Virus record (IMG/VR): IMGVR_UViG_3300013099_000069
Coordinates: 1-27,727 of that record
Reading direction: 5' to 3' (one strand)
Length of the DNA stretch: 27,727 nucleotides
DNA from: a virus
Shown here: in pieces, positions 1-27,727 of the stretch
Position numbering within the stretch: position 1 is the stretch's first letter
Layout: the number at the start of each line of letters is the position of its first letter
Made by a program: the position numbers and the translations under genes
Notes under the pieces: model-generated
Told to the model about the DNA's origin: nothing
The model's database searches: none
The model's input: the letters and a program-made list of their open reading frames with translations, nothing else

Positions 1-2
1 AA

Positions 3-395
3 CCTGTAATTATTTGGGAAGAAACTGACGATATAAAAATACATAGACAGCCAGAATTAAACATAATTCCTGATTTAACTACTAAACAAATAACCGCTGA
101 GTCATTTACAATAACGAATCCTGGATATTTTATGGCCCCTACTGAAAGTGATACAAGTATTGGGATTATTTTAGAAATGAAAGATGATTCAAATAGAGTC
201 AGTTACACAACTGATGGTGCTATTTTTATGAATATTTCATCGTATAAGCTTGATTTTGAAACTCCCGTTTGGGTAGCTCCTGATGCAAGTATATTCTTCC
301 CTGGATCTATAGATTACAAAGTAATTGACATACATATTGCAAACAGTGTCAATAACGACGTCTTTGGACCTGTAAGGAATATTACGATTGTATAA
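3..395 (+). CDS. 3' end of a protein that starts outside the window, probably structural
   Basis: The reading frame is open from the left edge, so the methionine at 132 is probably internal and the gene begins upstream of the window. About 130 C-terminal residues are visible. They are rich in beta-prone and Thr/Ser/Asp residues, with no membrane segment or catalytic motif that I recognise. The C terminus (ending VRNITIV) looks like a compact beta domain. The position just before a T4-like head and neck gene block suggests a virion structural protein, but that is inference from context only. The gene is followed by a short AT-rich gap carrying a late-promoter-like element. Confidence 0.6.
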   Translation, partial: PVIIWEETDDIKIHRQPELNIIPDLTTKQITAESFTITNPGYFMAPTESDTSIGIILEMKDDSNRVSYTTDGAIFMNISSYKLDFETPVWVAPDASIFFPGSIDYKVIDIHIANSVNNDVFGPVRNITIV

Positions 396-433
396 GAATG
401 TATGAAAAAGACATAAATTTTAAGATTCTGTTA

Positions 434-449
434 AATATATAAAATAAAA
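434..449 (+). promoter_or_regulatory. Late-promoter-like element AATATATAAAATAAAA
   Basis: The element lies about 31 nt before the start of the 947-residue gene. Near-identical copies lie before several other genes (4495, 9200, 15461). The core resembles the T4 late promoter TATAAATA recognised by gp55, and a gp55-like gene is present in the window. It could instead be an A/T-rich translation-enhancing leader. Confidence 0.45.
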
Positions 450-480
450 TATCTTCAAAAATTAAATAAAAGAATAAGCT

Positions 481-3324
481 ATGATAGCAAAAATCAATGA
501 ACTTAAAAGAAGTACAACCGTTCAAGAAGTGAAAGCACTGTGCGAAACAACAATCGCAGCAATGAGTTCTGCAATATATAACGGTGTTACACCCGAGGCT
601 CGTTTTGAGATTGAAAGAGTTGCTACGGAAAACCTATTTGAAGGTTTGTCTAAGCACCCTGAGGACAAATTAATCTCAGAATGGTTAAAAAACGAACAAC
701 GACTATATTCCGTAAAGAATATAGGAGTGCGTAAGGCAATTAATAACCTTAGAGAAACAGAGGCTAAAAATGATCCTACGCTTGCTGCTATTTTAGAAAG
801 ATTTCAGGAAAGGGTTGACCAATATCCTGAAGTTTTAATTTATGAAGAATTTATTTCTGCTCTATCTGGAGAATATAACTGGGTACCAGGTGTAACTACT
901 CAATTAGATGCTCTATCACAAAGAGTAAGCCAATACAAGAATGATATCGATATCACTAAGATTATCGAAACTATGAAGGCTACAAGAAGTAATTATTTGC
1001 TTCCTCTTATTGAAGATGTTGTTAACAATTATATCGCGAATAAAACTGAGCAAACAAAGAGCCATCTTAAAGAAACTCTTGTTAAGTTTAGTTATGATCC
1101 GTTTGTAAGAGATCTTATTAACATCGTTATGTTAGATGCTACTGATCTTCAACTAGAATATGCAAATGCTCAGTGTGATATTGAAAAGGTTTATTCCCCA
1201 CTTATGTATTTAGGTGAAAATGAAGTTATTTTTAACGTTAAAGGAACTTTTTATGTTAAGAAAGGAAACAACGTTAATAAACTTAAGAAAGACGATGTTG
1301 CAAAACTAGATGAGAAATTCACAGGTCTTTGTGAAGCTATTAATGTTCCTAACGTAGAATTTGGTAAGAATAATATCACAGTTTATGTAGGGAATGATAA
1401 AGCTGTTATTACTGAAAATGACGTAACTGTCAATACTCATGTAATGAACGAGCAAGAATTTAAAGATGCAGCTGAAGTTTCACAGTGGACTGGAAGTACT
1501 AACTTCTATATGTTAACTGAAGCTTTACGTTCTAATTATAAAGAAATTGTACATGTTGATTTTGCAAAGAGAATTTATCTTAAAGAAGATGAAGGGCATG
1601 CTGCTGATATTCTTAAATTAAGAAGCAATATTTATATCACTACATACGATCCTGTAAATAATAAGTCTACATTCTACAGAAACATTAATCCTATCCAAGC
1701 CGAAAAGGTAATGATGGAGCATATGAATTTTGATGTATCTAAAACTTTTGCTGACATACTTCCTAACAAGGAAAAAATTATAACATCGATTGAAGAATCA
1801 AAGAAAGAATTTGTAGAATATATCGCAACTTTAAATGAAAAGATTGAAATGTTTAAAACTTCCGCAACAACTGAAGTTACTGCTGAAGTTTTAGAAGCTC
1901 TTGAAGAAGAATTAAGAGATGTTAAATCTGAATATAAAGATTACGTAAATGAAATGGAAGCTTACACTAACGTGGTGGCTGAAAATATTACAGTTTCTAT
2001 TGACGTAGACGGAGAAAAATATACTGTGCCTATTCCTCAATCAACTTCCACTTCAAAGGGAGAAGTTGCTGATAATGAGCCTGGTACTATCGTAGGTGCT
2101 GAGAATATGGAACCTTCACCTGCTACTGAAATTACATTTGATGATGATCAAACTGAATTACTTGGTGATTCACCATCTATTCAAGATGATGAGGTTGATT
2201 TAGGTGTTGATAACGTAGAAGCTGAAGCTGATGCAGCCGAAGCCGAAGCAGATGCTGGTGTTGAAGATGACGAAGTTGAAGCTGGAGAAGATGCAGCAAT
2301 TGATGGTGCAGAAGCTGGTGATGATACTGATGCAGAAGGTGATGAAGACCTTGAGCTAGGTCTTGGCGATGATGAAAATGAAGATGAAGAAGACTTAGAA
2401 ACTGAAGATGATGAAAATGCTCCAGAATTTACTCCTCAAAATGCTTTATTAGATGATACAGTTGATGCAGAAGCTCCAGAGGAATTAGAACCTGCTGATT
2501 TAGAAGCTGAAGAAGAAGTTGAATTAGATCCTGAAACTGGTGGAGAAGATATAGTTCCAGACGAATTAGAACCAGTAGATGGTGAAGAATCACTTGATGA
2601 TGAAGGTTCAGGAGAAGGCGAAGCAGAAGTTGAAGACGTAGAAGTAAAGGAAAAGCCAAAAGATGCTCCTAAAGTATATCTAAGAAAAACTAAAGTTCAA
2701 GAATCTGCGGGTAAAAAAAAAGTTAAAGTAAACGAAGCTGTACAAATCGGAGACGATATAATGTACAATAAGCAAAAGGGATCTGTAATCGGCGAGATTG
2801 AAGGAGAACTGCTAATTCAAATACAAGGAAGTACTTTTAAAGTGAAACCAGGTGAAGTGAAATTACATGGCGAGAAACCAGAAGAACTTGTTAAACCCCC
2901 ATATAAATTTGACAAAGATGGCCAAAATTTAACTACTAAGACTATGTTTGAGCAATTTGTTAAGTGTGGAATATATGAAAGAAATTCAGCTATCAAACTA
3001 AACAATTGCTTTGTCAAATACTCTGATTACAATAAAGCTGAAAACACAGAATTAATAAGTATTCTTATTGAATCTAAAACAGTTTTAATGCCCAAATCAA
3101 ATATTAGACTTCTAGAAGAACCTAGAGTAACTGAAGAATTTGCTCCAGCAGCTGTTATCGACGCTCAGAGTGGGGAAGTTGTAGAGAATGTTGAAGTATG
3201 TGTTGAAGAATTAATGAGTGCAATAGGTAGTGCATCACAAGTAACGATCTTAAGAACTGATCCGTTAACTGGAGAGCAAAGTACTGATACAGTTGCTAGT
3301 TCATTAATCCGTCCTGTGGGATAA
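481..3324 (+). CDS. Large acidic protein, probable virion or prohead component (947 aa)
   Basis: I do not recognise a specific family. The first ~500 residues look alpha-helical, with coiled-coil-like stretches around 450-510. Residues ~553-723 are an extremely Glu/Asp/Ala-rich low-complexity region with short acidic near-repeats (EAEAD, DDEVE). A Lys-rich linker follows, then a folded C-terminal domain of ~220 residues. That domain includes an SH3/KOW-like stretch (VQIGDDIMYNKQKGSV and following) and a second similar beta segment ending VLMPKSNIRLLEE. Its N terminus (MIAKINEL) resembles those of three other proteins in the window. It starts a block that leads into neck and portal genes, so a scaffold or internal head protein is possible. 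That role is inference. Confidence 0.6.
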   Translation: MIAKINELKRSTTVQEVKALCETTIAAMSSAIYNGVTPEARFEIERVATENLFEGLSKHPEDKLISEWLKNEQRLYSVKNIGVRKAINNLRETEAKNDPTLAAILERFQERVDQYPEVLIYEEFISALSGEYNWVPGVTTQLDALSQRVSQYKNDIDITKIIETMKATRSNYLLPLIEDVVNNYIANKTEQTKSHLKETLVKFSYDPFVRDLINIVMLDATDLQLEYANAQCDIEKVYSPLMYLGENEVIFNVKGTFYVKKGNNVNKLKKDDVAKLDEKFTGLCEAINVPNVEFGKNNITVYVGNDKAVITENDVTVNTHVMNEQEFKDAAEVSQWTGSTNFYMLTEALRSNYKEIVHVDFAKRIYLKEDEGHAADILKLRSNIYITTYDPVNNKSTFYRNINPIQAEKVMMEHMNFDVSKTFADILPNKEKIITSIEESKKEFVEYIATLNEKIEMFKTSATTEVTAEVLEALEEELRDVKSEYKDYVNEMEAYTNVVAENITVSIDVDGEKYTVPIPQSTSTSKGEVADNEPGTIVGAENMEPSPATEITFDDDQTELLGDSPSIQDDEVDLGVDNVEAEADAAEAEADAGVEDDEVEAGEDAAIDGAEAGDDTDAEGDEDLELGLGDDENEDEEDLETEDDENAPEFTPQNALLDDTVDAEAPEELEPADLEAEEEVELDPETGGEDIVPDELEPVDGEESLDDEGSGEGEAEVEDVEVKEKPKDAPKVYLRKTKVQESAGKKKVKVNEAVQIGDDIMYNKQKGSVIGEIEGELLIQIQGSTFKVKPGEVKLHGEKPEELVKPPYKFDKDGQNLTTKTMFEQFVKCGIYERNSAIKLNNCFVKYSDYNKAENTELISILIESKTVLMPKSNIRLLEEPRVTEEFAPAAVIDAQSGEVVENVEVCVEELMSAIGSASQVTILRTDPLTGEQSTDTVASSLIRPVG

Positions 3325-3372
3325 TAACTAAAATGAAACCCTATGGGTGTGATGTAAAGTCATAAATGACTA

Positions 3373-4038
3373 ATGGCTATTATACAATTTGAGAAGTTTA
3401 ATCTAAATAATTTTTACGAAAAAACTCCCCGACCTTTAAAGTATATTCTCGTAATATCACTTATAATTGTCGGGAGTTACTTTTTATTTTCAAAAAAGGT
3501 GACGACTGGACAAGTTGAACAGCTTTCGAAAATAGAACAATCTATAGAAACTACATACAATCTTATTGATAAGTTTGATGAATTCAGAACTGCGCAGTAT
3601 ATCTACAACGCAGAAATTCTGGATTACCTTACAAATATCTATAAATTAGTAGAAGAGTTGAATGAAAATACTAATAAGAAATTAGATCTTATTCTTTCAC
3701 AAGAAGGTGCTAATACTGATCAGATTTTATCCCAGCTTGTTCTTCTAAATGAAACGTATGAAAAGCTAAGAGAAGCTTATACTCCTGATGAATTAGAAAA
3801 ACCAACAGTGTATGTAGGAGATCCCGAGATTATTCCACTTGATAAAAAAGGAAATGAAGTTCGTGTAAATGCGCAAGGTGTTGAAATTTTTACTTCTAGA
3901 AATACTAATATAAGAGACATGAATCTTATATATAAAAATTTTAAAGTACTCTCAATGAAAGCAAATCTTGATGGTACCCATGATTTAACATTTAGAGAAT
4001 TTACTCCAAAAGAAAAAATAGAAAATCAATATCAGTAG
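3373..4038 (+). CDS. Single-span membrane protein with coiled-coil domain (221 aa)
   Basis: Residues ~22-41 (starting LKYILVISLIIVGSYFLF) form one clear transmembrane helix, preceded by basic and proline residues and followed by KK. The segment from ~45 to 140 is predicted coiled coil, with heptad-like Leu/Ile spacing (KIEQSIETTYNLIDKF, LVEELNENTNKKLDLIL). The C terminus is a small beta-rich domain. The next gene begins one base after this stop and encodes another single-span protein, so the two may work as a pair. Such a pair could be spanin-like or another envelope-associated function, but no lipobox or catalytic residue supports this. I do not recognise the family. Confidence 0.65.
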   Translation: MAIIQFEKFNLNNFYEKTPRPLKYILVISLIIVGSYFLFSKKVTTGQVEQLSKIEQSIETTYNLIDKFDEFRTAQYIYNAEILDYLTNIYKLVEELNENTNKKLDLILSQEGANTDQILSQLVLLNETYEKLREAYTPDELEKPTVYVGDPEIIPLDKKGNEVRVNAQGVEIFTSRNTNIRDMNLIYKNFKVLSMKANLDGTHDLTFREFTPKEKIENQYQ

Positions 4039-4039
4039 C

Positions 4040-4318
4040 ATGAAAAAACCTATCAAAATAAATTTACCCTCGGTGATACTTTCATTAGCATTAGTTGGAA
4101 TGTTAATTTACATAAGCATAGATGCATTTGTAACCAGACCGCAATTTAAAAACCAAGTTGAATTAGTAACCTCAGATTTTGGGGATTTAAAAGTTTACTT
4201 GGAAACTAAATTACCCCAAATAGATTCAGCGTTAGTGATACATACTGGTCAAATTGCCAAACAAAATGTGCAGTTAGAAGAACTAAATGAATTAGCAAAA
4301 GTCCTTAAAGACGAATAA
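4040..4318 (+). CDS. Small single-span membrane protein (92 aa)
   Basis: Residues ~9-27 (SVILSLALVGMLIYISIDAF) form one transmembrane helix after a short basic N terminus (MKKPIK). The remaining ~60 residues are amphipathic helix with possible coiled coil. The start lies one base after the upstream stop, so translation is probably coupled. Size and layout resemble phage accessory membrane proteins, but there is no family signature. A GC-rich hairpin follows the stop. Confidence 0.6.
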   Translation: MKKPIKINLPSVILSLALVGMLIYISIDAFVTRPQFKNQVELVTSDFGDLKVYLETKLPQIDSALVIHTGQIAKQNVQLEELNELAKVLKDE

Positions 4319-4343
4319 TTTTAACATTGTCTTAAAATACTTC

Positions 4344-4375
4344 GGCGGATCAAAAACTTGTTCCGCCTTCGTTCT
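4344..4375 (+). terminator. Hairpin after the membrane-protein pair, possible terminator
   Basis: GGCGGA (4344-4349) pairs with TCCGCC (4362-4367) around a 12-nt loop. A short U-containing tail (ttcgttctt) follows. The U tract is imperfect, so termination is likely but weak. The rest of 4319-4514 is AT-rich and I see only the promoter-like element at its end. Confidence 0.5.
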
Positions 4376-4494
4376 TATAATAATTATAATTGATTAAGGT
4401 CTTTTAACCCAATATAAAAATAATTATAACAGTTAAAAGAAAAAAATTCTTTTTGTTAAAAAATAATTAAGCTCATCACGTAAAAAAGTTAAAG

Positions 4495-4510
4495 AATATA
4501 TAAAATAAAG
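4495..4510 (+). promoter_or_regulatory. Late-promoter-like element AATATATAAAATAAAG
   Basis: This copy ends only 4 nt before the ATG of the homing endonuclease. Transcription starting just downstream would give an almost leaderless mRNA. It may serve the gp55-like and neck genes further downstream as well. Confidence 0.45.
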
Positions 4511-4514
4511 TACT

Positions 4515-5114
4515 ATGAATTTTATATACATTACAACTAATTTAGTGAATGGTAAGCAATATATAGGTTCTCATAATGGAGAAGAAAACGATGAATATCT
4601 GGGAAGCGGAAAATTATTTTCCTTTAAATTAAATGAATATGGTAAAGAAAATTTCAAAAGAGAAATAATAGAAGAATGTGATCCATCTTTAAATTTGGTT
4701 TTAGAAACTAAATATATCGAAGAATACAATACATTAATCCCAAATGGATATAATATTAGCAGAACTGGCGGATTAGGATTAGTTGGCGAACCCTGGGGGA
4801 ATCACACAACTAAAACAAAAAATAGAATTTCAGAAAAACTAACGGGCAGGAAACTATCAGATAAAACAAAGAAAAAAATTAGTATAGCTAATAAAGGAAA
4901 AAAGAGATCAGAAGAAGCAAAAGAAAAATACAGTAAAGCAAAAAAAGGTAAAAAACTATCTGAAGATCATAAAAGAAAAATTAGTGAATCAGAAAAAGGA
5001 AGAATTTTTTCTGAAGATCATAAAAGAAAAATTAGTATATCAAATAAAGGAAAAAACAATCCCATGTACGGAAAAATCCCGTGGAATAAAGGGGGAAAAC
5101 TTAATAAAAAATAA
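4515..5114 (+). CDS. GIY-YIG homing endonuclease with NUMOD3 repeats
   Basis: The N-terminal ~95 residues are a GIY-YIG nuclease domain. FIYITT supplies the first motif and NGKQYIGSH the YIG motif. EYLGSG, NEYGKENFKREIIEEC and the IPNGYNI region follow, as in phage-type GIY-YIG enzymes. The C-terminal half holds tandem NUMOD3-like DNA-binding units (pattern GRKLSDKTKKKIS, KKLSEDHKRKIS, and so on) and ends with a KNNPMYGK/WNKG block. Such enzymes are free-standing homing endonucleases that spread by cutting cognate loci and being copied by recombination. The gene is inserted directly upstream of the gp55-like gene with only 4 nt between them. A second member lies at 22897-23583 on the other strand. 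Confidence 0.9.
   Translation: MNFIYITTNLVNGKQYIGSHNGEENDEYLGSGKLFSFKLNEYGKENFKREIIEECDPSLNLVLETKYIEEYNTLIPNGYNISRTGGLGLVGEPWGNHTTKTKNRISEKLTGRKLSDKTKKKISIANKGKKRSEEAKEKYSKAKKGKKLSEDHKRKISESEKGRIFSEDHKRKISISNKGKNNPMYGKIPWNKGGKLNKK
4959..5036 (+). repeat. 27-nt direct repeat inside the NUMOD3 region
   Basis: An identical 27-nt segment beginning TCTGAAGATCATAAAAG occurs at 4959-4985 and 5010-5036. The copies are 51 nt (17 codons) apart and in the same frame. Each encodes SEDHKRKIS. Perfect nucleotide identity suggests a recent in-frame duplication of one DNA-binding unit. Confidence 0.85.
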
Positions 5115-5118
5115 AACT

Positions 5119-5466
5119 ATGGCGCATCATGTGAAGAACAAAGATTTGCGAGAAGAGATTATATTATCAAAAGAGGGGGATGAATTAACGCCACTTGCAT
5201 TAGATATGCTTATATTAATGGCTGAAAAATTCGCAAATAAACTTACATATATTTATGTAGAAGACAAAGAAGACTGTATTCAGTTCGCAATTATGGATTG
5301 TTATCTGTATTGGAGAGGATATGACCCAGAAAAATCCCTTAACGCATTCGCATACTATACTCAGATCATAAAAAATGGATTTGCTAAAGGCTGGAGAAAA
5401 CTTCATGGCCATATGCCTTATTCTACAAAGATTTCCATTTCCCAGCATCAAATATATAATTTATAA
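5119..5466 (+). CDS. 55: T4 gp55-like late-transcription sigma factor (115 aa)
   Basis: In T4, gp55 is the sigma subunit that directs host RNA polymerase to late promoters. This protein shows the family's core. An N-terminal helix (LTPLALDMLILMAEKFAN, ~23-40) is followed by DKEDCIQFAIMDCYLYW, then the FDP-like YDPEKS (68-73). NAFAYYTQIIKNGFAKGW (75-92) matches the gp55/sigma region 2 pattern NPFAYFTQII. I chose the ATG at 5119 because the frame further upstream lies inside the endonuclease gene. At 115 residues it is shorter than T4 gp55 (185 aa), so the C-terminal clamp-interaction part is short or absent. A paralogue lies at 14448. The call rests on the region 2 pattern and its place among T4-type morphogenesis genes. 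Confidence 0.72.
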   Translation: MAHHVKNKDLREEIILSKEGDELTPLALDMLILMAEKFANKLTYIYVEDKEDCIQFAIMDCYLYWRGYDPEKSLNAFAYYTQIIKNGFAKGWRKLHGHMPYSTKISISQHQIYNL

Positions 5467-5476
5467 ACATTAAATT

Positions 5477-6100
5477 ATGGCTAACGAATCTTATAAAGCA
5501 TGGCATAAACCACGGCCTAATAAGTATAATGAAAATGGAAATCTTCAAAAAGGAGAAACTCACCGGGGCTATTACAACATAGTCAACAAAGATAAGTTTA
5601 TCGGAGATACAGCATTGGCAATATACAGAAGTGCTTGGGAATACAGTTTCTGTAGATATCTCGATATGTCTCCTTCAGTAAAAAGATGGTCAACTGAACC
5701 AGTTTCAATTCCTTATTACGATAGAGTTTCAAAGTTACAGGAATGCGCTAAACTTGGTTTAGATCCAAATGATCCAAGAAACTGGGAAGTTAAAAATTAT
5801 AATACAGATTTTTGGTATGAAGTAGATAACGGAAGAACTAAGCTAGAAAAGATTTTTGTAGAAATTAAGCCAAGATATAAATTAAAGAAACCTATTCCGC
5901 CTTCCCATGACGCACCGCTAAAAGAACAACGGATTTTCGTAAAAAACGCTAAAGAGTATTTGGTAAATGAAGCAAAATTTGCTGCATTGAAAGAATGGTC
6001 TGACAGAAATGGAGCTAAATTTTATGTGTTCACTGAAGAAATTCTCGAAAGAATATGTGGAAGGTTTTGGCATGAAAAGCCGCCAAGAAAGATGATCTAA
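5477..6100 (+). CDS. 4: T4 gp4-like head completion protein (PD-(D/E)XK nuclease fold)
   Basis: T4 gp4 acts at the packaged head before tail joining. Members carry a TnsA-like nuclease core. Visible here are IYRSAWEYSFCRYLD (49-63, conserved 'YRSSWE' block with E55), SVKRWSTEPVSIPYYD (67-82), NTDFWYEV with D111, and FVEIKPRYKLKKP with E129 and K131. Together these form a credible D...ExK active site. At 207 residues it is longer than T4 gp4 (150 aa), owing partly to an N-terminal extension and an insert around 85-105. It follows the gp55-like gene by 10 nt and abuts the next gene directly (stop/ATG), in a head-neck operon leading to the portal. Confidence 0.8.
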   Translation: MANESYKAWHKPRPNKYNENGNLQKGETHRGYYNIVNKDKFIGDTALAIYRSAWEYSFCRYLDMSPSVKRWSTEPVSIPYYDRVSKLQECAKLGLDPNDPRNWEVKNYNTDFWYEVDNGRTKLEKIFVEIKPRYKLKKPIPPSHDAPLKEQRIFVKNAKEYLVNEAKFAALKEWSDRNGAKFYVFTEEILERICGRFWHEKPPRKMI

Positions 6101-6793
6101 ATGGAATCTCCTCTTAAGAAATATAAAACTCTTTTAGAAATCAATAATATAAATGACTTAGCATATGATACGCTGTTTACAAAATATATTATTGAGAATT
6201 TAAAGGGTGAAGAGAAAGTACGGCAAATTGATTCAACTGATCAAGAGTCATTAATGAGAAGAGTAAATGGTGGATATCCGTTACCTGGATTTGTTTACAC
6301 TTTCATTTATCCACCCCAACCTGGAGATGAAGTTGTTATGCAACTCGGAAATTCTGAAAAACGTTACATAGATTACATCCCTATTATGTTTTGCACAAGA
6401 ACAGATGGACATCTATTCAAAGGAATCAATTTCAATGCTCTTCCTAATCAAGAAAGAGTGAAATTTCTTGAAATTTATTGGAGTGAGTACAAAAGTTTCT
6501 TTAAAGATATTGAAAAAGAGACTGAAAATGATAAACTTGCTATTAATAACAAGTACATTAACTTAGCGTCATCAAATCAGGGCCAAGGTATAGTAGACTT
6601 ATTTAGTAGAAAAGCTTCGGCAAATTTTAATTTTGCATTTAGAAGCTATAATATGCAGAAAGTTAAACAGTTAAGAATGGTAGAATATAGCGAATGGGAT
6701 TATATTCCATTCTACGATCCAAAAAATGCATTCAAGAAAATGAATCAGAAACAGATACATGATCTTTACTGGAAAATGAGAGGAAATATATAA
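6101..6793 (+). CDS. Neck/head protein, possibly gp2-like DNA end protector (230 aa)
   Basis: The sequence has the pattern of a protein family found beside gp4 in T4-like cyanophages. PGFVYTFIYPPQPGDEV (~62-78) is followed by a 'FP-V-F' like segment (YIDYIPIMFCTRTDGHLFKGINFNALP, ~88-114), then RVKFLEIYW. A C-terminal block reads VEYSEWDYIPFYDP ... KMNQKQIHDLYWKM. In that family the same order is seen: compact barrel, then GLNLHYLP, then W-rich tail. Some members are annotated as DNA end protector gp2, and I am not certain of the assignment. The start directly follows the gp4 stop and the stop overlaps a promoter-like element before the portal gene. Confidence 0.5.
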   Translation: MESPLKKYKTLLEINNINDLAYDTLFTKYIIENLKGEEKVRQIDSTDQESLMRRVNGGYPLPGFVYTFIYPPQPGDEVVMQLGNSEKRYIDYIPIMFCTRTDGHLFKGINFNALPNQERVKFLEIYWSEYKSFFKDIEKETENDKLAINNKYINLASSNQGQGIVDLFSRKASANFNFAFRSYNMQKVKQLRMVEYSEWDYIPFYDPKNAFKKMNQKQIHDLYWKMRGNI

Positions 6794-6800
6794 ATTAAAG
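6785..6800 (+). promoter_or_regulatory. Late-promoter-like element before the portal gene
   Basis: AATATATAAATTAAAG spans the upstream stop codon and ends 9 nt before the portal ATG. It shares AATATATAAA with the other copies. Confidence 0.35.
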
Positions 6801-6809
6801 AAATAAAAA

Positions 6810-8624
6810 ATGGCAGGTTTTACACTGAGAAATATAGACGGCAAACCATCAGGGTTCATTGCACAAATCCAGCGTAACATTCGTTACATGGCTGGTCTTG
6901 GAATGAAGTATGAGGATGGTATCGTCAAACAATCCAAGGCAATTGGTATCACAGAAGCTACTGAGGATACTATGTACAATATGTACGGCCAATCTCAGAT
7001 ATTTACTGGGAATGATATCGGAGGAAAAGAATTTATTGCGTATTACGACAAAGAATATCCTACACGGAGAGACTTTTTACGTAGATTTGCAATGAATGGT
7101 GAAATTGAACACGTATTAGAAGTAATTAGTGATGAAACTATCATCTTTGACGATAGTAATTATTTCGCATATCCAAATACAAAAGTTTTAAAGTCTGTTT
7201 TAAAACAAGATAAGGCTAAAGAAATTATAGATGACTTAAATGCAGCATATAAAAAGATTTATTATGCGTTTGGATTTAACGATGGACATGATGCTTGGCA
7301 TTATCTGAAGAAATTATTAGTCGATGGTTTCTTAGCATTTGAAATTATCTATGATGTAAATGATAAGGATGATGCAGAAAACGTTATTGGATTTAAAGAA
7401 CTTGATCCAGTTTCTTTAGAGCCTGAATTTAAAAAAGATGAGCTTGGAAATGAATATAAAGTATGGGTTCAGTATAGAGGAGATTCAGAAAGACAAAGAG
7501 AATTACTTGATTCTAACTTAATTTACATATCCTGGGCAAGGACTAATTTCGTTTCAAGATTATCATACGTAGAAAGATTAGTACGTTCATTTAATATGCT
7601 AAGAACTCTTGAAAATTCAAGAATTATTTGGAATGTAATTAACTCACAATATAGAATGAAGATTGTTGTACCTATTGGAACTCAATCTGAAGCAAAAGCA
7701 AGAACTAGATTAGCTGAACTTCGTGGTATGTATAAAGAAGATATTACGATTGCTGATGAATCAGGAGAAGTAACAATTAATGGTCAGCCAAACTTCTCAT
7801 TCGCCAAGACTTATATTTTACCATCTAAAGATGGGGTCGAAACTGTAATTGACTCGTTTAAACCTGAAGGTTATAACATGCAAGATACTGATTCTCTAAA
7901 GTATTTTTGGATGAGATTTATTGTTGAAACTAAAGTACCTGAAAGTAGATTTAGTAATTCAGCTGAAGCTGGAGAAGGCGGTGGTGGTGATGGTGGAAAT
8001 TGGACAGCTGGAGGAGATGGTATTGCAAGAGAAGAAATGAGATTTGGTTATTTTATTAATCGTATTAGATCCATCTTCAAAGATATTCTTCTTAAACCAA
8101 TGTGGATGCAATTCTGTTTAAAACATCCCGAGTTTGCTAATGATATGAACCTAAGAGGTGCAGTTGGTCTTTTATTTGTTGAAGAAAATCTTTTCACAAT
8201 AGCTAAACAAAGAGATATTGCAAACGCTGGAGCTAGTATTGTAACTACTTTATCTGCTATTACACATCCAAGTGTTGGGCCGGATGGCTCACCAGTAGAT
8301 GTACCATTCTTTGATCCTAAATTCTTAATTGAAAAATATATGCAAATGACTGATACAGACATTGCTCTTAATTCAAAATACAGAAAAGAAAGAGAAGAAG
8401 AAATAAGAAAAATGACCGCTGCTTACGCTAGATTAAATGCTGCAAAAGGAACAGGAGATCAAGGTGAAGGTGCAATGGGTGGTGATGAAGGTGGTGGAGG
8501 AATGGACTTCGGTGGTGGAGATGATTTTGGTGGTGGAGATGATTTTGGAGGAGGAGATAGTATGGACTTTGGTGGAGGAGAAGATACTGGAGATACCGGT
8601 GAAGGAGATTTAGGAGATATTTAA
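6810..8624 (+). CDS. 20: Portal vertex protein, T4 gp20-like
   Basis: The portal forms the dodecameric ring through which DNA is packaged and to which the neck binds. Family landmarks are the ELDPVSLEPEF segment, the long helical region SYVERLVRSFNMLRTLENSR and YRMKIVVPIG. ITIADESGEVTING is followed by FSFAKTYILPS-DG-ETVIDSF and the wing/stem part (DSLKYFWMRFIVETKVPESRF). The length (604 aa) is slightly above T4 gp20 (524 aa). The excess is a C-terminal tail of ~50 residues rich in Gly/Asp with DFGGGD repeats. A second Gly run (GEGGGGDGGNW) lies near residue 390, following the conserved ESRF block. Upstream neighbours gp4 and the gp2-like protein fit a head-neck operon. Confidence 0.92.
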   Translation: MAGFTLRNIDGKPSGFIAQIQRNIRYMAGLGMKYEDGIVKQSKAIGITEATEDTMYNMYGQSQIFTGNDIGGKEFIAYYDKEYPTRRDFLRRFAMNGEIEHVLEVISDETIIFDDSNYFAYPNTKVLKSVLKQDKAKEIIDDLNAAYKKIYYAFGFNDGHDAWHYLKKLLVDGFLAFEIIYDVNDKDDAENVIGFKELDPVSLEPEFKKDELGNEYKVWVQYRGDSERQRELLDSNLIYISWARTNFVSRLSYVERLVRSFNMLRTLENSRIIWNVINSQYRMKIVVPIGTQSEAKARTRLAELRGMYKEDITIADESGEVTINGQPNFSFAKTYILPSKDGVETVIDSFKPEGYNMQDTDSLKYFWMRFIVETKVPESRFSNSAEAGEGGGGDGGNWTAGGDGIAREEMRFGYFINRIRSIFKDILLKPMWMQFCLKHPEFANDMNLRGAVGLLFVEENLFTIAKQRDIANAGASIVTTLSAITHPSVGPDGSPVDVPFFDPKFLIEKYMQMTDTDIALNSKYRKEREEEIRKMTAAYARLNAAKGTGDQGEGAMGGDEGGGGMDFGGGDDFGGGDDFGGGDSMDFGGGEDTGDTGEGDLGDI

Positions 8625-8643
8625 TATAAAATAATCAAAAGAT

Positions 8644-8802
8644 ATGAAATTTTTAAAAGTATTACAAAGTAAGTGGTGGGATGCATTTCCTGCTGTAGCA
8701 TTTTTAGCAATTGCTGGGATGGAAGGTAAAGGATATTGGATTGGTGGAGTAGCGCTAATTTGGTGGGGCTTCGTAATGGCAGTAAGATATTTAGTAAAAT
8801 AA
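8644..8802 (+). CDS. Small hydrophobic membrane protein (52 aa)
   Basis: A 52-residue frame begins 19 nt after the portal stop. It starts MKFLKVLQSKWWDAF and has two hydrophobic stretches (FPAVAFLAIAGM and WIGGVALIWWGFVMAV) separated by EGKGY. It ends RYLVK. The composition is that of a small two-helix hairpin membrane protein. The frame has normal codon use and fills the space before the tmRNA locus, so I regard it as real. I do not recognise the family. A holin-like role is conceivable but unsupported. Confidence 0.55.
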   Translation: MKFLKVLQSKWWDAFPAVAFLAIAGMEGKGYWIGGVALIWWGFVMAVRYLVK

Positions 8803-8825
8803 CAAAATTTTAACAAAAATACAGT

Positions 8826-8852
8826 ACCAATTTTCACATAATTGGTTATATT
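8826..8852 (+). promoter_or_regulatory. Dyad and -10-like box upstream of the tmRNA
   Basis: ACCAATT (8826-8832) and AATTGGT (8840-8846) form a perfect 7-bp inverted repeat. TATATT (8847-8852), a -10-like hexamer, follows directly, about 17 nt before the tmRNA acceptor piece. This could be a promoter with an operator in its spacer. No good -35 box is seen. Confidence 0.35.
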
Positions 8853-8934
8853 AAAGATAATGAAACTCGACGTAAAATCGTCTAGTTGTGAGGTTAGTAT
8901 GTAAGACCGGGGTTCGAGTCCCCGCATCTCCACT

Positions 8935-9028
8935 AATCTCTACCTCGGGTTACGACCTAAATGGTGACCGTCGCAGTGAAGCGAGTGAACAAACACATAA
9001 ATGAGTAACGATAGGGCCGGTAGAGATT
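8935..9028 (+). other. Structured intervening segment of the permuted tmRNA
   Basis: The spacer between mature acceptor and coding pieces is 8933-9039. AATCTCTACC (8935-8944) pairs perfectly with GGTAGAGATT (9019-9028). An inner helix GTTAC/GTAAC (8949-8953 with 9005-9009) and a TCGC/GCGA hairpin (8970-8973 with 8980-8983) nest inside. This would close the precursor and place the tRNA-like ends together for processing. The outer stem is followed by a T run (to 9033) and so also looks like a terminator with a very large loop. Confidence 0.65.
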
Positions 9029-9102
9029 TTTTTAATTAGGGGGATGACATGGATTTGATTGCATATGAGAGTAGCAGTGAGCAGGTTTCAGCAACGCTAA
9101 AC

Positions 9103-9135
9103 GGCGTACAAAGTGAAATGGCTATGGCTGCCTAA
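9103..9135 (+). other. tmRNA tag reading frame, predicted GVQSEMAMAA
   Basis: The frame ending at TAA 9133-9135 reads GVQSEMAMAA when it begins at GGC 9103. The preceding bases TAAAC resemble the pre-resume sequence of other tmRNAs, and 10 codons is a usual tag length. The ending MAA replaces the common LAA. A start at GCA 9091 would add ATLN to the front; that is the main alternative. Confidence 0.65.
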
Positions 9136-9158
9136 GAGGCACCATACCAAGGAGACTT

Positions 9159-9186
9159 GCCCACTACCTAAGTGTGGGCTTTTTTC
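9159..9186 (+). terminator. Rho-independent terminator of the tmRNA
   Basis: GCCCAC (9159-9164) pairs with GTGGGC (9174-9179) around a 9-nt loop. Six T residues (9180-9185) follow. It ends the tmRNA transcript and separates it from the next gene. Confidence 0.85.
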
Positions 9187-9199
9187 TTTACAATCGTTG

Positions 9200-9215
9200 A
9201 ATATATAAAATAAAA
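9200..9215 (+). promoter_or_regulatory. Late-promoter-like element AATATATAAAATAAAA
   Basis: This is identical over 16 nt to the copy at 434-449. It lies just after the tmRNA terminator and 7 nt before the next ATG, where a fresh promoter would be expected. Confidence 0.5.
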
Positions 9216-9222
9216 CAATATT

Positions 9223-9693
9223 ATGAAAGCAGGAACTTTTAACCACCAAGAATATTTAGATAGACTTCATGAAGAAGCAGAAGGTAACACTGAAAAAGGT
9301 TATATTCTATCTGACACTGCGGGGCTTCCGCTTCCAGAAGATACTAAGAAGAACTTTGATTGGCTTAATAAAGAATACCAAAAAGGTAAAGTTGAGGTTC
9401 AGGTTGTGGTTAAAGGTGAAGGATCATCTTTCAAGCCTGGTTATGATCTCCAAACTGATTTGAAATCTGTTAAAGATTTTAAGCCTGGAATGTATGGTGA
9501 TGTAAAAACAACTCAAAGTGAAACCCCCGAACCAAAATCTCCTAAAAATAAAAAGGAAGGAACACCAGCTGAAGGAAAAGTTCCACCAGGTGATAACGAA
9601 ACTAAAGATAAAGACAAAAAAGCAGACACATCTGCTGAGGCGCAATCTTTAGAAATTGATGCCACAAAAAAGAAAAAGGATGATAAAAAATAA
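9223..9693 (+). CDS. Hypothetical protein with disordered Lys/Glu-rich tail (156 aa)
   Basis: The first ~100 residues look folded, with an N-terminal helix (QEYLDRLHEEAEG) and a beta strand (KVEVQVVVKGEG). The last ~55 are low complexity, rich in Lys, Glu, Pro, Asp and Thr, and end in KKKKDDKK. I recognise no family. It is preceded by a strong late-promoter-like element and its 3' end overlaps the next start. The size and charged tail would fit a virion-associated or DNA-associated small protein, but nothing proves this. Confidence 0.6.
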   Translation: MKAGTFNHQEYLDRLHEEAEGNTEKGYILSDTAGLPLPEDTKKNFDWLNKEYQKGKVEVQVVVKGEGSSFKPGYDLQTDLKSVKDFKPGMYGDVKTTQSETPEPKSPKNKKEGTPAEGKVPPGDNETKDKDKKADTSAEAQSLEIDATKKKKDDKK

Positions 9694-9964
9694 TGTTTTG
9701 GGCAAACGCCTAAATCAGTTTAGAGAAGGTACAATTGAAGAAACTCCCCCTAAAAAGGAAATTAAAATACCTGAAACTTTCACAAAATTAGCAGCATTTC
9801 TATTAAACATATTTGGATTAGGCATTGTATTTGTCCGATCTCTAGCTTATGGGTTTGCTCTAAAAACTATTTTTACTACAGACTGGAATTTCTTAGCATT
9901 TTTCGCTGTAGGATTATCCCTAGAATTAATCACATCAAACATATTAGATTTATTTAAAAAATAA
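9680..9964 (+). CDS. Small membrane protein, two spans (94 aa)
   Basis: I chose ATG 9680 (beginning MIKNNVLGKRLNQF) over the ATGs at 9656 and 9659 because it gives a short 14-nt overlap with the upstream gene and has aaaaagg just before it. After a ~30-residue charged N terminus there are two hydrophobic stretches (LAAFLLNIFGLGIVFVRSLAYGFAL and NFLAFFAVGLSLELITSNIL), then a short basic end. No family is recognised. Confidence 0.6.
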   Translation: MIKNNVLGKRLNQFREGTIEETPPKKEIKIPETFTKLAAFLLNIFGLGIVFVRSLAYGFALKTIFTTDWNFLAFFAVGLSLELITSNILDLFKK

Positions 9965-9970
9965 AAACAA

Positions 9971-10747
9971 ATGGCGTTAGGCAAACTAATAGTCCTTGAA
10001 GGGACTGACGGTGCAGGGAAAAGCACTCAATTAGAATTAATTAAAAAATGGTTAGAGGCAAATGATCTAACTTACGATTTTCTCCACTTCCCAAAATATG
10101 GGCATAATGAATTTAGTGAAATAATTGCTAAATTTCTTAGAGGAGAATTTGGTAATGTAGATGAGGTTAACCCTTATTTTGTAGCGAATATTTATGCAAT
10201 GGATCGCTATATGTATAAACCCACTCTCTTGCAACAATTAGAAAATAATGATGTAGTTTTATTAGATCGTTATGTATTTTCTAATTTAGCATTTCAAGGA
10301 GCAAAATATGACGATGGGGCAAAATCGGGCGCTATTCAAAATTGGATTAATGATTTTGAATTCGAGTTTTTAGAATTACCCTATCCTGATTTAACAATTT
10401 TCTTAGATGTCCCAATAGATGTAGTAAGAAGTAGATTAAAGGAAAGAGAAGGAGAAGATAGAGAATATCTAAAAGGAGAACAGGATATCCATGAAGCAGA
10501 TTTGAATTTTCAGAGTAAAGTCAGAGATATTTATTTGTCAATGGAACATGCTAAAAACTATCACATAGTTAAGTGTGCTCATGAAGCTAATGGATATTAT
10601 GTGGGTAATGGAGAAAGAAAGGGAGATTGGTTCATTCATACTCCCGAAGAATTATTTAATATTTATCATGGTCTAATACTGCAGATCACAAAACCACGTT
10701 ATAATGGCATATCAGAAAAAACGAGCAGAGATAAAACACTATCCTAA
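9971..10747 (+). CDS. tmk: Thymidylate kinase (dTMP kinase)
   Basis: The enzyme phosphorylates dTMP to dTDP using ATP. The P-loop is GTDGAGKST (11-19) after LIVLE. The substrate-site DRY motif is DRYVFSNLAFQGAK (99-112). LPYPDLTIFLDVP (136-148) is the conserved PDLTIxLDV strand, followed by VVRSRLKEREGEDREY as the lid and arginine region. The length (258 aa) is above bacterial Tmk (~210 aa) because of a C-terminal extension that overlaps the next gene. Together with thyA on the opposite strand (23985-24986) it gives the phage two consecutive steps of thymidine nucleotide synthesis. The start follows the upstream stop by 6 nt. Confidence 0.9.
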   Translation: MALGKLIVLEGTDGAGKSTQLELIKKWLEANDLTYDFLHFPKYGHNEFSEIIAKFLRGEFGNVDEVNPYFVANIYAMDRYMYKPTLLQQLENNDVVLLDRYVFSNLAFQGAKYDDGAKSGAIQNWINDFEFEFLELPYPDLTIFLDVPIDVVRSRLKEREGEDREYLKGEQDIHEADLNFQSKVRDIYLSMEHAKNYHIVKCAHEANGYYVGNGERKGDWFIHTPEELFNIYHGLILQITKPRYNGISEKTSRDKTLS

Positions 10748-10964
10748 AGATTTTGAAGATTTCAAACTTATTAAGCTATTTAGAAAACCCAGATCTCCAA
10801 GGACAAGAATCTTTACATGTAATGACCCAGATGGCTGGTTTATTGATGTAATAGAAATAAAAACTAAAACTGGAGAAGTCGTTGACGAAGAAGGGTGGAT
10901 CACTAACAGAGATGTAGATCAATGGACGGAATGGTATGAAAGATTAGGCTGGGTTGTGCAATAA
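10704..10964 (+). CDS. Hypothetical protein (86 aa)
   Basis: This small basic-to-acidic soluble protein begins MAYQKKRAEIKHYP and ends EWYERLGWVVQ. It has several tryptophans in the second half. Its start lies 44 nt inside the end of tmk in another frame. If a downstream start were used the overlap would vanish, but the next in-frame methionine is absent, so the long form is preferred. No motif is recognised. Confidence 0.55.
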   Translation: MAYQKKRAEIKHYPKDFEDFKLIKLFRKPRSPRTRIFTCNDPDGWFIDVIEIKTKTGEVVDEEGWITNRDVDQWTEWYERLGWVVQ

Positions 10965-11053
10965 AAGATAACAAAATCTTACCAATCTTAACAAACCATA
11001 ACGTCATTCTAGTGTTATATTTTATATAGTAATGTACTTTTTAAAAAAGTTGT

Positions 11054-11110
11054 AATATATAAAATATTATGAAAACTTTCCGCAAGTTCATGTATAAAAT
11101 ATACAAATAA
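11054..11110 (+). promoter_or_regulatory. Promoter-like element with 13-codon leader frame
   Basis: AATATATAAAATATT (11054-11068) runs straight into ATG 11069, which opens a 13-codon frame (MKTFRKFMYKIYK, stop 11108-11110). The gene at 11133 follows 22 nt later. The peptide is strongly basic and aromatic. It may be a translated leader or chance. The rest of 10965-11132 is AT-rich, with a -10-like TTATATT near 11014. Confidence 0.3.
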
Positions 11111-11132
11111 AACAAAATAAAATAATTTAACT

Positions 11133-11480
11133 ATGACAACCGAAGCAAAAGAAAATAAGGTAGAAGCTGTAAAAGAAGAAATAGTAGCTGTAAAAGAAGA
11201 GACTGCTGTAGCAGTTGACGCATCACAAGAAATCGAACAAGATGCTTATGTTCCTACTTACACAGTAAAACCAGAATTTAAACAAGCTGTTCTACAGGCA
11301 ATTGGAGACAGACCTTTTAATGAGATCGCAGGTCTTATTAATGCAATTAATGTGCCCACAATGGACCACAATACTTTGACTCAGGTGATTAATGTTATTG
11401 GTAATTTTCCATTCGTAAGAGTAGAGAAATTGCTTCAAAACGTTAATTCTTACGTAGAGCAAGTTATTCCAGAGGATTAA
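11133..11480 (+). CDS. Hypothetical acidic protein (115 aa)
   Basis: The N-terminal ~40 residues are low complexity, Glu/Lys/Val/Ala-rich, with repeated VKEE. The remaining ~70 residues look like a small helical domain (PEFKQAVLQAIGDRPFNEIAGLINAI, then VRVEKLLQNVNSYVEQV). The gene stands alone between its own leader and a hairpin terminator, which suggests separate, perhaps high, expression. I do not recognise the family. Confidence 0.65.
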   Translation: MTTEAKENKVEAVKEEIVAVKEETAVAVDASQEIEQDAYVPTYTVKPEFKQAVLQAIGDRPFNEIAGLINAINVPTMDHNTLTQVINVIGNFPFVRVEKLLQNVNSYVEQVIPED

Positions 11481-11503
11481 TCCAATACCGTATTAGTAAA
11501 AAT

Positions 11504-11541
11504 AATGGTTGACCGCTATAAAAGTGTGTCAACCATTTATT
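11504..11541 (+). terminator. Terminator hairpin
   Basis: AATGGTTGAC (11504-11513) pairs perfectly with GTCAACCATT (11528-11537) around a 14-nt loop. The T tract after it is short (ttattg), so it may be a weak terminator or mRNA-stabilising hairpin. Confidence 0.6.
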
Positions 11542-11570
11542 GACACAAAAATTAACATAACACCTATATT
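11540..11570 (+). promoter_or_regulatory. Host-type promoter before the ECF sigma gene
   Basis: TTGACA (11540-11545) and TATATT (11565-11570) are separated by 19 nt. The ATG is 6 nt beyond the -10 box. It resembles a housekeeping-sigma promoter with a long spacer, unlike the late-type elements elsewhere. This fits early expression of a regulator. Confidence 0.4.
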
Positions 11571-11576
11571 ACATTT

Positions 11577-12197
11577 ATGAAGAAAAACAATTCTGTTCAA
11601 ACTACTGCATTAAATTTCGTAGAAAAAAGAGACAACCAAACCTTTAGTGATTTAATGGACCGTTTGAGACCTGGATTGACATCTTTTGTCTATAGATACA
11701 TTCAAGATAAAGATGTCATTAATGAAGTATTATCACAAACATTTATTTCAATTTGGGAAAAAGTCGACCAATACAATTCCAAGTATAATTTTTCAACTTG
11801 GGCATACGCAATAGCAAAAAATGAGGCACTTGGTCAAATTAGAAATAGAAACAAAAATTTATCACATGATAGATTAACTGAGAATCATTCAAAAATTCTC
11901 AAAGCCTACTCACCAACCGATAGTTTAGAAACTGAGGTTATCGGTCCTGTTGGAGAAGAATTAATACAACAATTATATGACGCTTCGGTCAATGCAATAC
12001 ACTCTCTAAAGGAGCCATATAGAACTGTAATGATAGAAAGAGAAGTTAATAGGAAACAACTACAAACTATCGCAGAAGAATTAGGATGGAACACATCAAC
12101 TGTTAAAACTCGTTTACGAAAAGCAAGGAAAGACATTGCAAACAACGTTAAAAAACAATTTCCTGATTTAGTAGACGCATACAGGGAGGATGATTAA
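11577..12197 (+). CDS. ECF-type RNA polymerase sigma factor
   Basis: The protein has the two-domain build of group 4 (ECF) sigma factors. Region 2 spans ~22-92, with DVINEVLSQTFISIWEKVDQY matching the 'D-A-EDlvQetFl-aw' helix and YNFSTWAYAIAKNEALGQIRNR matching the 'f-tWLy-IArN---d-lR' helix. Region 4 spans ~138-190, with LKEPYRTVMIEREVNRKQLQTIAEELGW and the helix-turn-helix NTSTVKTRLRKARKDI. The linker is ~45 residues. It would redirect host RNA polymerase to a set of phage or host promoters. It is distinct from the gp55-like protein at 5119. A host-type promoter precedes it and the next gene starts immediately after its stop. Confidence 0.85.
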   Translation: MKKNNSVQTTALNFVEKRDNQTFSDLMDRLRPGLTSFVYRYIQDKDVINEVLSQTFISIWEKVDQYNSKYNFSTWAYAIAKNEALGQIRNRNKNLSHDRLTENHSKILKAYSPTDSLETEVIGPVGEELIQQLYDASVNAIHSLKEPYRTVMIEREVNRKQLQTIAEELGWNTSTVKTRLRKARKDIANNVKKQFPDLVDAYREDD

Positions 12198-12401
12198 ATG
12201 GAAAAGAAAAATTTAGTGGAAAATGAGTGGAAATTTTTAAGTTCGCTTTCATATGCTGGCAGCCATTATTCTATATGGGTAAGAGCTGTTATTAGCGAAG
12301 ATGGAGTTAGCTTAGAATCAAGAGCTCTAGAATCCACTATAGAAGAAATAAAAGAAGCTAAGGAAAATTATCCAATAACGTATTTTACAAATTTATCATG
12401 A
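12198..12401 (+). CDS. Hypothetical protein (67 aa)
   Basis: The ATG directly follows the sigma factor stop and has GGAGG 9 nt upstream, one of the few Shine-Dalgarno-like sites in the window. The sequence is acidic, with a central beta segment (SIWVRAVISEDG) and a helix (STIEEIKEAKENY). Its last 4 nt overlap the next start (ATGA). Tight coupling to the sigma gene raises the possibility of a functional link, such as an antisigma or accessory factor, but no motif shows it. Confidence 0.6.
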   Translation: MEKKNLVENEWKFLSSLSYAGSHYSIWVRAVISEDGVSLESRALESTIEEIKEAKENYPITYFTNLS

Positions 12402-12979
12402 GTGATGGATATTCAGAAGCCAGGGAAGGGACCTATTTTAAAGATAGGTCTTCCCTGTCTACAAGGTATTATTCAATAGGCACTCATGTCAATATTTGGT
12501 TTATTGGATTACCTCAAGCAGGGAAATCAACATTTGCCCAAGAATTGGCAGATAGATCAGAAAGAAAACCTTTCATATTAGATGGAGATGCATTACGAAA
12601 AGGCTTAAATAGCGACCTAGAATTTTCACCTGAAGATAGGACAGAAAATCTTAGAAGGGCTGCAGAAGTAGCAAAAATGATATATAATCTAGGCTATAAT
12701 GTTTTTTCAGCTTTTATAACTCCTTCTGAGAAGGATAGAGATCTAATAAAAAGCATTATTCCTGAAGTAAAATTTGTATGGGTTCAAGCACCTCTCGCAC
12801 TTTGCGAAGAAAGAGATACTAGAGGCATGTATAAATTAGCAAGAGACGGAAAAATTAAAAATTTCACTGGAGTTGATGCTCCATTCGAAGTTCCTGGTAA
12901 TTGCTGGGCTGTAGTTGACACAAAAAATGAAGAATTGAAAACTAATGTCAACCAGCTCATAAAATATTTAAATGATTAA
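12398..12979 (+). CDS. cysC: APS kinase-like protein (CysC family)
   Basis: CysC phosphorylates adenylylsulfate to PAPS. After a ~28-residue N-terminal extension the P-loop is GLPQAGKST (37-45), then FILDGDALRKGLNSDLEFS (59-77), RTENLRRAAEVAKM (81-94) and SAFITP (104-109). The carboxy block is GMYKLARDGKIKNFTG (143-158), then VDAPFE. All these blocks match APS kinase in order and spacing. Two changes deserve note: the usual FISP with its serine is FITP, and the arginine-containing segment after it reads SEKDR. Substrate binding may therefore differ. No sulfurylase partner is visible. The gene overlaps its predecessor by 4 nt and precedes a membrane protein gene by 2 nt. Confidence 0.82.
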   Translation: MSDGYSEAREGTYFKDRSSLSTRYYSIGTHVNIWFIGLPQAGKSTFAQELADRSERKPFILDGDALRKGLNSDLEFSPEDRTENLRRAAEVAKMIYNLGYNVFSAFITPSEKDRDLIKSIIPEVKFVWVQAPLALCEERDTRGMYKLARDGKIKNFTGVDAPFEVPGNCWAVVDTKNEELKTNVNQLIKYLND

Positions 12980-12981
12980 TT

Positions 12982-13452
12982 ATGACACCTTTTAAAACAT
13001 CAACCTGGGGACTCACGAGAGCATTAAGAGATATCGAAAATTACAGAGATTTCATCCGGATAATTAAGCGAGAAAAGGCTGATCCAAATTCAAAATATAC
13101 TAAGTGGAATTTAAGTCACAATTATTTCTACATGATATATTTTACAATGGATGTTGACGAAACTGAAACTCAATTACCTCAGCAAGTAATGAGACTTAGA
13201 TTAGTTGAATCTTTAGCTCCTTTACATAGATATCTAGATGAAGAATTAGGATTCGCTGAATGTTTAACACCTGAATTCAATCAATACTATGATGATGCAG
13301 GAAATCCAACTTTAACTTATCTTATTTCTTATAGATTTTCATTCAATAAGATTTCTTTATGGTGGGGTATTAAATGGTCTGTACTTATAACAGCACTTAC
13401 AATTTTATTAATTAAGCTTCCCATAGTCGAATGGATCCAAAATTTGATTTAA
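12982..13452 (+). CDS. Protein with C-terminal membrane anchor (156 aa)
   Basis: Residues 1-125 are soluble and mixed alpha/beta. A single hydrophobic segment near the C terminus (IKWSVLITALTILLIKLPIVEWI) predicts a tail-anchored or C-terminally spanning protein. The N-terminal part has DIENYRDFIRIIKREK and LAPLHRYLDEELGF helices. The 3' end overlaps the nuclease start by 22 nt. I do not recognise the family. Confidence 0.62.
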   Translation: MTPFKTSTWGLTRALRDIENYRDFIRIIKREKADPNSKYTKWNLSHNYFYMIYFTMDVDETETQLPQQVMRLRLVESLAPLHRYLDEELGFAECLTPEFNQYYDDAGNPTLTYLISYRFSFNKISLWWGIKWSVLITALTILLIKLPIVEWIQNLI

Positions 13453-14204
13453 AACACGTAAAGTGGGTAACTGGTTGGAAGGGATATCCAGAATGTTACG
13501 TCAAAATTAAAACACCTGGAGTAACTTCTGTTATAGGAGATATGGTCCCCGATCCAGAAATGGAAGAGTGGATTAGAAAATCAGGAAAAGAAGAAGTAGA
13601 TAGAATTTTAACTGCAGCAGGTCACAGAGGCACTGCAATGCACCTTTTCATTGAAAATTTTATTACCCCTTTATCCAAAACAAAGGATCCTTCAGAAGCC
13701 CTTAAAAACACCCAAACTATAACGCCATCACAATTAGTAAAAGAGGGTGTTCCCCAAAAGAAAATTGATGAGGGGAGAGAGCTATTCTATAAATTTTATT
13801 ATTCTGATTGGTCTAATGCTTATAATAATTTAATTGGCGTAGAACTTCCAGTGTATTCACCTTCTTTATTTTATAGAGGAAAGGCCGATGTATTTTTTCA
13901 AGATAGAGTTTTTGGTCCTGTTGTTACAGATTTTAAAACAAGCAGCGGATTTATCAAAAAAGGAACTGTAAAAGAACTTAAATACAAAATCCAGGGTGGA
14001 GGATACGCTAGTGCTATTGAAGAAATGTATAAATCAAAAGGTTTAGTTATTAAAAGATCTACGATCCTCTGTGTTAATACAAAAACTGATGCTCTACAAG
14101 AAGTAATAGTTGAAGGAAAAGAACTCGAACATTTTAAGGAAGAGTTTAAAACCCTAGTAAAAAACTGGCATATAAAACATAATCAAGGATATTTAATTCA
14201 ATAA
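13431..14204 (+). CDS. PD-(D/E)XK nuclease, RecB/Cas4-like
   Basis: The order of motifs is that of RecB-type exonuclease domains. GHRGTAMHLFIE (64-75, conserved His71) is followed by GVELPVY with Glu138 and YRGKADVFF with Asp153. VVTDFKTSS gives Asp167-x-Lys169, and KIQGGGYASAIEEMY gives the QxxxY motif (Gln188, Tyr192). There is no CxnC cluster of the Cas4 iron-sulfur type. Such enzymes process DNA ends in recombination or degrade host DNA. The start overlaps the previous gene by 22 nt and the next gene starts 2 nt after its stop. Confidence 0.85.
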   Translation: MDPKFDLKHVKWVTGWKGYPECYVKIKTPGVTSVIGDMVPDPEMEEWIRKSGKEEVDRILTAAGHRGTAMHLFIENFITPLSKTKDPSEALKNTQTITPSQLVKEGVPQKKIDEGRELFYKFYYSDWSNAYNNLIGVELPVYSPSLFYRGKADVFFQDRVFGPVVTDFKTSSGFIKKGTVKELKYKIQGGGYASAIEEMYKSKGLVIKRSTILCVNTKTDALQEVIVEGKELEHFKEEFKTLVKNWHIKHNQGYLIQ

Positions 14205-14206
14205 TC

Positions 14207-14455
14207 ATGAATGAATCTTTTGTATGTGAATGTGGAAATGAAAAATTTTGGTATTTTTGGAGCTATGTAAGATGTTCCAAATGTTTTAACGAATATAAAT
14301 ACACATGGAATGATGGGTGGGTACCAGGAGAAGGTATAGTAGAACACAATATAGGTCCAGAACGGTGGTTAAGAAGATTTAATAAAGAAAAAAACCAGTA
14401 TCATGATAACTGGGAAAAATCAAAAATAACTTATAAAGAAATTAATAATGAGTAA
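14207..14455 (+). CDS. Zinc-ribbon-like small protein (82 aa)
   Basis: Cys7, Cys9, Cys23 and Cys26 form a CxC...CxxC pattern close to the N terminus, a likely single zinc-binding knuckle pair. The rest is rich in Trp, Tyr and Lys. Small zinc ribbons in phages often bind nucleic acid or RNA polymerase. Here it sits between a nuclease and a gp55-like gene, with an 8-nt overlap with the latter. Function is not shown. Confidence 0.65.
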   Translation: MNESFVCECGNEKFWYFWSYVRCSKCFNEYKYTWNDGWVPGEGIVEHNIGPERWLRRFNKEKNQYHDNWEKSKITYKEINNE

Positions 14456-14771
14456 ATACATTGATAACGCTTCATTCTATGAAGAACTAGTAAAATCTTT
14501 TAAACAAGATAAATTAACTGATTTAGCATGGGAAATTATGCAACAGATTAATGATAAGATTTTCATAAAATTAAAATTCAAAAGTTTATATGACGCAGAA
14601 TTTAGTAAGGAAGTTGCAGAAAATGCGTTAAATGAACAATGGAGAAATTTTGATGTTAAACACCCAGATAAATATCCAAATTATGGATTTAATTTTTTTA
14701 ATGAAGTAGCAAAAAGAGGTTATGCAAAAGCCTGGAATAAACTTAATAATTTAGGATTTTATAAAAAATAA
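14448..14771 (+). CDS. Second gp55-like sigma-related protein (107 aa)
   Basis: It aligns along most of its length with the gp55-like protein at 5119. KLTDLAWEIMQQINDK matches ELTPLALDMLILMAEK, NFDVKHPDKYPNYGF matches YDPEKSLNAF, and NEVAKRGYAKAWNKLNN matches TQIIKNGFAKGWRKLHG. The conserved acidic and aromatic positions of region 2 are weaker here, and the FDP turn carries an insertion of about four residues. It lacks a second domain. It may be a divergent sigma, a late-transcription co-factor analogous in role to gp33, or a modulator. The family link is by eye. Confidence 0.55.
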   Translation: MSKYIDNASFYEELVKSFKQDKLTDLAWEIMQQINDKIFIKLKFKSLYDAEFSKEVAENALNEQWRNFDVKHPDKYPNYGFNFFNEVAKRGYAKAWNKLNNLGFYKK

Positions 14772-14779
14772 GAATAAAA

Positions 14780-15394
14780 ATGAATAAAGAAATTGAAGTG
14801 GGGAGCTTAGAAGAAGCCCAAGAAAAATTAACAGAATTAGGAAAAGATACTTCTGTAAACAAACCAACTGAAGAAGAAGTTAACGCAGCAGTTAAAGAAT
14901 TTAACGATAAAGCAGCTGAATATAATTCAAAACAATTCGTAATCGGAGATGCTGAAAAGGCAGATGAGATTTACGATTTTTTATTGGGCTTCTTAGAAAA
15001 TGATGTATATTGGACTAAGAATGGCTGGATGGGTGTATTAAAAATGCACGAAGAAATAACAGTAGCTAAAGCAGCTAAAAAAGAAGGAGATTCTTTCCAA
15101 ATAGGTTATCATGCATTAGAATTTTTGTTCTATGCTTTAACTAATCCAGGTGGGATTGGCATGAAATCAGCAAGGGCTATTGAAAAAGTAGCTGATATCT
15201 ATATTGAAGTTATGGAAATTGCTGGAACTACTTTAGAAGAAGCTAGAGAACAATTAAAAGAAATTCAGTGGTTGCAAGATAAAGTATCAGCAATGCAACA
15301 AGGTTTCTATTTAGAAAGAGAAGATGGAGTTGTTACTCCTGAAGGAGCTGAAGGTTTTGCAGCCCCAACTGTAGATGATCTATTGAAACAATAA
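14780..15394 (+). CDS. Hypothetical mostly helical protein (204 aa)
   Basis: This acidic, Ala/Glu/Lys-rich soluble protein has an N-terminal coiled-coil-like region (EEAQEKLTEL, AAVKEFNDKAAEYN). A helical core with aromatic patches follows (YDFLLGFLENDVYWTKNGWMGVL, YHALEFLFYALTNPGGIGM), then another long helix (TTLEEAREQLKEIQWLQDKVSAM). It starts 8 nt after the gp55 paralogue and is followed by a strong terminator, so it closes this operon. No family is recognised. Confidence 0.65.
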   Translation: MNKEIEVGSLEEAQEKLTELGKDTSVNKPTEEEVNAAVKEFNDKAAEYNSKQFVIGDAEKADEIYDFLLGFLENDVYWTKNGWMGVLKMHEEITVAKAAKKEGDSFQIGYHALEFLFYALTNPGGIGMKSARAIEKVADIYIEVMEIAGTTLEEAREQLKEIQWLQDKVSAMQQGFYLEREDGVVTPEGAEGFAAPTVDDLLKQ

Positions 15395-15419
15395 AATACT
15401 ATTCCGTTATATGGAACTA

Positions 15420-15448
15420 GGGTCTGAGTGAAAACTTAGGCCCTTTTT
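15420..15448 (+). terminator. Rho-independent terminator
   Basis: GGGTCTGAG (15420-15428) pairs with CTTAGGCCC (15435-15443) over 9 bp including two G-U pairs, with a 6-nt loop. Five T residues follow. It ends the operon that begins at the ECF sigma gene. Confidence 0.85.
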
Positions 15449-15460
15449 AGTGATATAAAA

Positions 15461-15476
15461 GATATATAAAACAAAC
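15461..15476 (+). promoter_or_regulatory. Late-promoter-like element GATATATAAAACAAAC
   Basis: It follows the terminator and precedes the next ATG by 7 nt. It differs from the common element at a few positions (GATATATAAAAC). Confidence 0.4.
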
Positions 15477-15483
15477 AAAATTT

Positions 15484-15861
15484 ATGGACGTACAAGTATT
15501 CTTTAAAAAGAACCTAAAGTATATAGCACTAATACTGCTAGGCTTATTCTTCATAAAATCATTTCAGAGTTGTAATAGAAATATGACAATAAAAAAAATG
15601 GACAAAGAAATTGTCTATCTTAACGATTCTTTAAATACAATGCACAATACAGAAACAGCTACTCTTGTTTTACAATTACAAGAATGTGTAGATGATAAGA
15701 AAGAATTAGAATATGAAGTTAAACTAGCAAATTCTGAAAGAGATGCTGCAAATAGAAGAGCTGATGCTGTTCAATCTACTGCAGAAAAGATTCGAGAAAA
15801 TACTACAATTAAAATAGAAAATAATTCAGCACAAGATACTGTGACTGTAGATAATCAATAA
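15484..15861 (+). CDS. Membrane-anchored coiled-coil protein (125 aa)
   Basis: An N-terminal membrane segment (YIALILLGLFFIKSF, ~13-27) is followed by Cys30 in FQSC. This is only loosely like a lipobox, so lipidation is uncertain. Residues ~38-110 form a coiled coil (KKMDKEIVYLNDSLNTM, VLQLQECVDDKKELEYEV, ANSERDAANRRADAV). This architecture is like an inner-membrane spanin, but the usual partner gene is not evident. The next gene begins 3 nt later and encodes a multi-span membrane protein. Confidence 0.6.
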   Translation: MDVQVFFKKNLKYIALILLGLFFIKSFQSCNRNMTIKKMDKEIVYLNDSLNTMHNTETATLVLQLQECVDDKKELEYEVKLANSERDAANRRADAVQSTAEKIRENTTIKIENNSAQDTVTVDNQ

Positions 15862-15864
15862 ATT

Positions 15865-17055
15865 ATGAAAAGTATAAGAAATAGTAAAGGGCTTTATTGG
15901 GGCCTTATCATAGCATTTTTTGCTTTGTATATGTTAGTTGGATTCGTTTCAACTTTACACTCAATTACATTTTTTGAATTAGCTAATACTATGTGGATGG
16001 CTGTTTTGCTCGGCATAACTTATGAAATAGGTCAAGCGGCGGTATTATTCTCAATATTAATGTCAGATAATAGTAAAAAGATATTACCTTGGCTATTAAT
16101 GTTTCTATTAACAGCACTACAAGTCACTGCAAATGTCTACGCATCATTTAAATTCATGGACGGTAGTGGGTCAAATGATTGGACATTTTGGCAAAGATCA
16201 ATATTATTCTGGTTAGAAGCTGATGGCCCTGAAATGTTTAAAGTTGTAATTTCTTGGATATCTGGTGCTTTACTTCCAGTAGTTGCGTTAGGCATGACAG
16301 CATTAGTTGCTGAAAATTTAAAGCTTAAAGATGAGCAGGAAGAAACAAAACTAGGTGGAGATATTTTAGAATCAGCTGGACCAGATCCAGATGATTTACC
16401 TCCAACTGAGGAAGATGTTTCCGAACCTACTGAGGAAAATGTCCCAGAAGCAGTTTCTGTACCAACCGAAGCAATGGGCGGGTTCGAGATGCTAGATAAT
16501 TATCCCGGGAATTTGGGAAAATCAGCCTCTAATGCTTCATATGAACCAGAGTATAAAGATACTACTATCCAAGAGGATGTGGAGAAAATAAAGGAACAGG
16601 AAGCAGATCCATCAGGGGTTGAACCAATTCAAGCACCTAAGAAAGAAGAACAATTAAAAGTTTTAGCTGAAGAATTATTAGATCCCAAAAATCATATTAA
16701 ATTTCCAAAAGATGCAAAAGTTCCGCCAGACACTCGCGGAGAAGCTACAGTAATAAAAGAACCTGTTATAATTTCTTTACAAGATGATCTCGGAGCAAAA
16801 CCTGGAGAACTCGAACCCATAGCAAAGCCAGGTTGGGTGGATGAGGGGCTTAAGCGATCATTTCCCGAAGATAATAAATCCTTTGACAAAGATCCGAACA
16901 CTGGAAAATATGAAAAGAAGCCAGTTAATAACGTAAGAGGGTGGCATCTTAAAAAAGAATTTGTGGACACAAACGGAGATGTCTATAGATTTGGGCAATT
17001 AGTCGATCCTATACTAGATAAAGTAATAAAAAGAAATCCACCAAAAAAAGCATAG
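15865..17055 (+). CDS. Four-span membrane protein with long disordered tail (396 aa, 0 frame)
   Basis: Four hydrophobic helices lie at about 11-31, 42-66, 74-96 and 124-149. A charged linker near 110-122 reads FWLEADGPEMFK. Residues ~155-345 are acidic, Pro-rich and probably disordered. A small conserved-looking end (NVRGWHLKKEFVDTNGDVYRFGQLVDPI) follows. The frame stops at TAG 17053-17055 right after an A7 run that has features of a -1 frameshift site (see the entry for 17043-17089). If shifted, the product is 509 residues. The first part could be a membrane-remodelling or superinfection-exclusion protein. I do not recognise the family. Confidence 0.7.
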   Translation: MKSIRNSKGLYWGLIIAFFALYMLVGFVSTLHSITFFELANTMWMAVLLGITYEIGQAAVLFSILMSDNSKKILPWLLMFLLTALQVTANVYASFKFMDGSGSNDWTFWQRSILFWLEADGPEMFKVVISWISGALLPVVALGMTALVAENLKLKDEQEETKLGGDILESAGPDPDDLPPTEEDVSEPTEENVPEAVSVPTEAMGGFEMLDNYPGNLGKSASNASYEPEYKDTTIQEDVEKIKEQEADPSGVEPIQAPKKEEQLKVLAEELLDPKNHIKFPKDAKVPPDTRGEATVIKEPVIISLQDDLGAKPGELEPIAKPGWVDEGLKRSFPEDNKSFDKDPNTGKYEKKPVNNVRGWHLKKEFVDTNGDVYRFGQLVDPILDKVIKRNPPKKA

Positions 17056-17089
17056 GGGTAGAGGAGAAACCAGTCAAACCCCCTACCCC
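17043..17089 (+). promoter_or_regulatory. Predicted -1 programmed frameshift site
   Basis: The heptamer A AAA AAA (17043-17049) is in the correct phase. After 5 nt comes a stem in which GGGGTAG (17055-17061) pairs with CTACCCC (17083-17089), 7 bp, with two further G-C pairs beyond one mismatch. The zero-frame stop TAG is at 17053-17055. Confidence 0.6.
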
Positions 17090-17393
17090 CAAAAAACCTC
17101 GTAAAAAACGCAGGACAGACCCATTAAAGAAAAAAGCTCCGAAGCCAAAAGTAATAAAAAATCTTGATGAAATCAACATTCCATCAAAAGGGACAGAGTT
17201 ACTTCAGAGCCTCTCTAGTGAACCCGAAGTTGAAGATATAAGTACTATAATCCAGCCGCCAAAAGTTGAAGAGAGTGCACTTGATACACCACAGAGCCAA
17301 AAGAATGATTTTGTAGGGGGTATCATAAATGGAGTTGAAGTTGTAGATGTAAAAGCGATTGAACAAACAAAAAAAAACCTCAACGAAGAGTAG
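17049..17393 (+). other. -1 frame extension of the membrane protein (114 codons)
   Basis: The -1 frame is open from 17022 to TAG 17391-17393, with no ATG near its beginning. It encodes a Pro/Lys-rich basic segment (VKPPTPKKPRKKRR and following), then an acidic part with NLDEINIPSKGTELL, ending KNLNEE. Codon use and composition continue the style of the upstream tail. A sequencing indel in the A7 run or a separate gene with a non-ATG start would be alternatives. Confidence 0.55.
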
Positions 17394-17451
17394 ATAAATA
17401 CGGCATTCTGATTAATCCCGGAGAACATTTGAATTTCGATAAAATATAATG

Positions 17452-17474
17452 AAGAGGCTTAAGGCCTCTTTTTT
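17452..17474 (+). terminator. Rho-independent terminator
   Basis: AAGAGGC (17452-17458) pairs with GCCTCTT (17464-17470) around a 5-nt loop, then T residues to 17474. The interval 17394-17451 shows nothing else. Confidence 0.85.
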
Positions 17475-17478
17475 ATTT

Positions 17479-17494
17479 GGATAAATAAAATAAA
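17479..17494 (+). promoter_or_regulatory. Late-promoter-like element ATAAATAAAATAAA
   Basis: GGATAAATAAAATAAA follows the terminator and ends about 10 nt before ATG 17505. It contains TAAATAAAATAAA, a variant shared with the copy near 19220. Confidence 0.4.
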
Positions 17495-17504
17495 TCCTCG
17501 AATT

Positions 17505-18341
17505 ATGAGAGCTAAGTTCGTATTTGAACAATTTGATGATCCTGATCTTCAAAAAAGAGTTAGTAAACATTTCCCAAAAGATGTCTTAAAAGATCTTGTA
17601 AAAAATGAACCTCATAAAACAAGATATGAAACTGGATCTTATCATGGAAAAGATTCAGGGGATCTTAATAATTTAGTTAATCAAGCAATGACTAAACGCG
17701 GTAAATATGTTGAAACTGATGCACAAGGAACAAACGAAGTAATATACAGACTTTTAACTAAAGAGATTCCATTCTTAAAAGACTGGAAAGTAAAAGCGGG
17801 TGGTTCTATAGGTGATAATCCCGTACACCACTTGAATATACAAAAAGAGATTCCAATTCCAGATCCTAATGATGAATTAGATAGACCATTTCAAGCAGAA
17901 GCAAATATTTGGGTAACATTTTTTGCTGTAGATGATGAAATACTTGAAGAAGATGAAGGAAAGCTTAAACTTTTGTTATCCTTGCAAGTTAGAGGACAAG
18001 AAAAAGGTGGTTTAATGTGGGACATAGGAAAAGATTCTAAAAAATGGAGAGCTAGAGAAACAAAGTTTAAACCTAAAAAAGGAGAATGCGATGGAGAAGA
18101 TTGTGGTGTAGATTTCGAAGAGGCTCATAATGAAGAAGAACTTGACAATCTTATGAATAAGATGCAAGATATTATGTATGGACAACCTGATGAACAGGAT
18201 ACGAAAATATCAAAAGAAGTAGCTATATCTGAAAGAAATATTTCTTTAGAAGAACTTAATGAAATAATTCCAGAAATCAAAACAAGCATTGAGTATTACA
18301 ATAATTTCCTTAAAGCTAAATATGATATTGCATTAATATGA
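17505..18341 (+). CDS. Hypothetical protein with shared N-terminal motif (278 aa)
   Basis: It starts MRAKFVFEQFDDPDLQ, similar to the next gene (MKAKFINESLDRFG). The middle is a mixed alpha/beta domain (NEVIYRLLTKEIPFLKDW, EANIWVTFFAVDD, LKLLLSLQVRGQ). A CDGEDCG cysteine pair lies near residues 195-201, followed by an acidic helical C terminus. The stop overlaps the next ATG by 4 nt. A role in the virion is inferred from the neighbours; no family is recognised. Confidence 0.65.
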   Translation: MRAKFVFEQFDDPDLQKRVSKHFPKDVLKDLVKNEPHKTRYETGSYHGKDSGDLNNLVNQAMTKRGKYVETDAQGTNEVIYRLLTKEIPFLKDWKVKAGGSIGDNPVHHLNIQKEIPIPDPNDELDRPFQAEANIWVTFFAVDDEILEEDEGKLKLLLSLQVRGQEKGGLMWDIGKDSKKWRARETKFKPKKGECDGEDCGVDFEEAHNEEELDNLMNKMQDIMYGQPDEQDTKISKEVAISERNISLEELNEIIPEIKTSIEYYNNFLKAKYDIALI

Positions 18342-19210
18342 AAGCAAAATTTATAAATGAATCATTAGATAGATTCGGATTGTTGGATAATGATTTCTTA
18401 GCTGAAAACGTTTTATACGAAAAGCTAGATATCAACGCCATCACAAACCAAAAGAAAAAATTAGGTGTATTGGTTTCTATGTTTATGATGTTCTTAGGAG
18501 GATCGGCTCCTGAAATGAAAGGTTCAATTGAAAAGAAAAATCTAGAAAAAGAACCTGTTATGTTATCTATGGCAGGTGAAGATCATTTAAGTAGAGATGA
18601 TGTTTTTAATGGATTCGAAGATATGTTAAATCAGTTTAAAGAAAAGAAAAAAGAACTTTTTTCTGCTAGTGATGTGATACCAGCACTGAGAATACCTTTA
18701 AGAGATAAAAGTTTTATTGATGCAGTCAATACATCTAAACCTGGTAGATTAGATCCTAGCAAAGTAGATCACTATGATAAATATGATTCAGCTATTTTAA
18801 GTGCTGTTGAAAATCTAAAAGCTAAAGGAGAAAAACCCAATGCTGATTTTCTTAAAGCTATAATGATGATTGAAACAGGTATGAATCCAGTTAAAAATAA
18901 GTGGGGGTTTGAAGGCTTTCCCCAAACTAAAATTCACACAATAGAATCCATTAATAAAAGAAATGGAACTTCATTTACGATAGAGGATATGTACGATGCA
19001 GAAAAAGCTGCAGAATTTATTCACTATTATCTAAAAACTGTTGAAAAAAGCAAACATGTTAGTAGTTTAGAAGATATGATAATAGCATATAACTGGGGAA
19101 TAGGAAATTTAGGAGCGTATAAACGAGGAGAAAAGGAATTAGCTAATCAACCAAAGGATTATGTAAAAATGTTTAAAGCAATGGAAAAACATTTTGTTTC
19201 TCAGACTTAA
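18338..19210 (+). CDS. Lysozyme-like / SLT transglycosylase-domain protein (290 aa)
   Basis: The C-terminal ~130 residues resemble a soluble lytic transglycosylase domain. ADFLKAIMMIETGMNP carries candidate catalytic Glu179. GFEGFPQTK follows, then a helix AEKAAEFIHYYLK (~221-233) and IIAYNWGIGNLGAY (248-261), the 'AYNxG' motif. Such domains cleave peptidoglycan. The first ~30 residues (MKAKFINESLD...) look like a short leader, then a hydrophobic stretch at ~43-56 (GVLVSMFMMFLGGS). The FINE sequence fits the (L/I)xE prohead-protease site of T4-like phages, so the protein could be an internal or injected virion protein. That part is inference. Confidence 0.7.
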   Translation: MKAKFINESLDRFGLLDNDFLAENVLYEKLDINAITNQKKKLGVLVSMFMMFLGGSAPEMKGSIEKKNLEKEPVMLSMAGEDHLSRDDVFNGFEDMLNQFKEKKKELFSASDVIPALRIPLRDKSFIDAVNTSKPGRLDPSKVDHYDKYDSAILSAVENLKAKGEKPNADFLKAIMMIETGMNPVKNKWGFEGFPQTKIHTIESINKRNGTSFTIEDMYDAEKAAEFIHYYLKTVEKSKHVSSLEDMIIAYNWGIGNLGAYKRGEKELANQPKDYVKMFKAMEKHFVSQT

Positions 19211-19219
19211 ATTTCTATG

Positions 19220-19235
19220 AATAAATAAAATAAAT
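19220..19235 (+). promoter_or_regulatory. Late-promoter-like element AATAAATAAAATAAAT
   Basis: This is the same ATAAATAAAATAAA core as at 17479. It ends 12 nt before ATG 19248. Confidence 0.4.
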
Positions 19236-19247
19236 AATTGTTATAAT

Positions 19248-20996
19248 ATGAGTAATTGCGCAACAACGGGTAATGGTGATGTATTTAACAACCCAAGTAA
19301 TGATTATGTTGATCCAGGTTTAGCACCTTGTGCAGGTACAGGTGATGATGCTTATTTCGAATTCATCCAAGGTGGAGCTGGAATAACAAGCGGAGCAGAT
19401 ATACTTGCTTTTATGGACCTCTCCAACATTAAAGTTCCTGTAACAACTTGGTCAATACAAAAGAAAACTCTACAAAGTGGAGAAGTAGCTTATGTCACAG
19501 GAACAGAAAAGGGTCTGATGAATAGAACTCAAGTGTTTGATATAGTCCCTGATGGATATAGTGATGATACTTCTAAATTTTTTATGATGCTAGACATCTC
19601 TATTAGCTATTACAATAATTTTAGATATTATAATAGTAATGTAGATTCAAGTTCCAATTACTCATTAAATATTAGTATAGAAAACGCGATGAATATCGCG
19701 CTAGATGCGAATGCTGTAAAAGCCGGGGTAGTGTATGATCCAAGTACATTTTCCTTCGTTGGAACAGCTGCAGGATATGACTTCAATGTTTCTAATGCAG
19801 TACTTACTTTAATTGATGCATCGATGAATGCAAATTCGCCATTCCCAGCTATTATAGTTGGTGGTGTAAACGTTCCCCAAGTGTATACATTAATAGAAGA
19901 TTCTGACAAAGATTTACCAGCTACTAAATATCCAAACGGAGCAATGCTTGGTTATGTTCTTAAATCAATGTATCCTACAGGATCGTGTATGTACGATTCT
20001 TGGATTTATATGAACCATGTTGAAAGTCCATACGAAGTTTTTATCCCAGAAATTATTACAAATTATATTGAAGACATAAATACTTATCAAACACTTACCT
20101 TTGATCCATTAATTACATGGCCATCATTTTTAGATAGTTCGTTCGGACCAACTGATGCTTCTATTACTTATGACACATCGACATTCGTCATAGACAATTC
20201 AATTGTTTCATGGAAAGATGTAAGTATTTGTAGTATTAGTGATAGTTCAATAAATGATTCAAATATTTATGACAGCTCTATAAGTGGTTCATATATAATA
20301 GATTCATATTTAACAGATGCTTCTCTGAATCATTTAGTAGAAGATACTTCAATTTATAATTCTGATGTATCTGCTGGAATATTAAATACCGTTCTTTTAG
20401 ATAATTCAGAAATACTATCATCGTTCATTAATGCAGATTCTGTAGTAGTTGATTCTATAATTGAAAATTCATGGACAAACGCATTTGAAGTAGTCCCGGG
20501 ATTGTGGACTAATGACGTGTCATGTGGTAGAGAATATATCACAGGAGGGATAATTCATGATTCTTCGATAAATAACACAACAGTTACTGATTCTTCAATT
20601 TATACTTCTCAGATATATGATTCATCTCTAGTTGGATGTACTCTTTATAATGTTGAATTAGAAGATTCTTCAATAGTAGATTCTACTAATATTTATATTA
20701 ATTCTACATGTAGTTTAGATGTTTCTATTCTTTTAGATACATCAATTTATTATAAAAAATATGATAAAATCATTAATGTTGGGATGAATGGTTGCGGAGA
20801 TGATACTACATTAAGTGCAGGTGATTATTTAGATTATGTTAATACTCATAATTTATGGGATAAAGTTGGCCCATTTACATCAAGAATAACAACACCTGAT
20901 GCGCCAGGGAACCCAATTAAAAATTTAATCGGTGGTTTCTACTTATTTAACCCCCAAACATTTCCAGTGCAAGTGGAATATATGACAATAAATTAA
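19248..20996 (+). CDS. Probable virion surface protein with pentapeptide-like solenoid (582 aa)
   Basis: The N-terminal ~300 residues are a Ser/Asp/Thr-rich beta-type region. About 320-361 and 431-481 show a period-5 pattern in which every fifth residue is Ile, Leu or Val and the following turn is D-S or G-S (SISDS, SINDS, NIYDS, SISGS, YIIDS, YLTDA). This is like the pentapeptide-repeat beta helix, with Asp-Ser in place of the usual Asn/Asp-Leu turns. A C-terminal folded domain (KIINVGMNGCGDD onward) ends VEYMTIN. The protein is probably a fibre, decoration or appendage component. Its strong late-type promoter and the neighbouring virion candidates support this. No exact family is recognised. 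Confidence 0.65.
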   Translation: MSNCATTGNGDVFNNPSNDYVDPGLAPCAGTGDDAYFEFIQGGAGITSGADILAFMDLSNIKVPVTTWSIQKKTLQSGEVAYVTGTEKGLMNRTQVFDIVPDGYSDDTSKFFMMLDISISYYNNFRYYNSNVDSSSNYSLNISIENAMNIALDANAVKAGVVYDPSTFSFVGTAAGYDFNVSNAVLTLIDASMNANSPFPAIIVGGVNVPQVYTLIEDSDKDLPATKYPNGAMLGYVLKSMYPTGSCMYDSWIYMNHVESPYEVFIPEIITNYIEDINTYQTLTFDPLITWPSFLDSSFGPTDASITYDTSTFVIDNSIVSWKDVSICSISDSSINDSNIYDSSISGSYIIDSYLTDASLNHLVEDTSIYNSDVSAGILNTVLLDNSEILSSFINADSVVVDSIIENSWTNAFEVVPGLWTNDVSCGREYITGGIIHDSSINNTTVTDSSIYTSQIYDSSLVGCTLYNVELEDSSIVDSTNIYINSTCSLDVSILLDTSIYYKKYDKIINVGMNGCGDDTTLSAGDYLDYVNTHNLWDKVGPFTSRITTPDAPGNPIKNLIGGFYLFNPQTFPVQVEYMTIN

Positions 20997-21000
20997 AACT

Positions 21001-22071
21001 ATGAGAGCAAAGATATTAAATAAAATTGATCTTGATACTGAAATACAAAAAGAATTTGATATTCCAGATTGGGCGTTATATTATAATGGGACAGATGCTC
21101 CTGAAGCTGCAATATTTTCAGAATCTGGTGAAATAGGTGATGTTGTTGATGTGTATGGTAGCGATGAAAAGGCAGTTATAATTTATATAGATGATTCTGA
21201 TGAGTGGCCGGAATACATTGCAACAAAAGCAAACAATCTTAATAATTTATCAGAATATGGTGGGGCAGGGTTCTCCTATGGTGGGGGATCTTCAATATTT
21301 CCTGTAAACCGAGGAGGACAAATGAACCGAGGTGGTTTTGGCGGGGCAGCTAATATGGGTGGACCTAACATGATGTACACTTATGAAATTAAAGCTCTTA
21401 ATAGAAATCTGCAACCGTTAGTGATGACTCCTCCCGAAAGAGAAGATATTCATATAGGAAATGATATTCAAGGATTTGAGTTGAATAAACGAAATGATGA
21501 AATTAAAGTAGGAGTTCTAACGAAAATTGTGAAATCTACAAATGGATCATTAAATTACTATGTTATTTTAGATCCTGACACAAACACTTTCGTTAAAATT
21601 GATCCAACTACTGCAAATCTTGTTAGTAAAATTGACGGGGAAGATCCAACACAAACTAGACACGAAAAGGAAAGAGATAAGTCAAAAATAGATTCTCCTA
21701 AATGGAAAAAAGCGGAGGCTGGGATTTTTGGAGAAAGTTACTACCCTAAATTAGATGAAACTTATGATGATGACGATTACTGGGATTCTGAAGATGATGA
21801 TTACGACGATAGCGGAGAAACTAAGGTATACGGAAAGGAAATCTTACCTGAAGAAGCGTTAGAAGAATTAAAAATGTATTTAGGCAGTGATGATGATATC
21901 GTTAAAGTAGTTCCCGATCCACAAGTTGATGGAACTTATGCTGCAGAAATCGAAAGAATAAGAGGTAAGAAAAAAGAATACGTGCACTTACTTTGGTACA
22001 GTGGAGGATGGGATGAAGTAGAATTTGAAAAATGGCCACCCGAAACTGGGGAACCAAGATTTTTCGTATAA
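21001..22071 (+). CDS. Hypothetical protein with Gly-rich and acidic segments (356 aa)
   Basis: It starts MRAKILNKIDLDTEIQ, sharing the N-terminal style of three other proteins. An N-terminal alpha/beta domain (~1-80) precedes a Gly/Asn/Met-rich linker (~85-120, with NRGGQMNRGGFGG). A beta-rich middle follows (YYVILDPDTNTFVKIDP, ~178-195), then a Tyr/Asp-rich acidic segment (DDDDYWDSEDDDYDD, ~256-270) and a C-terminal domain with Trp-rich end (HLLWYSGGWDEVEFEKWPPE). It begins 4 nt after the preceding stop and is closed by a terminator. No family is recognised. Confidence 0.65.
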   Translation: MRAKILNKIDLDTEIQKEFDIPDWALYYNGTDAPEAAIFSESGEIGDVVDVYGSDEKAVIIYIDDSDEWPEYIATKANNLNNLSEYGGAGFSYGGGSSIFPVNRGGQMNRGGFGGAANMGGPNMMYTYEIKALNRNLQPLVMTPPEREDIHIGNDIQGFELNKRNDEIKVGVLTKIVKSTNGSLNYYVILDPDTNTFVKIDPTTANLVSKIDGEDPTQTRHEKERDKSKIDSPKWKKAEAGIFGESYYPKLDETYDDDDYWDSEDDDYDDSGETKVYGKEILPEEALEELKMYLGSDDDIVKVVPDPQVDGTYAAEIERIRGKKKEYVHLLWYSGGWDEVEFEKWPPETGEPRFFV

Positions 22072-22076
22072 AAAAC

Positions 22077-22100
22077 AAAGGAGACTATTAGGTCTCCTTT
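22077..22100. terminator. Bidirectional terminator between convergent operons
   Basis: AAAGGAGAC (22077-22085) pairs perfectly with GTCTCCTTT (22092-22100) around a 6-nt loop. T residues follow on the plus strand, and an A-rich flank on the other side gives a U run for minus-strand transcripts. Confidence 0.85.
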
Positions 22101-22117
22101 TTTGTCAATGATTCTCC

Positions 22118-22927
22118 CTACAACCAGGGAACATCGAACTTGTGGATCTTCTTTTCTAATTTCTTAACTTTCACATTATTGTCAGGGACATTAAATAACA
22201 TAATTGCATTATCTCCTTCTTTCCAATTTTCCCACCTCTCTACAGCATCATCTATTAATTCTTTCTTAAAATGATTTTTAGCACTCCAGTTTTCTAATTT
22301 CTTCCGGATATCTCTTCTAATCCATGCTGCATGGCCCATTCTGAGCTCACTGTCTTCAAAGATATAGGTACCTAGGTTAGAGGGGTTGTTGATCCTTCTA
22401 GTGGGATCGGTGGGACCCGGAGCAGGTCCCTGGTAAGTATATTTAAAGAAGGTTGAATGAACAAACGGGACGAATGGTCGAAATGGATAAACTAAGTAAT
22501 GTTCAAAATCTCTATAGTAATTTACATAAGAACAGTACGTAATAGTGTAGCCTCTTGTAGCAATTAAATCAAGCGCTGATTCAAATTGATCTGCATCATA
22601 AAACTCATCTGAATCCGCATTTAATATATGACTGTATCCTTGACGTTTCATCAAATCTATACCCATGTTTCTTTTTTCGCACTCTTGCTCTCGAGAATAT
22701 TTCGCGAAGTTGGGCTTAAACTCAATAAGCTCATCAACCAATCCAAGAGTTTTAAGACGAAGAAGCTCTTCCATATCCTCGTCAGCCATAGGATTTTTCC
22801 AATATGATAATTTTTGATAAATAGCAGCAACATGATCAACTTGATCACGGATTTCAGATATTAAAGGTTCTAATAATTCTGATGAGTCAAAAGCATTTAG
22901 GGTAAGAGCGAGTTTTTTAATTGCCAT
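22118..22927 (-). CDS. Glycosyltransferase-like protein (269 aa)
   Basis: The fold suggested is GT-A. An N-terminal strand and turn KKLALTLNAFDSSELL (4-19) is followed by a helical region, then EKRNMGIDLMKRQGYSHILNADSDEFYD (84-111). The last part has D105-S-D107, a DxD-type metal/nucleotide-sugar site. This block matches family-2-like glycosyltransferases of phages and bacteria. The remainder has many Tyr, Phe and Trp residues and an HAAWIRRDIRKKLENW segment. It may modify virion proteins, phage DNA or the host surface. Its start lies 31 nt inside the upstream homing endonuclease gene. Confidence 0.72.
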   Translation of the reverse strand: MAIKKLALTLNAFDSSELLEPLISEIRDQVDHVAAIYQKLSYWKNPMADEDMEELLRLKTLGLVDELIEFKPNFAKYSREQECEKRNMGIDLMKRQGYSHILNADSDEFYDADQFESALDLIATRGYTITYCSYVNYYRDFEHYLVYPFRPFVPFVHSTFFKYTYQGPAPGPTDPTRRINNPSNLGTYIFEDSELRMGHAAWIRRDIRKKLENWSAKNHFKKELIDDAVERWENWKEGDNAIMLFNVPDNNVKVKKLEKKIHKFDVPWL

Positions 22928-23583
22928 AATTTTTTTTCTTTTTCTAATAATCTTCGTTTTCTTTGCGCAATTTTTATATTTTTTCTAGCTTCATCTGATC
23001 TAGGTTTACGCATTTTCTTTTTAGTTTCTTCTGAATGAGTTTTTTCGTACATGCCATTTTTAGATCCAGTTATCTTATCTCCGTTATTATACATTGGATT
23101 ATTGGATCCGCTTGTTGCAATTTTAATTTTATTTTTATATTCTTTAGATCGTCTAATACCCTCTTTTTCTCCGTAAATATTTATCATTTGATCTTCATAA
23201 CTTTTTCCTTTTTTATTCAAAGTATTAAATTCTGATAAATATTTACTAATTTTTCCAGTATGTGCCATTCCAATTTTATATCGGGTTTCTTTTGATAAAA
23301 AGGAATTAGGAATTCCATATCCTCCCTTAGGGCTAATATTATATCCATTCGGAGATAATGTGATATATTCGTTTATCCATTTTTCTTGGGCATCATCAAA
23401 AAATCCTAAAATTTCTTTTTTAAAATTTTCTTTTCCATATTTTCTTATAGCATTTTTAAAATATGTTCCACTACCTAAATAAGGATCTTTAGATGGATCA
23501 CAATTACATGATCTATCACCTATATATTGTTTATTATTAATTAAGCAAGTAGTTACATAAACATAATTAAATTTCTTAACCAT
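22897..23583 (-). CDS. GIY-YIG homing endonuclease (228 aa)
   Basis: The N-terminal domain has FNYVYVTT and NNKQYIGDR, then YLGSGTYFKNAIRKYGKENFKKEIL and the SPNGYNISPKGGYG end. It is colinear with the enzyme at 4515. The C-terminal half is basic, with NUMOD-like units (LSKETRYKIGMAHTGKIS, HSEETKKKMRKPRSDEARKNI) and NNPMYNN. It is a free-standing homing endonuclease. Its 3' end overlaps the glycosyltransferase start by 31 nt. This suggests that insertion created the present junction. Confidence 0.88.
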   Translation of the reverse strand: MVKKFNYVYVTTCLINNKQYIGDRSCNCDPSKDPYLGSGTYFKNAIRKYGKENFKKEILGFFDDAQEKWINEYITLSPNGYNISPKGGYGIPNSFLSKETRYKIGMAHTGKISKYLSEFNTLNKKGKSYEDQMINIYGEKEGIRRSKEYKNKIKIATSGSNNPMYNNGDKITGSKNGMYEKTHSEETKKKMRKPRSDEARKNIKIAQRKRRLLEKEKKLWQLKNSLLP

Positions 23584-23589
23584 ATAGTA

Positions 23590-23763
23590 TTATATCTTTT
23601 TAAATTCTAGAACTATCGAAGGGATTGTGTGTGTTCCACCTTCTCCTGATGTTATAGAATCAAACGCCTCACTTATATTAATTAAAGTGTAACCTTCTAA
23701 ATTTTTTTGTTTAATTATTTGATCCTTTTTTGCTCTATCTTCGTTTCTTAATGTAATTACCAT
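23590..23763 (-). CDS. Small hypothetical protein (57 aa)
   Basis: A 57-codon frame runs from ATG 23763-23761 to TAA 23592-23590. The product begins MVITLRNEDRAKKDQI and ends PSIVLEFKKI. It sits 3 nt after the upstream gene and 6 nt before the homing endonuclease start, fitting the tight packing of the operon. Two strands and one helix are suggested (GYTLINISEAF). No family is recognised. Confidence 0.55.
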   Translation of the reverse strand: MVITLRNEDRAKKDQIIKQKNLEGYTLINISEAFDSITSGEGGTHTIPSIVLEFKKI

Positions 23764-23766
23764 GAT

Positions 23767-23988
23767 TTAAAATTTTAATTGTTTTCTTTCTTTTTTAATA
23801 TGTTTTGAGGTAGTTCTCATATAATCAACAATAGATTTCCTCTTTCTTTTATCTATCTCCTTTATAGATTTGCTAACTCTTATGAGTATCATCACTAGTA
23901 AAACTATAGATATTGCCCCCATTAAAATAGCAAAATATAAAAAATGCTCTGTTATCCAGTGATTATCAAAAATATTTAGAAAAATCAT
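23767..23988 (-). CDS. Small single-span membrane protein (73 aa)
   Basis: One transmembrane helix is clear (FLYFAILMGAISIVLLVMILI, ~16-36). A strongly basic cytoplasmic tail follows (SIKEIDKRKRKSIVDYMRTTSKHIKKERKQLKF). The start overlaps the thyA stop by 4 nt (ATGA), so translation is coupled. I recognise no family. Confidence 0.62.
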   Translation of the reverse strand: MIFLNIFDNHWITEHFLYFAILMGAISIVLLVMILIRVSKSIKEIDKRKRKSIVDYMRTTSKHIKKERKQLKF

Positions 23989-24986
23989 ATTGCTACAGGC
24001 ACATTTTTCCAGTTAGGATGCGCATCATAATTTTTTAATTCAAAATCACTTGGTTCAAAATCCCAAAATCCTTTGTCTAGATTTAATTTCATTGTAGGAG
24101 GAGCTGATTTTGAAGACCTATTTAGTTGCTTAAATATGTATTCAAGATGATTTTCGTAAATATGCACATCTCCAGCTGAAATAGTTAAATTTCCTGCAAT
24201 CATTCCAACTTCTTGAGCTAACATCTGAAGCAATAAAGCATAAGACGCTATATTAAATGGCCCTCCTAATAAAATATCCCATGAACGAATATTCATTTTA
24301 AGATTCAACACTCTTTTATCAGTTTTAGGATATTTCCTTGTATCACACTGAAAACTCCAGTGACATGGTGGTAAAGCCATATCAGGAATCTGATCCACAT
24401 GCCAAGCAGATACAATCATTCTCCTATCATCTGGATTGGTTTTAAGAGTATCAATTAAATTTTGAATTTGGTTGATAGATTTATGTCTTGCCTTGAAGCC
24501 TCCTGGGTAATGAGTTAATCCCTTTTTCCATGTATTAGATAATTCACTATCAGGCTTTACATATGTCCAATTCACCCATTGGTGTCCATAGACTGGTCCA
24601 AGTTCTCCGGTTTCATCATCTCCCCATTCATCCCAGATAGTAGTTTCATACTTATCTCTAAGGACATGTTTATTTGTAGATCCTGAAAGAAACCACAATA
24701 ATTCTCCAATAATAGATTTTAGGTGAACTTTTTTTGTAGTAAGTAATGGAAAAGATGATCCAACATGTTCAAATGTAACTTGGGGAGCGAAGATAGATAA
24801 AGTTTTAGTTCCTGTTCTATTCTCTTTCCATAATCCTTCTTCAAGAATTTTTTCAATTAAAGTATGATACTCATAATCAACAGAATTTAAAATTGACCCG
24901 CTTGATTTAAACTCTCCTGCTTTTGTTTGAGCAGGATTACATTTATTAACTGGAAATTCCTCTCCTGTCCACTTATTTTTTATCAT
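23985..24986 (-). CDS. thyA: Thymidylate synthase ThyA
   Basis: It methylates dUMP to dTMP with methylenetetrahydrofolate. Visible hallmarks are FPLLTTKKVHLKSIIGELLWFL (79-100), the arginine pair DRRMIVSAW (187-195) and catalytic Cys208 in LPPCHWSFQ. RSWDILLGGPFNIASYALL (234-252) and the GDVHIYENH block (272-280) complete the set. The first ~35 residues are an N-terminal extension relative to E. coli ThyA (264 aa), giving 333 residues. The gene lies 44 nt downstream of the tape-measure stop in the minus-strand operon. With tmk at 9971 it supplies thymidine nucleotides for phage DNA. Confidence 0.95.
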   Translation of the reverse strand: MIKNKWTGEEFPVNKCNPAQTKAGEFKSSGSILNSVDYEYHTLIEKILEEGLWKENRTGTKTLSIFAPQVTFEHVGSSFPLLTTKKVHLKSIIGELLWFLSGSTNKHVLRDKYETTIWDEWGDDETGELGPVYGHQWVNWTYVKPDSELSNTWKKGLTHYPGGFKARHKSINQIQNLIDTLKTNPDDRRMIVSAWHVDQIPDMALPPCHWSFQCDTRKYPKTDKRVLNLKMNIRSWDILLGGPFNIASYALLLQMLAQEVGMIAGNLTISAGDVHIYENHLEYIFKQLNRSSKSAPPTMKLNLDKGFWDFEPSDFELKNYDAHPNWKNVPVAI

Positions 24987-24991
24987 AATGG

Positions 24992-25006
24992 TTTATTCTT
25001 TATATG
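24992..25006 (-). promoter_or_regulatory. Late-promoter-like element upstream of thyA
   Basis: Read on the minus strand this is CATATAAAGAATAAA, ending about 5 nt before the thyA ATG. It resembles the plus-strand elements with one extra G. Confidence 0.3.
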
Positions 25007-25030
25007 CTAAAATATGGATCAGGATTTTGT

Positions 25031-27712
25031 TTATGTCTCAAAAGTTAATACTCCAGACTTATCTGTTGCAAAATCAAAACGAAACTGAGCAGTTCCAAAG
25101 GCAGTTGATACTGCAGAAGCAATCACGGCGCCCATTTGCTGATAATCTTCCTCTTTGACTTTCTGTTCTTGAATAGTTGGAGGAGTGATAGCAGCTTTAC
25201 TTTCCTTTTCTGCAATTTTTTCTTCTCTTCTCTCTTCTACTCTAGTTCTTCTTCCTTCTCGCTCTGCTCGACCACTAAGTAATGATGATTGTAAGCTTCC
25301 AGCTCTATCACCAATAAGTCCAGCCCTATCAGTAACTCTGGCAGCTCTTCTATCATTCATACCAAGCTTATTGATTTCTTGAAGTTTTTCTAACTCAATA
25401 TCTCTAAGGGCATCTGCTAATGATTGTACTGAAGCTGATAATTTATTGAGAGCATCTGCAGAAGTCATAATCTTAGATTGCATCTTACTTATAGTTCCAA
25501 CTTGCTTAGTTAATTCCATTATAGAATCTAAAGCATTTTTCTTATTCTTCTTAAATCCCTCATTTTCTAAATCTTTCATAGATGTAGATATAGTAGTAGC
25601 AAATGACATTAATGAAGTGAAAATATTTGAAGCAGCTTGAGCTGATTCAATTGTTTGTTTCTTTCCATCTTTGTCCATGTACGTAATGAAACCAGGCTTA
25701 CCACCAATCTTGTCTATCATATCAGCGAATGCCATGATAGGTTCTAGTATCCCATGCTTATCTCTTCCAACTTTTAATCCCAGTACTTTAGCAGCACTTT
25801 GTCCTAATAGAATTTCTCCCATCTTTTGAACAGTGTCTACATTAATGTTTTCTAAATTAGGCATATTATCAGACATAGTATCAAAGAAACTCTTAAGCGT
25901 CAATACCATATTTGATGCTACTGCTTGAGGTGTTGTGAATTTTGTAGTACCATCCTCTGTAGTATAAGGAATTTGATTAACTTTTGCAAACGTTTGAATA
26001 ATTTCTGCAAATTTCGAAATTGCGTCAAGTAAACCTGGACGCTTCTTACCCATTACTCTAATTCCAAGAACTCTAAATCCTTGATTACCCATAAGGATAT
26101 CGATCATATCCTCGATTGTATTTTTATCTGGAAGTATGTTTGGATCTTTGAAAGTTTCAGTTAAAGTCGTAAAGAATGATCCAATAGATTTCGCTATATT
26201 TTCACCAGCTTGGACAACATTTACTGTATCACCAAATATTGGATCACCTTTCTCTGTGTAACCTGTGACAGTTTTTATAGAACCAGCTTGTGTAAATGAT
26301 CTAAGAGCCTTTCCAAACATTATTAAAGCAATAGAGACTGAGAATAGAAGTCCGATAGAACCAATCAGTATCGCAACATTTTTAGCTACAGTGGCAGCTT
26401 TACCAAAGAATCCTTTTGATGATCCTTCTTCTCCAAGTAATCCCTGGGAAATACCCTGAATTACTCCCTGTAAAACTGATCCGATTAACAATGCAATATT
26501 TTTCTGAACTCCTTTTAATCCTTCTTCTCCTCCCATCTTATTAATAATAGCCATTATACCCATAACGCCCAAACCGAATAATAATAAAGGAAGTGTCATA
26601 GCGACTAATACTAATGCACCGCCCAGAATTAAACTACTAAATACTCCCAATACAGTGAACATACCAGCAAGTTTAAGAATTCCAAGGGCCATTCCTCCAA
26701 ACATCTTATTTGGATCAACCCCTATAAGATTTAATAATGCTCCAACAGCACCCAGTGCTAACATTCCACCTGCTAATAAAATCATTCCTTTACCCATTGC
26801 TTGAGCAGCTATCGCTCCAGGTAGAATTAATGGAGATAATAAACCAAGCCCTGCAAATAATAAACTTAAAAGTAATAATGGCTTAACTATAGATTTAATA
26901 GCTTGGCCGGGATCCATACCCATAACGTTTTGCATAAGGGCAAACGATCCCATAAAAACTAATAGTCCAACTGATATTACTGCTAACCCAGTTCCCATTG
27001 CTGCTACAGCTGCTCCGGATGCTAAAATTAACGGAGAAAGAACTCCTAATAATGCAAATCCAGCGCCAAGAACTCCTATAGCTCCTACGATTATTAACAT
27101 TGCTTTAAGGGGTCCAACTTTGAATAGTCCTGCTGCTAAGGCAATAGCTCCAACCATAAGTAATATAGCTCCAGAAAATGATAGCATAACTGCAGCTAAA
27201 CCTTTAAATACATCACCAATCCCTTGCAAAGCTGCCCCCACTGCTCCTATTGCAGCGGCAGCGACTAATACCATTGGTGCAGTCGCTGGGTTACCTATCA
27301 TTACTAAAGTGCTATATAAAGTCATAAGACCCCTAGCAGTCATTCTTACTAATCCTGCTTTAGTAGCCAACCCAAATTTCATTACTCCTTTTGCTAATTG
27401 AGGTAAAGCTTCTCCAATTAAAACCATTGATTCAGCAACAGTTTTAGCAACTTGAGAATTAGCAACCGTCCCTCCAATATTTGTCAAGTCTTTCATAAAT
27501 TTAACAACTGAAGATTTGGCAGCTTTTGGTAGTACCCAAAATTTCATGAGGCTGCCAGCTAAAGAACTCACTCCTTTAGCCATAACGCCCAAAGCTTCTC
27601 CTCTAGCTTTAATATCTGCAGGTTTAGAGTCTTTCAGAGAACCTGAAATTTGTCCTACTCCCGAACCAGCTTTTTCATCTTTTTCACCAAATGAACTGCT
27701 GCCACTATCCAT
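25031..27712 (-). CDS. Very large hydrophobic protein, probable tail tape measure (893+ aa)
   Basis: An N-terminal Gly/Ser-rich stretch precedes ~250 residues of strongly hydrophobic Ala/Gly/Leu-rich helices (about 130-390), such as AAAAIGAVGAALQGIGDVF and GVLGAGFALLGVLSPLIL. A second hydrophobic part lies near 435-470. The middle and C-terminal regions repeat a pattern of predicted helices with GILEPIMAFADMIDKIGGKPG-type segments. Near the end there is a basic helix (NDRRAARVTDRAG and the RTRVEERREEKIAEK stretch). Length and composition fit tape measure proteins, which span the tail tube. The frame is open to the window edge without a stop, so the true start may lie outside. It is encoded opposite to the head genes. 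Confidence 0.55.
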   Translation of the reverse strand: MDSGSSSFGEKDEKAGSGVGQISGSLKDSKPADIKARGEALGVMAKGVSSLAGSLMKFWVLPKAAKSSVVKFMKDLTNIGGTVANSQVAKTVAESMVLIGEALPQLAKGVMKFGLATKAGLVRMTARGLMTLYSTLVMIGNPATAPMVLVAAAAIGAVGAALQGIGDVFKGLAAVMLSFSGAILLMVGAIALAAGLFKVGPLKAMLIIVGAIGVLGAGFALLGVLSPLILASGAAVAAMGTGLAVISVGLLVFMGSFALMQNVMGMDPGQAIKSIVKPLLLLSLLFAGLGLLSPLILPGAIAAQAMGKGMILLAGGMLALGAVGALLNLIGVDPNKMFGGMALGILKLAGMFTVLGVFSSLILGGALVLVAMTLPLLLFGLGVMGIMAIINKMGGEEGLKGVQKNIALLIGSVLQGVIQGISQGLLGEEGSSKGFFGKAATVAKNVAILIGSIGLLFSVSIALIMFGKALRSFTQAGSIKTVTGYTEKGDPIFGDTVNVVQAGENIAKSIGSFFTTLTETFKDPNILPDKNTIEDMIDILMGNQGFRVLGIRVMGKKRPGLLDAISKFAEIIQTFAKVNQIPYTTEDGTTKFTTPQAVASNMVLTLKSFFDTMSDNMPNLENINVDTVQKMGEILLGQSAAKVLGLKVGRDKHGILEPIMAFADMIDKIGGKPGFITYMDKDGKKQTIESAQAASNIFTSLMSFATTISTSMKDLENEGFKKNKKNALDSIMELTKQVGTISKMQSKIMTSADALNKLSASVQSLADALRDIELEKLQEINKLGMNDRRAARVTDRAGLIGDRAGSLQSSLLSGRAEREGRRTRVEERREEKIAEKESKAAITPPTIQEQKVKEEDYQQMGAVIASAVSTAFGTAQFRFDFATDKSGVLTFET

Positions 27713-27727
27713 CTTATTGTTTATCTG

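Follow-up and report, generated by a model that had tools for sequence, protein, structure and literature searches.

The 27,727-base IMG/VR fragment analysed here, hereafter the window, carries downstream of its portal gene what is, as judged from its sequence, a genuine circularly permuted (two-piece) phage ssrA gene. The tRNA-like 3' half comes first (8883-8932), 107 nt follow, and the 5' half begins at 9040 (Table 1). The gene most likely specifies a functional two-piece tmRNA of a T4-type, Lak-related phage, a reading that we hold with a probability of about 0.85. A T4-like origin had been proposed in the initial annotation and agrees with the T4 gp20-like portal and the adjoining head-closure and end-protector families. 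Permuted tmRNA is known as a kind, and it is the lineage of the copies in this phage clade that appears to be new. Since the nearest relatives keep the one-piece gene, the two-piece group probably documents a change from the one-piece to the two-piece form within phages. The host is probably a member of the Bacteroidota, to which relatives and binning point. Other genes of the window include a sigma-70 family factor (11577-12197), an adenylylsulphate kinase (12398-12979) and a thymidylate synthase (23985-24986).

Table 1. Features of the permuted tmRNA gene and its neighbourhood in the window.
Feature	Position	Strand	Basis or remark
Portal gene (T4 gp20 family)	6810-8624	+	PHROG 213, E 1.3e-46; conserved upstream neighbour
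Promoter-like stretch GTACCA...TATATT	8824-8853	+	Upstream of tmRNA gene; sequence inference only
Acceptor piece 5' hairpin (GACG/CGTC)	8869-8882	+	Reading of sequence
Acceptor piece (tRNA-like 3' half)	8883-8932	+	Rfam match, inspection, pair conservation
Helix 2, TATGTA with TGCATA	8898-8903 with 9060-9065	+	Inspection
T arm	8908-8924	+	Inspection; T stem 8908-8912/8920-8924
Acceptor 3' strand CATCTCC	8925-8931	+	Inspection; discriminator A8932
Intervening sequence, 107 nt	8933-9039	+	Between pieces; predicted to be removed
Structured insert inside spacer	8935-9028	+	Closed by AATCTCTACC/GGTAGAGATT
Tag piece 5' part	9040-9102	+	G1 = 9040; Rfam match, inspection
Acceptor 5' strand GGGGATG	9040-9046	+	Inspection
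Resume context TAAAC	9098-9102	+	Inspection
Tag frame GVQSEMAMAA, GGC 9103 to stop TAA	9103-9135	+	Reading; ARAGORN same frame in sisters
Stop-codon hairpin TGCCT-AAG-AGGCA	9128-9140	+	Varied with compensation in most sister copies
Terminator-like hairpin GCCCAC/GTGGGC, then six T	9159-9185	+	Inspection
ORF MKAG.FN...YL	9223-9693	+	Conserved downstream neighbour

In a search of the window with Rfam, positions 8873-9135 of the plus strand match the full length (1-213) of the permuted tmRNA model RF04321 (tmRNA_permuted) with 58.1 bits and an E-value of 4.6e-9, the gathering cut-off being 47 bits. The model of one-piece tmRNA, RF00023, was also tried and rejected, only its 3' half matching the window with 35.7 bits, under its cut-off of 47. 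ARAGORN makes no tmRNA call in the window; it labels about half of the sister copies described below as 'tmRNA*', and where it does so its tag frames agree with manual reading. Standard annotation with this program overlooks about half of the permuted genes of the clade. The initial annotation had proposed a circularly permuted tmRNA at 8869-9179, whose halves are complementary in the acceptor stem and in helix 2, with a G3-U70 wobble and a tag frame, and all of this is upheld by the Rfam match, by the pairs and the frame read in the window, where G3 (9042) faces U70 (8929) on inspection, and by conservation among 18 copies. The piece coordinates given there were also right, with 8932 and 9040 as the predicted mature ends. 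It had suggested a check with the permuted Rfam models (alpha, beta and cyano types) and ARAGORN; RF04321 matches over its cut-off, the three lineage models stay under theirs and ARAGORN is silent.

Folding of the two window pieces alone does not discriminate them from shuffled sequences, 44 of 300 shuffles folding as low, and the evidence for a tmRNA is comparative. The portal gene served to gather relatives in two rounds, of 13 and 80 IMG/VR loci. In the first round eight contigs match RF04321, six of them over the cut-off and two, L010 and L011, under it; in the second round 11 contigs of the clade do, ten over the cut-off and one just below, and one further copy in a Bacteroidales MAG sits on a phage contig (L179). 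After merging of near-copies (L007 with L008 and L009, L124 with L125), 18 distinct copies including that of the window are left. In all 17 contigs on which both genes could be placed, they share a strand, and the distance from the portal stop to the start of the acceptor piece downstream is 9-2,723 bp. The downstream MKAG.FN...YL frame also follows the portal in L048 and L061, which lie inside the clade and have no tmRNA gene at the portal-downstream site, so that loss or movement also occurs; a pairing scan of L048, L061, L015 and L078 found no permuted tmRNA.

The pairs of the seven-pair acceptor stem and the five-pair T stem are standard in 216 of 216 cases across the 18 copies, with compensatory changes; acceptor positions 4-7 show two to four pair types each, and G3-U70 is invariant. 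When 5' halves were swapped between copies, acceptor pairing fell to a mean of 85% and was complete in 0 of 2000 swaps, a figure that is not a probability because the copies are related. The tags are 10-12 residues long and differ in length by complete codons downstream of an unvarying TAANN; they end mostly in M, I or L followed by AA, as in GVNKNEMAMAA of L027 (ARAGORN and reading) and GAQFNEYRIAA of L129. They mostly begin with Gly, the exceptions being Ala in L120 and Asp in L127. For L027 an automatic reading, KNEMAMAA, was discarded, as it began late, at an internal TAAAT. In most copies the stop codon lies inside a short hairpin and a terminator-like hairpin comes after; CCA is likewise not encoded in most, CTA following A8932 in the window. 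The hairpin at the 5' end of the acceptor piece is kept in sisters with other letters, for example GACAC/GTGTC in L007 and GGC-UACG-GCC in L003, and a stretch resembling the promoter-like one of the window also precedes the gene in L004-L007 and L010.

Could the match be due to chance, or the gene be a decayed remnant? The uninformative folding of the window, the failure of ARAGORN on this copy and the unusual T loops of three copies (L127, L130 and L033) point in that direction, but they are set against the E-value, the compensatory changes together with the invariant wobble, and a position conserved relative to the portal. Moreover, a decayed copy in the window would be expected to show disrupted pairing or an interrupted tag, neither of which is seen. 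Chance or decay is therefore very improbable.

The spacer is 15-21 nt long in nine sister copies and 45-186 nt in the others. The structured insert in the window spacer is common to L007 (7217-7306), with a compensated inner hairpin (TCGC/GCGA versus TTGC/GCAA), and most sister copies lack it. Scans for exact patterns recovered it from the three L007-type contigs alone, and positions 8935-9028 have no match in Rfam. Other copies carry different inserts, some of them shared, namely L128 with L130 and L124 with L129. In crAss-like phages, a tRNA gene lies inside the permuted tmRNA spacer of cr114_1 (L213, 670-741), and in cr56_1 (L210, 669-1244) and cr113_1 (L211, 672-1253) the span of the permuted tmRNA includes an endonuclease gene, which by eye looks HNH-like and is apparently near the T arm. 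The window itself has two homing-endonuclease-like open reading frames elsewhere, one at 4515-5114 with GIY-YIG and NUMOD3 (Pfam) and one at 22897-23583, which share a 71% inverted repeat.

If the gene works as its parts suggest, the transcript would run from the tRNA-like 3' half through the spacer and the 5' half with the tag to the terminator, the halves pairing in the acceptor stem and helix 2. Host RNase P would cut at G1 (9040), and an RNase Z-type cut or trimming would leave the acceptor piece ending at A8932. Where CCA is not encoded in a tRNA, enzymes trim the end and add CCA, and since CCA is unencoded in most copies, host end trimming and a CCA-adding enzyme probably complete the acceptor piece. 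The two pieces would remain paired and be charged by AlaRS through G3-U70, and together with SmpB they would free stalled ribosomes and append the host-like degradation tag GVQSEMAMAA. The phage would likely benefit from a supply of rescue capacity during the cutting of its own and the host's mRNAs. Lak-A1, Lak-B4 and four large one-piece contigs have an SmpB gene, and none was found in LR756500, in the 323-kb permuted contig G014 or in the other permuted fragments searched, an absence that is suggestive only, because the fragments are incomplete. With none detected among the permuted phages, function would need the SmpB of the host.

The lack of a detected phage SmpB would also suit an RNA that binds SmpB or enters ribosomes and so blocks host trans-translation instead of tagging, as proposed for the TLD-only RNA of phage DS6A; a TLD-like molecule does inhibit host tmRNA (PMC4131195). 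However, the tag frame, the stop-codon hairpin and the protease-type C-terminus are kept throughout the clade, and these speak against such a decoy because it would not need them. A blocking role is accordingly improbable, and a working, tagging tmRNA is preferred.

As to the lineage, the window portal groups with those of Lak phages at about 42-44% identity, in a group of 25 rows with an SH-aLRT of 100 (a quick search with some long branches). A portal tree of 64 rows unites the permuted phages in a single clade (21 rows, SH-aLRT 95), and the sister clade holds Lak; because of the quick search and long branches in the sister, the clade itself is more secure than the identity of its sister. 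One change of form suffices for the labelled rows of this tree. In Lak-A1 and Lak-B4 the tmRNA gene is of the standard one-piece form and shortly precedes the portal, LR756500 and LR756504 have a one-piece gene elsewhere, and four large contigs whose portals are about 38-40% identical have the one-piece form over the cut-off. Because the Lak gene lies upstream of the portal and the present one downstream, simple permutation in place would not explain the present gene. Some one-piece tmRNAs of huge phages (L132, L133, L134 and L035), in which ARAGORN finds no tmRNA, appear by eye to encode tags of 24-36 residues, for example GNVITNEVGSKADVLAVLKTVKAKPSVAQVEELEIA.

The three older lineage models do not fit the clade. 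For alpha_tmRNA (RF01849, cut-off 50) the window has no match over the cut-off and the model is not the best clan member, the best score listed in the clade being 39.2; beta_tmRNA (RF01850, cut-off 84) and cyano_tmRNA (RF01851, cut-off 70) are also under their cut-offs, with 49.6 and 48 as the best listed in the clade. The best-scoring lineage model differs from copy to copy, while as a control the alpha-type phage RpAliso scores 82.6 with RF01849. On permuted genes the best older model has a higher average score than RF04321 (PMC11915505), and in this clade the reverse is found. The alpha, beta and cyano lineages were compared only by way of these Rfam models and a few alpha-type phages; the alpha-type phage copies examined have Ala-initiated tags and encode CCA.

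Among 395 Bacteroidota genomes RF04321 occurs in two, once on a phage contig of the clade (L179, the Bacteroidales match) and once in a copy of crAss-like type (L178, from G300), so a host chromosome with the gene of the clade was not seen among them; the standard one-piece tmRNA is present in 40 of 41 Bacteroidota genomes. The copy in L178 (G300:C1:986035-986308) adjoins tRNA genes on a long Bacteroidota contig. The resume context UAAAC/U-GGC and the Gly-initiated tags of the clade match those of Bacteroidota one-piece tmRNAs with a TTTGA motif, whose tags also begin with Gly and follow the same UAA-NN-GGC context. The Gly start characterises only some members of the phylum, because other Bacteroidota genomes have Ala- or Asp-initiated tags.

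The initial annotation had left two origins side by side, transfer from an unrelated lineage and independent permutation, and the evidence leans to the latter without settling the matter. That a one-piece gene of Bacteroidota type was permuted once, at the base of the clade, is favoured, with roughly even odds, because of the single change on the portal tree, the Bacteroidota-type tag and context and the lack of fit to the alpha, beta and cyano models. The contending account is that the clade acquired a true tmRNA already permuted, either from a source of alpha, beta or cyano type or from another Bacteroidota phage such as a crAss-like one; it contests the lineage only and is compatible with the functional reading. 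A tree of the tRNA-like domain (65 sequences, 64 columns), in which the permuted phage copies do not come together, is poorly resolved, and because so short a domain cannot decide, borrowing is possible. This account also agrees with the location of the gene on the other side of the portal than in Lak, and with crAss-like permuted tmRNAs having Gly-initiated tags in a similar TAACT-GGC context. Nevertheless, the older clade models fit poorly here in spite of their higher average score on known permuted genes, the alpha-type phage copies differ in tag start and CCA, and the tags and tails of the clade are unlike those of the crAss-like copies, and acquisition in permuted form is the less probable origin, though a serious contender. 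The favoured permutation within the phages would mean that a separate permuted lineage arose in Bacteroidota phages without an ancestor in the three bacterial lineages, which is about an even chance, with the crAss-like copies maybe a further separate case.

Bacterial permuted tmRNA genes have been attributed to three main lineages (PMC11915505), and the alpha, beta and cyano types (RF01849, RF01850 and RF01851) share with the present gene the order of the halves and the tRNA-like core, differing as described above. In phages the one-piece gene had been taken as the usual form, a view that does not stand, since 53 of 133 distinct phage tmRNA structures are two-piece, mostly from marine or aquatic phages; their permuted genes follow the alpha, gamma/beta or cyano lineages, and that of Melnitz has a glutamine riboswitch (PMC9004378). 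Like Melnitz and those phages, the present clade has a two-piece tmRNA with a tag in many related phages. It differs from them in that no lineage model of the three fits it and in its mostly Gly-initiated tags. A search that covered neither subscription papers nor preprints found no paper that describes a permuted tmRNA for either Lak-related or crAss-like phages, and crAss-like records annotate their permuted genes merely as 'SsrA'. The crAss-like phages, which are predicted to infect Bacteroidales (PMC6235969), share with the clade the leading 3' half, G3-U70, the Gly-initiated tag and the lack of an encoded CCA (cr60_1, NC_055891; cr52_1, cr114_1, cr125_1, cr115_1 and cr10_1), whereas their tags have 14-15 residues where read, helix 2 differs and the gene often extends into a tRNA that lies downstream. 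For huge phages, tmRNA and SmpB have been published in work using ARAGORN, with Bacteroidetes hosts predicted for Lak and the largest Mahaphages (PMC7162821). The Lak and huge phages (MK250016, MK250023, LR756500 and LR756504) are the portal relatives of the clade, and the tag of LR756500, GNNAEMRMAA, resembles GVQSEMAMAA; they differ in the standard order of the gene, upstream of the portal in Lak, and most of the large one-piece relatives searched encode SmpB, in contrast to the two-piece clade, in which none was detected. In a clade sampled this densely, the transition from the one-piece to the two-piece form could be located on a tree, intermediates could be sought, and the cost or benefit of the transition could be asked.

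Follow-up and report, generated by a model that had tools for sequence, protein, structure and literature searches.

The gene, its neighbourhood and its relatives

The window analysed in this work (i.e., the whole stretch of a 27.7-kb virus record) carries genes for a T4-type portal, a head closure protein, a sigma factor, thymidylate kinase and synthase, an SLT transglycosylase and homing endonucleases, along with the membrane-protein gene studied here. A Shine-Dalgarno-like motif is found in 0 of its 27 genes, and the nearest named relatives of its portal are LR756500 and the Prevotella Lak phages. The missing motifs and these portal relatives, together with the occurrence of a related contig within a Bacteroidales MAG, suggest a Bacteroidota host; the location of one related locus (L078) in an Aenigmatarchaeota MAG is probably due to misbinning. 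The homing endonuclease genes are of the GIY-YIG/NUMOD3 type, one lying among the structural genes (4515-5114) and the other on the minus strand near the thymidylate synthase gene (22897-23583), where it is overlapped by another minus-strand gene (22118-22927) with a weak glycosyltransferase-2 match below the cut-off.

The zero-frame ORF of the membrane-protein gene (15865-17055, plus strand, like all features of this gene) encodes 396 amino acids, comprising a membrane domain at residues ~8-167, a variable linker and a short GWH motif, and ends in ...PPKKA*, its last codons being CCA AAA AAA GCA TAG. A tail of 114 codons plus TAG follows in the -1 frame (17049-17393), entry into which at a first site would give a product of 509 residues, and the third frame (17375-17449) holds a further conserved stretch, the C terminus KPQRRVDKYGILINPGEHLNFDKI followed by TAA, which would bring the product up to 528. 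The gene as a whole (15865-17449) is thus predicted to have three products, of 396, 509 and 528 residues. The original prediction of 396- and 509-residue forms is borne out as far as these lengths go, but the full-length product would be that of 528 residues.

Conservation is highest in the N-terminal membrane domain, with its four to five helices, whilst the GWH motif is found 5′ of site 1 in most genes having this site. An AlphaFold model reached a mean pLDDT of 61, with linkers at low confidence, and its fold search in PDB and BFVD returned nothing significant; Pfam and PHROGs searches gave no PHROG match and no credible Pfam family. A tail assembly chaperone of the gpG/gpGT type was considered and rejected, both for lack of such matches and because membrane helices are at odds with a soluble protein. 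Our best guess, held with low confidence, is a membrane-anchored late protein with tails of differing length. Its upstream neighbour (15484-15861, plus strand), which is adjacent in the relatives checked, encodes 125 amino acids with a hydrophobic N-terminal stretch followed by a charged region, and is a possible partner.

The first single-protein scans of viral contigs yielded no relatives of this gene, and related contigs were reached through the portal protein instead. In two of them (L003 and L006) the membrane gene is found at 52-53% identity with its tail in the -1 frame. Alignments then gave 27, and later 39, IMG/VR loci (many of them on the same contigs), to which a genome collection added two further contigs, including the one within the Bacteroidales MAG. 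Amongst annotated phages, a DNA-level search found no match, and the sole match of a protein search was distant and N-terminal, to a gene of LR756500 with neither tail nor shifts. Counting CAAAAAAAG as a pattern across four large contigs was uninformative.

The A7 heptamer and its hairpin

Site 1 (17043-17049) is a slippery heptamer, A AAA AAA, which the 396-residue ORF reads as A|AAA|AAA. It is followed by a 5-nt spacer (GCATA) and by a 7-bp stem, the arms of which (GGGGTAG at 17055-17061 and CTACCCC at 17083-17089) enclose a loop of 21 nt. The -1 frame is open up to the TAG at 17391-17393, with no ATG, GTG or TTG in the window tail. Heptamer, spacer, stem and the 114 open codons are all as originally described. 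The fold of 17050-17130 reaches -18.6 kcal/mol (z -3.1), and 2 of 200 dinucleotide shuffles were equally good.

The same layout, proposed earlier as something to look for in relatives, recurs in 18 loci from many metagenomes: the window, L016 (= L003), L017, L018, L020 (= L006), L023, L025, L028, L032, L033, L036, L037, L038, L054, L065, L068, L078 and L079. Two more loci met later through the tail, L081 and L092, also have site 1, the gene of L092 being apparently the same as that of L028. In 18/18 of the loci the run is exactly A7 in the phase A|AAA|AAA, and in all of them a stem of 6-11 bp starts 4-5 nt 3′ of the heptamer. An exact in-phase A7 is by itself ordinary, with 70 others in the 183 kb of coding sequence examined from these phages; it is the stem that sets the family apart. 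Stem scores at the 18 family sites range from 16.5 to 27 (mean 21.5), whereas 73 other in-phase A7 heptamers from these genomes average 6.7 and reach 18 at most (p = 2e-11, a nominal value given that the family sequences are related). The stems were picked for pairing, for which reason these control heptamers are the proper yardstick.

The arms of the hairpin diverge and still pair, as in GGGGTAG/CTACCCC, GGGACCGGC/GCCGGTCCC, GGAACGAGT/ACTCGTTCC and GGAACTTCTAT/ATAGAAGTTCC, with pair types varying at stem positions 3-8 whilst pairing is retained. The zero-frame stop is less constant: its distance from the heptamer, as counted by the script, is 6 nt in most loci, 12 nt in L078, 30 nt in L079 and 162 nt in L036, and a stop next to the heptamer is not the conserved element at this site. 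An extension of the hairpin into a pseudoknot seemed significant in a shuffle test (p 2e-6), but swaps of loop and downstream sequences between genomes gave p = 0.10, and it is not claimed.

Beyond the heptamer, the tails are 40-60% identical at the amino acid level in the -1 frame. Differences between them, summed over pairs that are not independent of each other, number 2187, 1688 and 3048 at codon positions 1, 2 and 3, respectively, a third-position excess which indicates that the downstream -1 frame is under protein-coding selection.

In bacteria, A_AAA_AAA together with a stem-loop has been proven to act as a -1 signal, and stimulatory structures generally start 5-8 nt past the heptamer (PMC4066793). 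Given the layout and its conservation, site 1 is almost certainly a place of programmed -1 ribosomal frameshifting, and the original prediction is supported to this extent; it missed a second shift further downstream, and was in this respect incomplete. The missing Shine-Dalgarno element at site 1 is consistent with the lack of such motifs throughout the window genes.

The A9 run, the third frame and the exchange of sites

The window tail terminates with NLNEE* at 17393, and the next frame gives PQRRVDKYGILINPGEHLNFDKI* up to 17449. The matching sequence in L006, VDKFGIPIQPGEHKNFDRI, is in frame with its tail. As this conserved C terminus of 24 residues sits in the third frame in the window, another -1 shift would be needed there, and the junction falls at a run of nine As (17369-17377), referred to here as site 2. 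Both steps are required in three genomes (the window, L016 and L025), and only the second in L024, L026, L027, L029, L030, L040, L055, L067 and L070, where the region matching site 1 of the other genes is read in frame without interruption. The run is exactly nine As in 12/12 distinct loci, the next base being C, T or G, and each site 2 contains an in-phase A AAA AAA. No consistent hairpin was found downstream of it among the compared loci.

Runs of this length are otherwise rare in these phages. Their other coding sequence (183 kb) contains 2 runs of A9 or longer, against 38.5 expected from synonymous shuffling, whereas its A7 runs number 138, against 143.6 expected in the same way, 70 of them in slippery phase; A7 alone is tolerated and A9 purged, as would be expected were A9 slippery on its own. 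According to Baranov and colleagues (PMC1088944), many bacterial genomes show selection against A/T runs once these reach nine nucleotides, and the nine As of Thermus dnaX are a case of polymerase slippage; the same authors also name replication slippage as an alternative source of A9 avoidance. The latter may contribute to the avoidance in these phages as well.

From this conservation it is highly probable that site 2 hosts a further programmed -1 event. With regard to its nature, the exact A9, the lack of a shared hairpin and the purging of A9 and longer runs but not of A7 incline us towards a transcriptional event, by RNA-polymerase slippage, rather than a ribosomal one.

Across the family, genes are found with site 1, with site 2, with both, or with an in-frame fusion. 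In L022, L035 and L063 neither shift is present and the parts form one continuous protein, so that the short form would not be required everywhere, or would be made otherwise. On a tree of the membrane domain, which has modest support and some long end branches, the site-1-only label requires 8 changes, of which well supported branches force at least 4, and the site-2-only label requires 5, of which at least 1 is forced. The continuous gene of L022 has an A9 at the corresponding place (7049-7057), where one extra A would lead to ...EEKKNNW* and thereby to a short form, and L067 has a further A9 (5806-5814) upstream of its site 2, where slippage would truncate the protein at ...EEKKN*. What the family has in common, as predicted from its genes, is that shorter as well as longer ends could be made. 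The slips are retained among relatives whilst their place changes, which suggests that selection retains the set of products. A fuller statement, that two -1 events of different kind serve the gene, that the event can be exchanged, lost, doubled or inverted, and that selection acts on the nested products and not on the mechanism, has in our judgement an even chance of being right.

Competing explanations and known systems

Both junctions fall in runs of A, where the loss of a single base at one or both homopolymers through sequencing or assembly error could break a continuous gene, and an eighth A had been named earlier as the observation that would expose this. Yet the same run lengths and frames are seen in many independent metagenomes, the hairpin is kept though its arms have changed, and the junction has moved in other relatives; because neither the count of seven As nor the -1 layout differs in relatives at 40-60% protein identity, a missing base is dismissed as the cause, its probability being negligible. 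Two or three separate genes, with the tail expressed from its own start, would find some comfort in the ATG right after the A7 of L079 and in the GTG 100 nt into the tail of L018. The window tail has no start codon, however, and none of the 26 tail homologues found stands apart from a membrane gene, the occurrence in homologues of a separate downstream gene with its own start having been named earlier as grounds for refuting the prediction. Moreover, the parts are fused in the three continuous relatives, and the A7 and hairpin would be left unexplained, all of which makes separate genes very improbable. As far as sequence allows, both the error and the separate downstream gene are excluded. 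Some Lak-type phages can reassign TAG, and Lak phages are the nearest named portal relatives; were TAG a sense codon in this phage, there would be no zero-frame stop at site 1. Against this, 2 of 25 ordinary window genes end in TAG, and reading through one tested gene gives nonsense overlapping the next gene, TAG acting there as an ordinary stop; conservation of the -1 frame would lack explanation, and L036, L078 and L079 shift with other stop positions. Reassignment is accordingly disfavoured, and is as improbable as the separate genes. Slightly less so, although still improbable, is phase variation, in which mutable A7 and A9 runs would make the long form available in some phage individuals and not in others. 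Coding homopolymers serve this purpose elsewhere (PMC3711429), and the avoidance of A9 is also consistent with mutability, but the run lengths are invariant and not mixed (A7 in 18/18, A9 in 12/12), and a hairpin plays no part in replication slippage.

A more serious competitor is that both shifts are ribosomal, site 2 working on A AAA AAA or A AAA AAC with no strong stimulator, in the manner of retroviral gag-pro-pol. The in-phase heptamer at each site 2 speaks for it, and in one IS A_AAA_AAC has been proven to shift with no established stimulator (PMC4066793). For ribosomes, however, A7 or A8 would be enough, and the run is nonetheless nine in every locus; a shared hairpin is lacking, and the in-phase A7 is tolerated 70 times elsewhere whilst A9 and longer runs are purged. 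A ribosomal shift at site 2 is possible on these grounds, if rather unlikely.

The two-event explanation that we prefer, i.e., one gene with nested proteins made by a ribosomal and then a probably transcriptional slip, is likely when taken as a whole. Ribosomes would pause at the hairpin 5 nt past the A7 at 17043-17049, where the two tRNA-Lys would move back one base on A AAA AAA, bypass the TAG and enter the tail, whereas ribosomes that do not slip would stop one codon later and release the 396-residue form. The stimulator would be the hairpin, with no Shine-Dalgarno element involved. At the A9 at 17369-17377 a second -1 shift would link the tail to the last 24 residues, giving 528 residues as opposed to 509; RNA polymerase would most likely add one A in part of the transcripts, and ribosomes on those mRNAs would continue straight. 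We infer that both shifts occur, at efficiencies by which the balance between the short and long forms of a membrane-anchored protein would be set in cis. The protein itself would act at the inner membrane, perhaps with its 125-residue neighbour.

Each of the two steps has its parallels. The -1 frameshifting of dnaX and IS elements shares with site 1 the tandem slippage at Lys codons, the A-rich heptamer, the hairpin at about the usual distance and a zero-frame stop shortly afterwards which yields a short product (PMC4066793; PMC5009743); unlike these, the window gene has no Shine-Dalgarno stimulator, belongs to a phage membrane-protein family and has a second shift after the first. Among tailed phages, -1 frameshifting is best known from the tail assembly chaperones, and lambda gpG/gpGT likewise has a minor product with a C-terminal extension (PMC5009743); these are soluble proteins, whereas the window product is a predicted membrane protein. 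A9 slippage in Thermus dnaX, some IS elements and type III secretion genes resembles site 2 in the coding A9, in the avoidance of A9 elsewhere and in the alternative ends (PMC1088944; PMC5009743), but here the A9 belongs to a phage gene and follows a predicted ribosomal frameshift, and its slippage would lengthen the product in the window and shorten it in L022. The gag-pro-pol of beta- and deltaretroviruses, finally, makes three nested products by way of two -1 shifts in succession (PMC5009743); both events are ribosomal there, in an unrelated virus and protein, whereas the second event of the window is probably transcriptional. No matching report of this gene family or of double frameshifts in phages was found in the open-access literature searched. 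The kinds of recoding are known, whilst this gene family, its predicted use of two steps within one phage gene and the exchange of one site for another appear undescribed.

Programmed frameshifting in tailed phages being known mainly from tail chaperones, the present family differs; it is widespread and apparently unannotated in large T4-like phages, probably of Bacteroidota, and gene callers truncate its membrane proteins. Where Shine-Dalgarno motifs are missing, recoding is left to be driven by hairpins or bare A9 runs. The switch between ribosomal and probable transcriptional slippage provides a natural series in which to ask whether mechanism or product ratio is maintained, and both sites are short enough for direct reporter tests.

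Runs of this kind occur in other genes of these phages too. A second gene of the window (481-3324, 947 amino acids) has a conserved in-frame A9 at 2713-2721, at which one extra A would lead to a stop within ~3 codons in nine loci (L105-L111, L114 and L118), so that slippage would yield a form without the C-terminal domain; in more distant relatives this domain appears to lie near a start of its own. In L079, an unrelated ORF has an A10 (11858-11867) which precedes its stop by one codon and is a possible further slip site.
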